In this document: positions 1 to 64,000 of the stretch, in pieces
How the letters are laid out: the number at the start of each line of letters is the position of its first letter
How positions within the stretch are numbered: position 1 is the stretch's first letter
Assembly: GCF_013391475.1 (NCBI RefSeq)
Contig: NZ_JACBAZ010000006.1
Coordinates: 124,001 to 188,000 of the forward strand
Origin: Oceaniferula marina
GTDB taxonomy: Bacteria; Verrucomicrobiota; Verrucomicrobiia; Verrucomicrobiales; Akkermansiaceae
DNA length: 64,000 nucleotides
Reading direction: 5' to 3'
Notes under the pieces: generated by a model
Told to the model about the DNA's origin: nothing
Database searches by the model: none
Seen by the model: the letters and a program-made list of their open reading frames with translations, nothing else
Translations under genes and position numbers: made by a program

Positions 1-2
1 CG

Positions 3-554
3 ATTGTCAAAAAAGACGCCACGCCCTTGTTTGTCGAGCCCGGGGTTGAGCAAGTAGTGAAACAAGTATCCGAGGGCGATGAGTTACGACTGCTTGGCTT
101 GTCAGAGGATGAAAAATTTGGAGAAGTCTGGGAAGAGGGGCGTGAAAAGTCGATGTGGGTGACCATGACGGATGTGGATAAGGTCGAGGGGATTGGAAAA
201 ACGTCGCGCGCATTTGGAGAGAAGTATGCCTGGTTCCCGAAGCTTCTGGCGGTTGCCGTTTTATTGTTTGCCTTTTCGACGATGATTTCCTGGTCTTATT
301 ATGGAGAGCAGGCGGTGATTTACCTCTGTGGGGGACCTCATGAGATGGCGATTCTTATCTATAAGCTGCTTTTTTGTGGATTTGTGGTGGTGGGGGCGGT
401 CACCTCGCTGTCGAACGTCATCCGGGTATCGGATGCGATGCTTTTTGCGATGGTGATTCCGAACATGATTGGCCTTTATGTGCTTTTACCGGTGGTCAGG
501 AATGAGTTGGCGGACTTCCGCAAACATGTGGCGGAGATCGAAGGCAAAGAATAG
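3..554 (+). CDS. Sodium:alanine symporter (AGCS) family protein, C-terminal part
   Basis: The reading frame is open to the left edge, so this is the 3' part of a gene starting outside the window. It encodes the last transmembrane segments of an AGCS (amino acid carrier, Na+-coupled alanine/glycine) symporter. The diagnostic stretch is ISWSYYGEQAVIYL, matching the conserved WSYYGE motif, followed by two hydrophobic helices and the family-typical IPNMIGLYVL segment. Before the motif lies a charged, acidic loop of about 70 residues (DELRLLGLSEDEKFGEVWEE) that is longer than the short linker I know from typical members. It probably imports small amino acids across the inner membrane. The exact substrate cannot be told from this fragment. 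Confidence 0.85.
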   Translation: MVKKDATPLFVEPGVEQVVKQVSEGDELRLLGLSEDEKFGEVWEEGREKSMWVTMTDVDKVEGIGKTSRAFGEKYAWFPKLLAVAVLLFAFSTMISWSYYGEQAVIYLCGGPHEMAILIYKLLFCGFVVVGAVTSLSNVIRVSDAMLFAMVIPNMIGLYVLLPVVRNELADFRKHVAEIEGKE

Positions 555-609
555 GAGGCCGGCGAGGGGGCTGTCAGGGCTCCTGCATTAGGTAGATTAT
601 CTGGGTGAT

Positions 610-763
610 GCCTGCGGCGCTGACAGGATTGTCAGGATTTTTTTTAATCTTTTACAGGATTTTTAATTTTCAAAGATCAAGGTTTGCCCAAAACCTATAG
701 CTCACTTCTAAAAAAAACCTGTAGACCCTCTACAATCATGTGAGTCCTGTCAGCGCCGCAGGC
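610..763. repeat. 154-bp element bounded by perfect 19-bp inverted repeats
   Basis: GCCTGCGGCGCTGACAGGA at 610-628 is repeated exactly as its reverse complement at 745-763. The interior is AT-rich and carries three ACAGGATT/TCAGGATT-like direct repeats (621-664). No coding sequence is convincing in the 555-891 gap. The structure fits a small non-autonomous palindromic repeat (MITE- or REP-like) or a long hairpin downstream of the symporter gene. Copy number in the genome is unknown. Confidence 0.6.
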
Positions 764-891
764 TGTTAGCTCCTAGTGTATTCGCCCTGAGGGGGCGGTC
801 TTTCTTTTTTCCACTCAATCGACTGAAAAACGCTGGACAATGGTGACCGGTTTTGGCGATCTTCTGCGCTCGCTGAGAGCGACTGCACACC

Positions 892-1947
892 ATGACCCAT
901 ACGTTGAATTTTAAACGCGCGAAGTTGACCACCCTGACCTTGGCTCAGGTGGGGAACTCCCTCCGATCCGAACCCTTACGCACCTCCAATGAACTGTGCC
1001 GTTTCTCAAATGACGATACCGGGGTGCTGACCTTGTCTTTTTTGAAACCCTTCCGGAATTTGGAGCGTCGGGCCTTAAGTCATGATTCCTCCTTGGACTT
1101 GAACGAGGTGTATCGCTACGCAACAGAGATTTTCAAAGATCCGGAGGAGTTGTTGAACCACGGGCGGAAGATTGCGAGGCACTTATATAAAACCTCGAAA
1201 CACCCGAACATCAAGGCTGGAGACCTGTGTATTGCATTGATCGATGATGTATTGGTCAATGGTGAGCCATTACGGGCACTGAGTATTATCAAGTCGGAAA
1301 GCCGGGTTCCTTTTCTCGAGGTGTCCGACAGTGAAGGGAATCTGCAGCTCATCACCCATCGGGGGATTTCTCCTGAAAAAATTGACAAAGGTTGCCTGAT
1401 CGTTAACTGCGATGCCGAAGGGGGGTTTTTAGTCTATACCTTCGACAAGGCGAGTTCGGATGCTCATTTTTGGATGCGGGACTTTCTTGGTGTAAAGTAT
1501 CGTAAGGACAACGATTATGTGACGAAGCGATATGCGGATATGGCGGTGGATTTCGCCAAGGAAGGTTTACCTGAGGATATGGAGGCCGAAAAAAAGTGCC
1601 GGGTAGCCAACCGCGCAATGAATTATTTTGAGGAACGCGATGAATTTGACCTCAAGGGATTCCGTGAAGAGGCTTTGCAGGAGCCGGAGATCATTGAGCA
1701 GTTTGATGAGTTTCGCGGCAAGCAGGATGAGGATGATGGTGAGCCATTGCCCGAATCCTTTGAAATCGATAAAAAAATTGCGAAGAAATCGAGTAACCGC
1801 TACCGCAGCACGATCAAATTGGATTCCGGAGTGAATATTAGCTTTGCCCCTGCCTTCAAGGAAGCCGACGAGGATGTGATCGAGCGTGGAGAGGACAGCC
1901 AAAGGCAGAAAAAGTGGATTAAAATCTACTACGAAGAGGAGATTTGA
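892..1947 (+). CDS. Nucleoid-associated protein, YejK/NdpA family
   Basis: A 351-residue protein resembling the 37-kDa nucleoid-associated family (PF04245; E. coli YejK is 335 aa), a cytoplasmic nucleoid protein of poorly defined role. Family-like features are the N-terminal LTLSFLKPFRNLE region, the central ALSIIKSES and GCLIVNCD strands, and the segment FWMRDFLGVKYRKDNDYVTKRY near residues 195-215, which matches the conserved W-x5-L-x7-D-x-Y-x3 pattern. The C-terminus is rich in acidic and basic residues. It stands alone, with the inverted-repeat element upstream and a hairpin terminator candidate 19 bp after the stop. The assignment is by pattern memory. Confidence 0.7.
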   Translation: MTHTLNFKRAKLTTLTLAQVGNSLRSEPLRTSNELCRFSNDDTGVLTLSFLKPFRNLERRALSHDSSLDLNEVYRYATEIFKDPEELLNHGRKIARHLYKTSKHPNIKAGDLCIALIDDVLVNGEPLRALSIIKSESRVPFLEVSDSEGNLQLITHRGISPEKIDKGCLIVNCDAEGGFLVYTFDKASSDAHFWMRDFLGVKYRKDNDYVTKRYADMAVDFAKEGLPEDMEAEKKCRVANRAMNYFEERDEFDLKGFREEALQEPEIIEQFDEFRGKQDEDDGEPLPESFEIDKKIAKKSSNRYRSTIKLDSGVNISFAPAFKEADEDVIERGEDSQRQKKWIKIYYEEEI

Positions 1948-2309
1948 GGATCTTTTCACTCAAGGTGCCTGGTCGGCCAGGCAGATTTTCTACAAAAAGG
2001 GAGGGCTCTGAACGGTAGCCGTTGCTCGGACTTCGGATCCGGGTGTGGGCGCATGGGCCGATCCCATTCTGAACACTTGAAACTCCAAAATTCAGCGAGG
2101 GCGGGTTCTGCTCTCATACAATCGTTTGTAGTAGAAAGTTAATAAATATGGGCGATTGGGGAGATCTGAGGCTCTTGTGGAGAGGCATTTCACATCCACG
2201 AAGCATCGCCAGAGGAAAAAAGGTAATTTTTTTTCTGTTCATTAATGCCTCGGATTCCATTGAAGTCATTTATTTTGAGCGGATTAGGTCTTGGATAGAT
2301 TGAGGGGGG
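1948..2309. other. Intergenic region with a terminator-like hairpin, otherwise no recognised feature
   Basis: A perfect 7-bp stem (1966-1972 with 1977-1983, loop TCGG) followed by GATTTTCT forms a weak rho-independent terminator candidate for the upstream gene. The remaining 320 bases are AT-rich towards 2130-2290 and probably hold the promoter of the next gene. I could not single out a clean -35/-10 pair, and no ORF looks real. Confidence 0.5.
1966..1992 (+). terminator. Candidate terminator after the YejK-like gene
   Basis: TGCCTGG-TCGG-CCAGGCA hairpin followed by ATTTTCT. The stem is perfect but short, and the T tract is interrupted. Confidence 0.45.
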
Positions 2310-3065
2310 ATGAAAAAAATCTCTGGAAAATCTCGGAAAAGGTCCCAAACTGTCGGCGCGATGCCTCAACCTGCAAGCAAACACCCTACCGATCATCCTA
2401 CCGATCACACTCAAACACCGATTATCCCGTCCAAGGATACCTTTTTCGTTAATGGAGGAATTCCGCTGTGCCTCAGGGCCTCAGCCAGCACTTCACGAAG
2501 AAAGTTTTTGGCGATGGCGGGGCTGACGGCTGTAGGGGCGATGGCAGGTTCGACGGGTGTTCGAGCGGCCTTGTTCAGCACGATGAGTGACAAACCGGTT
2601 CCAGGCATTCCTCATGCCTGGGTGCAGGCAAAAGGAACGGACGTGCTGAGATATGCCAATTACATTCAGAGTTTGAATTTGAGGAATGTGACTCCGCGGA
2701 TGGTGCTCGCTCCCCATTTTAAAACCAGGGGGAGGACCAGCAATACTCTTCCTCCGAAGAGCCAATGGAAAAGCATCGCGAACACCCTGAAAGTGGTGGA
2801 TAAGATGGTGGTAAAAATGGGATCGCCATTGCGTGAAATTACTTCGGCATACCGCAGCCCACGCTACAACCGCGCGGTGGGAGGTAAGAGCCGTTCGTAT
2901 CACATGCAGAATCTGGCGTTGGATCTGAAATTCAAGGGCGTTTCTGCGTATCATGCCCAGTATGTTGCGAAGCAACTGCGAAAGCAGGGCGTGTTCAAAG
3001 GGGGAGTCGGGCGTTACCCGAGCTTTACCCACATCGATACCCGTGGGACCAACGTTAGCTGGTAA
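2310..3065 (+). CDS. Tat-exported M15-type peptidase (YcbK/DUF882-like)
   Basis: The C-terminal 120 residues form a D-Ala-D-Ala carboxypeptidase-like M15 domain: ITSAYRSPRYNRAVGG, then SYHMQNLALDLKF (Zn ligands His and Asp in the SxHxxxxAxD pattern) and FTHIDTRG (third ligand His). It likely cleaves or binds peptidoglycan peptides in the periplasm. A twin-arginine signal (TSRRKFLAMAGLTAVGAMAG) sits at residues 61-80, unusually far from the first ATG, so translation probably starts later. One in-frame option is CTG at 2466, preceded by GGAGG at 2454-2458; another is ATG 2361. The 3' end overlaps the convergent rsmI by 11 bp. Confidence 0.75.
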   Translation: MKKISGKSRKRSQTVGAMPQPASKHPTDHPTDHTQTPIIPSKDTFFVNGGIPLCLRASASTSRRKFLAMAGLTAVGAMAGSTGVRAALFSTMSDKPVPGIPHAWVQAKGTDVLRYANYIQSLNLRNVTPRMVLAPHFKTRGRTSNTLPPKSQWKSIANTLKVVDKMVVKMGSPLREITSAYRSPRYNRAVGGKSRSYHMQNLALDLKFKGVSAYHAQYVAKQLRKQGVFKGGVGRYPSFTHIDTRGTNVSW

Positions 3066-3729
3066 TTGACGCGGGATTGATCAGGAGCACGATTTCTCCT
3101 TTTGGTGCACGTTGTTTAAACTGTGCCCAAAGATCGTTGGCCGAGCCGCGGTGGTAGGTTTCGAATTTTTTGCTGAGCTCACGAGCTACACAGACTTCCA
3201 GCTGTGGGTGGATGTCGCTGAGGATTTCCAAGGTGGAGATCAGTCGGTGGGGGGATTCGAAGAAGAGGGCGGTCTTGCCTGATTCGATAGCTGCTTCCAG
3301 TGCCTTTCGACGTTTTCCCTTTTTGACAGGAAGAAATCCATCGAAGCTGAAGGCGTGGCAGGGAAAGCCGGAACCCGCGAGGGCGGTAATAACGGCGGAT
3401 GGCCCTGGCAGCACGGTGTATTCGAGCTGATGTTCTATGCAGGCCTGAACCAGTCGGTATCCGGGGTCGGAGATGAGAGGGGTTCCCGCGTCCGAGATGA
3501 CGGCGATATTCAGCCCTTGTTGGGCTTTTTCAACGATCTCGGGGATGCGCTGCTGTTCGTTGTGGTCGTGCAGGGAAATCAGAGGGACGTCGATTTCGTA
3601 GTGCTTGAGCAGTGGGCGTGAGTGTCGAGTGTCCTCGCAGGCGATGAGGTCGGCATCTTGCAGCGTGCTCAGGGCCCGCTGGGTGATGTCGGCCCGGTTG
3701 CCAATCGGAGTGGGGACAAAGGTGATCAT
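3055..3729 (-). CDS. rsmI: 16S rRNA (cytidine1402-2'-O)-methyltransferase
   Basis: RsmI methylates the 2'-OH of C1402 in the ribosomal P site using SAM (tetrapyrrole-methylase fold). Recognised by the N-terminal VPTPIGNRADIT, ACEDTRHSRPLLKHY, the SDAGTPLISDPGYRLV motif, the PGPSAVITALAGSGF motif and FFESPHRL, all in canonical order. I chose ATG 3729 (MITFVPTPIG) rather than 3750 because the family motif begins directly after it. At about 224 residues it lacks the C-terminal extension of E. coli RsmI (286 aa), as in many short homologues. It is convergent with the M15 peptidase and follows the LptE-like gene on the same strand. Confidence 0.93.
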   Translation of the reverse strand: MITFVPTPIGNRADITQRALSTLQDADLIACEDTRHSRPLLKHYEIDVPLISLHDHNEQQRIPEIVEKAQQGLNIAVISDAGTPLISDPGYRLVQACIEHQLEYTVLPGPSAVITALAGSGFPCHAFSFDGFLPVKKGKRRKALEAAIESGKTALFFESPHRLISTLEILSDIHPQLEVCVARELSKKFETYHRGSANDLWAQFKQRAPKGEIVLLINPASITS

Positions 3730-3778
3730 TTTCGTGAAATACGTTCCCATTGCCCGAGTGCCAGGGCGTGGGAGGTGG

Positions 3779-4288
3779 CTAAAACCCGTTGGCGATGCGC
3801 GAGGTCATGGATTCGCAAGCTCTGCGCAAGGCGTCGGGCAGGGCGTTGACCTTGGCAATTTCCAGGTTGTCTCCGGCGAAGAAGCGGGTTTTGCCCCGGG
3901 AGCTTCCTTTTTCCAGGATGCGGGCCGGGTTGCTGGCATCGCGCAGGATCCAGTTGATGGTGACCTCCATGCTGAGCTCTTCGGATTTCAAGGTATCGGT
4001 CCGTGAGGAACTGACCTGGCCGTAATCGATGGAGACCACGGAGCCTTCGAGCACTGCTTGGGCATCGTTGATATTGGTGATTCGGTATGATCCGTCACGG
4101 GTCAGGGCATCGACCGCGCTATTGGTCGCGTAGGCATCAGCTCGGGTCAGTTGGGTTTCATTGACAAACAGAGGAACCTGGATGTTTTCGACGTGAGCCA
4201 GATGGCTGGGTTTGCTGCCACCCAAATGATAGCCGGTGCAGGATGCCAGAGCCAATGGCAGGAGAAGGAGGAGCAAGCGATGGAGCAT
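3779..4288 (-). CDS. LptE-like outer-membrane lipoprotein
   Basis: A 169-residue lipoprotein with a Leu-rich signal and lipobox LASC at residues 13-16. The mature part begins TGYHLGG, which fits LptE/RlpB-type proteins (LPS-assembly family). Two features support this: the segment VENIQVPLFVNET (residues 34-46), typical of LptE homologues, and the overall length. LptE plugs and supports the LptD translocon that inserts lipopolysaccharide in the outer membrane. It lies 15 bp downstream of the BamD-like lipoprotein gene, so the two are probably co-transcribed as an envelope-assembly pair with rsmI following. Sequence divergence in this family is high, so the assignment is moderate. Confidence 0.7.
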   Translation of the reverse strand: MLHRLLLLLLPLALASCTGYHLGGSKPSHLAHVENIQVPLFVNETQLTRADAYATNSAVDALTRDGSYRITNINDAQAVLEGSVVSIDYGQVSSSRTDTLKSEELSMEVTINWILRDASNPARILEKGSSRGKTRFFAGDNLEIAKVNALPDALRRACESMTSRIANGF

Positions 4289-4303
4289 ATTGAATACGAG
4301 CGG

Positions 4304-5248
4304 TTATGGTTGGGCTTCGAGTTCGGCAATACGCTGGCTCGCCTGGTCACGCAAGGGGCCGCTCTTGGACTTACGCAGGACTTCCTTGTAGTAGAAGATG
4401 GCGGATGTTTTTTCTCCCTTTTTGCGGTAGAATTCGGCAATGTTATAGCTGCGCTGAATTTCTTGTCCTCCGAGGCCCTTGATGCGCTTGCGGGCATCGG
4501 CGGCACGTTTGTGATTCGGGTAGCGTTGGATTAGCTCGTTGTAGATGCTGGTGGCATTGTCGAAGTTGGCCTTGTTTTTGTTTCCTTTTTTGGTTTTGAG
4601 AATCAGGGTTTCACCGATTTGGTAGAGCGCTTCGGGTGCTTGGGAGCTTTCCGGGTAGTCGGCGCTGATTCGGCGGAAGGCCGCAATCGCTTTTTCAGCA
4701 TTGCCGGATTGTTGCCAGACCTGGCCAATCGCAAACTGGGCTTTTGGGGCACTGGATGCTTGAGGGGCGTTGTCCCGGACTTGTCCGAGCATGGTCTCTA
4801 CCCGGCTGGGGGCAATCTTGGTTTTCATGCCTAGAAAACTATTTTTGATCACTCCGTTGGCTGCGGCATGGGCCACGTGTTCCTGTCTGCGCAGTGCGGA
4901 GGCGTAGCGGCTGCTTGCCTGATAGTTGACGATCAGCTCTTGGTAGGCATCGAACGCTTTGATGAGCTCCCCCTGTTGGTCGAGCATGTTGGCTCGCGCA
5001 TAGAGGGCTTCCGGCGCGGCTGTCGAGTTCGGGTAGCTTTTGGAAACCTCCTTGTAGGTGGATAGTGCTTTGCTATTTTTTCCGCTGCTCTGGTAGGCTC
5101 TGCCTTCATTCAGCAGGGCTGTGGCATTGGCTACTTCGCCTGTGGCGGTCTGACCGCGAAGTGGTATTTTGTCGGAGTTTCCGCAAGACACCAGTAGGGG
5201 CATGGCGAGGCTGAGAGAGGCCAAGGGAAGAAGGACTTTTTTGCGCAT
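4304..5248 (-). CDS. Tetratricopeptide-repeat lipoprotein, BamD/YbgF-like
   Basis: A 314-residue lipoprotein: signal peptide with lipobox LVSC (Cys at residue 21), then several TPR units such as NEGRAYQSSGKNSKALSTY, LYARANMLDQQGELIKAFDAY, QFAIGQVWQQSGNAEKAIAAF and IAEFYRKKGEKTSAIFYY. The arrangement resembles BamD, the essential lipoprotein of the beta-barrel assembly machine, although YbgF/CpoB-type adaptors share this look. It is the first gene of a probable four-gene minus-strand run with lptE-like and rsmI. The 215-bp gap upstream is shared with the divergent CAP-domain gene and must contain both promoters. Confidence 0.7.
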   Translation of the reverse strand: MRKKVLLPLASLSLAMPLLVSCGNSDKIPLRGQTATGEVANATALLNEGRAYQSSGKNSKALSTYKEVSKSYPNSTAAPEALYARANMLDQQGELIKAFDAYQELIVNYQASSRYASALRRQEHVAHAAANGVIKNSFLGMKTKIAPSRVETMLGQVRDNAPQASSAPKAQFAIGQVWQQSGNAEKAIAAFRRISADYPESSQAPEALYQIGETLILKTKKGNKNKANFDNATSIYNELIQRYPNHKRAADARKRIKGLGGQEIQRSYNIAEFYRKKGEKTSAIFYYKEVLRKSKSGPLRDQASQRIAELEAQP

Positions 5249-5472
5249 GGAGTGACGCTAGGGAATCTCCAGACACTTGCCAAGAAGAAGTGACCGGAAA
5301 ATCGATTTTAGCAAACGGTCGTTTAACGGCTTTCATTTTTTTTAAATTGTTGGTCGGCTAACGGGTTCAGATTCTGTGGAAAAAGTCATTTATTAGAGAA
5401 TTTATTCATTATTAATTGGAATAAGTGAAATAATCTGGCTCCAAACCCCATGCTGGGGTAAAAGTGGACGTT

Positions 5473-6033
5473 ATGAACATCATTAAACCCATCCTTACTT
5501 GGGCAGGGGCGGCCATCGTTATTACATCGTTGTCATCCTGCTCTTCCTCATCAAATTTAACGCAGCAGACAGCGGCGCCTCCCAATGCGCAAGAGCGCAA
5601 AATAGCGGAGCGGGTGTTCTCACTGGTGAATGCGGAACGGGCCAAGGCGGGTAAAAAAGCATTTCGTGGAAATAGAAACCTGAACAAGATGGCGCAGCAG
5701 CACAGTTCGTTTCAGGCATCGAGTCATTTGACCAAAGGAAAACCGAGTAACTTTGGATCCCATAACCGGGCCCAGTATGCCTACTTGAAGTATGGTATTG
5801 AGAATCTGGGAGAGATCGAATCTGCAGTCCCAGCCTCAAACTCCGATCCTGCACGGACGGCCGTGAATGCCTGGATGAAAAGCGCCGAACACAACCGCCA
5901 CCTCAAGCAGAGCTGGGATCTGACAGGTGTTGGTGTGCATAAGGCGAACAATAAGTATTACATCACCATGATGGTTGGTGTCCGTCCATCCGGCGTGCCC
6001 CGTTCGGTTCGCCCCGGGTCGATTTACCATTAA
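5473..6033 (+). CDS. CAP (SCP/PR1) domain lipoprotein
   Basis: A 186-residue predicted lipoprotein: hydrophobic signal, lipobox LSSC followed by a Ser-rich linker, then a CAP domain from about residue 40. Domain hallmarks are VFSLVNAERAKAGKKAF, the AQQHSSFQASSHL helix with the conserved His, and AWMKSAEHNRHLKQSWDLTGVGV, equivalent to the family's W-x-S-x-x-H-x-x-x-L pattern. The final strand is YYITMMVG. Bacterial CAP proteins are extracellular and of mostly unknown function. ATG 5473 is preferred over GTG 5464 because the signal starts directly there. It is transcribed divergently from the BamD-like gene. Confidence 0.85.
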   Translation: MNIIKPILTWAGAAIVITSLSSCSSSSNLTQQTAAPPNAQERKIAERVFSLVNAERAKAGKKAFRGNRNLNKMAQQHSSFQASSHLTKGKPSNFGSHNRAQYAYLKYGIENLGEIESAVPASNSDPARTAVNAWMKSAEHNRHLKQSWDLTGVGVHKANNKYYITMMVGVRPSGVPRSVRPGSIYH

Positions 6034-6107
6034 AGGCTGAGCACTTTTTCAGCTGATGATTTGAATCAGGCTGGCCATGAGCGGCGCGACGAGGCAGCTT
6101 GTGAGTC

Positions 6108-6734
6108 ATGCCTGATTTTTCTTTTGAATTGGCCCGGATGGCGGATGGCTATCGTAGGATTGCCGGGATTGACGAAGCTGGCCGGGGGCCATTGGCCGGG
6201 CCGGTTTCAGCGGCGGCCGTGGTGCTGCCGGATGGTTTTTCCCATGACTTGCTGGATGACTCGAAAAAGCTGACGGAAAAGCGCAGGGAGCTTCTCTATG
6301 AGGAGCTGTTACAAAACGATGAGGTTCTCTGGTCGCATTCTTTTGCTGAGGTTGGAGAGATCGAGGAAAAGAACATTCTGAGGGCAACTCATGCGGCGAT
6401 GGCGCGGGCCGCCGAGGGGCTGTCCGCCATCCCGGACTATTGTTTGATTGATGGATTGGCTGTCCCGGGGTTTCCCATTCCATCAGAAGGTATCGTGAAA
6501 GGGGACGGAAAGAGTATGTCGATTGCTGCGGCCAGTATTATTGCCAAAGTTGCCCGGGATCGCCAAATGAGAGACTATGCCAAGCAGTATCCTGGTTATG
6601 GTTTCGAAAAACACAAAGGCTACGGAACCAAGCAGCATATGCAGGCGTTAAAAGAGCTTGGCCCGTGTCCGATTCATCGTAGGACTTTTGCTCCCATTGC
6701 CCAATTACTGGCACAAATGGATTTGCCGATGTGA
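6108..6734 (+). CDS. rnhB: Ribonuclease HII
   Basis: RNase HII removes ribonucleotides and RNA primers from DNA-RNA hybrids. The 208-residue protein contains the acidic active site: GIDEAGRGPLAGPVSAAAVV (Asp22, Glu23), DYCLIDGLAVPG with the third Asp, and AKVARDRQM with the fourth. The tail GYGFEKHKGYGTKQHMQAL and GPCPIHRRTFAPI is typical of the family. Length is normal for bacterial RnhB (about 200 aa). It lies 74 bp after the CAP gene, with a convergent metalloprotease gene beginning 22 bp beyond its stop. Confidence 0.96.
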   Translation: MPDFSFELARMADGYRRIAGIDEAGRGPLAGPVSAAAVVLPDGFSHDLLDDSKKLTEKRRELLYEELLQNDEVLWSHSFAEVGEIEEKNILRATHAAMARAAEGLSAIPDYCLIDGLAVPGFPIPSEGIVKGDGKSMSIAAASIIAKVARDRQMRDYAKQYPGYGFEKHKGYGTKQHMQALKELGPCPIHRRTFAPIAQLLAQMDLPM

Positions 6735-6756
6735 CAGGGGGGGGCGGTTGTTTGTT

Positions 6757-8697
6757 TTATGGTCGGAGTTTGATCCGGTAAAAGCGTTGGCCATTGTCTG
6801 GGTTGGAGATCTCTTTGATGAGTCTCTCTCCTGTGCCGAGACAGCTGTGGATGGTGGTCCAGGTGTGCATGTCTTCCGAGCACTCAAGGTAGTAGGGCAT
6901 CCGGTTGATGGAGTTCCAGCTGACGGTCTCGTTGATGTGGTCGTAGCTCATTTTCGGCGGGTAGGAATCCGGATCATTTGGGTCGCTGCCGTAGATATAT
7001 TCGATTCGATTGCTCATGCCGTCACCGTCCGGATCGGAGTCCGGGTGGTTAGGATCTCCCACGCTACCGACGCCGGTGCCGGGGAAGTGGGTGTTCATCC
7101 AGTTGTCAGGGAGTCCGTCTGATGGCGTGCTGTCAAAGTTGAATCCGACGATACGCAGTGAGTGATAGGCAGAGAGGTTGGTGCCGTCGCTGATACGGTA
7201 TTGGATTCGGTCATTGTAGACTCCCGCTTCGATTTGTTCTTCGGTCAGGCTTCCGGAGTATGCCGCATTGGGGGTGTAGACAATCGTTGAACTCCCACTG
7301 GTGGAGAAAGAACCATTGATGTTGCTGGCTGTGGAGGTCAGGATATGAACGCTGAGGTTGTCTGGTGTTTCCCGGTCGTTGCCGCTGACCGTGACGCGGT
7401 CTACCCCGATACCGGTTGGCTGGGGGGAACCTGTAACGGCATATAAGATACGATCCATTCCAGATGGGGGCATATTGTCTGCCGGGTAACCTGCATTGAT
7501 TTTTTCCACATCGTATGTGCCGAGGCTAGCCCCTCGCTCATCTGCATGCACACGGTAATACATCATGGCCTCGTTTAATGTGCTGTTTGCTTCTGATGGG
7601 TCTTCACTGGAGTGAGATAGTCCTAAAACGTGGCCTAGCTCGTGGGTCAGTACTTCGACAAAGGTCTTGTAGTTCTCCATGGAGGAGGAGCGGTGGTTGA
7701 GCATGAGGTAGCCCCGCGTGCGTTTGTGAAATTCCTGGTCGATGACTTTACCTCCGGTTCCACCACCGGGATAGGAGGTTGACCCCGTGTAGGCTCCTCC
7801 TCCCTTGCCCAGAGTGCTGGTACTGCTGATGGTGTTGTATTTGTCGTGCAGTTGGATGCGGATTTTGTAATCGCTTGAGCTGACGCCTGATGCCGCTTGG
7901 CCGAAGCTGGATAAACCTTCGAATTTGAAGGTCAGCCCCGAGGCGTCACTCCATGCGGTGAGGGCATCTTCAACGGCTTGAATGGCCTGGCTTTCAGTGA
8001 TGTCGCCTGGGAGTAACTCGGTATCGATATCGACAAGGTAGGGGATGGGAGTATTGCTATCACATACGGCGAAGCGGGAGGGGATGCCATTGGCATCTTC
8101 CATATATCCAAATGTTGGGACACTCGGAACTGGTTCAGGTTCAGGGTCAGGGTCTGGTTTCGGTGGTTTGGCGTCAGCTCCGTCTTCACCGGTGATGAGG
8201 GTGTCGACATCATTCCCCAGATCGTAACGTTTGGTTTCTTTTCCGGCTTTGCGGCGTTTTTCGCGGTAGGCGTTGCGGCGTTTTTCCGAGGCTTTCCCTG
8301 CGCGTTCGACTCGTGCGTTCAGGCATTTCCAGTGGGATTCATGAGCCACAAGGCGGAAGATGTAATCGCTACCGGATGTGAGCCGGATATGGCCGGAGTC
8401 AAATTGGCCTTCGTTGCCAATACGGCCGCCGGGCATACGGATCGTCAAGGGTTCGTTTTGTTGTTCCCCTTTGAATGTTTCAATCGGCTGAAGCGTGACA
8501 TCGGTGACGATGATCCCGTTGTCCAGTTTCAGGCATTGGCGTCCGGTGACGCGGGCTTCGAGTATTAAGACCGACTGGTTATCCTCAGTTTGCTCGGTTA
8601 CATGATCACAACATCCAGCATGGACATTCCGGGGGGAAAGGCATGTAAGGGTTGTAAGGGCCAGAACGGCTGTCCAGTGAAGGTGCAGTCGTTTCAT
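6757..8697 (-). CDS. Exported matrixin-like zinc metalloprotease with calcium-binding repeats
   Basis: A 646-residue secreted protein. A signal peptide ends near VHA (residue 27). The N-terminal Cys-containing domain (28-150) is followed by a Lys/Arg-rich stretch and a Pro-Asp/Glu linker (PDPDPEPEPVP), then an M10-type peptidase domain from about residue 190. The zinc site HELGHVLGLSH is at residues 352-362, with a Met in LNEAMMYY about 20 residues later as a possible Met-turn. The C-terminal half has thrombospondin-3-like calcium loops (DSDPDGDGMSNRIEY, SDPNDPDS) and a final beta domain (YYLECSEDMHTW). It probably degrades external protein. It is convergent with rnhB and separated from uxuA by 44 bp on the same strand. 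Confidence 0.85.
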   Translation of the reverse strand: MKRLHLHWTAVLALTTLTCLSPRNVHAGCCDHVTEQTEDNQSVLILEARVTGRQCLKLDNGIIVTDVTLQPIETFKGEQQNEPLTIRMPGGRIGNEGQFDSGHIRLTSGSDYIFRLVAHESHWKCLNARVERAGKASEKRRNAYREKRRKAGKETKRYDLGNDVDTLITGEDGADAKPPKPDPDPEPEPVPSVPTFGYMEDANGIPSRFAVCDSNTPIPYLVDIDTELLPGDITESQAIQAVEDALTAWSDASGLTFKFEGLSSFGQAASGVSSSDYKIRIQLHDKYNTISSTSTLGKGGGAYTGSTSYPGGGTGGKVIDQEFHKRTRGYLMLNHRSSSMENYKTFVEVLTHELGHVLGLSHSSEDPSEANSTLNEAMMYYRVHADERGASLGTYDVEKINAGYPADNMPPSGMDRILYAVTGSPQPTGIGVDRVTVSGNDRETPDNLSVHILTSTASNINGSFSTSGSSTIVYTPNAAYSGSLTEEQIEAGVYNDRIQYRISDGTNLSAYHSLRIVGFNFDSTPSDGLPDNWMNTHFPGTGVGSVGDPNHPDSDPDGDGMSNRIEYIYGSDPNDPDSYPPKMSYDHINETVSWNSINRMPYYLECSEDMHTWTTIHSCLGTGERLIKEISNPDNGQRFYRIKLRP

Positions 8698-8741
8698 TAG
8701 CGGCGATTATGCCCCGATCCATTTTCGGGGCAATGCCAAAA

Positions 8742-9935
8742 TTAAACTAACACCGAGGCAATGCCGGTTTGTAGCCCTCTGATTTCGGCAAGCCCGCGCA
8801 TCCTTCCCAGACAATCGTAGCCGGGGTTGGCATTGGTGGGTTTTTGTAGGTCATCGAGCATACGGTGTCCATGGTCGGGTCGGAAGCTGAGCTGTTGGTC
8901 GTTTGGCTTGTCTGCGTTTACGTGCAGCAGTGCCTGAACCAGCTCCGGGATGTTGGCCCGTCCTTCCAGATGATTGGCTTCGTAGAAGCTGCCGTCCGGG
9001 TTGTGTTCGACGCTGCGCAGGTGTACGGCGTGGATGTGCCGGCCGAGGCGCTTGATGATGCCGGTCAAGTCGTTGTCCAATCGGCCGCCGAGCGAGCCGG
9101 AGCAAAAACAGAGTCCGTTGACGGGGCTGGGGACGAGTTCGGTGATGGTTTTGAGATCTTCTTCGGTCGAGACGATTCGGGGGAGTCCGAGGACGGGGAA
9201 GGGTGGGTCGTCCGGGTGCACCGCGAGGCGAACTCCGCAGCGTTCAGCGGTAGGGACAACGGCTTCGAGGAAGTGCTGGTAGTTGGCACGCAGTTGGTCG
9301 GCATCGATGTCCTGATAGTTGGCGAGCATTTCCCGAAGTTCGTCCAGGCTGAGTCCGAGTTTGCATCCGGGAAAGACGTCCACGATGCTGCGTTCGAAGT
9401 GATGTCGCTCATCCGGGGTGAGATTGTCGTAAAAGGATTTTGCCCGGGCACGTTGGTCGTCGGTGAAATCGTTTTCAGCACCCTCGCGTTGCAGGATGTG
9501 GATGTCGAATGCTGCAAAGTGAACCGGATCGTAAAGCAGGGCTTCACTGCCATCGGGGAGTTGGTAGGCTAGGTCGGTTCTGATCCAGTCGAGCACTGGC
9601 ATGAAGTTGTAGACAACGACGTTCACCCCTTCAGCGGCAAGGTTTTCGATGGTTTGGCGATAGTTTTCGAGGTGTTCTTCGCAGAGGGGTCCCCGGGTTT
9701 TGATGGCTTCGGATACGGGGACGGATTCGACGGCCAACCATTCCAGTTGATGGGCTGCGAGCTGGTCCAGTCGTTCACGGATGGCTTCGCGGGGCCAGGC
9801 ATCGCCGTAGGGGATGTGGTGCAGGGAGGTGTAAACCCCCTGGGCTCCGCACTGGACGATGTCGTTTAAAGAAACCGAGTCGTCCGGGCCATACCAGCGG
9901 AATCCTTCGGTGAGCAGAGGTTGGGATGTATTCAT
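8742..9935 (-). CDS. uxuA: Mannonate dehydratase
   Basis: UxuA dehydrates D-mannonate to 2-keto-3-deoxygluconate in hexuronate degradation. The 397-residue protein matches family length (E. coli 394). Supporting motifs are the N-terminal FRWYGPDDSVSLNDIVQCGAQG, EWLAVESVPVSEAIK, VVVYNFMPVLDWIRTDL, VRLAVHPDDPPFPVLGLPRIV and the C-terminal FRPDHGHRML, where His and Asp residues belong to the metal site. The SDR gene lies 32 bp upstream on the same strand, which fits a two-gene operon converting fructuronate to mannonate and then to KDG. No regulator or transporter for hexuronates is visible nearby. Confidence 0.95.
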   Translation of the reverse strand: MNTSQPLLTEGFRWYGPDDSVSLNDIVQCGAQGVYTSLHHIPYGDAWPREAIRERLDQLAAHQLEWLAVESVPVSEAIKTRGPLCEEHLENYRQTIENLAAEGVNVVVYNFMPVLDWIRTDLAYQLPDGSEALLYDPVHFAAFDIHILQREGAENDFTDDQRARAKSFYDNLTPDERHHFERSIVDVFPGCKLGLSLDELREMLANYQDIDADQLRANYQHFLEAVVPTAERCGVRLAVHPDDPPFPVLGLPRIVSTEEDLKTITELVPSPVNGLCFCSGSLGGRLDNDLTGIIKRLGRHIHAVHLRSVEHNPDGSFYEANHLEGRANIPELVQALLHVNADKPNDQQLSFRPDHGHRMLDDLQKPTNANPGYDCLGRMRGLAEIRGLQTGIASVLV

Positions 9936-9967
9936 AATGCTTGGCTCAGGTGGTCGTGGTTATGGGC

Positions 9968-10786
9968 TTAGACCCCACTGTAGCAGGAGAAGCCGCCGTC
10001 GACTTTGATGACGGTTCCGGTGACAAAGGAGGAGGCGTCACTCATCAGGTAGTGGAAGGCTCCGAAGACTTCATCGGCCTCGCCGAAACGCAACATCGGA
10101 GTGTTGTTGATGACTTTTTGCCCACGTTCGGTGAAGCTTCCATCCTCGTTGGTCAAGAGTGCCCGGTTTTGGTGGGTGACGAAGAACCCTGGGGCAACGG
10201 CATTGACTCGGACACCGGAACCGTAGCGTTGGGCCATTTCGGTTGCCATCCAGCGGGTGAAGTTGTCGACGCCGGCTTTGGCGTTGGAATAGCCGAGCAC
10301 CCGGGTGATGGATTGTTCGGAGGACATCGAGGAGAAATTGAGAATCGATCCTTGCCCTTTTTCCGCGATGGTTTTGCCAAAAATGAGGGAGGGGATCACC
10401 GTGCCCTTGAGGTTGAGATCCATGACCTTGGCGTAGTCGTCGAGCTTGAGGGCATCAAACAGATCCTGGTCGGGACCGGCAATGGCTCCAGCCATGTTGC
10501 CTCCGGCTCCATTGATCAGGACGTCGATGGTGCCGAAAGTTGCGATCACGTGATCGTGGGCAGCTTGGACTTGTTCGCTGTTGGTGACATCACAAGCGAA
10601 GCCTGTGACGTGTTCAGAGATGGTTTTTGCTTCCTTGACCGCTTCTTCAACTTCTTCGGGGAAGAGGCTGAGGATGGCCACTTTGGCTCCCTGTTCGAGG
10701 AGGTAGCGAGCCAGTCCCCCGGCAAGAATACCGGTGGCTCCGGTGACGGCGATGACTTTGTTTTCGATATTGAAGAGTTGGTTCAT
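9968..10786 (-). CDS. SDR-family D-mannonate oxidoreductase (fructuronate reductase), UxuB replacement
   Basis: A 272-residue short-chain dehydrogenase/reductase: NAD(P)-binding TGATGILAGGLARYL, NGAGG after the fourth strand, catalytic Ser in LNFSSMSS and YSNAK with the Tyr/Lys pair, and a C-terminal VIKVDGGFSCYSGV. Its place directly before uxuA suggests it reduces D-fructuronate to D-mannonate, replacing the unrelated long-chain UxuB of E. coli; this is inferred from context and from similar SDR-uxuA pairs. ATG 10786 (MNQLFNIENKVIAVTGATG) places the Rossmann motif at the usual distance. An in-frame ATG 10885 would add 33 residues without any recognised domain. Confidence 0.85.
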   Translation of the reverse strand: MNQLFNIENKVIAVTGATGILAGGLARYLLEQGAKVAILSLFPEEVEEAVKEAKTISEHVTGFACDVTNSEQVQAAHDHVIATFGTIDVLINGAGGNMAGAIAGPDQDLFDALKLDDYAKVMDLNLKGTVIPSLIFGKTIAEKGQGSILNFSSMSSEQSITRVLGYSNAKAGVDNFTRWMATEMAQRYGSGVRVNAVAPGFFVTHQNRALLTNEDGSFTERGQKVINNTPMLRFGEADEVFGAFHYLMSDASSFVTGTVIKVDGGFSCYSGV

Positions 10787-10990
10787 AGTTTGATGATGAG
10801 CTGTCTGCCTGCTTTCATGCTGGATGAATGTTGATGCGTCCAGAGTCATTTTTCCGATTCCTGTATTTTGGGGTGGCATATTCATATTTGGACGAGAGCT
10901 TGGGGTGTTCGCGCTCTAGGTAATGCTCGGAAGGTCGGGGATTTCGCGGATTGACAGGTGGGGGTGAAATCGGTATTTACGTGATCGCTT

Positions 10991-12202
10991 ATGCACACCA
11001 CCACCCTTACGCAAGGTGTTGAGCGTCATCAACCTAGCGTTCACCATACGATCCGACCAACGTTTACGATTGCCTGCTGGCTGCTGGCATTGTTTGGCTT
11101 TATCCAGCTGTTGTCAGTGGGGACTGCCCTTGCTGTCCGGAACGGGGCGGCTCCCTCCCAGCAAGTTCAAGCTATAGCGCAGGTAGCCAAGGCTTCGGAG
11201 CCTGCCACAGCCGAAATTCATCCGCGCAGTGTTGAACAAATCCTGCAGGATCTTGGTTCTTCTTCCAGCTATGCGGCTGCTGCGGGTATGGCGGATCATG
11301 CTCCGGTCCGGGTTCAACCAAAAGCGGAGGTGATGGTGGCTGCGGTTCCGGCACTCGTCACGCGGCCAAGACATTTTGCGGTGGCCATTGCCAACCCACG
11401 GGTCGAGCGCTTGGTTCAAGAGGCCCGGAATCTGCATCTTGAGGGGGATATGATGCGGGCGATGCTGAAGCTTGACGAAGCCGAACGAATGGACGCTGAA
11501 GAATGCGCCGTGCTCTATGAAAAAGGGTTGTTGTTTGAGGACATGAGTCTCTACACCAAGGCTGCGGATCAGTATCAGCAAATCCAGCAAATGGGGCTGG
11601 TGAAAGCGGGACCTTATTTTAACTTGGCAGCTCGTAAGTTGACCGAAGGGATGGATACCGCCGTGGCTCGCCGTCATACGATCGCAATTGGCCCAATGAA
11701 GGTGAACAAGGGGAGTGGATTCAACGCCGGGCAGCAGGCGGATGTTGCAGTAACGCTACTTGGTCGGCCTGACTTGGAAATTCAATCCGATGATGTTGAG
11801 GTCCAGGTTCATTTTTATGATCGAGTGAATGGGGGCGAGATTAAGAAGGCTGCATCCAATGCTCAGATTACCCCCACATGGGCTGACACCTCGGTTGATT
11901 GGCAGGATATTGGAAATGAAGAGACCTTGCGGGTGTCTTATCGGATTCCCGAGTTGGATCTTGCTGAGCAGCATTTGTTGGGACGCCGTGAGTTTTATGG
12001 CTTTATCGTGGAGCTGCTCTACAAGGGTGAGGTGGTTGACCAGCAGGCATATCCTCGCAATTTACACAGTATTCATGCTGCGACCAATATGGTCCCTGCC
12101 TATCAAGATCAGGGGATGCCTTGGTTGCCGGAGGAAGGTGGGAGTTTATTGCCGTCCAAGGAGGGGATGTATGGGGCTCCTGACGCCTTGCCTTCTCATT
12201 AG
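10991..12202 (+). CDS. Membrane-anchored protein of unknown function with TPR-like segment
   Basis: Not recognised as a named family. The 403-residue protein has one transmembrane helix near residues 25-48 (FTIACWLLALFGFIQLLSVG), a low-complexity Ala/Pro/Gln-rich linker to about 130, and then two TPR-like helix pairs (LVQEARNLHLEGDMMRAMLKL, LYEKGLLFEDMSLYTKAADQY). From about residue 225 a beta-rich domain follows (HTIAIGPMKVNKGSGF, DVEVQVHFYDRVNGGEI, REFYGFIVELLYKGEVVDQQAYP). The layout suggests an inner-membrane protein with a periplasmic scaffold domain. It is divergent from the SDR gene, and the pseudokinase-SUMF gene follows 216 bp later on the same strand. Confidence 0.6.
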   Translation: MHTTTLTQGVERHQPSVHHTIRPTFTIACWLLALFGFIQLLSVGTALAVRNGAAPSQQVQAIAQVAKASEPATAEIHPRSVEQILQDLGSSSSYAAAAGMADHAPVRVQPKAEVMVAAVPALVTRPRHFAVAIANPRVERLVQEARNLHLEGDMMRAMLKLDEAERMDAEECAVLYEKGLLFEDMSLYTKAADQYQQIQQMGLVKAGPYFNLAARKLTEGMDTAVARRHTIAIGPMKVNKGSGFNAGQQADVAVTLLGRPDLEIQSDDVEVQVHFYDRVNGGEIKKAASNAQITPTWADTSVDWQDIGNEETLRVSYRIPELDLAEQHLLGRREFYGFIVELLYKGEVVDQQAYPRNLHSIHAATNMVPAYQDQGMPWLPEEGGSLLPSKEGMYGAPDALPSH

Positions 12203-12418
12203 AAAATAACTTCAGGTGCCGCTCTGATTGATTTCATGCTGTATCTGCTGGGTGGAATCCGTTGGTAGTTTGTCCTGCTTTGCGACCTTGGCGTTCCATT
12301 CGATTGGATGCTCGACCTTGCCCTGTGCTGGATTTTGGAAAAAAATGAGTAATCGGGTTGTCAGGCGGTTCAAAATCGTTACATATGCATCTGTCTTATT
12401 GTCTTATTCTTTTATCCT

Positions 12419-13936
12419 ATGGTGACCGATCCAGCTAATGCCTTTGCGCCCGGAAAACAATTAGAAGATTACTTGCTGAGTGAGTTGCTGTTTCAAGGTT
12501 CACACACCTTGACTTGGACTGCGACGCAGGTTTCCGTGCAGCGGGAGGTGATTATTTCCAGCCTGTTGGAATCTCTGGAGCATGATGAGGAAACGGTGGC
12601 TGCCTTTTTTGCCGATGTTCGAGCGAAGGCTTCAGTTGAGCATCCATTGATTGGCTCGGTGCTCGAGGCTGTAAGATCGGACGGTCATTGTTTTTATGCG
12701 CGCGAGAAATTGTTGGGAGCTTCGTTGGAGCAGCATCACCAGGATGGATTAGGGGTTTCTCCTCTGCACATGGCGCGCATCATCCGTGGTCTTGCTGATG
12801 CCTATCGGCATCTTGAGGTCAATGGCGTGGCGACTCTACCGTTAACTCCGAATGATTTGTTTTTAGACGAGCGCTTCCATTGCCGCATGGTCAACATGGT
12901 GGTTGACGGGGTTGTGGATCCACAGGTGTTTACCCGGGACAAGCAACTGCTCGGGATGCTGTTTCATGATTTGCTCGAGCCGAATCAACCGGGCTCAACC
13001 CGGATGGGGTCGCTGTTGGATTTTATGGCGGATCTGGAACGTGAGCACCCTCTGAGCTGGGAGCAAATCTATGATCTGGCAGATGAAGTCGAGCGCCAGT
13101 TGGCGGAGCCTAAAAACTTGGAAACCCTGCAGAGCCGGACGATACCGATGAAACCCTTGGTCTCAATGGCCGCGATGGTGAAGATCGGGATTGCGGTGAC
13201 CGCTTTGTCGATTGTGGTTGGGCTGGGGTACTATATCAGCACGCGGCCCGAGCGTCCGACCGAGAGGGAATTGAAGGATTTGGTTCGTATTCCGGCAGGC
13301 ACGTATCCAGGGCCCGATGGGATGCCTGTGAAGTCGAGAGCGTTTTGGATGGATGCCCATGAGGTGACGATCGGTGAGTATGCCAAATTTCTTAAGGCCT
13401 TGGAGGTGTTGAGTGATGATCAAAAGCATGTCTATCGGCATGAGGATCAACCCGCTGAAAAAGAATCCCACATGCCAGATGATTGGGAGCTTCTTTATGC
13501 CACGGCAAAAGCCGGGGGGACGTGGAATGCTCTGAAAGTGGATTTAAACTACCCGGTGGTAGGCGTCGATTGGTGGGATGCATACGCTTATTCCGAGTGG
13601 CGGGGGCGGCGGTTGCCAACCCGCGAAGAATGGTATGTGTCAGGGTCTGCCGGTGGCGATATGGGGAAACTTCAAGGAACCGGATGGCTGCCGGTGGATG
13701 AAACCGAATGCAACGAACTCGGGATCTGCGGGCTAGCCGGCAATGTCAGTGAGTGGACTCGTAAGCGAAGCTTGAACCCTGCGGACCCGTCCCAGCCAGC
13801 CCGGTATGTGATTTGTGGCGCATCTTACCTGAAACCCAAGTTTGGGGCTCGGGCCCGCGAGTGGGTGGATGACCGGAGCTTGCGCCGTTCCGACCTTGGG
13901 TTCAGGACTTTGAGCCAATCTGCACAGGATGATTGA
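12419..13936 (+). CDS. Pseudokinase-transmembrane-SUMF (FGE-sulfatase-like) fusion protein
   Basis: A 505-residue protein with three parts. Residues 1-235 look like a Ser/Thr protein kinase fold but without the HRD and DFG motifs: the catalytic-loop position reads TLPLTPNDLFL. A single transmembrane helix spans about 250-275 (IGIAVTALSIVVGLGYYIS). Residues 285-500 form a SUMF/FGE-sulfatase domain: LVRIPAGTYPGPDGMP, FWMDAHEVTIGEYAKFL, YPVVGVDWWDAYAYSEWRGR, RLPTREEW, LAGNVSEWTR and SDLGFRTL. The cysteine pair used by true formylglycine-generating enzymes is not seen, so this is likely a binding or structural module. Orientation would be kinase-like domain inside and SUMF domain in the periplasm. 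Function unknown; the next gene follows 48 bp later. Confidence 0.75.
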   Translation: MVTDPANAFAPGKQLEDYLLSELLFQGSHTLTWTATQVSVQREVIISSLLESLEHDEETVAAFFADVRAKASVEHPLIGSVLEAVRSDGHCFYAREKLLGASLEQHHQDGLGVSPLHMARIIRGLADAYRHLEVNGVATLPLTPNDLFLDERFHCRMVNMVVDGVVDPQVFTRDKQLLGMLFHDLLEPNQPGSTRMGSLLDFMADLEREHPLSWEQIYDLADEVERQLAEPKNLETLQSRTIPMKPLVSMAAMVKIGIAVTALSIVVGLGYYISTRPERPTERELKDLVRIPAGTYPGPDGMPVKSRAFWMDAHEVTIGEYAKFLKALEVLSDDQKHVYRHEDQPAEKESHMPDDWELLYATAKAGGTWNALKVDLNYPVVGVDWWDAYAYSEWRGRRLPTREEWYVSGSAGGDMGKLQGTGWLPVDETECNELGICGLAGNVSEWTRKRSLNPADPSQPARYVICGASYLKPKFGARAREWVDDRSLRRSDLGFRTLSQSAQDD

Positions 13937-13984
13937 CGGCTTCCCCTTGCGGGAGTATGTATGCAGTCCACCTACCTATCCTAA

Positions 13985-14911
13985 ATGATGAACCAGAATG
14001 CTGAATCAGCGAGGCCGTTTGATGGTCTCTCCTCCGTGCGTATTGCTCGCTTCTTGATCTTGTTTACTCTTTTTGCCGTTTGTTTATTGGCTCCCTCAGT
14101 GCGTGCGCAGGTGGCGGTACGTTTGCAGATGAGTAAGCAGACGTATATCCTAAACGAAGCCGTGACGGCAACGATTTCCATCACCAACCACGCCGGGCGT
14201 GAATTGGTGTTGCGAGGAGAGGGCAGCCGCCCATGGTTGAATTTTCATCTGACGTCCAATGGTCGTGTGGTTCCTCTGGCCAGGAAGATGAATTACCGAT
14301 CCGTTACAGTTCCTGTCGGGCAGACGATTTCTCGGACGGTATCGATTAGTTCGTCCTACGCCGTCAGTTCTGTCGGAAACTATACATGTATGGCAACCGT
14401 GAATATGCCTGGCCCCACGCGGAATGGTTTTTCATCGAACCGGATGCATTTTACCGTTGCTACCGGTCGTCCGGTATGGGTGCAGCGAGCCGGCATCCCC
14501 AATGCACCCGGTGAAATCCGCGAATACAAGTTGATCGCCTTCACCGGTAACCGCGCCTTGGAATTGTATGCGCAGGTGGATTCCGCCAATACCGGAGCCA
14601 ATATCCGGACCATCCCCCTTGGTAAGGTGATGAATTTTCGTAAGCCAACGGCGACTCTGGACAGTGCGAACAATATGCACGCCTTGTATCAGGTGAAGCC
14701 CAATTTGTTCACTCATACTTCGATTTCTCCGAAGGGGGCTGTCTTGTCCTCGACGCAGTATAAACGTGGAGCATCTGGGGATCCCAGATTGATGGACTTC
14801 GGTGATGGCGTCCGTGTGGCTGGTGGAGTTCTCTACGACTTGGCGGCTGAAAGGGAGCAGCGGCAACGTGTCCGCGGTATCACGGAGCGCCCGGCAGGCG
14901 TTTACCGATAG
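13985..14911 (+). CDS. Exported protein of unknown function with an Ig-like N-terminal domain
   Basis: A 308-residue protein with a signal peptide ending near VRAQ (residues 38-41). A beta-sandwich-like domain follows (VAVRLQMSKQTYILNEAV, ATISITNHAGRELVL, RTVSISSSYAVSSVGNYTC), comparable to intracellular-proteinase-inhibitor or Ig-like domains. The remainder has a repeated beta pattern (TATLDSANNMHALYQVKPNLF, HTSISPKGAVLSSTQYKRG) like short propeller blades. It is 48 bp downstream of the pseudokinase-SUMF gene and may be co-transcribed, which would make it a periplasmic partner. No specific role can be given. Confidence 0.6.
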   Translation: MMNQNAESARPFDGLSSVRIARFLILFTLFAVCLLAPSVRAQVAVRLQMSKQTYILNEAVTATISITNHAGRELVLRGEGSRPWLNFHLTSNGRVVPLARKMNYRSVTVPVGQTISRTVSISSSYAVSSVGNYTCMATVNMPGPTRNGFSSNRMHFTVATGRPVWVQRAGIPNAPGEIREYKLIAFTGNRALELYAQVDSANTGANIRTIPLGKVMNFRKPTATLDSANNMHALYQVKPNLFTHTSISPKGAVLSSTQYKRGASGDPRLMDFGDGVRVAGGVLYDLAAEREQRQRVRGITERPAGVYR

Positions 14912-14997
14912 GATTCACGTAGGCTCACGCTGGATGCGTCGAGTCGTGGTCGTTGTGGGGGGGCTTCGACCTCTTCGAGTTCTTCGAGGCTCTTTGC

Positions 14998-15774
14998 TTA
15001 GCGGGTCATGACGCCCTTGCGCGAGGGGGTTCGAACGGCGTTGATGAGGCGCATGGCGCATTCCGGCCAAAGCTCGGATTCGGCCATGGCCAAGGATTCG
15101 GCCAGATTGCCACCGTTGTGGAAAAGGATTTTGTATGCCCGCTTGATCTCTTTTCGTTGCTCGGCATTGAAGCCGGCCCGGCGTAGGCCGATGGTGTTGA
15201 GGCCGGCCAGTTTATTTTGTCCGTGGGCCATGCAATAGGGGGGGACATCCCGGGTGATGGCCGAATTCCCCTGGATCATACAGTAATCGCCGATGTGAAG
15301 GAACTGATGGTAGCCGCTGCCGCCACCGAGGAAGTTATGGTTACCCATCTGGATATGGCCGGCAACGAGGACGTTGTTTGCCAGAATGTTGTGATTGCCC
15401 AGTGTGACATCGTGGGCCAGATGCGCGCCTGTCATAATGAAGTTGTCATTGCCTACAACGGTGCTCCCTCCATTAGCTGTGCTGCGGTTGATTGTGACGT
15501 ATTCACGAATAGTGTTGTTGTCTCCGATGATGACATTGCTGTCTGTTTCGGGGTCAAAGGAGGTGTCCTGGGGGAGGTCTCCAATGATGGACCCACAACC
15601 GATCTTGTTATCGCGGCCGAGGATTGATCGGCCGGTGATCCATGCCTGGGGCCCGATCGTGCATCCGGAGTCGATGCGAACTCCGGCATCAATGATGGCA
15701 AAAGGTCCAATTTGGACGTTTTCTGCGATTTCGGCGCGCTCGCTGACAAGTGCTCTCGGGTGAATCTTCGGCAT
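14998..15774 (-). CDS. lpxA: Acyl-ACP--UDP-N-acetylglucosamine O-acyltransferase
   Basis: LpxA starts lipid A synthesis by acylating the 3-OH of UDP-GlcNAc. The 258-residue protein is built of left-handed beta-helix hexapeptides from the N-terminus (IHPRALVSERAEIAENVQIGP). It carries the catalytic-His segment HLAHDVTLGNHNILANNVLVAGH, the YHQFLHIGDYCMIQG region and the RDVPPYCMAHGQNKLAGLNTIGLRRAGF signature, then an alpha-helical C-terminal domain. Length is close to E. coli LpxA (262). The neighbouring lpx/fab genes of the classic cluster are absent; fabF is 45 kb away. It is convergent with the unknown exported protein. Confidence 0.93.
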   Translation of the reverse strand: MPKIHPRALVSERAEIAENVQIGPFAIIDAGVRIDSGCTIGPQAWITGRSILGRDNKIGCGSIIGDLPQDTSFDPETDSNVIIGDNNTIREYVTINRSTANGGSTVVGNDNFIMTGAHLAHDVTLGNHNILANNVLVAGHIQMGNHNFLGGGSGYHQFLHIGDYCMIQGNSAITRDVPPYCMAHGQNKLAGLNTIGLRRAGFNAEQRKEIKRAYKILFHNGGNLAESLAMAESELWPECAMRLINAVRTPSRKGVMTR

Positions 15775-16036
15775 GCCGGCAGCCTAGTGGGAGGGATCAC
15801 GATAACCAAGGGAAAATATGATACAGATGTCGCTTAATGCTCAAATTGGATGGGAAATACACGGTGTGTTTCTATGTCGCTGATGGTGAATGAGATAAGT
15901 TTTTATCATTGGGGTTTGTAAAAGAATTATAAAAAATACAATTAACTCTTGATTTTTAAATGGCTGTATGCTAGTAAAATTCAATCAGCCCGTTGGTAAT
16001 CAACAGGTTGACCCAACCCCACCCCCCCCCTTAAAA

Positions 16037-16414
16037 ATGAAACTCCCAAACCATAGAGTGGTCTCCTCGAAAAAGGTGGCCTTGCCGGGACTGACGCTTA
16101 TTGAAGTGACGTTGGTCATCGTTGTGATGTTGACCTTGATAGCTGTCTTCTTTTTTTCAGCACGAGGATATATCCGTGAATCCAACCGTGCCAATTGCCT
16201 GACGGTTCAGAGTAAGATCAAAAAGACGCTCATTTCCTATGGCAATTTGGTTGAACCGCTTGAGAAAGGTGTCGATTATTATGGTCATGCTGCCTATGAG
16301 AACTCATTTGGCCAATCTCCCAATTGTCCGCAAACCGGAGGTGGCTATTCTGTCGTGCCTACTGACGGGGAAGTGGTTGTCACTTGTCTGGATAATAACG
16401 ATACGCACCAATAG
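16037..16414 (+). CDS. Type IV prepilin/pseudopilin-like protein
   Basis: A 125-residue protein with a classical prepilin signal: positively charged leader MKLPNHRVVSSKKVALPG, cleavage before LTLIEV, conserved Glu at +5 and a hydrophobic helix (VTLVIVVMLTLIAVFFF). The mature domain is short and has a possible Cys pair (NCPQTGG and VTCLDNN). It would be processed by prepilin peptidase and assembled into a pilus or pseudopilus; the PilT-like ATPases at 38.9-41.1 kb could belong to such a system. Start is uncertain: an in-frame ATG at 15968 adds 23 residues and spans a run of nine C (16022-16030). A terminator hairpin follows at 16493. Confidence 0.75.
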   Translation: MKLPNHRVVSSKKVALPGLTLIEVTLVIVVMLTLIAVFFFSARGYIRESNRANCLTVQSKIKKTLISYGNLVEPLEKGVDYYGHAAYENSFGQSPNCPQTGGGYSVVPTDGEVVVTCLDNNDTHQ

Positions 16415-16492
16415 GGCTCGAGCGTCTGGTTTTTTGAGATGCCAGCGTGTATGATTTTGGCCTCTTTTTAACGTCTGGAGGCTTGCCTGAAC

Positions 16493-16516
16493 TGCGCCCA
16501 TCGGGGCGCAATTTTA
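16493..16516 (+). terminator. Candidate rho-independent terminator after the prepilin gene
   Basis: Perfect 7-bp GC stem (TGCGCCC 16493-16499 with GGGCGCA 16504-16510, loop ATCG) followed by ATTTTAA. Confidence 0.65.
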
Positions 16517-16645
16517 AAATTCAACACCGAAGAACTGGCTCAGAGTGAGGCAGCTTTGGTGTTGTTTTATTTTCGGCTGTGGATGTCTTTGCGTCAGTAA
16601 AGAAAAAAGGATTTCTTTTTTGGAAAGCCACGCTAGGTTTTCCCG

Positions 16646-16686
16646 CGCCAAGGACATGGATCGCAGAACAGATCCATGTACCGGCG
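16646..16686 (+). promoter_or_regulatory. Stable hairpin in the ftsH 5' leader
   Basis: ACATGGATC (16654-16662) pairs perfectly with GATCCATGT (16671-16679) over an 8-nt loop, and flanking CGCC/GGCG can extend the stem across a small internal loop. It ends 13 bases before the ftsH start at 16700 and has no T tract, so it looks like a leader RNA structure rather than a terminator. A role in translation or RNA stability is inferred only. Confidence 0.45.
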
Positions 16687-16699
16687 TCATTTTCATATC

Positions 16700-19093
16700 A
16701 TGTCCAATCAATCACCATCCGAACCTCCGAATCAATCCCAGGGACCGAAGGGAAATAACGGTCAAGGCCCCGCTACCGGTGGTGGCGTCAACTGGCGCGT
16801 GCTGGTCCTCATGTCCATTGCGATTGGTATTCTCTGGTATGCGTGGTCGGCCAATGGTTCGGGTAATACCAAGCAGTTGTCCTACAAAGAGTTCCTGAAT
16901 TATGTCGATTCAGGTAAGATTATCACGGATCAGGATTTGCCTAAAAAGGGTGAGAAACTACCGGATGTGACTCATCAGCTGAAAAAGGGGGGGGAGTCGC
17001 CAACGATGCCCACGATCACCGGGTTTTATTACGTCAATGACCCATGGGTGGCAGATAAAGAGAACTCTGAGCAGAGGGCGTTCAGAATTCCCGTGAATAC
17101 CCAACTGGACGACGATCAATTGAAATCGATTCGTTCCCGTTATCATGTTCCTCAGGCTGTGGTTCAGGAATTGCCGGCTTCCGGAGATGGCGAATTGTTG
17201 ACTCTGGATGATCTCGCCCGGATGCTTGCCCGTGGTGAAGTGGTGCTCAACGACCCTGAGAATGGATTTGAAATGGTCTCTCGCGAGGGGTCCAATGATA
17301 AATACATCGTAGGTAAGCGTTACCTGTTTGCTCCGGCGCCTCCGGTCAAAGATGCCAAGGATTTGGCCAGGTTTGAGATTCTGATCAACAGCTTTGAACA
17401 ATCCAACGCCTATGAAAAGGACCGGATCAATGATCTTGCCGAGTTTGTCCCGGATTCCGGCATGATGATGGTTTTGATTCAGATGTTGCCGATTTTATTG
17501 GTGGTGGTCATTATTTTCTTCCTTTTCCGTCACCAAATGAAGTCGGCCGGTCGCGGAGCCATGAGTTTTGGCAAGAGTAAGGCCCGCTTGTTGACCATGG
17601 ACGGTAACAAGGTGACATTCAAGGATGTTGCCGGTATTCAGGAGGCCAAGGAAGAGCTGGTTGAGGTGGTGGATTACCTCCGCGACCCGAAAAAATTTCA
17701 AAAGCTCGGAGGTAATTTGCCGAAGGGCTTGTTGATGGTGGGCCCTCCGGGAACAGGAAAAACCTTGTTGGCTAGAGCCATTGCGGGTGAGGCCGATGTT
17801 CCTTTTTTCTCAATCAGCGGATCTGACTTCGTCGAGATGTTTGTGGGGGTTGGCGCCAGCCGGGTGCGGGATATGTTTGAACAGGGTAAAAAGAATTCAC
17901 CTTGCCTGATTTTTATCGATGAAATTGATGCCGTCGGTCGTCACCGTGGACACGGCATGGGCGGTGGCCATGATGAGCGTGAGCAGACGCTTAATGCCCT
18001 GCTTGTGGAAATGGATGGATTTGATACCCGGACCGGAGTGATCATTATTGCCGCCACCAACCGTCCGGATGTTCTCGATCCTGCGCTGTTGCGTCCGGGT
18101 CGCTTTGACCGTCAGGTCACCGTCGGCTTGCCTGATGTGAACGGGCGGGAAGAAATTTTGAAGGTGCATGCCAAACGCATCAAGATGGCAGCCGGTACTG
18201 ATCTCGCTGTGATTGCGAGAGGGACCCCTGGTTTTTCAGGTGCCGAGTTGGCGAACCTGCTCAATGAGGCGGCCCTTCTGGCGGCCCGCAAGGATTTGAA
18301 AGCTGTTGGTTTACCTGAGATGGAAGAAGCCCGGGATAAAGTCCGCTGGGGGCGTGAGCGCCGCAGTCTGGCTCTCAGTGAAAAAGAGAAGGAGAATACC
18401 GCCTATCATGAGGCGGGTCATGCCATCCTCAACGTATTGCTTGAGCATACCGACCCCTTGCACAAGGTGACCATTATTCCCCGAGGTCCGTCCTTGGGTT
18501 CAACCATGTTCTTGCCGGAAGAGGATAAATTCACCTACCGGATAAAGGAGTTGCACGATCAGCTCTGTGTTGCCATGGGTGGTCGGGTCGCCGAGGAAAT
18601 TACCTTTGGTAACGTGACCAACGGGGCTGTCGGTGATATCCGGATGGCTACCAACATTGCCCGCAAAATGGTCTGTGAGTGGGGGATGAGCGAAAACCTG
18701 GGTATGGTCGAATACGGTGAGGAGCGAGGCGAGGTGTTTGTCGCCCGGGATGTGGGCTCGACCCGTGGCTACTCTGAAGAAACCGCCCGCGCCATTGATG
18801 GCGAAATCAAAAAGCTGATCGACGACGCCTATGCCTTGGCCAAGGATCTCTTGATTAAGCACAATGATGCCTTGGTTGATCTCTCCAACGCCCTTTTGGA
18901 ATACGAGACCCTCGATGCCGATCAGGTTCGCGAAATCATGGAGCATGGTAAGATGAGTAATCCTCCCAGCCCGCCCAAAAGTCCCATTCCTGGAAACCAG
19001 AGTGATGCAGGAGTGACGAAGCAGGCCCCGGCCTCCGAACCCAAGGGTGACGAACCACCATTGGCTGGGGAAGTAGTTGGCGAGCCCGCCTAA
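16700..19093 (+). CDS. ftsH: ATP-dependent zinc metalloprotease FtsH
   Basis: FtsH is a membrane-bound AAA+ protease that degrades misfolded membrane proteins and regulatory substrates. The 797-residue protein has two transmembrane helices (about residues 33-52 and 255-278) enclosing an enlarged periplasmic region of about 200 residues, larger than in E. coli FtsH (about 70). It has Walker A GPPGTGKT at 348-355, Walker [13 protein letters not shown], the second region of homology [19 protein letters not shown], and the zinc site HEAGH at 570-574 with a downstream Asp in [15 protein letters not shown] Pro-rich tail ends the protein. ATG 16700 (MSNQSPSE) is preferred over 16676. Confidence 0.96.
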
Positions 19094-19134
19094 GGTTTGC
19101 CTTCTGCCACCCTGTTTGAAGGTGTCGACTTGAC

Positions 19135-19156
19135 GGCTGATTGAGGCCAATCAGCC
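19135..19156. other. Perfect hairpin between the convergent ftsH and helicase genes
   Basis: GGCTGATTG (19135-19143) and CAATCAGCC (19148-19156) form a 9-bp stem with an AGGC loop. No T run follows on either strand, so a role as a bidirectional 3'-end stabiliser is only a guess. Confidence 0.4.
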
Positions 19157-19242
19157 CTACCGTCGCCCAATTATACCGTCATTCAATCCTGACGCCACAG
19201 GCCGTTCTCCTTATACCAGGTGCTTGCCTTCCCGCTACCCGC

Positions 19243-20931
19243 TTACGCCATGCGGTCGGGTCCGATGCGGAACCGTTGATTGCGGAGCTTGGACTTCGAG
19301 AGGTTTTTGCAGAGGGCGTCGGCGTGATCCTGATGGACGTCAACGAGTGCGTGACGGTCGAAGAGTTGGATTTGACCCACGGTGTTGTCCGGGATTTTAC
19401 CTTCCCGGTAGAACATACCCAGGATGTCGCTCGGGCGAACGCCTGCTGCTTTGCCCAGACTGAGGAATAGGGTGGACATGTGCGGCTCCTTGCCGCGTTT
19501 GCCGTCACGGCGGTCGCCACGGTCTCCTCGTTCCCTGCGGTTTTCTTTGCCGCGTCCTTTTTCCCGACTGCGGCGTGCGCCTCGGTCTTTGTTTGGATTG
19601 TAATCAGGGCGGTCTTCGACAATTTCCTCGCCTTCTCGACCAATCGCTTCGCGTAAGAGCTCAAACAGGGATGAGGCAATGTCGGTGGCCGTGTGCCCTT
19701 GGTCGAGCAGGCGGTCGATGTAGTGGCGGTAGGAGCGGCTGACTTCTTGCTCGAGTCGTCCTTGAACCATGGAAAACAGCTGATCGGCACGGCGTCCTTC
19801 CACCTCTTCTTGTGAGGGGATTTTTTCCCGCTGGATGTGTTGTTTGGTGTATTTTTCGATGCTCTGAAGGCGGTAGATATCGCGTCCGAAAACAAAGCTG
19901 ACGGCTTTTCCTTCGCGGCCTGCGCGGCCTGTTCGGCCAATCCGGTGAACGTAGTCTTCCGGGTCTTGTGGGATGTCGTAGTTAAAGACCGCGTCAACAT
20001 CGTCAATATCGAGTCCTCGGGCGGCGACGTCGGTGGCGACGAGTAACTCGAATTTGCCGTCGCGGAAACGTCGGGTGGTGCGTTCGCGTAGTTGCTGGCT
20101 GATGTCACCGTGCAGGCGGTCGGCGGCATAGCCACGGGCGAGCAGAGCTTCGGTGCATTCGTCCACGCTGCGTTTGGTGTTACAAAAAATGATGGCCAAG
20201 CGTGGGTTGTCCATATCGATCAGGCGGGTAAGCACTTCCACTTTGGAGCGGTTTCTCACCTCGTAGTAGCTTTGGGCGATGGTGGAGACCGTTTTGGTCT
20301 GGCGTTTGATGGAGACTTCTTCGGGGTCGTTGCCGAATTTTTGGATCAAGCGATCGACGTGTTTGTTCATCGTCGCTGAAAAGAAGAGTGTTTGGTGATC
20401 GTTGTGTAGAGCTCCCAGCAGGTCCTCCATGTCTTCACGGAATCCCATGTCCAGCATGCGGTCGGCTTCATCGAGAATTGCCAGCTGAATCGTCGCGGGC
20501 TTGAGCGTTTTACGGCGCAGGTGGTCGAGCAGTCGTCCTGGGGTTCCAACGATGATGTGGGCTCCTTGCTTGAGCTGTCTCATCTGCCGGTCGATGGGAG
20601 TGCCTCCGTACACGGGGACGGCGCGGAGCCCTTGCATTTGGCTGCCGAGTCGGTGCACTTCTTCACAGACTTGGATACAAAGCTCCCGGGTGGGGGAAAG
20701 GATGAGGACCTGAGCATGGTTAAGTTCGGTGTCGATCATCTGCAGTGCGGGCAGCGTGAAGGCGGCCGTTTTTCCCGAGCCGGTTTCAGACAGGCCGATG
20801 ATGTCTTTCCCTTCCATGATGGGAGGGATGGCTTGGGCTTGAATCGGAGAAGGGCTTTCGAAGCCGAGCTTGTGGATGGCTTCGAGTAGCTCGGGTTTGA
20901 GCTCGAGGTCGGAAAAGGCAATATCGGTCAT
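19243..20931 (-). CDS. DEAD-box RNA helicase with DbpA-like RNA-binding domain
   Basis: A 562-residue DEAD-box helicase. Motifs in order: Q motif [15 protein letters not shown], motif [29 protein letters not shown] ([12 protein letters not shown]), SAT (FFSATMN), then the second RecA domain with [10 protein letters not shown] and [14 protein letters not shown] basic, low-complexity Arg/Glu/Gly linker ([19 protein letters not shown]) leads to a C-terminal DbpA RNA-binding domain ([21 protein letters not shown] to the end). This architecture matches the DeaD/CsdA group involved in ribosome assembly or cold adaptation. ATG 20931 ([11 protein letters not shown]) places the Q motif correctly; the upstream in-frame extension to 21042 has no domain support. 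Confidence 0.92.
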
Positions 20932-21121
20932 GGTTCGCTGAGGATTTGGGTTGTGCTTGGTTGCGGGAGGGGGGTGCCGGGGAAAAGGAAAAGTCCCGGG
21001 CTCAGCAGTGGTTCGTATATCGACGAGCCAATAATCGGCCAATGTCCGCGCGCAGTCGGACGTGACCCCTATGCGTGCACGGGGGGAATAGCAAACTTAA
21101 AATGGAAAGCCGCGATTCGGC

Positions 21122-21655
21122 CTAGATATTCAGGGCTCCCGCGGCCCCGATCACAATCGCTCCAACGATGATGAGTAGGTAAAGTCCGAGGATGATGCTG
21201 ATCATCAGGCCGACAAATTTCCAAAATGAGCGCTGGCGGTCGAGAGCGGTCTCAAGATCGACCGTCTGCTGCGAGTGCTGAAGCCTTGAGATGCTCGAGG
21301 CATACTGCCAAAGGCGCAGGGATGGGTAGATGTAGAAAAGGGCGAAAACGAGATAGAAGATGCCCATGCCTGCGATCATACCAGCACCGTAAGCCGCTGA
21401 TTGACCCGGACCAGAGGATAGTGGAAGTGCGGCACCTCCGATGACCATGAAGAGGCCTCCAAGCAGCATGAAACCCGCGCCGATGAATCCCACAACACTG
21501 CATAAACGGACCCAGCCCCGGGTTCTGACCAATTGGTTGATGATCATGGCAGATACCGAAGGGTCGCTGACTTGCATCTGAGGGTGGACTCCTGGAGCCT
21601 GGTAAAGGTTGCTTGCTTCTTGGGTGGATAGGGAAGGTGCTGGATAATCACTCAT
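21122..21655 (-). CDS. Four-helix membrane protein (DUF5362-like)
   Basis: A 177-residue inner-membrane protein. A polar N-terminus of about 40 residues precedes VSAMIINQLVRTRGWVRLCSVVGFIGAGFMLLGGLFMVIGGAAL. Two more helices follow (IAGMGIFYLVFALFYIYPSLRLWQYAS), then a short cytoplasmic helix pair (LETALDRQRSFWKFVGLM) and the last membrane helix. The motif YPSLRLWQYASSI is typical of DUF5362-type proteins as I remember them. Function is unknown. It lies between the helicase and lipase-like genes, all on the minus strand but with gaps of 190 and 95 bp, so co-transcription is uncertain. Confidence 0.65.
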   Translation of the reverse strand: MSDYPAPSLSTQEASNLYQAPGVHPQMQVSDPSVSAMIINQLVRTRGWVRLCSVVGFIGAGFMLLGGLFMVIGGAALPLSSGPGQSAAYGAGMIAGMGIFYLVFALFYIYPSLRLWQYASSISRLQHSQQTVDLETALDRQRSFWKFVGLMISIILGLYLLIIVGAIVIGAAGALNI

Positions 21656-21750
21656 ATCGAATACTCTTCTAGCAAACAGTGTTTGAAACGCGAGAGTAGA
21701 AAGTGAAAAATTGCCCCATGAGCTGTGAGCTTGTCCTCGTCAGCTCCTTG

Positions 21751-23409
21751 CTATTTCAGCTCTTTGAGATGGAGGAGGATCAAGCGGCGGATTTCTTCGA
21801 TGGCCATCGGATGTTCGTGGGCGCTGTGGCCGTAGGGCACGACCAGTTCCGAGTCGGGTTGTTGAAGGTGGGCGCTGGTGTAGGGGACCACGCCGTCTGA
21901 GCACTCGGGGTCGTTGAGGTCGAGGCCTTTCAGGTTACCGATAATCGAGTGAATGCGGAGGTCTTTTTTGAGGGGCAGGTTGATCGTGTCTTTGACGAAT
22001 TTGGATTTGGGGGAGAGGTTTTCCATGCTGGTGGGGATACCGGAGTGGAAGAGTTTGTCGATGGCTGACTGGGCATGCTGATCGGTGTTGTCTTGGTCGA
22101 GTGCCATCAGGGGGGTGCGGAGGATGATGCCCGGGCCTTTGATGAGTTTGCGGAACTGACGGGTGATCCACCAGTCGGCGAGCTCGCTCCCCCGGTGCGG
22201 GGTGGCAATAAACAGCACACGGCTGATGTGTGGGTTGGGTTTGAAAATGAGGTATTGCTGCAGGGCCGCCAGTTGCTGGTCGTTGAGTCGGACGCGATTT
22301 TGGGTGTAATCGATAAAGTTCAACCACATGGTATCGCCGCTGTCCTGAACCTGGGTTTTGGTGATCAGGCCCCCCATGCTGTGGCCAACGAGCATCATTT
22401 GCTTGCTGTAGCGGTTCGTCTGCTTTTGATTGAGCGTTTGCTGGAGTTCGGCAAGTTTGGTGCGCAGTTGGGCGGCGCTATAAAGCACGGGCACACCGCT
22501 TGGGTATCGAAAAAAGTAGATTTGGCAGCGTTCTCGAAGGACCGGGTCGCTGCGAAGTTCGTTGTAAACGTTTTGCCAGGTTCGGGGTTCGGAGGCCAGG
22601 CCATGGGTGAAGATAACCGGCAGTCGGTCGGGGTCCGGGGGGGAGATGGTTTGCAGGTCAATTTGGTCGAGGTATTTATGTGGTCGCAGCAGGGCTCCCA
22701 GAGCGGAGAACTCGTTGTCGTAGGCGAGCAAATGTTCTGCCAACGCGGATTGGTCGAAGTTGAGCGTGTGCTTGTTCCCTCCCAGTCGGACATCCGGGGT
22801 GATATTGGCATTGTGAATGACGAGTCTGGCGATGGTGCGTTCGCTTTCCGAGGCTTGGAAATCAAGGGTGGCGGTGACCGAGGCAAAGTAGCCTTTGCTC
22901 GACATGAAGGGCTCGTTTTCTGATCGCTTGGGGGTGAATTCCCACTGGGCAACAAAGGGCGCTCCAGCTCCTTGGCGGTGGATATTTTTGCGTAGCGATC
23001 CTCGTTTGACGGTCCAGCTTGGTATCAAACGGTCAAAACGCAGCTTGGCTGGCCAGGATGCTTGCACCTGGTAGGGTTTTCCTTCTCGGGAGTCCACGTT
23101 GAGCCGTTGCTGGTGCAGATCTTGCTCACTGCCGGCGAGCCAGAGCAGGACGGCGTGCTCCACCGCTTGATTGTAGCGGGCTAACTGTTCCGGAGTGTCG
23201 ATTCCACGCTGCAGGCAGGATTCGGCTGTTGCCAGGGCCTCCGCCAGGTGATGTTCCTGGCTTTGTTTGCTGCCGGAGTTGGCGATGACGGTGATCTTCG
23301 TGTGCTGACGCTGCTGCGGGCTTGAGCAAGATGTCAGTTGGGCAGCCAGGCCGAGTGCGAATGCGGCAGTCAGGACGGAGCGGAACAAACAGAGGGCTGG
23401 GTGTTTCAT
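21751..23409 (-). CDS. Alpha/beta-hydrolase (lipase-like) lipoprotein
   Basis: A 552-residue predicted lipoprotein starting MKHPALCLFRSVLTAAFALG with lipobox LTSC. The C-terminal half is an alpha/beta hydrolase: oxyanion region PVIFTHGLASEPRTW, nucleophile elbow LVGHSMGGL with the catalytic Ser, then FIATPHRGSELADWW, an acid in SDGVVPYTS, and a final His in VPYGHSAHEHP. The N-terminal region (about 60-270) has no recognised domain and contains a long beta-rich segment. It may act on lipids or esters at the outer membrane. ATG 23409 gives a proper signal peptide; the longer in-frame start at 23526 does not. The divergent gap to gap (216 bp) holds both promoters. Confidence 0.8.
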   Translation of the reverse strand: MKHPALCLFRSVLTAAFALGLAAQLTSCSSPQQRQHTKITVIANSGSKQSQEHHLAEALATAESCLQRGIDTPEQLARYNQAVEHAVLLWLAGSEQDLHQQRLNVDSREGKPYQVQASWPAKLRFDRLIPSWTVKRGSLRKNIHRQGAGAPFVAQWEFTPKRSENEPFMSSKGYFASVTATLDFQASESERTIARLVIHNANITPDVRLGGNKHTLNFDQSALAEHLLAYDNEFSALGALLRPHKYLDQIDLQTISPPDPDRLPVIFTHGLASEPRTWQNVYNELRSDPVLRERCQIYFFRYPSGVPVLYSAAQLRTKLAELQQTLNQKQTNRYSKQMMLVGHSMGGLITKTQVQDSGDTMWLNFIDYTQNRVRLNDQQLAALQQYLIFKPNPHISRVLFIATPHRGSELADWWITRQFRKLIKGPGIILRTPLMALDQDNTDQHAQSAIDKLFHSGIPTSMENLSPKSKFVKDTINLPLKKDLRIHSIIGNLKGLDLNDPECSDGVVPYTSAHLQQPDSELVVPYGHSAHEHPMAIEEIRRLILLHLKELK

Positions 23410-23552
23410 GGTCTCTTCAAATGGCGGTTGCTGTGGCCTTGGTAGGTCGGGGGCTGCGGACAATAACGAGGAAGCCAACAGATGCAAGTCACATCCCGCG
23501 CCGCAAACGCAAGATATGCAATGCAATGGTCAAGAAATGAGCGTCTCAGGTG

Positions 23553-23580
23553 TTGACGAGGTGCTTTTGCCGATTAAAGT
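23553..23580 (+). promoter_or_regulatory. Candidate sigma-70-type promoter for gap
   Basis: TTGACG (23553-23558), a 16-bp spacer and TAAAGT (23575-23580) lie 45 bp before the gap start. The -35 is a good match; the -10 is imperfect. Confidence 0.4.
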
Positions 23581-23613
23581 ATTTGCCCCGCCAGCATTCC
23601 CGCAGGCGGCTAA

Positions 23614-24630
<1,017 letters not shown>

Positions 24631-24651
24631 TCATTGATTATGTATTTACCC

Positions 24652-24686
24652 AAGGCGGAGGAGGGCAACTTCCTCTGCCTTTTTTC
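24652..24686 (+). terminator. Rho-independent terminator or attenuator between gap and pgk
   Basis: A 12-bp stem (24652-24663 with 24670-24681, two G-U wobbles) is followed by a T tract at 24680-24685. It would reduce read-through into pgk and so uncouple gap dosage from the rest of the array. Confidence 0.8.
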
Positions 24687-24723
24687 TTCCCTTTCTTTTC
24701 AATCCCTCTAACTGCAAATTGTT

Positions 24724-25908
24724 ATGTCTAAATTAAGTATTCGAGACCTCGACGTCAGCGGCAAGTCTGTCCTGATGCGTGTCGACTTTAACGTTCCTTT
24801 GAACGATGCCGGTGAAATCACCGACGACACCCGTATTGTGGCAGCTCTCCCATCCATCAAACATCTTCTGGACGGAGGCGCCAAGCTTTCCCTTTGTTCC
24901 CACCTCGGTCGCCCCAAGGGTGAGCCCGACCCCAAATTCTCTCTTCGCCCGGCTGCCGTGCGTCTCGGTGAACTTCTGGGTAAGGAGGTTGCTTTTGCAG
25001 ACGACTGCGTGGCCGCTGCCGACCAACGTGCCGCATTGGCCGAGGGTGATGTTATTTTGTTGGAAAACACCCGCTTTCATGTCGGTGAGAAAAAGAACGA
25101 CCCTGAGTTTGCCAAGGCATTGACTGGCGACGCCGAGGTTTTTGTTAACGACGCCTTTGGGACTGCCCACCGTGCGCACGGATCCACTGAGGGCGTGACC
25201 CATTATGTGTCTCAGAGTGCGATGGGGTTCTTGATCGAGCGTGAGCTTGAGTTCCTTTGCGAAAAGCTTGAGTCTCCCGAGTCGCCCTTCCTGGTGATCA
25301 TGGGTGGAGCCAAGGTGAGTGACAAGATTGAAGTCATCACCGCGCTGCTCGAGAAGGCGGACACCTTTATTATCGGTGGAGCCATGGCCTACACCTTCAG
25401 CAAGGCCCAAGGTTATGACGTTGGTAGCTCGCTTGTCGAAGAAGACAAACTGGACCTTGCACTTGATATTCTTCGCCTCGCCAAAGAGAAAAACACACGC
25501 TTCCTTTTGCCGGTTGACCACTGCGTCTCCCAGGAGTTCAAGGATGGGGTGGAAACCAGAAACGTTACCGTCGAGGATGGAATCGAAGACGGATGGATGG
25601 GCCTCGATATCGGCTCGGCATCGATCGAGACCTTCGTGGCAGAGGCACTGAATGCCAAGACCATCGTCTGGAATGGACCGATGGGTGTGTTCGAAATGGC
25701 ATCATACGAAGCCGGAACCAAGTCGTTGGCACTGGCCGTCGCCAAGAGTGACGCCCTGTCGATTGTTGGCGGTGGTGACTCGGTGACCGCTGTGAAGAAA
25801 TACGGCCTCGGTGAGGACGTTTCCTTTATTTCCACAGGTGGCGGAGCATCGCTCGAGCTGCTTGAAGGCAAGGAGCTGCCCGGTGTGGCCGCCCTGAGCG
25901 AATCTTAA
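24724..25908 (+). CDS. pgk: Phosphoglycerate kinase
   Basis: Pgk transfers phosphate from 1,3-bisphosphoglycerate to ADP in the cytoplasm. The 394-residue protein has the N-domain signature VLMRVDFNVPLND, the SHLGRPKGEPDPKFSL loop that binds substrate, ENTRFHVGEKKNDPEF, the hinge region VIMGGAKVSDKIEVI, the WNGPMGVFE motif and the C-terminal nucleotide loop IVGGGDSVTAVKK with STGGGASLELLEG. Length is standard. It lies 93 bp after gap, behind the terminator hairpin, and 72 bp before tpiA. The gap to tpiA contains a perfect GCGCCTC/GAGGCGC hairpin (about 25919-25938) without a T tract, possibly an mRNA-processing or stability element. Confidence 0.97.
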   Translation: MSKLSIRDLDVSGKSVLMRVDFNVPLNDAGEITDDTRIVAALPSIKHLLDGGAKLSLCSHLGRPKGEPDPKFSLRPAAVRLGELLGKEVAFADDCVAAADQRAALAEGDVILLENTRFHVGEKKNDPEFAKALTGDAEVFVNDAFGTAHRAHGSTEGVTHYVSQSAMGFLIERELEFLCEKLESPESPFLVIMGGAKVSDKIEVITALLEKADTFIIGGAMAYTFSKAQGYDVGSSLVEEDKLDLALDILRLAKEKNTRFLLPVDHCVSQEFKDGVETRNVTVEDGIEDGWMGLDIGSASIETFVAEALNAKTIVWNGPMGVFEMASYEAGTKSLALAVAKSDALSIVGGGDSVTAVKKYGLGEDVSFISTGGGASLELLEGKELPGVAALSES

Positions 25909-25980
25909 GTCGATTGAGCGCCTCTCGCGGGAGGCGCCAGTCCGAATCAATAACCAACCATTAACCAACCATTATTTATT

Positions 25981-26751
25981 ATGCGTAAACCAATCATTGC
26001 TGCTAACTGGAAAATGAACATTGGCCCGAAAGAGGCCGAGGACTTCATTTCCTCCTTCACTGCCGGACTCGGCAGTTTGTCCGACCAAGCTGACATCGTC
26101 ATCGCGCCTCCTTTTGTAACCATTCCCGCCGCAGTAGCTGCCCTGCCAGCGAACTCCGGAGTGTCTGTGTCCTCGCAGAACGTGTCCGAGCAGGACAACG
26201 GAGCATTCACAGGTGAAATCAGCACCATGATGCTCAAGGAGCTGTTTGTCCGCTACGTGATCATCGGTCACAGCGAGCGCCGCACGCTCTACGGTGAGAC
26301 CAATGCCATCATCAACGCCAAAATCAAGAAGGCCATTGCGGCTAACCTGAAACCGATTTTCTGTATCGGGGAAACGCTCGAAGAGCGCGACGGAGGAAAA
26401 CTTGAAGAAGTGCTTCGCTCCCAGATCACTGAAGGACTCGAAGGCATCAGTGCTGACGACGCAAAGGGGATCGTGATTGCCTACGAACCCGTCTGGGCGA
26501 TCGGAACCGGTCGTGTTGCCACATCCGAGCAGGCACAGGATGCTCACGCATTCTGCCGCTCCGTGGTGGCTGACGTTTGCGGTGACGAAGTGGCTCAAGC
26601 TGTGCGTATTCAATACGGTGGCAGCATGAAGGCAGACAATGCCGGCGAACTTCTGGCCCAGCCGGACATCGACGGTGGTCTTGTCGGAGGAGCCAGCCTT
26701 CAAGCCCAGAGCTTCCTCGATCTGATCAGCGCCGCTGTTGGTGCCAAGTAA
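25981..26751 (+). CDS. tpiA: Triose-phosphate isomerase
   Basis: TpiA interconverts dihydroxyacetone phosphate and glyceraldehyde-3-phosphate. The 256-residue protein shows all catalytic elements: ANWKMN with the substrate Lys, IIGHSERR with the electrophilic His, AYEPVWAIGTGRVA with the catalytic Glu and loop 6, and the phosphate loops YGGSMKADNAGEL and DGGLVGGASL. It is the last gene of the gap-pgk-tpiA array and is followed by a strong terminator. Its leader repeats AACCAACCATT twice and lacks a Shine-Dalgarno sequence. Confidence 0.97.
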   Translation: MRKPIIAANWKMNIGPKEAEDFISSFTAGLGSLSDQADIVIAPPFVTIPAAVAALPANSGVSVSSQNVSEQDNGAFTGEISTMMLKELFVRYVIIGHSERRTLYGETNAIINAKIKKAIAANLKPIFCIGETLEERDGGKLEEVLRSQITEGLEGISADDAKGIVIAYEPVWAIGTGRVATSEQAQDAHAFCRSVVADVCGDEVAQAVRIQYGGSMKADNAGELLAQPDIDGGLVGGASLQAQSFLDLISAAVGAK

Positions 26752-26782
26752 GATCTTTACGATCTATTTTAATGATTTATCA

Positions 26783-26819
26783 AAGAGGTCCGGTGAGTGT
26801 TCGCCGGGCCTCTTTTTTG
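26783..26819 (+). terminator. Rho-independent terminator after tpiA
   Basis: 11-bp stem (26783-26793 with 26804-26814, one G-U pair), 10-nt loop, followed by a run of T (26813-26818). Confidence 0.88.
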
Positions 26820-26952
26820 TTGGTTCACACGCACGTATGACTCATGTAAACAAGTGGAATGGGATAAGATTCTGACCATGAGTGATTAGGATCAGCTTGC
26901 TGAATCATGTGACATGGATCAAACATCGCAGCCTGCTCAGCACTCCATAGAA

Positions 26953-27810
26953 TTAGAATAGAGACTCGTCGAGTTTTTCAAGCAAGCGCTCTGCTTTTTT
27001 ACGGGTTGAGAGCGACTTCGGGCACTGGGTGATGATTTGGTAGAGCCACTTGCGGGCGTGGGTTACGCCATTGTCGCTGACCTGTCCCGAGGCGTGGAGT
27101 TTAGCGAGTTCGAGCATCACCCACGGGGCGGATTTCTGGCCACGCCGGAGCAGGATTTCGTAGTGGTCCTTTGCTTTGTGCGGGTTGTAGGCTGTGGTTC
27201 CGCGGGTGTTGTAGATTTCGGCCAAGGCTTCGTGGCAGGAAACTCCGTGCTGCTGGGCTTTGAGGTAATAGGGCAGTGCTTGTGCCGGGTCATGAAGATG
27301 TTTATGGAGTAAGTCGGCGAGCTGCTCTGGAGCGGACGGCTCTCCGGCATCGAGAGCTTTGATAAACCAGTTTTTTGCTTCTTGGAGGTTTTTGCTCACC
27401 CCCTTGCCATCGCGGTGGGCGAAGCCGATACAGAGCATCGCATAGGCGTCACCTTGTTTGGCTGCCTGGGTGAGCCACTGGCGTGATTGTTCCTGGTCTT
27501 CCGGGTGTTGGGACTGGCGCAGGCGGTTCCCCATTTTGGTGATTGCCTGGGTGTGGCCGGCGTCGGCGGCTTTTTGGTACCAGTGGTTTGCCTGGGAAAT
27601 GTTTTTTTCAAAGAAGGTGGAGGCGTGGCCGAGGGCATACCAGACTTCGGGATCTTCCTCGTTGGCCACTTGTTTCAGGGCGCTGATACACTCTCTGATC
27701 TCGCGGTTGAGCTTTCGCCGGGTTTGGGCGTGTTCATCGCGGTCGGCGATCTGGCAAGCATCCACTTGCTGCTGGAACAGAGAGAAATAAGTATCGGGCA
27801 GCTTGGACAT
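26953..27810 (-). CDS. Sel1/TPR-repeat protein
   Basis: A 285-residue protein without signal peptide, made mostly of Sel1-like repeats. Examples are ISQANHWYQKAADAGHTQAITKMG, SRQWLTQAAKQGDAYAMLCIG, LQEAKNWFIKALDAGEPSAPEQLA and AQALPYYLKAQQHGVSCHEALA, roughly residues 75-230, each with the A-x3-G-x2-A spacing of the family. An N-terminal charged helix (residues 1-55) precedes them. Sel1 proteins act as scaffolds for protein partners; nothing in the context identifies the partner. It is transcribed away from the RhlE-like gene and towards tpiA. Confidence 0.8.
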   Translation of the reverse strand: MSKLPDTYFSLFQQQVDACQIADRDEHAQTRRKLNREIRECISALKQVANEEDPEVWYALGHASTFFEKNISQANHWYQKAADAGHTQAITKMGNRLRQSQHPEDQEQSRQWLTQAAKQGDAYAMLCIGFAHRDGKGVSKNLQEAKNWFIKALDAGEPSAPEQLADLLHKHLHDPAQALPYYLKAQQHGVSCHEALAEIYNTRGTTAYNPHKAKDHYEILLRRGQKSAPWVMLELAKLHASGQVSDNGVTHARKWLYQIITQCPKSLSTRKKAERLLEKLDESLF

Positions 27811-27914
27811 GACGGTGGTCTGAGGAGGTCATAACATGCCTCTGAAGCTCGTGCAAGTGGTGGAATGCGGGAAAAAACTTGCAGTTTCCGGGATCCCGCC
27901 TACTTGATCTCCGT

Positions 27915-29225
27915 ATGTCATTTACCACTCTCGGACTCCAGGCACGTATTCTTCAAGCGGTTGACGATGCGGGATATCAGGAAGCCACGCCGATCCAGGC
28001 CAAGACTATTCCTGTGATTATGCAGGGGAAGGATCTGATTGGCCTGGCCCAGACCGGAACGGGGAAAACGGCGGCTTTTACTCTGCCCCTTTTGTCCGAA
28101 CTCTGCCAACAGAGTCACGATGAGGCCGTGCGGGCAAGCCGGGTGCTGATTGTTGCCCCGACCCGTGAGTTGGTTGCCCAGATCAACCAGAGTATCCGGA
28201 CCTATGGAAAATACACCAACCTGAGGACGGTCATGGTGACCGGCGGCGCCAGTGAACGCCACCAAATCGAAAAACTTGCCAGTGGGGCGGATGTTGTGAT
28301 TGCTACACCGGGACGTTTACTGGCCTTGATGGAGGCTGGTCATGCCAGCTTTGGCAAGCTCACCCACCTGGTGCTTGATGAAGCTGACCGGATGTTGGAT
28401 ATGGGATTTTTCCCGGATATCTATGAGATTGTCAGCCGCCTTCCGAAACGACGCCAGAGTCTTTTGTTTTCAGCGACCTTTCCTCATCAGGTGGAAAAGC
28501 TGTCGAAGGAGATTCTTCGCTCACCCATGACGATTGAGATTGGGAACCGTAGTAACCCGGCCGATACCGTGAAACAGGAGCTTTATCCGGTGGAGCAGCA
28601 TTTAAAAACCGACTTGTTGGTCAGCTTGCTGGAGGATCATCAATTGTTTTCGGTGATTGCATTTGTCCGGACCAAGGAGGCGGTGGACACCTTGACCAAG
28701 GATCTCAAGGCCGAAGGAATCTCAGCCGAAGCGATTCATGGGGAGCGTTCCCAAAACCACCGCTACCGAACCCTGAGGGACTTTAAGGCAAGTAAGATTC
28801 GTGTGTTGGTCGCGACGGATATTGCCGCCAGAGGGCTCGATATCCCGGATGTCACCCACGTGGTCAATTATGATTTTCCGGAGCAAAGCGATGACTACAT
28901 CCACCGGATCGGGCGCACCGGTCGGGCCGGTTCCGAGGGAAATGCCATTACGTTCCTGACCTCGGCCAACGGTGAAAAACTCCGCAAGTTGGAGCGCCAG
29001 ATTGGACGGACTTTGCCGAAAAAGTATCGGGAGGGGTTCAACTACAAGGTCCCGGCTCCGGATGATGAGGACGAAAGACGCCCGTATCATCAGCCGAAAC
29101 CCAAACGTCACTCGGCTGACCGCTACGAGCGATCGGCAAGGGCCAAGGCAAAAAAGACAGCGGGTAAAAAAACTTCCGGAAGAGGGAAGTCAGGACCGGG
29201 AGGTCAGCGAAAAAAGCGTCGCTAG
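27915..29225 (+). CDS. DEAD-box RNA helicase, RhlE-like
   Basis: A 436-residue ATP-dependent RNA helicase. It has the Q motif YQEATPIQAKTIPVI, motif [59 protein letters not shown] and [16 protein letters not shown], then a basic tail rich in Lys/Arg/Gly (KAKKTAGKKTSGRGKSG), typical of RhlE/SrmB-type enzymes that act on rRNA. It is the second DEAD-box gene in this window and lacks the DbpA domain of the one at 19243-20931. ATG 27915 (MSFTTLGLQ) is the natural start; the frame extends upstream to 27879 without support. Confidence 0.92.
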   Translation: MSFTTLGLQARILQAVDDAGYQEATPIQAKTIPVIMQGKDLIGLAQTGTGKTAAFTLPLLSELCQQSHDEAVRASRVLIVAPTRELVAQINQSIRTYGKYTNLRTVMVTGGASERHQIEKLASGADVVIATPGRLLALMEAGHASFGKLTHLVLDEADRMLDMGFFPDIYEIVSRLPKRRQSLLFSATFPHQVEKLSKEILRSPMTIEIGNRSNPADTVKQELYPVEQHLKTDLLVSLLEDHQLFSVIAFVRTKEAVDTLTKDLKAEGISAEAIHGERSQNHRYRTLRDFKASKIRVLVATDIAARGLDIPDVTHVVNYDFPEQSDDYIHRIGRTGRAGSEGNAITFLTSANGEKLRKLERQIGRTLPKKYREGFNYKVPAPDDEDERRPYHQPKPKRHSADRYERSARAKAKKTAGKKTSGRGKSGPGGQRKKRR

Positions 29226-29282
29226 CCCAAACTAGGGCTTGTATGCCTTGATCGGCTTGGCGCATGCTGCTTGGACAAAATC

Positions 29283-29585
29283 ATGCAGCTACTCATTACG
29301 TACGTCGATCAGTTGGAGGCCGAAGCCGCGGAAAAAAAGATCACCGGCAAAAAGCGCCTTGCCAGTGACCGGGATGACAACGAGGTGATCTACCGCTTGT
29401 TTGGAGATCCCACCTGGGGGAATTTTTATCAGCTGGGCATGTATGCATTGCCTGAACTGAAAGAGATTGTGGACCGGCGAAAAGCCGGGCTGGAGTATGA
29501 CGCCGACAGGCACCGTGCGATTCTTGACGGCCTTGGTTTTGTGCAGAGCACCTACGGATTGAAGGTTCCCGATCATTGGCTATAG
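29283..29585 (+). CDS. Small conserved-looking protein of unknown function
   Basis: A 100-residue soluble protein starting MQLLITYVDQLEAEAAEKK. It is mostly helical, with the central aromatic-rich piece LFGDPTWGNFYQLGMYALPEL and the C-terminal RHRAILDGLGFVQSTYGLKVP. There is no signal peptide, membrane segment or known motif. It sits 57 bp after the RhlE-like gene and 70 bp before the selenocysteine rhodanese, all on the plus strand. Codon use resembles its neighbours, which supports a real gene. Confidence 0.55.
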   Translation: MQLLITYVDQLEAEAAEKKITGKKRLASDRDDNEVIYRLFGDPTWGNFYQLGMYALPELKEIVDRRKAGLEYDADRHRAILDGLGFVQSTYGLKVPDHWL

Positions 29586-29655
29586 CCTGCCGGCTGGGCG
29601 TGATTGTTGGTTTTCAGTGGAGGAATGTCGATTTGGTGCTTTATTGTGGGTTGTT

Positions 29656-30156
29656 ATGAAACTGAACCCATCCCCCTGTTTATCCACCTGCTCCATGGGA
29701 GCCATGGTGGCCCTATTGGTTTCGCCTCTGGCTCTGGCCCAAGATAAAGCCGAAGCACCTGCCAAAAGCCAAGCCGAGGAAAAGTCGACACCGAACAAGC
29801 CGAGCTTTCAATCCGTGACGGTGGAAGAGCTCCAGTCCGCAGTGAAAGCGGGCAAGGTGGCCGTGATCGATGTCAATGGAGTGAAGTCCTATAATAAGGG
29901 ACATGTGCCTGGCGCGATTCACTTTGCTACGGAAAAAGAGAAACTCGCCGAAAAACTACCAGAGGACAAGAGCACCCTAGTGGTCACCTATTGTAGTGGC
30001 CCTCAATGATCTGCTTGGAAACGGGCTGCGGTCGCAGCCAAGAAGTTGGGATACACCCAAGTGAAGTATCTTGAGGCCGGTATTCAGGGGTGGAGAAAAG
30101 CAGAGGCCGAGACGGAAACGGGGGATTTGCCCGTGCCTGAAAATAAGAAAAAATAG
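29656..30156 (+). CDS. Exported rhodanese-like protein, probable selenoprotein (in-frame TGA at 30007-30009)
   Basis: Read through the TGA, this is a complete 166-residue rhodanese domain protein. A signal peptide (residues 1-28, ending LALA) and an Ala/Lys/Glu linker precede the domain: VTVEELQSAVKAGKVAVIDVNG, KSYNKGHVPGAIHF, LPEDKSTLVVTYCSGPQ, then TGA (residue 118), then SAWKRAAVAAKKLGYTQVKYL and GIQGW (142-146), ending at TAG. Rhodaneses of this type, as I remember them, read YC-x-x-P-x-CSA, so the TGA replaces a cysteine. Cys113 and the TGA residue form a C-x4-U pair. TGA is an ordinary stop in other genes here (for example rnhB and btuD). A SECIS-like hairpin follows. A conventional annotation would end at 30009 as a truncated 117-aa protein. 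The alternative is a recent nonsense mutation. Confidence 0.8.
30007..30042 (+). promoter_or_regulatory. Bacterial-type SECIS element candidate
   Basis: Fourteen nt after the TGA, GGCTGC (30024-30029) pairs with GCAGCC (30034-30039) around a GGTC loop (30030-30033). CTTGG (30014-30018) can pair with CCAAG (30038-30042) as a lower stem in an alternative fold. The E. coli fdhF SECIS upper hairpin has the same GGUC core and a nearly identical stem, 11 nt after its UGA. SelB would bind this loop to deliver Sec-tRNA. Confidence 0.75.
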
Positions 30157-30207
30157 CAGCCGAAGCCGAATGGACAGGCGCTGCCTGCCATTGGCCCATC
30201 GACAGGG

Positions 30208-30622
30208 TTATACCATTCTCCCAGTTAAATGGGCTGAATGGTTTGAGTTTAAGGTGATGAGTCAGTCAGCAAGCTGAATGGCAAGGGGGCACTGAATCTT
30301 ATAGATTTTATACCACTCCGCAAAACAGACGAGACGATTGATCGTTGTTGAGGTATGTGGAAAAGCACTGCGTGATCCATGAGAATTCCGGATGAATGAC
30401 TCCTTTGGCTTTGTTTCTCCTTAGTCATGGTGCCCGCACCATTCCTTCGTCGCGCCTTACCAAAGAACTCATTCATCTCGGCTATCGTCCCGTCTGTTTT
30501 ACTACTTGGTTTTACCGTTGCTGCGCGTCGGTTGCATAGCCCGCTATGCGCCTTCCTTGTGCCTAGTTAAAATCGAAAACTTTCAGTGCCATTCAGCCAA
30601 TTTAACTGATCAAATGGTATTA
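30208..30622. mobile_element. 415-bp non-coding element with 34-bp imperfect terminal inverted repeats
   Basis: The ends 30208-30241 and 30589-30622 match as inverted repeats at 28 of 34 positions, sharing the core AGTTAAAT-GGCTGAATGG. Inside, GCTGAATGGC recurs at 30273, an inverted pair GCATAGC/GCTATGC forms a hairpin near 30534-30549, and no transposase or convincing ORF is present. The right end supplies the stop codon of the ABC-F gene (TTA at 30620-30622). It fills the gap between the rhodanese and the ABC-F gene. It looks like a MITE, but no clear target-site duplication is visible. Confidence 0.5.
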
Positions 30623-32590
30623 CTCGCCGAGTTCTTCGCTGACCTGTTCAATCTTGGTATTGAGCTGGTCCCAGCGGGTGTAGGCATGTTCGAGTTTTTC
30701 TCCGAGCGCCTGGTAGGCGTGGGACGCCTGTTGGAGTTTTTCGGCATCGGCCGCGACTTCGGGCTCTGACATATGCTGGGTGAGGGCAGCCTGGGCCGCT
30801 TCAAACTCAGAGATGTTTTCTTCAGTTGTTTCGAGTTCTTTCTGAAGGGGACCGAGGATTTCCTTCCGTTTGCGGCGTTGTTCGGCTTCGAGTTTCCGTT
30901 GTTGCTTACGGTTGCCCGATGCCGCGGCTCCTGCGGTCTGGGTGTTGGGTGCGGTTTTATTTTTCACCGCTTCCGCTTGTTTTTCCTCTTCGCATTTCTC
31001 GAGGTAATAGGAAATGTTGCCGGCATACATCCGAGGGGGGCGCCCTTGGCGGAACTCGAGGGTTTTCGTGACGATGGAATCGAGGAAGGATCGGTTGTGG
31101 GAGACGATTAAAAACGAGCCCGGGTAATCTTTGAGCGCATTTTGCAGAACCTCCTGAGATTGGATGTCAAGGTGGTTGGTCGGTTCGTCCAGGATCAGGA
31201 AATTGGCCGGGCGAACCAGCATGCAGACGAGGGCAACCCGGGAGCGTTCTCCTCCGGAAAGCACGCCGATGCGCTTGAAGACGTCATCGCCACGGAAGAG
31301 GAAACACCCCAGCAGGTTCCGGGCATGTGGCGCCATCTCCCGGGAGGCTGCCCGCTCCACGCAGTCGAGCACCGTCAGGGTGGCGTCGAGTTCGTCGGCG
31401 TGGTTCTGGGAGAAAAACGAGACGGCGGCTTTGTGGCCCAGAGTGTAGGTTCCGGCATCGGGTGCTTCCTGTCCGGTGATGAGTCGGCAGAAGGTTGATT
31501 TGCCGGCACCGTTGGGGCCAACGATGGCGATGTGTTCGCCGCGGGTGATTTCGAAATTGAAGTCCTTGAAGATCGAGATGTTGCCGTAGGCTTTATCCGC
31601 ACGTTCCAGCATGGCCACGCTGTGGCCGGAGGCCGGGGGCTCGGGAAAGCGGAAGTTCATCACGGAGTCGTCATCTTCGATGGTGATGAGTTCGATTTTT
31701 TCGAGCTGTTTGATTCGGCTTTGAACTTGTTTTGCCTTGGTGGCTTTGGACCGGAAGCGGTCGATAAACTCCTGGGTTTGTTTGATTTCGCGTTGCTGAG
31801 CTTTGTATTGCTTGACCAGGATTTCTTTACGCAGTGCGGACTCCTTCATGTAGAACGAGTAATTGCCGGCGTATTCCTCCGCCCGGCCGTGGTGGAAGGC
31901 GATGGTCCGGGTGGTGAGCATGTCGAGCAGTGCCAGATCGTGGGAAATGATCAGGATGGCACCGGGGTAGTTGACCAGGTAGTTCTCCATCCACTTCTGG
32001 GAATCGATGTCGAGGTGGTTCGTGGGTTCGTCCAGGAGCAGAACTTCTGGCTGTTGCAGTAGGAGTTTGGTGAGTGCGATACGCATTTGCCATCCTCCTG
32101 AGAACTCACCGCAGTCGCGGGTGAAGTCGCTCCGTTTGAATCCAAGGCCGGCGAGCACGGATTCTATTTTCGGTTTAATTCTGCCGGGGTCGGCGTCGTG
32201 GAGTTTGAGTTCCAGGTCGCCGATTTCATGCAGCAGGTCGGAATACGGAGCGGAGCGGGGGTCGAGTTGTTTAAGTTGCTCGGAGAGTTCGTCGATGTCC
32301 TGTTGCAGGGACTGGGTTTCGGCGAAGGCGGATTCAACCTCATCCCAGAGGCTGATGCCTTTGATGTGGATGCCTTCCTGGGGAAGGTAGCCGATCTGGC
32401 AATGCTTTGGTTTGACGATTTGGCCACCACTGGGTTCGATGATGTTGGCGATACACTTCATCAGGGTGGATTTGCCTGCGCCGTTGTGGCCAGCAAAGGC
32501 GATACGCTCCTTGGTCAGGACGGTAAATGACAGATCCTTAAAAAGCACCCTGGCACCGTATTCGACGTGGAGATTTTGAATGGCAAGCAT
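30620..32590 (-). CDS. ABC-F family ATPase (Uup/YheS-like)
   Basis: A 656-residue cytoplasmic ABC-F protein with two ATP-binding cassettes and no membrane domain. The first cassette has Walker A GHNGAGKST, signature SGGWQMR and LLLDEPTNHLD; the second has GPNGAGKST, SGGERSR and LILDEPTNHLD. Between them is the P-site interaction linker (KEILVKQYKAQQREIKQTQ). The C-terminus (about 545-656) is a charged coiled coil (RKQQRKLEAEQRRKRKEIL and on). Such proteins bind the ribosomal E site or act on ribosome assembly and stalling. ATG 32590 (MLAIQNLHVEYG) is preferred over 32626. The stop codon lies inside the terminal repeat of the 415-bp element. Confidence 0.93.
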   Translation of the reverse strand: MLAIQNLHVEYGARVLFKDLSFTVLTKERIAFAGHNGAGKSTLMKCIANIIEPSGGQIVKPKHCQIGYLPQEGIHIKGISLWDEVESAFAETQSLQQDIDELSEQLKQLDPRSAPYSDLLHEIGDLELKLHDADPGRIKPKIESVLAGLGFKRSDFTRDCGEFSGGWQMRIALTKLLLQQPEVLLLDEPTNHLDIDSQKWMENYLVNYPGAILIISHDLALLDMLTTRTIAFHHGRAEEYAGNYSFYMKESALRKEILVKQYKAQQREIKQTQEFIDRFRSKATKAKQVQSRIKQLEKIELITIEDDDSVMNFRFPEPPASGHSVAMLERADKAYGNISIFKDFNFEITRGEHIAIVGPNGAGKSTFCRLITGQEAPDAGTYTLGHKAAVSFFSQNHADELDATLTVLDCVERAASREMAPHARNLLGCFLFRGDDVFKRIGVLSGGERSRVALVCMLVRPANFLILDEPTNHLDIQSQEVLQNALKDYPGSFLIVSHNRSFLDSIVTKTLEFRQGRPPRMYAGNISYYLEKCEEEKQAEAVKNKTAPNTQTAGAAASGNRKQQRKLEAEQRRKRKEILGPLQKELETTEENISEFEAAQAALTQHMSEPEVAADAEKLQQASHAYQALGEKLEHAYTRWDQLNTKIEQVSEELGE

Positions 32591-32737
32591 CGCGCCGTGG
32601 TTTCTGCCAGAATTCCCGTGATGCACAAGGATTTTTAGCGCGCTCTACCGCGCTGGGGGTGGGATTGGAGCTTGCTCGATAGCAGGTAGCGTGTAGGTTT
32701 TTTCGTCAGGCATTCGGTGATGGCGGTATTCTCCTTA

Positions 32738-35700
32738 ATGATGAGCAGGTTTTTAGTCTTGGTGGTGGCATGGATGGTTTGCTGGATTCTTCCAGTGGCT
32801 ATCGCTGCGGGTGATCCTGTGATCTCGGAGTTTTTGGCATCCAATGACAGTGAATATGCGGATGAAGACGGAGAGTTTTCCGATTGGATTGAAATCCACA
32901 ACCCGGGAAGTCTGGCGGTCAACTTGGCCGGATGGCATCTGACGGATGCTGACGACGATCTTGAGAAGTGGACGTTTCCGAGCGTGAGTGTTCCCGCCGG
33001 CGGCTACCTGGTGGTTTTTGCCTCGGGCAAGGACCGGGCGGTCACGGGAAGTGAACTCCATACAAATTTCAAGCTCAGCAGTGATGGCGAGTATCTGTCC
33101 TTGGTCAAACCGGACGGCGTATCAAAAACTTCGGAATTTGACCCCTTTCCGGCACAAAGTGAGGACATCAGCTATGGATTGTTCAATCGCTCGGTTCTGG
33201 TGGCCTCACAATCGGCGGTTCAATTTACCACCGAGACCCCGACGGTCGATCTTCAGGGGAAGGACTGGACGGCCTATGACTTCGATGACGAAACCTGGTC
33301 CGAGGGCATGGCGGGATTGGGTTATGACCGCAGTGGGGATTATGCGCAATGGATCAATAGCTGGCTGGCAGATGGCACGGTATCGGTATGGTCAAGGCAA
33401 TCCTTTGAGCTCCCGGATGCCTCTGCGGTTTCCGGTATGATTCTGCGCTTGCGTTATGATGATGCAGTCGAGGTGTTTTTGAATGGAACCGAAGTGCTCT
33501 CTTCCACCCAGGCGGGGGATGCCACCGGCTTTGTTGATTTCGACCTCGCGGGGTATGAATCGGCATTGCGGAATGGAACCAATGTGCTGGCAATTCAACT
33601 GAACAATAGCAATGCTTCGAGCTCTGACCTGCTGCTGGATGCCGAGCTGTCCGTGAACACGGCGGCCGACGCCTCGGCGTATACCTATCTAAGTGACCCC
33701 TCTCCGGCTCGGGCGAATGATGGCGGGGTGATCAACCCGGGCCCGATTGTTTCAGGGGTCACGGAAAATCCACCTCAACCTGGTGAGGCTGACGATGTCC
33801 TGGTCACCGCTTACGTGCAACCCAGGGAGGCGGCGGTCGCATCGGTCACGCTGCGGTATCGCGTGAACTATTCGGCTGAGCTTGAGGTAGCGATGCGGGA
33901 TGACGGGTTGGGTGGCGATGTTAGCGCCGGAGATGGACTGTATACGGCGATTCTCCCGGCTTCTGCTGCTTCCGCTGGTGAAATGTTGCGCTGGACGGTG
34001 GTGGCGGAGGACACCGGTGGGCTTGCCTCCAGGATGCCAATGCAGGCGGATACTTCGGGAGACAGCCAGTCGCCGGGGTATTACGGAACCGTGGTGGCCG
34101 ACCCTTCACTCGGGCAAGACCTTGAGCTCATGCATTGGTTTACCCAGAATGTGACCAACGCACACAATCGGACCGGAGCCCGTGCATCGGTCTATTACGG
34201 TGGGAAGTTTTACGATAACATCTATGTGCGGGAGCGTGGGGGCTATACCAATACCTCATCGCAGAAATTTGACTTCAACAAGGGCTATCCATTGTATGTG
34301 AATGAGACGATGCCATCTGTCGGGGAGGTGAATATGAATGCCAATGGTTCCGACCCGTCGTATCTGCGGCAGCCACTCGGGTTCCAATATCATCAGCAGG
34401 CCGGCAACCCGGCGTGTGAATCTTTCCAGGTTCACATGCGCGTGAATGGTAGTTTTGACCGGGTCGGCACCTTGATTGAACAGGTGGATGAAGATTTTCT
34501 GGACCGCTATGGCTATGACAGCGACGGAGGGGACCTTTATAAGCTGGTGCAGCGCAGCAATCTCAATCCTTCCTTTGATGATGTAACCACAGGGGTCGAA
34601 AAAAAGACCGGGGACAAAGATGATTTTTCATCGCTTCAGGCATTGGTCGATGATCTGAAACTGGCGAGCTCGGATCAGCGGATCGACCGCTTTTATGATA
34701 ATCTGGATATCCCTGAATTTATCAATTACATGGCGATTCGGGCGATCCAGCAACAAGCGGATGATGTGCGGAAAAATTTTTATGTCTTCAAGGATGTTGA
34801 TGGGGACGGGCGCTGGAGGATTTTCCCCTGGGACCTTGATTACACCTGGGACATCGTCGGTGGGCACGGTGAAACCAGAGTGGATCATCCGTTTTTCGGG
34901 ATTCAGGCACAACCGACAGCTGACGGGGCCAACCAGTGGAACCGCTTGTATGATGTCGCCTTTGAGGATGAGACGATGCAGCGCCTGATGTTGCGGCGTT
35001 TGCGCACCTTGATGGACCAGCATTTGATGGCGACGTCTACCGGCAGTTGGTTTGATCAGACGATTGATGCTTTGTTTGAGCCGATGAGTTCCTTGCCCGG
35101 GCCCTCGAACACCTACCGTGTCCGCCTGCGCGATACCGAGTTGCCGGAGCGGCGGAGCGAGTTGTTTAATGACTTCACGCAGGCGATCCCGGGAATGAAT
35201 GTGGTGATACCGGATAGTCAGTCGGGGACCCCGGATGTGGTGATTGACGAGGTGGATTTCAGTCCTGCAAGCCACGATCAGGATCAGGAGTATATCCGCC
35301 TATGGAATCGAGAATCAAGCGAGGTGGATATCAGTGGCTGGTCGATCAGCCATGGGGTGGAATTTGTTTTTCCAGCAGGCACGGTGATCCCCCGAAACGG
35401 CTACCTTTATGTGTCGCCCAAATTGAAGAAATTCGCGAGTCGCTCGGTATCACCCAAGGCCGGTGAACGTTGTCTGGTGACCGGTCCGTATGCCGGGCAC
35501 CTTTCGAGCTTTGGTGAAGAGCTTGTTTTGAGTGATGCCGCCGCAGGGGAGGTGCAAAGGTTCACCTATCAAGGTGCTCCCTCCTTGGCTCAGCAGTATC
35601 TCCTTCTCACCGAGCTTCATTACGCTCCGGGGGTGAATCCGGATGCTGAGTTTATCGAGTTGTGGAACTCGTCATCAAGCGAGACCATCGACCTGACCGG

Positions 35701-36511
35701 TGTGCATTTCACCGCGGGGGTTGATTTTGATTTTACGACTGCAGACATCACCACCTTGGAGCCTGGGCAACGCTTGTTAGTGGTTAAAGATAGTCTGGCT
35801 TTTGCCTCGATCTATGGCGATTACTTCAATGCGCGCATTGCGGGAGAGTTTGCCAATGGCACCTCATTGAATAACGGGGGGGAGAGACTTAAGCTTGAGG
35901 ATGCCACGAATTCGACCATCTTTGAGTTCCGCTACGATAACCAAAGCCCGTGGCCGGATGCCGGAGGTTCGTCGTTGAGCTATGATCATGGTTTTGGTCT
36001 GGGACCAGCCCAAGTGACTGATTATTCCGATCCTTCGAATTGGGTGGTGACGCCGGGTGAAGAGGGCTCCCCGCTAGGCTACGGCCCCTTGTTCGATAGC
36101 TGGCTGGCGGCACGTGGACAATCGGACCCACTGGAGGAAGATGGCGGCTGGAGTGCCTTGATGAGTTATGCTTTGGGGCGTGATTTACTCGGGGGGGAGG
36201 CTGTGTATCGTGTTGCGGTGGAGTCGCTGACCGATGACGGCTCCGGAGGGTTTGAAGTGGTTGTTGGCGGGGCATCAGAGGAAGCGGATCGCTATCTGAC
36301 GATGGAAATTTCGGCGAGATCATGTTTTGATATGGATTTGGATATTGAGGTTTCGAGCAATATGGAGGATTGGCAGAGTGCGGCGGACCTTGAAATCCTT
36401 GAGCAGTATGAATCGGACCATGGCGTGTGGGTCTATAAATACCGGGTTGGCGGAGCACTTGGGCCTGGTGAAAAACGATTTGCGAGATTGGCAGCGCAGA
36501 AGAAGGAATGA
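32738..36511 (+). CDS. Large exported CotH-kinase protein with three lamin-tail domains
   Basis: About 1257 residues. A signal peptide (LVLVVAWMVCWILPVAIAAG) is followed by a lamin-tail domain (VISEFLASNDSEYADEDGEF onward, to about 100), a beta-rich middle with a probable carbohydrate-binding-like fold (about 135-300), and a CotH-like domain at about 460-815. The latter contains VYYGGKFYDNIYVRERGG, DLYKLVQRSN and WRIFPWDLDYTWD, the conserved kinase-like Asp motif. Two more lamin-tail domains follow (VVIDEVDFSPASHDQDQEYI near 833; LLTELHYAPGVNPDAEFIELW near 954), then a C-terminal tail. This architecture is frequent in Verrucomicrobiota and Planctomycetota. The role is unknown, perhaps phosphorylation or binding at the cell surface. 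Its stop overlaps the nadC start (ATGA). Confidence 0.82.
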   Translation: MMSRFLVLVVAWMVCWILPVAIAAGDPVISEFLASNDSEYADEDGEFSDWIEIHNPGSLAVNLAGWHLTDADDDLEKWTFPSVSVPAGGYLVVFASGKDRAVTGSELHTNFKLSSDGEYLSLVKPDGVSKTSEFDPFPAQSEDISYGLFNRSVLVASQSAVQFTTETPTVDLQGKDWTAYDFDDETWSEGMAGLGYDRSGDYAQWINSWLADGTVSVWSRQSFELPDASAVSGMILRLRYDDAVEVFLNGTEVLSSTQAGDATGFVDFDLAGYESALRNGTNVLAIQLNNSNASSSDLLLDAELSVNTAADASAYTYLSDPSPARANDGGVINPGPIVSGVTENPPQPGEADDVLVTAYVQPREAAVASVTLRYRVNYSAELEVAMRDDGLGGDVSAGDGLYTAILPASAASAGEMLRWTVVAEDTGGLASRMPMQADTSGDSQSPGYYGTVVADPSLGQDLELMHWFTQNVTNAHNRTGARASVYYGGKFYDNIYVRERGGYTNTSSQKFDFNKGYPLYVNETMPSVGEVNMNANGSDPSYLRQPLGFQYHQQAGNPACESFQVHMRVNGSFDRVGTLIEQVDEDFLDRYGYDSDGGDLYKLVQRSNLNPSFDDVTTGVEKKTGDKDDFSSLQALVDDLKLASSDQRIDRFYDNLDIPEFINYMAIRAIQQQADDVRKNFYVFKDVDGDGRWRIFPWDLDYTWDIVGGHGETRVDHPFFGIQAQPTADGANQWNRLYDVAFEDETMQRLMLRRLRTLMDQHLMATSTGSWFDQTIDALFEPMSSLPGPSNTYRVRLRDTELPERRSELFNDFTQAIPGMNVVIPDSQSGTPDVVIDEVDFSPASHDQDQEYIRLWNRESSEVDISGWSISHGVEFVFPAGTVIPRNGYLYVSPKLKKFASRSVSPKAGERCLVTGPYAGHLSSFGEELVLSDAAAGEVQRFTYQGAPSLAQQYLLLTELHYAPGVNPDAEFIELWNSSSSETIDLTGVHFTAGVDFDFTTADITTLEPGQRLLVVKDSLAFASIYGDYFNARIAGEFANGTSLNNGGERLKLEDATNSTIFEFRYDNQSPWPDAGGSSLSYDHGFGLGPAQVTDYSDPSNWVVTPGEEGSPLGYGPLFDSWLAARGQSDPLEEDGGWSALMSYALGRDLLGGEAVYRVAVESLTDDGSGGFEVVVGGASEEADRYLTMEISARSCFDMDLDIEVSSNMEDWQSAADLEILEQYESDHGVWVYKYRVGGALGPGEKRFARLAAQKKE

Positions 36512-37395
36512 GGGTTGTCAATTCGGTGGTCGCGGTTCAAGATCAGGACATGGACGCAGTGACGAACCAGTTGATCGATTTGGCCTTGCAGGAGGATATT
36601 GGCACCGGGGATGTGACCTCGAAGTACTTTGTCCCTGAGGATAAACAAACGGAATCCTCTATTTATGCCAAGGCGGACGGCGTGGTCGCTGGCTTGGATG
36701 TAGCCAAAGAGGTGTTTTCCCGGATTGATGCATCCTTGAATGTGGTGGTCTTGAAGCAAGATGGTGATCCGATTGCCTACGGTGACCACGTGTTGGAAAT
36801 ATCTGGCTCTGCACGCTCCATCTTGACGGCTGAACGAACCGCTCTGAATTTTTTGCAGCGCTTGTCCGGCATCGCGAGCCAAACCGCGGAGTATGTGCGC
36901 ATGGTCGAGGGGACGGTGGCCAGAGTTCTGGATACACGCAAGACGACCCCAGGGTGGAGAGCGATAGAGAAAGCTGCTGTTGTCGCAGGTGGTGGAAGCA
37001 ATCACCGCATGGGTTTGTATGACCGGGCGATGGTGAAAGATAATCATCTGGTGGCAGAGAATAAACTGGAGGCTTTGCAGGATGCGATTGACCGGCTGAA
37101 GCAAGACCAGCCGGATGTGGAAGTTGAATTGGAAGCGGACACGCTGGATCAGGTGAAGGGGTTTTTGTCTCTCGATGGTGTGGATCATCTTTTGCTTGAT
37201 AACATGAGCAACGAGCAGATGAAGCTGGCGGTTGCCATGCGAGATGCCGCGGATCGGAAGCCATTGTTGGAAGCCAGTGGGGGGGTGAATCTCGAGACCA
37301 TGGCGGGCATTGCCCGGACAGGGGTGGATTTTATTTCTGTTGGCGCGCTTACGCACTCGGCGGTGGCTCTGGATTTGTCTTTGGAGTTTCAATAA
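36508..37395 (+). CDS. nadC: Nicotinate-nucleotide pyrophosphorylase (carboxylating)
   Basis: NadC makes nicotinate mononucleotide from quinolinate and PRPP in NAD synthesis. The 295-residue protein has ALQEDIGTGDVTSKYF, AERTALNFLQRLSGIAS, VLDTRKTTPGWRAIEKAAVVAGGGSNHRMGLYD, MVKDNHL, the VEVELEADTLDQVKG strand, LLLDNMSNEQM, EASGGVNLETMAGIARTGVDFISVGALTHS and the C-terminal LDLSLEF, the full family set. It overlaps the CotH gene by 4 bases (ATGA), so translation may be coupled; an internal ATG at 36550 is another possible start. No nadA or nadB lies nearby. Confidence 0.96.
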   Translation: MRVVNSVVAVQDQDMDAVTNQLIDLALQEDIGTGDVTSKYFVPEDKQTESSIYAKADGVVAGLDVAKEVFSRIDASLNVVVLKQDGDPIAYGDHVLEISGSARSILTAERTALNFLQRLSGIASQTAEYVRMVEGTVARVLDTRKTTPGWRAIEKAAVVAGGGSNHRMGLYDRAMVKDNHLVAENKLEALQDAIDRLKQDQPDVEVELEADTLDQVKGFLSLDGVDHLLLDNMSNEQMKLAVAMRDAADRKPLLEASGGVNLETMAGIARTGVDFISVGALTHSAVALDLSLEFQ

Positions 37396-37455
37396 GATCC
37401 ATATCGGTGCTTCTGGAGTGTTGCATTCCCGGAGAGCTGAGGTAGCTTGGCCGCC

Positions 37456-38187
37456 ATGATGATGAAGTTGTCTGTGTTCCGTTTGGTGCTGCTTGCCTTG
37501 ATGAGCTGGGGAGCGGTGCATGCTGCCGAGGATACTCCAAAGAATGCGCCCAAGGATGCGCTCAAGGTGTCGGCGGAGGTTTTGAATCAAATGGCCTCGG
37601 ATCAATTTGAGCAGCGGGAACAAGCCTACGGCGAGCTCAAATCGTGGGCTGCAAAACACCGTCAGCAAGCACCCGAAATCCTTTACCAAGTGTGGAAGGG
37701 GGTGGATAACCCTGAGGTAAAAGCCCGCTGTCATGCGCTGATGAAGCAGTCGGCGATCCAACGGAAATTTGGCAAGGGGAAAGGTTTTGTCGGGATCATG
37801 ATGGACCCGGTCGGGCAGGTTGCGATTCGGGTGTTACAGGTGCTGCCTAACACTCCTGCCCAGAAGGCAGGGCTTCAGCCAGGAGATGTGATTGTCGGTA
37901 TCGATGCCTTGGATTTTTCAGAGCTGAAGGAGAAAAAGGCGAGCTTCGATGCCCGGGATACGTTTCAAGCTTATGTGTCAGGAAAACAGCCGGACGATGT
38001 GGTGACCCTTCACCTTGAGAGAGGGGGGGCGAAGCTAGACAAACAGGTCACGCTGATGAAGCGTCCGGCATCTGCCGATCGCGGGATTTTTGGGCAAGGT
38101 CAGGACCGGGCGAAGCTGGAAGCCGAGGCCTTTTTCAAGCAGTGGTTCATGGGGATGGAGAACGCTCCTTCGAAAGAGAAGAACTAG
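37456..38187 (+). CDS. Exported PDZ-domain protein
   Basis: A 243-residue protein with a signal peptide ending near VHAAE. An alpha-helical segment (DALKVSAEVLNQMASDQFEQR to about residue 105) precedes a PDZ domain at about 110-205: GFVGIMMDPVGQVAIRVLQVLPNTPAQKAGLQPGDVIVGIDAL and VTLHLERGGAKLDKQVTL. There is no protease domain, unlike DegP or CtpA. It may be an adaptor that recruits periplasmic partners. ATG 37456 follows two upstream codons of an unsupported TTG start. Its 3' end overlaps the convergent membrane-protein gene by 41 bp. It lies 60 bp after nadC. Confidence 0.8.
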   Translation: MMMKLSVFRLVLLALMSWGAVHAAEDTPKNAPKDALKVSAEVLNQMASDQFEQREQAYGELKSWAAKHRQQAPEILYQVWKGVDNPEVKARCHALMKQSAIQRKFGKGKGFVGIMMDPVGQVAIRVLQVLPNTPAQKAGLQPGDVIVGIDALDFSELKEKKASFDARDTFQAYVSGKQPDDVVTLHLERGGAKLDKQVTLMKRPASADRGIFGQGQDRAKLEAEAFFKQWFMGMENAPSKEKN

Positions 38188-38911
38188 GGGCGGCTTCCGG
38201 CTGGATGGGGGGGAGCTTGTTTTGTCTCGCCTCGAAGTGTTCCATCACTTTTTTGTAGTCTTTGTGTTCGATCAGGCTGGCTTCTGCCAGTGACTGCAAC
38301 AATTGCTTGGCTCTGGCTTTGGCGAAGTGGGTGTCTGTATCAGTGGCCTTCTCGTCTCGTGGTGGACTGATGACGAGGTTGGGCAGCAGTTTTTCAACTC
38401 CGGGCAGGATGCTGGCATCGATGATATTTCGGATGACGGCGGTTTCGTTGGCTGACGGGCCTTTGGTGATGGTTGGGAGTTCGCCTGCAGCAAGTGAGTC
38501 GAGGTTGATGTCGTCGTCGAAAATACCAAGCTTATGGCAGTGGTCGTAGTTGCTCAGCAGTGTGTCGCGGATGAGTTTTTCCCGGATGGGGACCGATCCA
38601 CTTTCTTCGTCCGCAAAGAAGCCTTTTTCTTTTTGCATGACTTTGTCTAATACCTCATTGGGTGTCAGCCCCAACAAGGAAGCCTGGTGGATTTCAGACA
38701 TCGCTTTAAGCAGGTTTTGTTGGGCGGATTCGGCATAAAATTGCTCATAGGCTGCGGACTCGCTGGCATGGTTGCTGAGCTCGATGACAAGTTGCCGTTG
38801 TTTCTGGTACTTTCGGCAGCTTTTGATGCCAAAGAGGGCGACGGCAATGACGACGACAAGAAGGACGCCTTGTTTGATGTATTCGCTGGCTGGTAGGTTG
38901 GCGTTAAACAT
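38147..38911 (-). CDS. Membrane-anchored protein of unknown function in the PilT operon
   Basis: A 254-residue protein with one N-terminal transmembrane helix (QGVLLVVVIAVALFGIKSC, about 14-33). A long, mostly helical domain follows (QLVIELSNHASESAAYEQF, GLTPNEVLDKVMQKEKGFF) and a Ser/Pro-rich tail. No known motif. It starts 12 bp after the end of the first PilT-like gene on the same strand, so it is likely part of that operon and may be an accessory of a pilus machinery. The last 41 bp overlap the end of the PDZ gene in the opposite direction. Confidence 0.6.
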   Translation of the reverse strand: MFNANLPASEYIKQGVLLVVVIAVALFGIKSCRKYQKQRQLVIELSNHASESAAYEQFYAESAQQNLLKAMSEIHQASLLGLTPNEVLDKVMQKEKGFFADEESGSVPIREKLIRDTLLSNYDHCHKLGIFDDDINLDSLAAGELPTITKGPSANETAVIRNIIDASILPGVEKLLPNLVISPPRDEKATDTDTHFAKARAKQLLQSLAEASLIEHKDYKKVMEHFEARQNKLPPIQPEAAPSSSLSKERSPSP

Positions 38912-38923
38912 GGATGTGGATCG

Positions 38924-39991
38924 TTATTTTTTGTTGGTAGGTTCGAAGCGCTTGCGGTCCCGGCAATTGAAAATCGCTTCTTGTTGCGTGATTTGATTGG
39001 CTGCGAGCAGTTGGGCGAGGCATTCGTCGATGGTGTGCATACCTTCGGCCTGACCAATTTCCATCAAACCGACAACCTGTTCGATTTTTCGTTCCCGGAT
39101 GCAGGTGCGTAGCCCGTGGTTCATTCTGAGAACTTCAGAAGCAAGCACGCGCCCCTGGCCGTTGGCTGTCGGGATCAGCCGTTGGGAGACGATGGCTTCA
39201 CAAACGTTGGCGAGTTGGGCGACGATTTGTTGTTGCTGATCCGGAGGGAACACATCGACAAGTCGGTCGATACTCTGAGGGGCGTCCACGGTGTGGAGGG
39301 TAGCGATGACAAGGTGGCCGGTTTCGGCGGCGGTGAGCGCGATCCGGATGGTTTCGAGATCCCGGAGCTCGGAGACAACGATGACATCGGGGTCTTGTCT
39401 CAAGGATTGGCGCAGCGCTTTGGGAAACGACTTGGTATCGCTGCCAACCTCCCGTTGTTTGACCAGGCAGGACATGTGAGGGTAGACAAACTCGATCGGG
39501 TCTTCGATGGTGATAATCACTCCGGAGCGGGTTTCAGAGACGCGTTTGATCATCGATGCCATGGTCGTGGATTTGCCTGAGCCGGTGATGCCGGTGACCA
39601 GCACCAAGCCTCTGCGCAGCTGGCAAATATGCTCGATGATCGGGTAGTGGCCGAGTTCGGCCAGATTCGGGATCTCGGTGGGGATGTAGCGGAATGATGC
39701 CTCGACATGCCCCCGGGTGAAGTGGGCGTTGCCACGGAAACGGCCGATGTCATCCACCTGGATGGCGAAGTCGAGCTCCCAGTCTTGTTCGAGTTCGGCC
39801 CGTTGCGACTCGGTGAGGGTGTCCATGATCAGGGACTTGGTGACCTCGTCATTGAGACAGAAGGTTTCCAGAGGTTTGAGCACACCATCGATTCGGGCTG
39901 CGGGTGGAGCTCCACTGGATAGGTGTAAATCGGAACCTCCGTATTCGACGGTGATCCTGAGGTAATCGGTGACGCTTTTAACTTCGCTCAT
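38924..39991 (-). CDS. Type IV pilus retraction ATPase (PilT/PilU-like), copy 1
   Basis: A 355-residue secretion-superfamily ATPase. It has an N-terminal PilT PAS-like domain (SDLHLSSGAPPAARIDG), Walker A GITGSGKSTT, the Asp box (VIITIEDPIEFVY), Walker B DVIVVSELRDLETI, the His box (AAETGHLVIATLHT) and the C-terminal QRLIPTANGQGRVLASEVL. It differs from classical PilT in carrying SELRD where most have GEMRD or GEIRD. It likely hydrolyses ATP to retract pili. It is in tandem with a second PilT-like gene 33 bp upstream and with the unknown membrane protein downstream. Confidence 0.9.
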   Translation of the reverse strand: MSEVKSVTDYLRITVEYGGSDLHLSSGAPPAARIDGVLKPLETFCLNDEVTKSLIMDTLTESQRAELEQDWELDFAIQVDDIGRFRGNAHFTRGHVEASFRYIPTEIPNLAELGHYPIIEHICQLRRGLVLVTGITGSGKSTTMASMIKRVSETRSGVIITIEDPIEFVYPHMSCLVKQREVGSDTKSFPKALRQSLRQDPDVIVVSELRDLETIRIALTAAETGHLVIATLHTVDAPQSIDRLVDVFPPDQQQQIVAQLANVCEAIVSQRLIPTANGQGRVLASEVLRMNHGLRTCIRERKIEQVVGLMEIGQAEGMHTIDECLAQLLAANQITQQEAIFNCRDRKRFEPTNKK

Positions 39992-40024
39992 GATGGCTGC
40001 TTCGTGATCAGGTGTGGTGATTTG

Positions 40025-41077
40025 TTAGGAGATGCCTCGCAGAAAACGGTCGAAGTCCTGGGCGTTCGGTGACGCCTTGCGCGCGACTTCCGCAGAAATA
40101 AACCCTTGTTCGCTTGCCGCTACGAGGTAACGCACGAAGGAACAATTGGCGGCATTATCCCCGCGGTTCATGTGGTCGGAGATTTCGGCCAGATTGGCTT
40201 CTTCGATCCATTTGCGCGTGCCTGCTTCGTTTTGCAGGTGCTCAATCGCAAGAAAAAGACCCTCCTCGCTGCGGGGTAGAAGTTGTTGGGATAGGATGCC
40301 TGTTAGATGTTGGGAGAGAAGCTTGAGTAATCCGCTCCGTTCTTCGGCTGGGAACAGGTTGGATAAGCGCTCCAGACTGTCTGTTACACCGGAGCTATGC
40401 AAGGTGGCGACGACCAGGTGGCCGGTTTCTGCGGCCTGCAAACAAACTTTGGCTGTTTCTTCATCACGAATTTCACCGACGAAGATGATGTCCGGACTTT
40501 GTCTCATGGATGCACGCAATGCGGAACCAAACGATGGGGTGTCGGCGTGTAGTTCTCGTTGGGAAAAGTAGCTGTGTTGATTGGCAAACAGATATTCGAT
40601 CGGGTCTTCGATGGTGACAATGTGTTTGGTCAAGTGATGGTTGACCCATTGGAGAGCGGAAGCGACGGTGGTGGATTTTCCCGATCCGGTTGGGCCGGTG
40701 ACGAGAATGAATCCGGCGTTTTGGTTGAACCATTGGGTGATGAGGTTTTCCGGGAGTCCGAGTTCGGTCAGGCTCGGGATTTCATTTTTGATCGGGCGTA
40801 GTACGGCGGCGAGCAGCCCGAGTGAACGGTAGAGGTTAACGCGTAGGCGTTTGCCTTCGGGGATCACGTGGCTGATGTCTTTTTCCGTGGTTGTTTCGGG
40901 GTCTGCATGGCAGCTTCGCCAGAAGGTTTCCATGGTTTCCCGCGGGACTGCTGGGTGGTCGAGCGGGGTGATGACATTGTCCAAGCGGATCCTGGGGACT
41001 TCCCCCTCAGAGAGGAACAGGTCGGTGGCCCCGGATTCAAATGCCTTTTCGGCAAGTCGGTCGATGAGTGCGTGCAT
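40025..41077 (-). CDS. Type IV pilus retraction ATPase (PilT-like), copy 2
   Basis: A 350-residue PilT-family ATPase with the N-terminal ATDLFLSEGEVPRIRLDN, Walker A GPTGSGKSTTVAS, IVTIEDPIEYLFANQHSYFSQRE, Walker B DIIFVGEIRDEETAKVC and the His box AAETGHLVVATLH. The C-terminus has LSQQLLPRSEEGLFLAIEHL. It is the first gene of the operon, ahead of a second PilT-like gene, so the pair may resemble PilT and PilU. No pilB, pilC or pilQ is in the window. The lone prepilin at 16 kb may be a substrate of the same system. Confidence 0.9.
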   Translation of the reverse strand: MHALIDRLAEKAFESGATDLFLSEGEVPRIRLDNVITPLDHPAVPRETMETFWRSCHADPETTTEKDISHVIPEGKRLRVNLYRSLGLLAAVLRPIKNEIPSLTELGLPENLITQWFNQNAGFILVTGPTGSGKSTTVASALQWVNHHLTKHIVTIEDPIEYLFANQHSYFSQRELHADTPSFGSALRASMRQSPDIIFVGEIRDEETAKVCLQAAETGHLVVATLHSSGVTDSLERLSNLFPAEERSGLLKLLSQHLTGILSQQLLPRSEEGLFLAIEHLQNEAGTRKWIEEANLAEISDHMNRGDNAANCSFVRYLVAASEQGFISAEVARKASPNAQDFDRFLRGIS

Positions 41078-41249
41078 GGATCTTCACCAACTAAAGCGAT
41101 TCTAGCGGACGCCTGCAAGGATGAAGGGCGAAATTGTGCAATGAGGGCAGTCATGCAGAATCGCTCTTAACCTGTGCGTATTGTGATTGTTTCAGCAATC
41201 GGCTTGCTATTTCAATCTTGCTCCCTAGTTTCGCGCCGTCGGCCATCTG

Positions 41250-41406
41250 CTGAAGGTGGCTCGACTCTTCCAGGGATGCCCGTGGCACGGGCAGGAAATA
41301 GATGGGAAATTCGGTGACTTTGAGCAATCAAGGGATTCCGAAGCGGTTCCGCCACTGTGAATTGTCTCGTATCGAGTATACGAGGGAAAAGTCAGAAAAC
41401 CAGCCT
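41250..41406 (+). promoter_or_regulatory. Cobalamin (B12) riboswitch
   Basis: The class signature is present in order: an opening GGTGGC near 41256, GATGGGAAATTCGGTG (41311 on), then TCCGAAGCGGTTCCGCCACTG (the B12 box, 41337-41358), and the closing GTCAGAAAACCAGCC (41390-41404), which can pair with the opening strand. A GCCTG/CAGGC hairpin at about 41425-41440 follows and may be the expression platform; no T tract follows, so control is probably translational. It should switch off btuB, and perhaps the genes after it, when adenosylcobalamin is plentiful. Confidence 0.88.
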
Positions 41407-41459
41407 TGGGAAGATGGATCCAGCGCCTGCGTGAAACAGGCAACGAACCACCATTCCAA

Positions 41460-43436
41460 ATGAACAGAAAATGCGCACTCTTGAAGAGTGCAGAAATGAC
41501 GGGCCTGCGCGGATTTGCAGCGGGCAGTGTATTGTTGGCGAGTTTCGGCGTGTCTGCCGCTCAGGATGTCCAACAAAGTCAAGACCGGGCAGAAGCCGAG
41601 GTGAAATCGAAGCCGAAGGAAGAGTTTTTGGCTCCTACCACTGTGATGGCCAACCGGGTTGAAACCGAATTGGCCAAAGTGGGGAACTCGGTGACGGTGC
41701 TCGATGTGGGCTTGTTGGAAACCCAGGGAGTCCGAAATCTTGACGAGGCTCTGAAATTTGTGCCAGGTGTTGTCTCCGATTCGGTGGGCGGCCAGAGAGG
41801 TTCTACCTCTGACGTTTATTTCCGGGGAACCCGGACCGCTCATGCGCACGTCGTCGTTGATGGTATGCGCATTAGCGATGCGAATACCTCTGCTGTTGGG
41901 ATTAAACAATTTCTTGGAAATAACAATCTGGGTGGCTTGTCTAACGTAGAGGTATTACGTGGGCCTCAAGGGGCACTCTACGGTGGTGACTCCATTGGAG
42001 GGGTCATCGGTATCTACTCAGAAAAGGGAGAAGGACCTTATCACGGCGATCTGTTTGTTGAAGGTGGATCGTTCAACTCGTGGAATTCCATTCTTAGCAT
42101 GCAGGGGTCCGAGGGAGACTTTTCGTATTCCTTGGGGCTTGGCTACGAAACCACAGAGAATGATCTGGATCATAATGATTTTGATTCATTTTCTTATGCC
42201 TTGCGCTTGGACTATGTCGTCAACCCTTGCCTGAATGTTGGCCTGACCTGGCGAGGTGCCGATTCTACCTATCAAGGGCCTCAAGTCGGACGGTATTATT
42301 CGGGTCCGGATGAAACGGATTTGACCTATAACTTGGGCACTTTGTTTGCCGAGTATGAAGTGAATGATCAATGGGTCAGCAAGTTGACCTTGGGTGTTTA
42401 CGATCAAGATTCCGAATTTGAGAGTCTTGCCCCCAACCCCAATGGTCCGGTTGTGCCGTATCTCAATGATGAAGACATCACCAAATACGCTGCTTACTGG
42501 GATAACACCGTGAAGTGGAATGACCAACACACCACGGTAGCCGGCCTCGTTTACGAAGATTCCGATTTTTCCTACGCGAACAGTTTTGGGTCGGCGGATG
42601 ATCGCACCCGGACCCAGTATGGATTGTATGTGAATCATATTTGGGATGTGACTGAACAATTCAACGTCAGCGGTGGTGCCCGGTGGGAGAACTACGACGA
42701 TGATGGCAAAAATGGATACGATGACGATGTGGTCACCTGGCGTGTTGCTTCTGCTTACACGGTGTCTCAAACCGACTCGATCGTTCGAGCCAGTGTTGGG
42801 CATGGTTTCCGCCTTCCTGCATTCACTGAGATGTATGGATATGGGGCAGGATTCTACAGTGAGCTTGACCCCGAGGAGTCACTTGGTTGGGACTTTGGAG
42901 TGGAGCAGCCGTTTTGTGATGGTCAGTATAAGATCGGAGTGACTTACTTTGGTAATCGAATCGAGGATGCTATTACCAGTGTTCCTCCTGTTTATGATAA
43001 CAATTGGAATTTGATTCAACCCGGTAGTTATGAAAATGCAGATGGCGTGACCGAAACCAGTGGTATCGAAGCTTCGGCTGAGGCTCATTTTCTTGATCAA
43101 CGATTGAGTGTTTATCTGAGTTACACCTGGCTGGACCGGGCTCTGGTGGATATTCCTGAGAACTCCCTGGGGCTTCGCCTGCATGGGCGGATCAGTGATC
43201 AACTCAATGCCGGGGTGACGGCAAGCTATCTGGATTCCCGCAGTTACGGTGGTAATACGATGGATTCCTACACCCTGATCAACCTGTATGGCAATTATGA
43301 GGTAAATGAGAACCTGGCCTTTAATGCCCGCGTTGAGAACCTGTTCGACGAACATTACGAATACTACAACGGATACGGGAGTGTTTACCCCGGACGCGGA
43401 ATCGGTTTCTTCGGTGGCATTACCCTCAGCTGGTAA
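41460..43436 (+). CDS. btuB: TonB-dependent cobalamin receptor (BtuB-like)
   Basis: A 658-residue outer-membrane receptor. The signal peptide ends near VSAAQ. A plug domain follows (LDEALKFVPGVVSDSVGGQRGSTSDVYFRG, VEVLRGPQGALYGGDSIGGVIGIYS), then a 22-strand-type beta-barrel with alternating aromatic strands. The C-terminus is GRGIGFFGGITLSW, ending in the aromatic residue needed for BAM insertion. A TonB box candidate lies near EEFLAPTTVMA. The B12 riboswitch upstream and the btuF/D/C genes downstream support cobalamin as ligand. ATG 41460 is used; the frame runs back to TTG 41406, inside the riboswitch end, which seems unlikely. Confidence 0.9.
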   Translation: MNRKCALLKSAEMTGLRGFAAGSVLLASFGVSAAQDVQQSQDRAEAEVKSKPKEEFLAPTTVMANRVETELAKVGNSVTVLDVGLLETQGVRNLDEALKFVPGVVSDSVGGQRGSTSDVYFRGTRTAHAHVVVDGMRISDANTSAVGIKQFLGNNNLGGLSNVEVLRGPQGALYGGDSIGGVIGIYSEKGEGPYHGDLFVEGGSFNSWNSILSMQGSEGDFSYSLGLGYETTENDLDHNDFDSFSYALRLDYVVNPCLNVGLTWRGADSTYQGPQVGRYYSGPDETDLTYNLGTLFAEYEVNDQWVSKLTLGVYDQDSEFESLAPNPNGPVVPYLNDEDITKYAAYWDNTVKWNDQHTTVAGLVYEDSDFSYANSFGSADDRTRTQYGLYVNHIWDVTEQFNVSGGARWENYDDDGKNGYDDDVVTWRVASAYTVSQTDSIVRASVGHGFRLPAFTEMYGYGAGFYSELDPEESLGWDFGVEQPFCDGQYKIGVTYFGNRIEDAITSVPPVYDNNWNLIQPGSYENADGVTETSGIEASAEAHFLDQRLSVYLSYTWLDRALVDIPENSLGLRLHGRISDQLNAGVTASYLDSRSYGGNTMDSYTLINLYGNYEVNENLAFNARVENLFDEHYEYYNGYGSVYPGRGIGFFGGITLSW

Positions 43437-43467
43437 TGGCCCCAATTTGAATCTCTGGTTGAGATTC

Positions 43468-43501
43468 CTCCCAGGCATGAGCATGGTTTGATGCCTGGGA
43501 G
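43468..43501 (+). other. Strong hairpin after btuB
   Basis: CTCCCAGGCAT (43468-43478) and ATGCCTGGGAG (43491-43501) form a perfect 11-bp stem with a 12-nt loop. No T tract follows, so it is better seen as a 3'-end stabiliser than a proven terminator. Confidence 0.5.
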
Positions 43502-43545
43502 TATGGAGAGATCATTCGAGTGGTTCCGGGTGATCTCTTCCCAAC

Positions 43546-43688
43546 GTAGGACAAGTTTGCAACTTGTAAGGAATGCTAGGCCGACTTCCAGAAATCAGAT
43601 CAATCCAGCCTATTTCGATTCTCTCGTGAGCCAACACCATTCTCTGATGGATCACAAAGCCTGTCGACAAGTTACAAACTTGTCCTAC
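43546..43688. repeat. Inverted pair of 22-bp palindromic repeats
   Basis: The 22 bp at 43546-43567 recur as the reverse complement at 43667-43688 with one mismatch. Each half is itself a hairpin (ACAAGTT-TGC-AACTTGT and ACAAGTT-ACA-AACTTGT). They flank 99 bp with no gene, between btuB and the BtuF-like gene. A related single copy lies at 45566-45588. The pattern fits a dispersed palindromic repeat family. Confidence 0.65.
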
Positions 43689-43699
43689 TATCAAAAAAT

Positions 43700-44512
43700 A
43701 TGAAGAAGAAAGTGCACGTTGAATTACTCGATTATTCATTTGAATTGTCGGGAGCACCACAGCGCGTGGTTAGTCTGGTGTCATCGGCGAGTGAAGCCAT
43801 GGACCGGATGGGCATGATCGATCGAGTGGTCGGTGTGTCTGAATATTGTGAGCGTTACATTCCGGATCTGAACGCCCCGGTTGTGGGCCAGTACTTGAAC
43901 TGTGATTTGGAACAGTTGAAGGCACTTCAGCCCGACCTGATCCTGATCACCTCCGGGATTCAGTTGAAGTTAGGCCGGAAGTTGGCGAAAGAGGGGCTGC
44001 CAGTCTATGTGCTTCCCTTGCCTCATAGCTTCTTCGGGATGCTCGAGAATAATCGAATTCTCGGCGGGGTCTTGGATGAGTTGGAAAAATCGAGGATTTT
44101 GTCGGCTGAGATGTTGGCACAGGCGCAGCGCTTGCAAGCGGCGAATCGAGGGACTCGTCCGAAAATCTACGTGGAGCTTTGGCTGGGAAGGCATATGCGT
44201 GCTGTCGGAGGTATGACCTTTATCCAGGATTTGGTCGAGATGGCGGGAGGGGACTTACTTTTTGGGAATCGGGCCGAAGGATATTTCACCCCTGATTTTG
44301 AAGAAGTGGCCCGGATGCGGCCGGATATTCATTTGTTTTTCCATGAACCTGAATATTTGGTGGATCCAGCGGCCTTGGTCGCGGAGCGAGGGTGGAACGC
44401 ATCCACTCCGGTGATTGTGTCCACCGTGGATTGTGGGCGAAATATGATTCAGGAAGGGCCCAGTTTTTTACAAACCGTCGAGTGGCTGCAAAAAGAGATA
44501 GTTGCTTGTTAG
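43700..44512 (+). CDS. BtuF-like cobalamin-binding protein without a signal peptide
   Basis: A 270-residue protein of the periplasmic-binding-protein-like helical backbone class (COG0614): QRVVSLVSSASEAMDRMGMIDRVVGVSEYC, the LEQLKALQPDLILITSG strand, QDLVEMAGGDLLFG and FEEVARMRPDIHLFFHEPEYL. It begins MKKKVHVELLDYSFEL, with no hydrophobic leader, so it is predicted to stay in the cytoplasm, unlike a normal transport component. The first repeat pair lies just before it and btuF follows 36 bp after. Possible roles are intracellular corrinoid binding or chaperoning; a missed upstream exon-like start is unlikely because the repeat precedes it. Confidence 0.75.
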   Translation: MKKKVHVELLDYSFELSGAPQRVVSLVSSASEAMDRMGMIDRVVGVSEYCERYIPDLNAPVVGQYLNCDLEQLKALQPDLILITSGIQLKLGRKLAKEGLPVYVLPLPHSFFGMLENNRILGGVLDELEKSRILSAEMLAQAQRLQAANRGTRPKIYVELWLGRHMRAVGGMTFIQDLVEMAGGDLLFGNRAEGYFTPDFEEVARMRPDIHLFFHEPEYLVDPAALVAERGWNASTPVIVSTVDCGRNMIQEGPSFLQTVEWLQKEIVAC

Positions 44513-44548
44513 CGTATCCTTGGTATTCAATGGCCATTCGCGACTGCC

Positions 44549-45493
44549 ATGAATCATTCCCCCGTCAGAACCAAACCAAGTGCAGGTGCCATAATGGTGT
44601 CCGCCTTGGTGGTATTGATGTTTGTTGGTAGTTACTGGGCGAGGCTTTGTTTGGCTCCCGCGGTGAGCCAATCGGAGGCTGCTGAAACGGCAAGTGTCTC
44701 ATCCTCCGATCCGCAGCGACTTGTTGGATTGGCTCCGAGCACGGTGGAGGTTCTTTATGAGTTGGGCTTGGGTGAGCGCGTGGTGGGAGTATCTCGCTAC
44801 TGTACCTACCCGCCGGAGGCCATGGAGAAGCCTAAGATCGCGGGCTTTGTCGATGTGGATTTTGAACGATTGGTCACCTTGCAGCCCGATTGCGTGGTGA
44901 TGGTGGATAGCCAACACAGTCTCCAAGGGAAATTTGATCAGTTGGGGATACGCACAATCAGTGCCGAGCATGCGAGTGTGGACGGCATTATTCAGTCGTT
45001 CCGAAAAATTGGCAAAGCCTGCGGCAAGGGGCCGGAGGCAATGGCGAAGGCCGACCGCATGCAGGAGCACGTCGATCGCATTCGCAATCGATATGCTGAC
45101 AAGGAGCATCCACGGGTCTTGGTTTGCATTGAGCGAGATCCGGATTCGCCACGGCCCGACAGGGTGATCGCAGCAGGGAGTGGTGGATTTCACCGGGAAT
45201 TGATCGAAATTGCCGGTGGAGTGAACGCCTATCAGGGGGACATCGCCTATCCGGTTTTGTCACGGGAGAAGCTCTTGCATTTGAATCCGGATGTGATCAT
45301 TGATCTGGTTCGGGATGAAACCTATGAAAAATACAAGGAGCGCCAGTTGTTGAAGCAGTGGTATGCCTTTGGTGAGTTGAATGCGGTGAAAAATCGACGG
45401 GTTGTGATCATTGCCGGTAATCAGCATTTGATTCCAGGGCCTAGGTTTTTGAAGACCTTGGATGCCATGGCAGAGGCCATCCATCCGAATTAA
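44549..45493 (+). CDS. btuF: Cobalamin ABC transporter substrate-binding protein
   Basis: A 314-residue exported binding protein. An N-terminal hydrophobic segment (GAIMVSALVVLMFVGSYWARLC, residues 12-33) acts as signal or anchor, followed by an Ala/Ser/Glu linker. The BtuF-type domain has RLVGLAPSTVEVLYELGLGERVVGVSRYCTYPPEA, VDFERLVTLQPDCVVMV, HRELIEIAGGVNAYQGDIAYPVLSREKLLHLNPDVIIDLV and NRRVVIIAGNQHLIPGPRFL. It would pass B12 from BtuB to the BtuCD permease. It is the second of two related binding proteins in tandem and lies 99 bp before btuD. Confidence 0.85.
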   Translation: MNHSPVRTKPSAGAIMVSALVVLMFVGSYWARLCLAPAVSQSEAAETASVSSSDPQRLVGLAPSTVEVLYELGLGERVVGVSRYCTYPPEAMEKPKIAGFVDVDFERLVTLQPDCVVMVDSQHSLQGKFDQLGIRTISAEHASVDGIIQSFRKIGKACGKGPEAMAKADRMQEHVDRIRNRYADKEHPRVLVCIERDPDSPRPDRVIAAGSGGFHRELIEIAGGVNAYQGDIAYPVLSREKLLHLNPDVIIDLVRDETYEKYKERQLLKQWYAFGELNAVKNRRVVIIAGNQHLIPGPRFLKTLDAMAEAIHPN

Positions 45494-45565
45494 GACAAAT
45501 TTGAAGACTTTTGATAGACTGAACAACAAATAGGAATGAAGTAGAGAGAAAGAACTGATTCTGCC

Positions 45566-45588
45566 GACAGCTTGCAAACCTGTCCCAC
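45566..45588 (+). repeat. Third copy of the palindromic repeat, next to the btuD start
   Basis: GACAG-CTTGCAAAC-CTGTC, related to the repeats at 43546 and 43667, ends 4 bases before the btuD ATG. A hairpin here could affect btuD translation initiation. Confidence 0.5.
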
Positions 45589-45592
45589 GATT

Positions 45593-46390
45593 ATGACGAG
45601 CCCAATCATTAAGACCAACAACCTGTCGCTCAGCATCGGGAAATCCCGACTGCTCAAAGACGTGTCGTTTTCGGTGGGTAAAGGTGAGCGGGTGGCGATC
45701 GTTGGAGCCAATGGCGCGGGGAAGACGACCTTGCTGAAGTGTTTGCTAGGCTTGCTAAAACCAGAGCGGGGTGAGATGGAAATTGATGGCCGCGGTATGC
45801 CTGGCTATTCACGACTCGAGTTGGCTCGCAAGCTTGCGTATGTTCCCCAGTTGCTTGAAGCGAGTGTGCCTTTTACGGTTCTGGACTTTGTGATGATGGG
45901 CCGGTATGCCCACGAAGGGGGGATGGGGCAGGGCGATCAGGAAGGCTTGCGCATCGCGATGGATGCCTTGCAGCAGATCGGAATGGAATCCTTTGCCCGG
46001 CGAACTTTATCCACGTTAAGTGGTGGGGAACGCCAAAAAGCGTGTATTGCCGCGGCCCTGGCCCAGCAGGCCCCCGTGCTGGTTCTCGATGAACCGTCGG
46101 CGCATCTCGACCCACGCCAGCGTGAGGAGATCCACCATATTTTATGTGAAATCGGGAGGAGACAAGGCGTGACGGTGCTGGCCGTGACGCACGACTTGAA
46201 CTGGGCGGCGATGGATTACGACCGCATGTTGGGCATGTCTGATGGCAGGGTGGTGTTTGACGGCACCCCTGCTGCGTTTATGACTCCGGAGAACCTGCGC
46301 TTGGTGTTTGGGGTGGACTTTTCCCTTCATCCTCACCCGGTGACTGGAGATCCGATTGTGATCCCGGCGGCTAGAAAGGAGAGCGTTTGA
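45593..46390 (+). CDS. btuD: Cobalamin ABC transporter ATP-binding protein
   Basis: A 265-residue ABC ATPase of the iron-siderophore/B12 type. It has VAIVGANGAGKTTLLKC (Walker A), YVPQLLEASVPFTVLDFVMMGRYAHEG (Q loop with the family's helical region), LSGGERQKACIAAALAQ (signature), LVLDEPSAHLDPRQREEI (Walker B and D loop) and VLAVTHDLNWAAMDYDRM (switch His). It energises cobalamin import together with BtuC. The stop codon overlaps the btuC ATG by one base, and AAGGAG precedes that ATG, so BtuD and BtuC are probably coupled in translation. Confidence 0.9.
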   Translation: MTSPIIKTNNLSLSIGKSRLLKDVSFSVGKGERVAIVGANGAGKTTLLKCLLGLLKPERGEMEIDGRGMPGYSRLELARKLAYVPQLLEASVPFTVLDFVMMGRYAHEGGMGQGDQEGLRIAMDALQQIGMESFARRTLSTLSGGERQKACIAAALAQQAPVLVLDEPSAHLDPRQREEIHHILCEIGRRQGVTVLAVTHDLNWAAMDYDRMLGMSDGRVVFDGTPAAFMTPENLRLVFGVDFSLHPHPVTGDPIVIPAARKESV

Positions 46391-47391
46391 TGTTGCTACG
46401 TTCCCAGAAGGTGATTGCCGCGGTGTTGCTACTCTTGGTGGCTGCCACTTTGATGGGGGCTCCCTGGGTGGGTAGTCATTCCTTGGATAGTTCGGTGTTG
46501 TCGAAACCGGGGAGCTCTGACCTTGATGCCATTATTTTTTGGCAAATCCGGGTGCCTCGGGTCTTGCTTTCTTTTTTAGCTGGAGTCGGGCTTTCCTTAG
46601 GAGGTGTGGTTTTTCAAGCGATGTTTCGTAACCCGCTGGCGACTCCTTTTACCCTGGGGGTTGCAGGTGGGGCATCGTTCGGGGTGGCGCTATGGGTGCA
46701 TCTGGGGATTAGTTTTTCGTTGCTCGGGGTCTCGGGTGTTTCATTGGCTGCTTTGTTGGGAGCCATGTTATCGATCGTTCTGTTGTATGGTATTGCCAAG
46801 GCCTCGGGAAAACTATCACCGATGACGATGTTGCTCGGCGGGGTGGCGATCAGCTTCTTTTTCTCCAGTCTGATTATGCTGCTGCAGTATCTGATGGATG
46901 CTGGCAACTCCTTCCGGGTGATTCACTGGCTGATGGGAGACATGGGTCGGGCGGATGCCGACTCGGTGCTGCAGGTGTTTCCCTTTGTTGGTAGTGGTGC
47001 CTTGATTGCGATGGTGTTGCGCCGGGAGTTGAATTTGTTGACGGTGAGTGATGATCTGGCTGCGAGCCGCGGGGTGAATGTCGAGCAAGTTCGGGTGGTC
47101 TTATTTTTTGCTGTGTCGCTGATGGTGGCCGGGATTATCACCGTGTGTGGCCCGATCGGTTTTGTCGGCATTATGGCCCCGCATATCTGTCGATTGATCG
47201 TAGGGGCCAATCATCGGATTCTGGTTCCTTGTGCTGCCTTGTTCGGAGGGGTGTTCCTTACCCTCTGTGATACGGTGGCGCGCAGTGTGACGGACTCGGC
47301 AGAGATTCCTGTGGGCGTGGTGACGGCTTTACTTGGTGGACCGTTTTTCCTTTGGCTGCTGTTCCGGAATGGTGAGCGTCGACAGCTCTAA
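46390..47391 (+). CDS. btuC: Cobalamin ABC transporter permease
   Basis: A 333-residue FecCD-family permease with about ten transmembrane helices. It has the family features VPRVLLSFLAGVGLSLGGVVFQAMFRNPLATPFTLGVAGGASFGVAL and SRGVNVEQVRVVLFFAVSLMVAGIITVCGPIGFVGIMAPHICRLIVG, plus the C-terminal EIPVGVVTALLGGPFFLWLLFRN. It forms the B12 channel with BtuD. ATG 46390 (MLLRSQK) overlaps the btuD stop; the TTG one codon earlier is less likely. The convergent DMT transporter gene ends at the very next base. Confidence 0.9.
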   Translation: MLLRSQKVIAAVLLLLVAATLMGAPWVGSHSLDSSVLSKPGSSDLDAIIFWQIRVPRVLLSFLAGVGLSLGGVVFQAMFRNPLATPFTLGVAGGASFGVALWVHLGISFSLLGVSGVSLAALLGAMLSIVLLYGIAKASGKLSPMTMLLGGVAISFFFSSLIMLLQYLMDAGNSFRVIHWLMGDMGRADADSVLQVFPFVGSGALIAMVLRRELNLLTVSDDLAASRGVNVEQVRVVLFFAVSLMVAGIITVCGPIGFVGIMAPHICRLIVGANHRILVPCAALFGGVFLTLCDTVARSVTDSAEIPVGVVTALLGGPFFLWLLFRNGERRQL

Positions 47392-48291
47392 CTACTTGTT
47401 GAGCGGAAGTTCACCTGCGCCGCTTTCCGGCGTTTTTTTGCCAATAAAGACGTGCAGGATGTTGGCCGCGATGATGCAGAGTGCTCCGAAGTAAAACATC
47501 GGATTGAGTTCGTGGTATTCCTGGAACAGCAAGGCGGCCAGTAGAATCCCGTAGACCGGCTCGAAATTGACCGCCAGATTGGTGGTGAAGGCGGTGAAAT
47601 AGCGGAGCAAGTGGATATGAAAGGAAAAGGCCCAGACGGTGCATACGCCTGATAGGATCAGTAACCAGAGCCAGTCGCTGGAGCTTGGCATCTGGCTGAT
47701 CCTCAGATCACCGATGCAGAGCACCGCAATCAGGCAGGTGCCGCAGGCGGAAATAAGCTCGTAGAGGGTGATGGTTTGTGGTGCTTGCCCTGCGAGCGTG
47801 AGTTTTCGGTTGAGGACCGGAAAGAGGGAGGCAAGAAATGCGGAGACGAGCGCGCAGCCGAGTCCTGCGGCGTGGTCCCATGAAGCTCCAGCTACCATCG
47901 CCAGCCCGGGGACAATCATGAGTCCCAGAAGGATTTCTTTCCAGCATGGCTTACGTCGGTCGAGAAGTGGTTCGCTCAGAGCGGTAAAAAGCGAGGTGCT
48001 TGCCATGCCGGCCAGGCAGACGGAGATGTTCGCCAGTTGGATACTACCAAAAAAGGTCATCCAGTGCAGCCCCAGGATGATGCCGACGCCGCAGGCACTG
48101 AGCATCTTTTTACGAGGCATGGTCAAGGGGGCTCGGCGGGAGGCGGCCAGCCAGATGAACATGATGATGGCCGCCAGAGCGGTCCTCCAGAGAACCAACA
48201 AGGGAGCGGGTAGGGTGATCAGCCGACCCAGGATGGCGGTGAAGGCGAGAATCAGGACCAGAAACTGGAGTTGGAAATAGCGCGATGACAT
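47392..48291 (-). CDS. EamA/DMT-family transporter
   Basis: A 299-residue inner-membrane protein with ten predicted helices in two repeated halves, typical of the drug/metabolite transporter family. Features include the first EamA unit (FLVLILAFTAILGRLITLPAPLLVLWRTALAAII) and the second with LTLAGQAPQTITLYELISACG, ending in TTNLAVNFEPVYGILLAALLFQE, the conserved loop before the last helices. The substrate is unknown. It is convergent with btuC without any gap and divergent from the MATE gene. Confidence 0.85.
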   Translation of the reverse strand: MSSRYFQLQFLVLILAFTAILGRLITLPAPLLVLWRTALAAIIMFIWLAASRRAPLTMPRKKMLSACGVGIILGLHWMTFFGSIQLANISVCLAGMASTSLFTALSEPLLDRRKPCWKEILLGLMIVPGLAMVAGASWDHAAGLGCALVSAFLASLFPVLNRKLTLAGQAPQTITLYELISACGTCLIAVLCIGDLRISQMPSSSDWLWLLILSGVCTVWAFSFHIHLLRYFTAFTTNLAVNFEPVYGILLAALLFQEYHELNPMFYFGALCIIAANILHVFIGKKTPESGAGELPLNK

Positions 48292-48464
48292 ATGCGTCGG
48301 AGCCGCTATTGTAAGGTCAGAACCTCTGCCACGGCGATGGAAAAATCACCCGTAGCCTTATCCTGATCCGAAGTATGCGCTGGAGAATGAGCTTAGATCG
48401 ACGAGAAACGGACTTAGCAAGTGAGGTGAAATCCTTAGTGACTTACTCTTGATTGTTGATGATC

Positions 48465-49877
48465 ATGGGGTATCAGAAGAGGGTGAACAGAGGGGAAGGT
48501 AAGGCAGCGACTGGACAAGGTCCGGCTTTTGGCTCGTTTTGGGTAGAGGCCAGAGCGACCATTTTGTTAGCCTTGCCCTTGATTGCCGGGCAAGTGGGGC
48601 AAATGTTGATGGGGGTGGCCGACACGGTGATGATTGGTCGTGTTGGTGTGGTGCCCTTGGCCGCCTCGACCTTTGCCAACACTTTACTGATGGTTCCTTT
48701 TCTCTTTGGTGTCGGCTTGCTCACTTCGGTGTCGATCCGGGTAGCCCAGGGGCGTGGAGCGAAGCAGCATGATGACGTTAAACATGCCTTGCGGCATGGC
48801 ACGTGGCTGGCTGCTGGTTATGGCTTGCTGGTGGTGGTCTTGATCCTCGCAACCATACCTTTTCTCGATCGTTTTGGCCAACCCGGCCAGGTGGTTGAGG
48901 AGGTTCCCCGGTACTTGCTGTTGGCTGCGATCTCATTGGTGCCCGCCATGATATCGATGGGGTGGAAAAACTACGGGGATGCCTTGAACCGGCCCTGGGT
49001 GCCATTTGGGATTTTACTGTCCGGAGTTGCCTTGAATGTGCTACTCAACTGGATTTTTATTTATGGAAATCTAGGTTCTCCCGCGCTTGGCCTTGAAGGT
49101 GCGGGCTGGGCGACCTTGCTTGCCAGAACGGCGGTGGTTGGGGCTCTCTACCTATGGTTGATGCGATCGCCGGCGGTGGTGGAATGGGCTCCCAAACGAT
49201 GGTGGGGACGGTGGAAACAAGGGGAGTTCTCGACCTTGTTGAAACTGGGGGTTCCCATCGGTTTGCAGTTGTTAGCCGAGGTGGGGTCGTTTGCTGCGGC
49301 TTCCTTGATGATGGGAAGTTTGGGGGTGATTGCCCTGGCTGCTCACCAGGTCGCGCTGACCTGTGCCTCGGTGTCGTTTATGGTGCCTTTGGGGGTGGCC
49401 ATGGCGATCACGGTTCGCATGGGTGAGGCCTCTGCCGGAACCTCGGGATGGGAACGGCGTGTTCGCCTGCGTCGTATTTTGTTAGGAGGTTGGGCGTATG
49501 GTTTGCTTTTCACCGGGGTGTCGATGACGGTCTTTATCTTGTTTGGTCGCTGGTTGGCCGGGCAGATTGTGATGGAGCCTGAGGTGATTGAGCTGGCCAC
49601 CGGCTTATTGGTGATTGCCGGGGTGTTTCAGATGGTTGATGGGTCCCAGGTGATTTCCTCATCTGCTTTACGGGGCATGGGGGATGTGGTGGTTCCCGCC
49701 TGGTTGGGGATCTTTGCCTATTGGGGGGTAGCGGTCCCCTTGAGTGCTTATCTGGCATTTGGAGCGGGACTGGGTGCCCACGGTATTTGGTGGGGGCTGG
49801 CATTCGGTCTGGGAACCGCGGCCCTGCTATTGGGCGCGCGGGTCTGGCGGACGACGGGACGGACCATGGAAAGTTGA
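48465..49877 (+). CDS. MATE-family multidrug efflux transporter
   Basis: About 470 residues with twelve predicted helices. MATE features are LALPLIAGQVGQMLMGVADTVMIGRVGVVPLAASTFANTL near the N-terminus, GWKNYGDALNRPWVPFGILLSGVALNVLLNWIFIYG in the middle, and the second-half repeat LLKLGVPIGLQLLAEVGSFAAASLMMGSLGVIALAAHQVALTCAS. It probably exports cationic compounds using a Na+ or H+ gradient. Three in-frame starts lie close together (TTG 48453, ATG 48459, ATG 48465); the last is given. The sulfatase gene follows 37 bp later. Confidence 0.9.
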   Translation: MGYQKRVNRGEGKAATGQGPAFGSFWVEARATILLALPLIAGQVGQMLMGVADTVMIGRVGVVPLAASTFANTLLMVPFLFGVGLLTSVSIRVAQGRGAKQHDDVKHALRHGTWLAAGYGLLVVVLILATIPFLDRFGQPGQVVEEVPRYLLLAAISLVPAMISMGWKNYGDALNRPWVPFGILLSGVALNVLLNWIFIYGNLGSPALGLEGAGWATLLARTAVVGALYLWLMRSPAVVEWAPKRWWGRWKQGEFSTLLKLGVPIGLQLLAEVGSFAAASLMMGSLGVIALAAHQVALTCASVSFMVPLGVAMAITVRMGEASAGTSGWERRVRLRRILLGGWAYGLLFTGVSMTVFILFGRWLAGQIVMEPEVIELATGLLVIAGVFQMVDGSQVISSSALRGMGDVVVPAWLGIFAYWGVAVPLSAYLAFGAGLGAHGIWWGLAFGLGTAALLLGARVWRTTGRTMES

Positions 49878-49914
49878 GTGTAATAATTGATCGGCTCGTG
49901 CCGTATCGACACAC

Positions 49915-51378
49915 ATGATTTCTCAGACATTGAAGAACAGGGTTATCAAAGCGGCTTTTCTACTGATCGCGTGTTGCGTGTTGTCCGTGGATGCTCGTGA
50001 GGCCTTGGACAGGCCGAATGTGATTATCTTTTTTGTCGATGACAGCGGCTATGGAGACTACGAGCACAATGGAAACCCGGTGATTGCAACGCCGAATATT
50101 ACCAAACTCGCCCAGGAGGGAGTCAACTTTACCCAGTTTTATGTCAGTACGGCCGCTTGTTCGGCATCGCGATATGCCTTGTTGACCGGCCGTTACCCCG
50201 GACGCTCCGGTTTGGGTAGTTGGGTGATCGGGCCAGGGTCGAAACGTCACATTCATACCAAGGAAGTCACCATTGCCGAGGCTCTGAAGGACCGGGGCTA
50301 TGCCACCGGGATGTTTGGCAAGTGGCATCTGGGTTCACCGAACAAGGCGAATGGGATGTCGCAGGATACCTTGCCGCTTGCGCATGGATTTGACCAATGG
50401 GTGGGAACCAATGTGTCACACGACTATGGTAATGCCATGCTACTGCAGAGTGACCCTCAGGGGGATGCTCCGGTCAAAGGATACCGCACGCTGGCGAAAA
50501 ACCTGCCGTCGGATATCAAGGCGTCGGAGTCACTCACCGGTCGCTACACGGATGCGGCAGTTTCTTTTATCAAGCAAAACAAGGACAAACCGTTTTTTGC
50601 GTATATTGCGCACAACCAGCCCCACTTGGGTTTGTTTGCCAGTGATAAATTCAAAGGGGTGTCCAAACGTGGTTTGTTAGGCGATGTGATGGCTGAATTG
50701 GATGATTCGGTTGGGCGGGTTCTGAAGGCTCTGGAAGACGAGGGGATTCGGAAAAACACGCTGGTGATTTATTCTTCTGATAATGGCCCTTGGGTGATGT
50801 TCAGGAATGCCAAGAAGACGAAGTATGGAGAGGCCCGGATGCACGTCGGCTATGCCTGGCCGTTTCGCGATGGCAAGGGATCCACGTGGGAAGGGGGACA
50901 CCGGATTCCGGGGATTTTTTCCTGGCCCGGAGTGATTGACGCCCACTCGGTGGTGCGCGAACCTGCGAGCACCATGGATGTGTTCCCAACCTTGATGAAA
51001 CTGAGCGGGGCTGCCGTGCCGGATGACCGTAGTATCGATGGCCGGGATATCAGCCCTTACCTCCTTGGCACGAAACGAGAGGTGGAGCCGTTTGAATTTT
51101 TGTATTCGTATTCAGACAATAAGCCATCCGCTATTCGGATGGGACCATGGAAACTGCATATCCGGACGGGGTCCCAAACGGGCAATCAGTATGGGTTCAA
51201 GGCGAGTGAAAAAACACCGTTGTTGTTTAATGTCGAAGAGGATCTTCATGAGCGGTTTGATCGGGCCGGAGAGCAACCGGAGCGGGTTCAGTTGATGAAA
51301 AAGCGCTTGTTGGAAAAAGAAAAGCAGCTCATAGACGAGGCCAGCTACTGGGGGGCAGTCCGCCCACGGAAAAAGTAG
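49915..51378 (+). CDS. Exported sulfatase (arylsulfatase A-type)
   Basis: A 487-residue sulfatase with a signal peptide ending near SVDAR. It has RPNVIIFFVDDSGYGDYEHNG with the metal-binding Asp pair, STAACSASRYALLTGRYPGRSG with Cys82 in a C-x-A-x-R formylglycine site, GYATGMFGKWHLG, and YSSDNGPWVMF. The C-terminal part fits a desulfatase with DISPYLLG and LFNVEEDLHERFD. It would remove sulfate esters from algal or host glycans after formylglycine modification; the SUMF protein at 12.4 kb lacks FGE cysteines, so the activating enzyme is elsewhere. Its stop TAG lies inside the first unit of a 15-bp tandem repeat. Confidence 0.9.
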   Translation: MISQTLKNRVIKAAFLLIACCVLSVDAREALDRPNVIIFFVDDSGYGDYEHNGNPVIATPNITKLAQEGVNFTQFYVSTAACSASRYALLTGRYPGRSGLGSWVIGPGSKRHIHTKEVTIAEALKDRGYATGMFGKWHLGSPNKANGMSQDTLPLAHGFDQWVGTNVSHDYGNAMLLQSDPQGDAPVKGYRTLAKNLPSDIKASESLTGRYTDAAVSFIKQNKDKPFFAYIAHNQPHLGLFASDKFKGVSKRGLLGDVMAELDDSVGRVLKALEDEGIRKNTLVIYSSDNGPWVMFRNAKKTKYGEARMHVGYAWPFRDGKGSTWEGGHRIPGIFSWPGVIDAHSVVREPASTMDVFPTLMKLSGAAVPDDRSIDGRDISPYLLGTKREVEPFEFLYSYSDNKPSAIRMGPWKLHIRTGSQTGNQYGFKASEKTPLLFNVEEDLHERFDRAGEQPERVQLMKKRLLEKEKQLIDEASYWGAVRPRKK

Positions 51379-51464
51379 TAGACGGGGAAGTAGCAGATGG
51401 GGAAGTAGCAGATGGGGAAGTAGCAGATGGGGAAGTAGCAGATGGGGAAGTAGCAGATGGGGAA
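51375..51464. repeat. Six tandem copies of a 15-bp unit
   Basis: Unit GTAGCAGATGGGGAA: five exact copies from 51390 to 51464, and a first copy (51375-51389) with two differences that contains the sulfatase stop TAG. Every unit contains a TAG in the sulfatase frame, so copy-number change would not extend the protein. A minisatellite of this kind can vary by slippage. Confidence 0.9.
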
Positions 51465-51507
51465 GGGGTGTTAGCCCCGGAGGCGCGAGTGTTTCCCAAA
51501 GGCTGGA

Positions 51508-52518
51508 TCACGGAGCGGAGGATGCTTCAGGTTCTTGCTGGGGGGGCGAGAGATGCTTAAGGATCCAGACTCCCATTTCTGCGTAGAGGGGCATCGGAGT
51601 GATGAGCACATTGTCGTGATCTCCACCCGGAACTTCGATCCATTTTTTATCGTTGGATGGGAAACTATCGTAAAGTTTGCGGCCGGATGACATGGGAATC
51701 AGAGCATCGTCGCTTCCGTGGGCAACCAGAACGGGGATGGATACCGATTGGGCCCAGACGGCCGGTGTGACTTTGGCTGGGTCCGCCCCGTTGCTTAGTT
51801 CGCTGAAGTAAGAGACCCAGTCGTTCAGGATCGATGAGTGACTTTGGTGTTTGATCACGGTGTCGAGTCGATCGAAGGAGCTGACAATGACTAACGACTG
51901 CCACTGGGGTTGTTTGTTATTGGCGGCGGAGCGTGTGGCAAAACATCCCCCCATGGAAATTCCCCAGAGGGCACTGGGTTCGGGGTTGAATTGGTGATGC
52001 TTGGCGCATTCGATGAGGAGTTCGCGTGGCAGGTCTTGTTCAAGTTCGGCGAGTCCGAATTGGACGGTTTCCACCGGGCTTTCACCGTGGGCTGGTAGAT
52101 CCGGGATGAGGCACCTCAGTCCGAGGGCGCAAAAGCGTTCGGCCACTGGAAGGAGGTCTTCTTTCCTGCCGTTGCGTCCATGGAGCAGGACGACGGTGCC
52201 AGTCACTTCACCTATGGCAGGGAGGGTGATCTCGTGTTGTTGAACTTGTTCCCGAATGATGCGGGCTCGTTCTGAGAGTGGAGCATTGGTGGAGGGGGTG
52301 ACCAGGAGGTAGGGGATCTGTTCGTTGACGAGTAAACCGTCCTGAATATGAATGCTGTGTTGAGCCTGTTGTTGGATCCACTGCTGGTGGTAGTCTTGGA
52401 GTTCCCTCCTTTCCGGGCTCGCAAGTTGCCTACCGAGGTAGGCCGTGAATGAGATGGCCGAGAGGAACACAAGGCAAAGTCCGATGAGGAGGGGTTTGAA
52501 AAATCGCCGTTTCATCAC
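51508..52518 (-). CDS. Alpha/beta-hydrolase fold protein with N-terminal membrane anchor
   Basis: A 336-residue protein. A transmembrane or signal segment (PLLIGLCLVFLSAISFTAYLG) covers residues 8-28. The hydrolase part has VVLLHGRNGRKEDLLPVAERFCALGLRCLIPDLPAHGESP (oxyanion region), ALWGISMGGCFATRSAA (nucleophile Ser in G-x-S-x-G), VLVAHGSDDALIPMSSGRKLYD (Asp) and VPGGDHDNVLI (His). It may be a periplasm-facing esterase or peptidase of unknown substrate. The C-terminal tail is Gln/Pro/Glu/Ser-rich. It is convergent with the sulfatase across the tandem repeat. Confidence 0.85.
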   Translation of the reverse strand: MMKRRFFKPLLIGLCLVFLSAISFTAYLGRQLASPERRELQDYHQQWIQQQAQHSIHIQDGLLVNEQIPYLLVTPSTNAPLSERARIIREQVQQHEITLPAIGEVTGTVVLLHGRNGRKEDLLPVAERFCALGLRCLIPDLPAHGESPVETVQFGLAELEQDLPRELLIECAKHHQFNPEPSALWGISMGGCFATRSAANNKQPQWQSLVIVSSFDRLDTVIKHQSHSSILNDWVSYFSELSNGADPAKVTPAVWAQSVSIPVLVAHGSDDALIPMSSGRKLYDSFPSNDKKWIEVPGGDHDNVLITPMPLYAEMGVWILKHLSPPQQEPEASSAP

Positions 52519-52656
52519 GACTCACTATACGTGAACATTGGGAGCATTGCTTGCAGGAAAGCGATGGGATGCGAAGAATGTTTTTAATACTTGGGAAAAC
52601 TCATTCGATTGACATCTCTTCAGGGGACAGGTTTCTTTTGTTTGCTGCGAGTTTCG

Positions 52657-53625
52657 ATGTCGTTTATGGCTTGGTTCATGATTACGGCTATTCATCGATT
52701 GTGTGCATGGGGGAGTAACGCAGTGAGTGTGTTGGTTGTTTTGGTGGTTTCTATGGTGCCTGGTCTGGTTCAGGCGGAAACAAAAGAGTCGGGTGGGCTG
52801 CAATTGCTTTCTTTCAACGTGCGGTATCAGACCGATGCTGATGGTGGAACTCGGCATTGGAAGAAGCGCTTCCCTTTGGCTGTCGAGCTTGTTCACCGGA
52901 TGTCCCCGGATGTGATGGGGGTGCAGGAGGCGCTTTCCGGCCAGTTGGATGATTTGCAAAAGAAGCTGCCCGATTATGCCGTGTTCGGTGTTGGGCGTGA
53001 CGACGGAAAACGGAGAGGTGAACACGTGTCTGTGTTTTACCGCAAAGACCGCTTCCGGATTGATAAGGAAGATTGTGGCCACTTTTGGTTGTCTGACACC
53101 CCGCAAGACCCGGGCTCCCGGTCGTGGGGGAATGGCATCACACGGATGTGTACTTGGCTGCGATTGGTTGATCAGCGTTCGGGACGAGGGCTGTATGTGT
53201 TTAATACGCATTGGGACCATCGGCATCAAGGATCACGGGAGCAGGCGGCCAGATTGATTGCCCGGAGGATGGCATCCCGGAAGTCCCCACAGGATCCGGT
53301 GGTGCTGATGGGGGATTTTAATGTGGTGGAGAAGAACCCGGCGATTCGTTATCTGCTGGGGGAGTCGGTCCCCTTGGACGGTGGTCGTGGTCCTGAAAAG
53401 TGGGCGTCCCCCCTGGTGGATGTTTTTCAACAACTACACCCTGACTGTAAAAACCGACGAACCTATCATGGGTGGGCGGGCCAACGGGAGGGGATGGCAA
53501 AAATTGATCATGTGTTTGTTTCCCGTGAACTGAAACCGCTGGCTGCTGAGATCTGTTATGATGAGCGTGAGGGCGTTTACCCATCCGATCACTATCCGGT
53601 GAGTGTCCGGGTGGCATGGCCTTGA
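52657..53625 (+). CDS. Exported endonuclease/exonuclease/phosphatase (EEP) family protein
   Basis: About 322 residues. A hydrophobic signal segment (NAVSVLVVLVVSMVPGLVQA) precedes a complete EEP domain: LQLLSFNVRYQ, PDVMGVQEALSGQLDDL (Glu ligand), HVSVFYRKDRFRI, LYVFNTHWDHR (catalytic His), VVLMGDFNVVEKNPAI (Asp/Asn pair), KIDHVFVSREL and YPSDHYPVSVRV (final Asp-His). Members cleave phosphodiester bonds in nucleic acids or lipids, or dephosphorylate inositols; the substrate is undetermined. The start is uncertain: ATG at 52657, 52666 or 52678 all work, and the frame reaches back to TTG 52591. Confidence 0.85.
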   Translation: MSFMAWFMITAIHRLCAWGSNAVSVLVVLVVSMVPGLVQAETKESGGLQLLSFNVRYQTDADGGTRHWKKRFPLAVELVHRMSPDVMGVQEALSGQLDDLQKKLPDYAVFGVGRDDGKRRGEHVSVFYRKDRFRIDKEDCGHFWLSDTPQDPGSRSWGNGITRMCTWLRLVDQRSGRGLYVFNTHWDHRHQGSREQAARLIARRMASRKSPQDPVVLMGDFNVVEKNPAIRYLLGESVPLDGGRGPEKWASPLVDVFQQLHPDCKNRRTYHGWAGQREGMAKIDHVFVSRELKPLAAEICYDEREGVYPSDHYPVSVRVAWP

Positions 53626-53773
53626 GTTGTTCGATCCTGGTCAGAATCTGGGAAGTGGGTAAACTGACATCCGTTTGTCTTGATCGGGGTGGTTTCACTG
53701 TTATATTGCCGTCCTGTCGATTGGCGTTTGGTTCATCACCGTGGTGACTTGCGGGTCAGGCAGGTTGCTGCTT

Positions 53774-55312
53774 ATGAAAAATCCATTTAGAAAAGATTTG
53801 GTGTCGCGATCTCGCCCGGAGCCTTGCACGGTAGTGATCTTTGGCGCAACCGGAGACCTGACCCATCGCAAGTTGGTGCCGGCTCTCTACAATTTGCAGG
53901 TTGAAGGGGCTTTGCCTGCGGGGGTGAAGATGATTGGTTTTGCCCGCAGAGAGAAGAGCGATGAGGAATTTCGCCAGGGCTTGGAAAAGCTGAATAAAAA
54001 GGTGTCCCGCAGTGGGCATGACGAGGCGATTTGGGCGGAGTTTGCGCAGAACGTGCATTACCACCAAAGTGAGTTTTTGGATCTTGATGGTTACCGGCGC
54101 TTGTCGGAGACGCTTGATGCAATTGACCGTGAGCGCGGTGGCCATGGTAGCCGCTTGTTTTACATCGCCAGTTCCCCGTCTTTTTTTGATGATATCCTCG
54201 AGAACCTGAAGCAGGCGGGCTTGAATCAATGCAACTGTGGAGAAGGTTGTTGGGCCAGGGTGATTGTGGAAAAACCATTTGGCACGGATCTGCCGACAGC
54301 CCAACATCTCAACCGGGTGGTCAACCGAACCTTTGAAGAAAAGGATACCTACCGGATCGACCATTACCTTGGGAAGGAAACCGCTCAGAACATCATGGTG
54401 CTGCGTTTTGCCAATGCCATTTTCGAACCCCTGTGGAATAACCGATCCATCGACCACATTCAAATCACTTGCTCGGAAAATCTGGGTATGGAAGGTGGCC
54501 GGGGCGGCTATTACGATAAGGCCGGAGCCTTACGCGATATGGTGCAGAACCACTTGTTGCAGTTGCTCAGCCTCGTGGCAATGGAACCGCCAACCGATCT
54601 CAGCGCAGATGGGGTGCGGGATGAAAAAGTCAAGGTGCTGCGCTCCTTACGGCAGTGGGATACCCCTGAGCTTGTGGAACAAAATGTGGTGCGTGCCCAG
54701 TATGTTGCGGGCCATGTCGATGGCGAAAATGTGGTGGGATACCGTGAAGAAGACCGGGTGGATCCAGAATCGATGACCGAGTCTTATGTGGCCTTGAAAA
54801 TCTTGGTCGACACCTGGCGTTGGAGCGGGGTGCCCTTTTATGTGCGCATGGGCAAGCAGTTGCCTAAAAAAGCGACGGAGATATCGATTCACTTTAAGGA
54901 GCCACCCACGGTGTTGTTTAATGCTCTGTCCGGTGGAGTTCCGGGTGGGAATGTCTTGGTGATCCGGATTCAGCCCGACGAAGGGATTTCACTACGTATG
55001 GTTTCCAAAATCCCGGGGTCGAGCCTGCGTATGGAACCCGTGAAGATGGATTTCCACTATTCAACCAGCTTTGGTAAAGGAAGTCCGGAAGCCTACGAAC
55101 GCCTCCTGTTGGATTCGATGGCTGGCGATGCCACTCTTTTTGCGCGCCGTGATGAAGTGGAGGAAGCCTGGAAATTTATCGATCACATTGAGCGTGCCTG
55201 GCATGAGGTCAAGCGGCCGCTGAAGATGTCCGAATACGTTGCCGGGACTTGGGGACCAAAGGATGCTGATGATTTGTTAGCTCGTGACGGGCGTAAGTGG
55301 AGAAGGTTGTAA
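53774..55312 (+). CDS. zwf: Glucose-6-phosphate 1-dehydrogenase
   Basis: Zwf oxidises glucose-6-phosphate to 6-phosphogluconolactone, making NADPH for the oxidative pentose phosphate pathway. The 512-residue protein has VVIFGATGDLTHRKLVPALYNL (nucleotide binding), VIVEKPFGTDLPTAQHLN, the catalytic RIDHYLGKETAQNIMVLRFANAIFEPLWN, and EGGRGGYYDKAGALRDMVQNHLLQLL, then C-terminal MGKQLPKKATEISIHFKEP and DATLFARRDEVEEAWKFID. ATG 53774 puts the Rossmann motif at the usual place; a longer frame begins 53741. It is followed 8 bp later by opcA. Confidence 0.96.
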   Translation: MKNPFRKDLVSRSRPEPCTVVIFGATGDLTHRKLVPALYNLQVEGALPAGVKMIGFARREKSDEEFRQGLEKLNKKVSRSGHDEAIWAEFAQNVHYHQSEFLDLDGYRRLSETLDAIDRERGGHGSRLFYIASSPSFFDDILENLKQAGLNQCNCGEGCWARVIVEKPFGTDLPTAQHLNRVVNRTFEEKDTYRIDHYLGKETAQNIMVLRFANAIFEPLWNNRSIDHIQITCSENLGMEGGRGGYYDKAGALRDMVQNHLLQLLSLVAMEPPTDLSADGVRDEKVKVLRSLRQWDTPELVEQNVVRAQYVAGHVDGENVVGYREEDRVDPESMTESYVALKILVDTWRWSGVPFYVRMGKQLPKKATEISIHFKEPPTVLFNALSGGVPGGNVLVIRIQPDEGISLRMVSKIPGSSLRMEPVKMDFHYSTSFGKGSPEAYERLLLDSMAGDATLFARRDEVEEAWKFIDHIERAWHEVKRPLKMSEYVAGTWGPKDADDLLARDGRKWRRL

Positions 55313-55320
55313 GAGAAGGG

Positions 55321-56442
55321 ATGATGATGCAAGAATCTGTTCAAGACGAGTATAGTTTGGCATTGGGGAAAGAGGTTCCCATTGCTTCAATCGACAAGGA
55401 GTTGCATTTGTTATGGGAGGCCGACAAAGCCAGCACCAATGCTTCCTTGATTAATCTGGCGGTGTATTCCGAGGCGGATGGGGCGATTATCCGGAACTCG
55501 GAAGTGGTTCAGGCAATCACCCGTGAACATGCTTGTCGCGCCTTGTTGATCGGGATTGACCGCGAGGCTTCCGAGGCTTCGATCCGTGCCTGGGTCACGG
55601 CGCACTGTCATTTGTCCCAGGGTAGAAAAAGCGTTTGTTGTGAGCAGATTGCATTTCAGCTGACCGGTAAGGCGACGGGGCGACTGCGCAACACCGTATT
55701 TGCCCACCTCAATAGCGACTTGCCCCTCGTTTTTTGGTGGCAGGGGGAGTTGTCTCCGATTTTTGGTGAGCGGCTGTACAGTCTGATTGACCGCTTTATT
55801 TTTGATAGCTCCGATTGGAAGTCTCCCTTGGAGTCTTTCCGTTGTATTGAGCAGGTGATGGAGGAGGTTGAGACCTTGCAGCCGATGGACATCGAGTGGA
55901 CCAGGAGTTACCACATTCGCTATGCCATCGCCGGCCTGTTCGATGACCCGCTGGCGATGCGGGCCGCTGAACGGATGAACCGGGTGCGCATCGTGGCCCA
56001 TCCGAAGCACCGCGTCGCCGCGCTGCAGCTCTTGGCATGGATGGCCGCATGCACTGGATGGCAGCGAAGCATGGACCTCGGCTTGATGGCCAGTTCTCCG
56101 GACGACCACTATTATTTTGAAAGCCGTGAGGGTGTGGATGTTACGGCGGTGATCGAACTTCATCCTGAGGGCCCACCCATTCGTCTAATCGAAGTTTCTT
56201 GTGCCGACTGCCTTGTTTCGGTCAGCCGTGAGCCCGGGTCGGCTTATTTGCAGCAAAAGCTGGATGCTGAGGGTCATGTCATTGACCGTTGCACTCCGGC
56301 TGGAAGTGAGGATGCTTCCGAGTTGGTGATGAATCAGCTTTCGATGGGAGGAAAGAATTCACTCTATCGGATGATGATGCCGGTGTTTCTTGACCTGTTG
56401 GGTGGAGAGCCAGAGCTGCCATCCACCATGAGTGTTCGTTAG
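55321..56442 (+). CDS. opcA: Glucose-6-phosphate dehydrogenase assembly protein OpcA-like
   Basis: A 373-residue OpcA family protein (PF10128). Supporting segments are TNASLINLAVYSEADGA near the N-terminus, the QIAFQLTGKATGRLRNTVFAHLNSDLPLVFWWQGELS core, the FIFDSSDWKSPLESF region, and the C-terminal DVTAVIELHPEGPPIRLIEVSCADCLVSVSREPGSAYL. In cyanobacteria OpcA activates G6PDH under oxidising conditions. Its position directly behind zwf, with a GAGAAGGG ribosome site overlapping the zwf end, makes the assignment strong. Three ATGs follow one another at 55321, 55324 and 55327. It is convergent with thiS. Confidence 0.88.
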   Translation: MMMQESVQDEYSLALGKEVPIASIDKELHLLWEADKASTNASLINLAVYSEADGAIIRNSEVVQAITREHACRALLIGIDREASEASIRAWVTAHCHLSQGRKSVCCEQIAFQLTGKATGRLRNTVFAHLNSDLPLVFWWQGELSPIFGERLYSLIDRFIFDSSDWKSPLESFRCIEQVMEEVETLQPMDIEWTRSYHIRYAIAGLFDDPLAMRAAERMNRVRIVAHPKHRVAALQLLAWMAACTGWQRSMDLGLMASSPDDHYYFESREGVDVTAVIELHPEGPPIRLIEVSCADCLVSVSREPGSAYLQQKLDAEGHVIDRCTPAGSEDASELVMNQLSMGGKNSLYRMMMPVFLDLLGGEPELPSTMSVR

Positions 56443-56449
56443 TCGGTGT

Positions 56450-56653
56450 CTATCCTCCAGCGGCGATGGTGATGATCTCAAGTTGGTCCTGATCGCCGAC
56501 GGGGGTGTTTGCGTATTCCCGTGGAAAGAGAGCCTTGCGGTTGAGTTCGACGACCACGGGTTTGTCTTCCAGTGATAGGATGGTTAGCAGCTCTTTGACG
56601 TTGAGATTTTTGGCGACCCGCTGTTCCTGGCCATTGATAGTCAAGGTGATCAT
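56450..56653 (-). CDS. thiS: Sulfur carrier protein ThiS
   Basis: A 67-residue ubiquitin-like protein, MITLTINGQEQRVAKNLNVK at the start and the obligatory C-terminal GG after EIITIAA. The thiocarboxylate on that Gly donates sulfur for the thiazole ring of thiamine. LLTILSLEDKPVVVELNRKALFPREY matches ThiS homologues. It lies 15 bp after thiH on the same strand, so the two are likely one transcript. ThiG, the thiazole synthase that normally sits in this operon, is not in the window. Confidence 0.92.
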   Translation of the reverse strand: MITLTINGQEQRVAKNLNVKELLTILSLEDKPVVVELNRKALFPREYANTPVGDQDQLEIITIAAGG

Positions 56654-56668
56654 TGCTTTGGATGAGAT

Positions 56669-57802
56669 TCAGGAGTTGAGGATGCCGTGGTCCCAGTCTT
56701 TCCATACGGGGTCGTAGCCGTGACTGCGAATGAGCTCAGCGATGGCTTGCGGGCTGCGGTTGTCATCGATGGTGAATTGTTCGGTCGCCCGTTGCTGTTT
56801 TGTGGTGCATGGGGAGTCGAGTTCCACCCGGCGGCCTTTGACGGTCAGGTGGAGGTCGTCGGTTCCGGCGCCGGTATAGCCACCGGGATCGGTTTGGGAT
56901 CCTGCGGACATGTGGGTGACGCCGAGTGGCAGTAGGGCATCGCGAAGTTCGGCAGGCTCCCGGGTGCTGACGACCAGGCCCACTTGCGGGAAACAGATTC
57001 GGAATGCGCAGAGGAGCTGAACGAATTGGCGGTCGTTGAGGATCAGTGATGGGTCGGCCTGGTATTGGTAGTTGCCAGCGTAGGGGCGCATTCTTGGGAA
57101 GGAGACGTTGAAGGAGGCTTTCCAGCAATGTTTGTAGAGGTATTCGAGGTGGCTGGCGAGTGCGAGTGCTTCACGCTTCCAATCCGCGAGCCCGAACAAG
57201 GCGCCGATCCCAATCCGGCGAAAGCCCCCGGCGTAGGCACGCTCCGGGCATTCCAACCGCCAGTCGAAGTTCTTTTTCGGGCCTGCGGTGTGGAGTTGGG
57301 CATACGTTTCCCGGTGATAGGTTTCCTGGTAGACGATCAGGCCTTCTGCTCCATGCTCGACGAGTTCTCCGTATTGGTGGTCTTCCATCGGGCCGACTTC
57401 GATGGCAACCGTCGGGATAAAGGATTTGATGGCATCGATGCAGGCTTGCAGGTAGCCGTCGGAGACAAACTTCGGGTGTTCGCCGGCGACGAGTAGAATA
57501 TTGCGGAACCCGAGTGCGTGCAGATGTCTGGCTTCCTTGACCACTTGGGGGATGGTCAGGGTGGTGCGTAAGATCGGGTTGTCCCTTGAAAACCCGCAGT
57601 AGCTGCAGTTGTTGACGCACTCGTTGGAAACGTAGAGTGGCGCGTAGAGTCTGATGGTTTTCCCGAAATGCTTGCGGGTCAGGGATTGACTGCGGACGGC
57701 CATGGATTCGAGCTCGGCACCCGATTTAGGGGCGATAAGTTGCTCGAATTTTTTTAGCAGCGGGGATGCTTTTCCCGCATTGAATGTGTCCACGAAGCTC
57801 AC
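56669..57802 (-). CDS. thiH: 2-Iminoacetate synthase (radical SAM)
   Basis: ThiH cleaves tyrosine with a radical SAM mechanism to give dehydroglycine for thiazole synthesis. The roughly 377-residue protein has PLYVSNECVNNCSYCGFSRDNPI with the C-x3-C-x2-C [4Fe-4S] motif, LLVAGEHPKFVSDGYLQACI, VYQETYHRETYAQLHTAGPKKNFDWRL, RIGIGALFGLADWKREALAL and SAGSQTDPGGYTG, all family markers. The start is unsure: GTG 57802 is given, TTG 57838 is the upstream end of the frame. No TPP riboswitch was seen before it, and the NTF2-like gene lies 99 bp upstream. Confidence 0.93.
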   Translation of the reverse strand: MSFVDTFNAGKASPLLKKFEQLIAPKSGAELESMAVRSQSLTRKHFGKTIRLYAPLYVSNECVNNCSYCGFSRDNPILRTTLTIPQVVKEARHLHALGFRNILLVAGEHPKFVSDGYLQACIDAIKSFIPTVAIEVGPMEDHQYGELVEHGAEGLIVYQETYHRETYAQLHTAGPKKNFDWRLECPERAYAGGFRRIGIGALFGLADWKREALALASHLEYLYKHCWKASFNVSFPRMRPYAGNYQYQADPSLILNDRQFVQLLCAFRICFPQVGLVVSTREPAELRDALLPLGVTHMSAGSQTDPGGYTGAGTDDLHLTVKGRRVELDSPCTTKQQRATEQFTIDDNRSPQAIAELIRSHGYDPVWKDWDHGILNS

Positions 57803-57901
57803 GCGGCGCAGTCTTAGTCGGGACTGGCGAAGATTCAAGCTTTTCGCGTTGCGCGTTGAGCTGGGTCGAGAACCTTCGCCGGTTTTTCCCGGGGTTGGAA
57901 A

Positions 57902-58327
57902 TTAATAGCCGTTTTCAGGCATCAGGGACGAGTGGTGTTCGACCAGTAGCCACTGCTGGGTGTCGGGGTCGAGTCTCACCGTGTAGGTAAAGCGGCCGAT
58001 GGCCACTTGCTTGGGTTCACCCGCTTGTTTGACGATGTCAAACGCGTAGGTTCCACTGAAGCTGACGACTTCGGGGGTGAGTTCCCGGCCAGCGCATTCG
58101 AGGATTCGGCAGGAGATGGATTCACAATCGAGAAACGAGTCGAAGTAGGTTTTGACTTCTTCCTGGCTTTGGCGCAGGTGGTCACCGAAGGTGCCCCAGA
58201 AGGCGCAGTCTTTGGGGCTGTAGAGTGCAACAACCTGGGGGATATCCTTGGTATGGACGCGGGTGATCCATTCTTCGATGGTTTTCCAGGCGGCTTGGAC
58301 GGCAGGGGATGTGGTTTGAGTGCTCAT
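57902..58327 (-). CDS. NTF2/SnoaL-like protein
   Basis: A 141-residue small cytoplasmic protein with the NTF2 (cystatin-like) fold pattern: helix AAWKTIEEWITRVHTKDIPQVVALYSPKDC, acidic strand FWGTFGDHLRQSQEEVKTYFDSFLD, then beta strands ending VDPDTQQWLLVEHHSSLMPE-like (VRLDPDTQQWLLVEHHSS). The segment is typical of the calcium/calmodulin-dependent kinase II association domain or SnoaL-like families, which bind small ligands or oligomerise. Function unknown. ATG 58327 (MSTQTTSPAVQ) is favoured over 58363. It precedes thiH on the same strand but is probably not part of thiamine synthesis. Confidence 0.75.
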   Translation of the reverse strand: MSTQTTSPAVQAAWKTIEEWITRVHTKDIPQVVALYSPKDCAFWGTFGDHLRQSQEEVKTYFDSFLDCESISCRILECAGRELTPEVVSFSGTYAFDIVKQAGEPKQVAIGRFTYTVRLDPDTQQWLLVEHHSSLMPENGY

Positions 58328-58458
58328 CGGGCGGGAAATTACCCGGGAATGATGATCGTGCAAGCATGATTCATCCGTTGTTCTGTCAGCAGAGAGCCAT
58401 TAAATTAGACTAATTTGGAAATTGGCATTTATCGGGGGCGGGTTTAGGATGCGTCGCG

Positions 58459-59136
58459 ATGTTGGAGCTGGTAGATGACGGAGGACCATTTGTGTATGTG
58501 CTGGGTGTGCTGGCATTTGTCAGTATGTTTTTGATCCTGGAGAGGATCTTTTTTTTCCAGAAGGTTCGAATCAATGTCGGCGATTTACTTTTGGGTTTGG
58601 CCAATCATGTGCGTAAGGGGGCCTTTGCCGAGGCCTTGCATGAGGCGGCGCGGGCACCGGGGCCAGCAGCCCGTGTGGCGCATGCTGTGTTGATGCGTAA
58701 GAATTTGCCGCGCCGGGATTTGCGGGATGTGGCTCAGGAAGCGGGGCAGTTGGAAGTGCCGCGCATGGAGCGTAATTTGCGGGGATTGTATGGGATTGCC
58801 TTGGTTGCCCCCTTGGTTGGGATGTTGGGGACCATCAGTAGTCTGGTGATGTTTTTTATGGAGATGAGCGAGGACAAGGGCTTTTCTTCGGCGTCGGCGA
58901 TGTCGCGTGGGGTGTATCAGGCATTGGTGACCAGCGGGCTCGGCTTGGCGATCTCAGTTGCGGTGTTTTTGTTTTATCTTTTTTTCTACGGGCGGGTGAA
59001 GCGGATGGTGCATCGGATTGAGCGCACTGGCATTGAGATGGTGAATATTATTTGTGATGCACGTGAGCAGGGGGATATCGTTTCCTTTCGGGATGAGGCG
59101 GATGACGTTGTGGCGAAAAAACAGAGCAAGAAATAG
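58459..59136 (+). CDS. MotA/TolQ/ExbB-type proton channel protein
   Basis: A 225-residue inner-membrane protein with three helices: FVYVLGVLAFVSMFLILERIFFFQ near residue 10-33, then GLYGIALVAPLVGMLGTISSLVMFFMEM and YQALVTSGLGLAISVAVFLFYLFFYGRVKRM in the C-terminal half. The last two carry the conserved Pro/Gly/Thr pattern of ExbB/TolQ. With its ExbD partner it should use the proton gradient to energise outer-membrane events, possibly TonB-dependent uptake such as BtuB. It heads a compact cluster of four genes; no TonB gene is in the window. Confidence 0.88.
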   Translation: MLELVDDGGPFVYVLGVLAFVSMFLILERIFFFQKVRINVGDLLLGLANHVRKGAFAEALHEAARAPGPAARVAHAVLMRKNLPRRDLRDVAQEAGQLEVPRMERNLRGLYGIALVAPLVGMLGTISSLVMFFMEMSEDKGFSSASAMSRGVYQALVTSGLGLAISVAVFLFYLFFYGRVKRMVHRIERTGIEMVNIICDAREQGDIVSFRDEADDVVAKKQSKK

Positions 59137-59154
59137 CGATCGTTTGAGTTGATC

Positions 59155-59574
59155 ATGAAGCTGGAGATGACATTGCCATCGAAGCCGGGGTTCTTGCATG
59201 TTCTCCCCGGTGTGGATTTGCTGGCATTGGTGTTGATGTTTCCCTTGCTTGGTTCCTCGTTTGTCCGTCAGGCGGGCATGGAGGTGACGGTGCACGAGTC
59301 TCCGTGGCGCTATGATCAGATGGATAACCCGGTAGTGATTACTCTGGGGGCAGGTGAGCAAACACCAATGTGGGTCAATAAAAAGCAGGTTGAAATGGAT
59401 CAGCTGGAACGTGAAATCAAGCGCGTGCTTCAGGCCGAAGGTGGAAAGTCGATTACGACGGCTGTGGTCAGGTCGGATGTCGGGGTGCCGAGTGGGGTGG
59501 AAAAGGAAGTGATTATCCGGATTCAGAAGATGGGTTTGAACTGCGGCTTGGTCGGACGTCCAGCCGGGAAGTGA
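59155..59574 (+). CDS. ExbD/TolR-family protein
   Basis: A 139-residue biopolymer transport protein. It has one transmembrane helix with a conserved Asp (PGVDLLALVLMFPLLGSSFV; the ExbD Asp25 equivalent) and a periplasmic domain (VVITLGAGEQTPMWVNKKQVEMDQLEREI, TTAVVRSDVGVPSGVEKEVI). It pairs with the ExbB-like protein whose gene ends 18 bp upstream. ATG 59155 is used; TTG 59149 lies just before. The C-terminus has QKMGLNCGLVGRPAGK. Confidence 0.85.
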   Translation: MKLEMTLPSKPGFLHVLPGVDLLALVLMFPLLGSSFVRQAGMEVTVHESPWRYDQMDNPVVITLGAGEQTPMWVNKKQVEMDQLEREIKRVLQAEGGKSITTAVVRSDVGVPSGVEKEVIIRIQKMGLNCGLVGRPAGK

Positions 59575-59601
59575 GGGGCTGCCCTCCAGATATTGACAAT
59601 T

Positions 59602-60420
59602 ATGTTTTTTCTTCGCCATAAGAAACAAAAGCGAGACCGGGGTGCTGGTCTGGTGTTTCGTTGGCGCGGCGCGAAGAGGCACCATGCGAGCAAGGTGTAT
59701 GCTTTTCTTTTGAGTGCCGGCTTTTTTTCTTTTGCGGTATATGCCCTGAGAGTCGAGGGCTTGCGTTCCCCCTTGTTGACCAAGCGCACGGGAGATGTGG
59801 TATTGCTGAATGAGGGGAATCCATACTGTGCGTCGTTGATGTTGCAGATCGAGGAACGGTCGCCTTTTCCTCTCCGTTGGGACCCGGCCCAGGATGTGGA
59901 AACCATGGGACGGATTGGCTCGGCTGCGATGGCTTTGGAAGGGCGGGTTTGGGATTATCGGCCCGCTCTGGCAGAGGTTCCGGAACCGTTGCCTTCGACT
60001 GCATTGCCATCGGTGGTTGTGCGTGGGGCTTCATTATTTGATGGTTTGATTGCAGATGAGGTCGATGGGTCGGAGCCTGAAGTCCGGCATCCTGACCTTC
60101 AGGACCTTGTGCTGAGTGCGGAAATGTCAGCGGATGCCTCGTTACAGTCAGTAATTCCGGCGGGGCCATTACCTTTGCCCAGAGATTTGATTGCAGACGA
60201 GTGGTTTGGGCAATCGTTTCGCTTTTTGATCGGGGTGGACGCTCGAGGTGTGGTCCGTGGGTGTTTGCCTCTTTCCGGCGGCAATATGGAGGTGGCCAAA
60301 CCGACAGCGAAACAAAAGTGGTTGGCGGCATGGTTACGCAGGACTCCCTTCCTTGCCTCTCGGGAGCCGGGCGGGCACATAGGGGTCTTGGAAGTTGAAA
60401 TCAAAGCGCGGCAGGAATGA
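59602..60420 (+). CDS. Single-pass membrane protein of unknown function in the ExbBD cluster
   Basis: A 272-residue protein. A basic N-terminus (MFFLRHKKQKRDRGAGLVF) is followed by one transmembrane helix (AFLLSAGFFSFAVYALRVEG, about residues 35-53) and a periplasmic region of over 200 residues rich in Pro, Leu and acidic residues. The end (IGVLEVEIKARQE) has a short beta pattern. A one-helix, Pro-rich periplasmic protein after exbB-exbD could take the place of TonB, but no TonB C-terminal domain is recognisable. It starts 28 bp after exbD and its stop overlaps the next start. Confidence 0.6.
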   Translation: MFFLRHKKQKRDRGAGLVFRWRGAKRHHASKVYAFLLSAGFFSFAVYALRVEGLRSPLLTKRTGDVVLLNEGNPYCASLMLQIEERSPFPLRWDPAQDVETMGRIGSAAMALEGRVWDYRPALAEVPEPLPSTALPSVVVRGASLFDGLIADEVDGSEPEVRHPDLQDLVLSAEMSADASLQSVIPAGPLPLPRDLIADEWFGQSFRFLIGVDARGVVRGCLPLSGGNMEVAKPTAKQKWLAAWLRRTPFLASREPGGHIGVLEVEIKARQE

Positions 60421-60659
60421 TTGATTTGACCATGGAAGAATTCATCCTGTGGATGATTTGTGTGCCGATCCTGATGGTTGGGTTCTACACGGTTGCGGGT
60501 TCGTTGCAACGGAGAGCATCGCAGAGGCAAGCCCGCCGGCATATTGTGATCTGCCGTGTGTGCGGGTATCTGTATCACGACCGGAGCAGGAGCCGGGGGC
60601 CGCGCTGTCCGGAGTGCGGGCGCTCCAACGAACGGGGGCGTTCTCGCCGTTTGGGGTGA
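60417..60659 (+). CDS. Small membrane protein with zinc-ribbon motif
   Basis: An 80-residue protein: one transmembrane helix (ILWMICVPILMVGFYTVAGSL, residues 10-30), then a basic stretch and a rubredoxin-like zinc ribbon CRVCGYLYHDRSRSRGPRCPECGRS, with two CxxC pairs separated by 16 residues. The ATGA overlap with the preceding gene suggests coupled translation. Zinc ribbons of this layout bind metal and partner proteins. It is the last gene of the ExbBD cluster, with fabF starting 121 bp later. Function unknown. Confidence 0.65.
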   Translation: MIDLTMEEFILWMICVPILMVGFYTVAGSLQRRASQRQARRHIVICRVCGYLYHDRSRSRGPRCPECGRSNERGRSRRLG

Positions 60660-60779
60660 TCCGGGGTGTAAATCAGTAGAAAATACGGTGAGCATCGGGC
60701 AAACTGACTCGCAGATGGTGCTTGCACTTGGGTGATTGTATTGGATAATGCGCCCAGCCAAATGCAACGGCACATTCCT

Positions 60780-62030
60780 ATGAACGATCGCAGAGTAGTA
60801 ATTACAGGCGTGGGGGTTTTGAGCCCTCTCGGAAATGATTTGGAGAGCACTTGGGCTGGACTCAAGGAAGGTAAGAGCGGTATTGGACCGATCACCTTGC
60901 TCGATCCCGAGCCATACAGTACCAAGATTGCCGGGGAAGTGCGCGGCTTTGAAGCTGCACCTTTTTTCAACACACCCAAGGACGCACGTCGTTGTGACCG
61001 CTACACCCAATTCGGAGTGGCTGCATCCAAGATGGCGATCAATGACTCAGGACTTGAGGATTATGCTGATCTCGATCGCGATCGGATTGGCGTCATGGTG
61101 GGGAGCGGTATCGGTGGTTTGGGAACGCTTGAGCGTGAGCACGCCAAGTTGGTTCAGCGTGGCCCCGGTCGCGTTTCTCCATTTGTCATCCCGATGATGA
61201 TTTCCAACATCGCCAGTGGCTTGCTTTCCATGGAATATGGATACGGCGGACCCAATATGACGATTGTGACCGCTTGTGCCACAGCCAACCACAATATCGG
61301 TGAAGCATGGCGGATGATTAAATTCGGCGATGCCGATGCCATTATCGCCGGTGGAGCCGAGGCATCGATTCTTCCCATGGGGCTTGCCGGATTCGGTAAT
61401 ATGAAAGCGTTGAGCACCCGCAATGACGAGCCTGAGCGCGCATCACGTCCGTTTGATACGGGCCGGGATGGTTTTGTAATGGGTGAAGGTGCCGGAATGA
61501 TGGTGGTCGAAGACTACGAACACGCCGTGAAGCGTGGCGCGAAGATTTATGCTGAAATCGTGGGTTACGGGGTCAGTGGTGATGCTCACCACATGACGCA
61601 GCCGCACCCGGATGGTGCTGGTGCCTCCCGCTGCATGAATATGGCCATGAAGCACGCTCAGATGAACCCGGAGGAAGTTCAGTATGTGAACGCCCACGGA
61701 ACGTCGACTCCTCAGGGAGATATTGGCGAAACCAAGGCTGTTAAAGCGAGCTTTGGAAATCATGCCAAGGACGGTTTGGTTGTCAGCTCCACGAAATCAA
61801 TGACCGGACACCTGCTTGGTGCTGCCGGTGGATTGGAGCTTTCCGCTTGTTTGATGGCGATCCGTGACAATGTGATTCCACCAACCATCAACTTGGAGAA
61901 TCAGGATCCAGAATGTGATCTCGATTACTGCGCGAATGTGGCCCGTGAGACTGAAGTGACAGCTGCCTTGAGCAACTCGTTCGGCTTTGGTGGTCACAAT
62001 GCCAGCTTGCTGGTTAAGCAACTGAGCTAG
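60780..62030 (+). CDS. fabF: Beta-ketoacyl-ACP synthase II
   Basis: FabF elongates fatty acids by condensing malonyl-ACP with acyl-ACP. The 416-residue protein has MNDRRVVITGVGVLSPLGND at the N-terminus, the nucleophile Cys166 in MTIVTACATANHNIGEAW, the His residues in NAHGTSTPQGD and STKSMTGHLLGAAGGLELSAC, and the C-terminal SNSFGFGGHNASLLVK. Length is normal. ATG 60780 is chosen; the upstream in-frame TTG 60732 adds 16 unsupported residues. A thioesterase gene follows 25 bp later. The rest of a fab operon (acpP, fabG, fabH) is not here. Confidence 0.96.
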   Translation: MNDRRVVITGVGVLSPLGNDLESTWAGLKEGKSGIGPITLLDPEPYSTKIAGEVRGFEAAPFFNTPKDARRCDRYTQFGVAASKMAINDSGLEDYADLDRDRIGVMVGSGIGGLGTLEREHAKLVQRGPGRVSPFVIPMMISNIASGLLSMEYGYGGPNMTIVTACATANHNIGEAWRMIKFGDADAIIAGGAEASILPMGLAGFGNMKALSTRNDEPERASRPFDTGRDGFVMGEGAGMMVVEDYEHAVKRGAKIYAEIVGYGVSGDAHHMTQPHPDGAGASRCMNMAMKHAQMNPEEVQYVNAHGTSTPQGDIGETKAVKASFGNHAKDGLVVSSTKSMTGHLLGAAGGLELSACLMAIRDNVIPPTINLENQDPECDLDYCANVARETEVTAALSNSFGFGGHNASLLVKQLS

Positions 62031-62055
62031 CGGATTTCCCCCCCCCTGATTTCCG

Positions 62056-62436
62056 ATGGCTTACCTCTACGAGCGGCGCGTTGCGTTTGCGGACACCGAT
62101 GCTGGTGGCCGGGTGCATTTTTCCCGTCTCTTCTGCTATGTGGAAGAGGCGGAGCATACCCTGTTAGCCGAGCTGAAACTTCCTGTGCTGGATGGTGGTG
62201 GCTGGCCTCGGGTTCATGTCGAGTGTGATTATTTTGCTCCTGTGGGTATGGGGGATGAGGTGGAAGTGATCTTGATACCGGAAAAGGTGGGGAGCACCTC
62301 GGTGCGATGGAGCTTCCATCTTTTGCATCGTGGTCAGGACGTGGCAAAAGGGGGGATGAAGACGGTCCGGGTCGACGAAAAGGGGAAGCCTGTCGTGATC
62401 CCCGAGGACTGGCGCATCAAACTCGAGGGAGTTTGA
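62056..62436 (+). CDS. Acyl-CoA thioesterase (YbgC/4HBT-like)
   Basis: A 126-residue hotdog-fold thioesterase. It has ERRVAFADTDAGGRVHFSRLFCYVEEAEHTLL, which matches the catalytic D-x-D-x3-V-x-H/Y pattern of the 4-hydroxybenzoyl-CoA thioesterase family, then VHVECDYFAPVGMGDEVEVILIPEKVG and VRWSFHLLHRGQDVAKGGMKTVRVD. It hydrolyses a CoA or ACP thioester. The position 25 bp after fabF suggests a link to fatty-acid metabolism, but the physiological substrate is unknown. The start ATG 62056 is the first in the frame. The 56-bp repeats follow 15 bp after the stop. Confidence 0.85.
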   Translation: MAYLYERRVAFADTDAGGRVHFSRLFCYVEEAEHTLLAELKLPVLDGGGWPRVHVECDYFAPVGMGDEVEVILIPEKVGSTSVRWSFHLLHRGQDVAKGGMKTVRVDEKGKPVVIPEDWRIKLEGV

Positions 62437-62451
62437 TTTTTGTGAGGCTTC

Positions 62452-62593
62452 GGTAGGGAGGATTGGCCTCAATCCTCCGTGGTAGTCGGATGGGCCTCAT
62501 GCCTTGTGGTAGGGAGGATTGGCCTCAATCCTCCGCAGTAGTCGGATGGGCCTCATGCCTTGTGGTAGGGAGGATTGGCCTCAATCCTCCGCA
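62452..62593. repeat. Tandem 56-bp repeat, two full and one partial unit
   Basis: Units start at 62452, 62508 and 62564 (the third is cut off after about 30 bases). Each begins with a perfect hairpin GGAGGATTG-GCCT-CAATCCTCC and contains a second, weaker GGCCTCA-centred dyad (GGATGGGCCTCATGCC). Units 1 and 2 differ at a few positions only. They end just before the stop of the convergent membrane-protein gene. They could act as a bidirectional transcription end or mRNA-stability array. Confidence 0.85.
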
Positions 62594-62602
62594 GAAACGA
62601 CC

Positions 62603-63115
62603 TTATTGATCCGGGGTTTCCGGCGAATGCTTGAAGTTCTTGTCCAGAAACGACTGGATGGTAAAGATGACAAAGGTGGAGACTCCCCAGGCGAGGCCAA
62701 GCACCACACCGAAGTCGATGATACCACGCCATGGTTGAGGGCAAAAGGAAACCAAGATCACGAGGCAGATAATGCCCAGAGTCAGAATGATGGCCGTGAG
62801 TTGGGTTTTCCGTTTGGCGTGGAAATAGCCCATGCAGAAAAAGGGGGCAAGGAGGCCTCTGAGTAGATGCGGGTGGTCATACAGGTACTTCACCCTGGCT
62901 GCGGTTCGGGGAGAAAACTTCTTTTGGAACCCTCGGTACCCTTCACTCACCAGCATAAATAGGGCGAACAATACGAGCACCACCCATTGCCAGGTGCTGA
63001 GTCCCATATCAATGGCTTCTTTTGCCCGGGGGCTGAGCCGGTAAATGGCGCTGCCAATCAGGGAGCAGACTCCGATAAATCCCCATAGTGCCGCTAGCGT
63101 TCGCATCCCAGTCAT
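62603..63115 (-). CDS. Membrane protein of unknown function
   Basis: A 170-residue protein with about four transmembrane helices (LAALWGFIGVCSLIGSAIYRL, WQWVVLVLFALFMLVSEGYRG, TAIILTLGIICLVILVSF, VVLGLAWGVSTFVIFTIQSF) and a positively charged loop (FQKKFSPRTAARVKYLYDHPH). No known family is recognised. It is separated from the DUF4328-like gene upstream by 108 bp holding a small CGATT-TTTT-AATCG hairpin (about 63177-63190). The gene is read towards the tandem repeat. Confidence 0.6.
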   Translation of the reverse strand: MTGMRTLAALWGFIGVCSLIGSAIYRLSPRAKEAIDMGLSTWQWVVLVLFALFMLVSEGYRGFQKKFSPRTAARVKYLYDHPHLLRGLLAPFFCMGYFHAKRKTQLTAIILTLGIICLVILVSFCPQPWRGIIDFGVVLGLAWGVSTFVIFTIQSFLDKNFKHSPETPDQ

Positions 63116-63223
63116 CCTTGGTGCCGTTCCACCATTTGTAAAGCGGTGTCTTGCTTTGCTGTGACAGCACAGCTTGATCGATTTTTTAATCGAGCGCTAT
63201 ACGGAAGCATGCGGGTTTTCCGG

Positions 63224-63898
63224 TCAGGCTTTCCAGTGGGCTGCCCGGAAAATTTGGGCGTTGGTGATTCTCACGACCAGTGCAATGGTGATGTAGTTGC
63301 GGAGGATGGTCACTGGAATGATGATGAGTGAGAGCCTTTGTGCAATACGGAGCGTTTCCTGATCCGTGGCTACTTCGAAGATCAGGTGGATGCTGGTGGC
63401 GAGGACGAAGAAGAAGATGCAGCTCGACCACCAGAGAGGCAGTAGCAGCGGCATGGCGTCTTCCCGGCCATAACTGGCATTGCGGATTTCCCGCATGGAG
63501 ACGTAGGGTTTCCAGAGAAAGAGAATGGGGATGAAGTAATAACCGACGGCGAGAGCCGGGGTGATGCTCATTTTAGGAGGGTCGAGCAGCCAGGCGTTTT
63601 TGCAGATTCGGTTGATCCAGATAGAGATGATGACAGCCAGAATAATACGCAGGCTGACTTGGGTCATGTGGCTGATCAGGTAGACTTTGACCAGTGGGCC
63701 GTCGGGCTCATACACCACATTGGCCGGCAGCATGTGGTTGAGGATGCCATTGAACAGCACCACCATGGCCTCAATCACGAGAAACGTGATGATAATGATC
63801 TTCAGAGGTCCGTTGTTGCGGAATCGGCCATAGGGGCCGCTGAGACGGATTTCCGAATCAGAGCGAAGTGAGCTGTCGGGGGCGGAGTAGGGGTTCAT
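63224..63898 (-). CDS. Six-helix membrane protein, DUF4328-like
   Basis: A 224-residue inner-membrane protein. The polar N-terminus MNPYSAPDSSLRSDSE is followed by hydrophobic helices and the stretch ISIWINRICKNAWLLDPPKMSITPALAVGYYFIPILFLWKPYVSMREIRNAS, which closely fits DUF4328: a W-x2-R motif, a central Gly/Trp-flanked helix and WKPYxxMxEI. Function unknown. It starts 34 bp before the stop of the probable aspartokinase gene on the same strand. Confidence 0.8.
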   Translation of the reverse strand: MNPYSAPDSSLRSDSEIRLSGPYGRFRNNGPLKIIIITFLVIEAMVVLFNGILNHMLPANVVYEPDGPLVKVYLISHMTQVSLRIILAVIISIWINRICKNAWLLDPPKMSITPALAVGYYFIPILFLWKPYVSMREIRNASYGREDAMPLLLPLWWSSCIFFFVLATSIHLIFEVATDQETLRIAQRLSLIIIPVTILRNYITIALVVRITNAQIFRAAHWKA

Positions 63899-63931
63899 GA
63901 AGAGTGAGGCCTTGCCCCGGGATGGGCAGAA

Positions 63932-64000
63932 TTAGGCCTCGGGTTTTTTGTCCAGATCGAATGCTTCGTGCACGACGCGGGCGGCGTCCTCGATGTTGGT
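63932..64000 (-). CDS. C-terminal end of a probable aspartate kinase
   Basis: Only 22 codons are visible. Read from the right edge they give TNIEDAARVVHEAFDLDKK, then PEA and stop TAA at 63932-63934. The ending A-x-R-x-V-H-x-A-F-x-L resembles the last helix of aspartokinases (LysC), but the piece is too short for certainty. The gene continues beyond the window. Confidence 0.45.
   Translation of the reverse strand, partial: TNIEDAARVVHEAFDLDKKPEA

Follow-up and report, generated by a model that had tools for sequence, protein, structure and literature searches.

A putative selenocysteine at the far end of the active-site loop in a predicted exported rhodanese of Oceaniferula marina

A gene of Oceaniferula marina encodes a rhodanese, predicted to be exported, with an in-frame UGA codon (30007-30009) that is very probably decoded as selenocysteine (Sec). 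Several lines of sequence evidence bear on Sec insertion, namely the Sec machinery encoded in the genome, the exchange of TGA and Cys codons among relatives, a SECIS element, selection downstream of the codon and the fold of the product, and all the tests that were run came out in favour of it. The predicted Sec is the last residue of the active-site loop and does not coincide with the rhodanese catalytic cysteine, which would make this a new arrangement among rhodanese selenoproteins, one in which a loop residue takes the selenium and the catalytic Cys stays.

The window analysed here is a stretch of 64,000 nucleotides (C6:124001-188000) from a 5.07-Mb genome that is 97% complete, and positions are those of the window unless a contig is named (Table 1). 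Translation from the ATG at 29656 on the forward strand gives MKLNPSPCLSTCSMGAMVALLVSPLALAQ...VTYCSGPQ-TGA-SAWKRAAVAAKKLGYTQVKYLEAGIQGW...KKK-TAG, that is, 117 residues, then the TGA, then 48 residues up to the TAG. An initial annotation of this DNA had claimed that the frame runs past the TGA for 48 codons, completes a rhodanese domain and ends at TAG, and translation and Pfam both agree: the readthrough product gives a single Pfam Rhodanese match over residues 55-148 (E 1.2e-18) with the TGA inside its span, and it belongs to PF00581 by a score above gathering, with the catalytic Cys and the fold present. It had also expected a standard annotation to truncate the protein, and under the standard code the open reading frame does stop at 30009, after 117 residues; in this lineage, standard annotation would drop the C-terminal part of the protein. 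The AlphaFold model has a pLDDT of 91, and its best solved structural match is BH2092 of Bacillus halodurans (3nhv). Export is predicted from signal-like N-termini, judged by eye: the TGA genes, including the four orthologues described below, begin with a positive start, a hydrophobic core and an AxA-type site.

Table 1. Features of the putative selenoprotein gene (window positions)
Feature	Position	Strand	Remarks
Putative selenoprotein gene	29656..30156	+	166-residue rhodanese, predicted to be exported, with Sec118; stop TAG 30154-30156
Predicted signal peptide	29656..29739	+	residues 1-28, ...SPLALA|QD; by inspection
Rhodanese domain PF00581	29818..30099	+	TGA inside the domain
Catalytic rhodanese Cys113 (TGT)	29992..29994	+	invariant
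TGA, predicted to be read as selenocysteine 118	30007..30009	+	loop C-S-G-P-Q-U
Putative bSECIS hairpin GGCUGC-GGUC-GCAGCC	30024..30039	+	apical loop 20 nt after UGA

A reading of UGA as Trp or Cys, through a suppressor tRNA or a change of code, would account for the open frame and nothing further and has next to no likelihood. Of 51 long open frames in the window, 17 are terminated by TGA, an argument against a code change and in line with the earlier statement that TGA is a normal stop elsewhere; moreover, the genome contains tRNA-Sec, SelA, SelB and a selD with its own TGA, and a SECIS element follows the codon. Strong hairpins also follow the window TGAs at 1945, 19181 and 62555, which have the look of ordinary stops and may be combined with terminators; when the sequence after the TGA at 1945 was read, no obvious coding extension was seen.

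The initial annotation had named selA, selB, tRNA-Sec and selD as the genes to look for, and a genome without this machinery as the finding that would speak against Sec; all four are present. The scores are 515 bits for selA, 306 bits (above cut-off) for selB and 375 bits for selD, while the tRNA-Sec lies above the Rfam gathering score and is called by ARAGORN as tRNA-SeC with the anticodon tca (UCA). The selD gene (L018 1501-2421; G000:C1:756478-757398) has one in-frame TGA, which falls at the SSAAG-U-AAK active site, so that UGA decoding appears to be needed for selenophosphate synthetase itself, which is probably a selenoprotein in O. marina. SelB scores above cut-off in all seven genomes with a TGA rhodanese gene, and selA is found in each of the five such genomes tested; four of six genomes with a Cys gene are without selA.

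Among relatives, the column of Sec118 holds either Cys or TGA. Within 80 loci of the contig set, which were found by a profile search after a plain protein search of the same set had returned no homologues, the codon at this column is TGC or TGT in all 77 Cys homologues and TGA in the other three, which are orthologues already counted among four Akkermansiaceae relatives. Those four genes carry TGA at the same codon (in genomes G110 and G012, in Rubritalea profundi SAORIC-165, G073, and in Persicirhabdus sediminis KCTC 22039, G014), and their products are 42-54% identical to the window protein over the full alignment and are thus not near-copies. TGA also stands at this column in two genes from another family of the same class (L162 in G277 and L161 in G422). 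Sequence beyond the column is intact and conserved. The proposal that TGA takes the place of a conserved cysteine holds, the column being Cys in 77 of 77 Cys homologues; this cysteine is distinct from the catalytic Cys113, which is retained. Two loci first taken as TGA homologues (L163 and L164) were set aside because the TGA is their ordinary terminal stop; in the rhodanese at C1:83387 the TGA is likewise a normal stop, and L165 was discarded as a decayed copy. The Akkermansiaceae Sec forms (window 30010-30039, L022-L025) carry Trp three residues behind the Sec, a position held by Tyr in most Cys forms; in the same segment, an Ala-Ala-Val-Ala stretch coincides with the hairpin codons.

A bacterial SECIS element is a stem-loop just 3′ of the UGA with a G in a small apical loop (PMC1088965), and such a structure follows the UGA of the window gene. 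In the five Akkermansiaceae TGA genes, the TGA is followed by 15 nt and then by GCTGCGGTCGCAG, which folds with an apical GGUC loop, and the 13-nt core of the hairpin (30025-30037, GCUGC-GGUC-GCAG) is identical in the five species. By a single rule applied across the window, five more TGA positions have both open frames and a hairpin, so a hairpin after a TGA is by itself within chance and proves little. Comparison across species places the conservation of TGA plus hairpin beyond chance: the core codons GCT GCG GTC GCA are the same in all five TGA genes, none of the 17 other columns with a shared degenerate amino acid keeps a single codon throughout the five, and the exact probability of this split (4/4 in the core, 0/17 elsewhere) is 1/5985. 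The Cys genes are without the hairpin core, and the window gene is the single place in its genome with the hairpin-plus-TGA pattern. Covariation (one compensatory change, one G-U change and one unpaired cell) adds little because the four core pairs never vary, and the folding z-score for the single sequence does not stand out. The apical loop is GGUC in the E. coli fdhF bSECIS as well, where, as read from the genome, it lies 18 nt after the UGA as against 20 here; the fdhF stem has a bulged U, whereas the hairpin here has six perfect pairs and no bulge. The genes of G277 and G422 have a different hairpin-like sequence, GCGGCCCGTGCGGCC, with weaker support.

A truncated pseudogene, with the TGA as a true stop or the product of a sequencing error, is very improbable, even though a single base change turns TGC into TGA and R. 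profundi has a second copy of the gene that did decay. That copy (L165, G073:C1:3513697-3514038) keeps the TGA, but its catalytic Cys has become Tyr, the hairpin is gone and TAA and TAG stops lie downstream; it is best described as a second Sec rhodanese copy in decay, beside an intact main copy. Against truncation stand the recurrence of the same TGA in seven separate genomes with the downstream domain intact in all, and the fact that five of the seven TGA genes show both selection and an identical hairpin. For the 28 codons after the TGA, with the hairpin codons left out, dN ranges from 0.22 to 0.47 across the ten pairs of the five TGA genes, whereas synonymous changes have reached or nearly reached saturation in most of them, which indicates that the sequence after the TGA is translated and under purifying selection. 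Relatives with the same TGA and degraded sequence behind it had been named as the outcome that would undo the Sec reading; what the relatives have instead is an intact, selected downstream region and a conserved hairpin, with the second R. profundi copy as the one exception.

The five Akkermansiaceae TGA genes form a clade (94/83). On the best tree the seven TGA genes require two changes, but the AU test does not reject a single clade (p 0.46); this tree included the hairpin-encoded columns, and these may draw the five TGA genes into one group. Sec may have been gained once or twice, and the genes of G277 and G422, with their different hairpin, may represent an independent gain.

A conserved operon or gene neighbourhood was sought around the TGA gene and its relatives but was not found, and the surroundings offer no pointer to a substrate. 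Directly 3′ of the gene lies a palindromic element (window 30207-30623) with 35-nt inverted ends, whose core of about 205 bp (30308-30514) has at least 40 more copies in the genome at 94-100% identity; to judge from these copies it is a high-copy mobile or structural repeat. The window also holds a cobalamin riboswitch (RF00174, 41256-41422, 35.9 bits).

Within the six-residue active-site loop, Cys113 is the first residue and Sec118 the last (CxxxxU), and this second chalcogen, Cys or Sec, is as invariant as Cys113, so that C-x4-C/U is kept throughout the Sec and Cys forms. Very probably SelB, guided by the GGUC hairpin at 30024-30039, delivers Sec-tRNA(Sec) to the UGA at 30007-30009, and the 166-residue product, with its signal-like N-terminus, would then cross the inner membrane. 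In the favoured mechanism, Cys113 would accept sulfane sulfur from a donor such as thiosulfate, polysulfide or persulfide; Sec118 might attack the Cys113 persulfide or take over the sulfur, with sulfide freed or the sulfur passed on, and a Cys113-Sec118 selenenylsulfide would be left behind. This could be reduced by an extracytoplasmic thiol system, for example the DsbD of the genome, a homologue of which is encoded (DsbD_N, DsbD_TM and a thioredoxin domain), although nothing ties it to the rhodanese gene. Such a mechanism, with a persulfide on Cys113 that Sec118 resolves or accepts, is tentative and falls somewhat short of an even chance. The combined proposal is rather doubtful: a C-x4-U subfamily of Verrucomicrobiota, in which Sec was possibly gained twice, acting as an extracytoplasmic persulfide reductase by way of a Cys-Sec selenenylsulfide.

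The protein may equally be a selenoprotein that is no sulfurtransferase at all, and its Cys113 and Sec118 would turn the rhodanese scaffold into a thiol-disulfide oxidoreductase or into an enzyme that reduces peroxide or selenite. The presence of two loop chalcogens in Sec and Cys forms alike, in an invariant C-x4-C/U, fits such a function; TsoB joins a rhodanese of the same loop spacing (UxxxxU) to a DsbD-like part, and uncharacterised selenoproteins are mostly thought to be redox proteins (PMC13188914). Set against this is the full retention of the rhodanese fold and of the catalytic Cys. We consider this a serious possibility, if one that is a little below even, and a thiol oxidoreductase or peroxidase and a sulfurtransferase are equal rivals between which the sequence does not separate. 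Related bacteria offer natural Sec/Cys pairs, two of the Sec forms being in named strains, so that the value of selenium at the second loop residue of a rhodanese is directly testable. The gene is also evidence of Sec use in Verrucomicrobiota; the main text of four selenoprotein surveys and reviews (PMC13188914, PMC9312934, PMC2398784 and PMC12013277) does not name this phylum. The term "CxxxxU" together with "selenoprotein" was not found in the open-access papers searched, though unpublished annotation may exist in NCBI protein records.

That rhodanese selenoproteins are known as a class, as the initial annotation stated, is borne out by a 2026 inventory with five forms, namely UxxS, UxxG, CxU, UxxG and UxxxxU (TsoB), by whose rule proteins that share a domain but differ in their Sec motif count as separate subfamilies (PMC13188914). 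CxxxxU is absent from the rhodanese forms in Table 1 of that inventory, and the predicted Sec position would be new among the forms listed there, with TsoB as the nearest. Forms 1, 2 and 4 (UxxS, UxxG and UxxG; PMC13188914, Table 1) are predicted bacterial rhodanese-domain selenoproteins too, but their motifs start with U, which we read as Sec at the catalytic Cys, and they are set apart by motif alone. Form 3 (NF041203, CxU) resembles the window protein in having a single rhodanese domain, a retained Cys and a Sec close behind it, but there the Sec comes two residues after the Cys and here five; the window protein is not a member (41 bits, where the cut-off is 115; CxxxxU, not CxU). TsoB (NF045694, form 5) is a rhodanese that by its motif has a Sec five residues after the first Sec, and it is the best NCBIfam match (E 1e-12, over the rhodanese part only). 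Its model has 572 positions, is rhodanese/DsbD fusion-like and has two Sec, whereas the window protein stands alone, with 166 residues, one predicted Sec and the catalytic Cys kept; membership was rejected, the score of 47 bits lying far below the cut-off of 805 and the DsbD-like part and second Sec being absent. The Cys rhodaneses of Verrucomicrobiota and Planctomycetota (YCGGPxCxAY) are homologous, with a signal-like N-terminus where this was read, but have Cys at the Sec column, no SECIS and, mostly, Tyr in place of the Trp three residues on. The closest solved fold, BH2092 (PDB 3nhv and 3o3w, with titles that name no function), is a Cys form with 29% identity and has a C-x4-C loop likewise.
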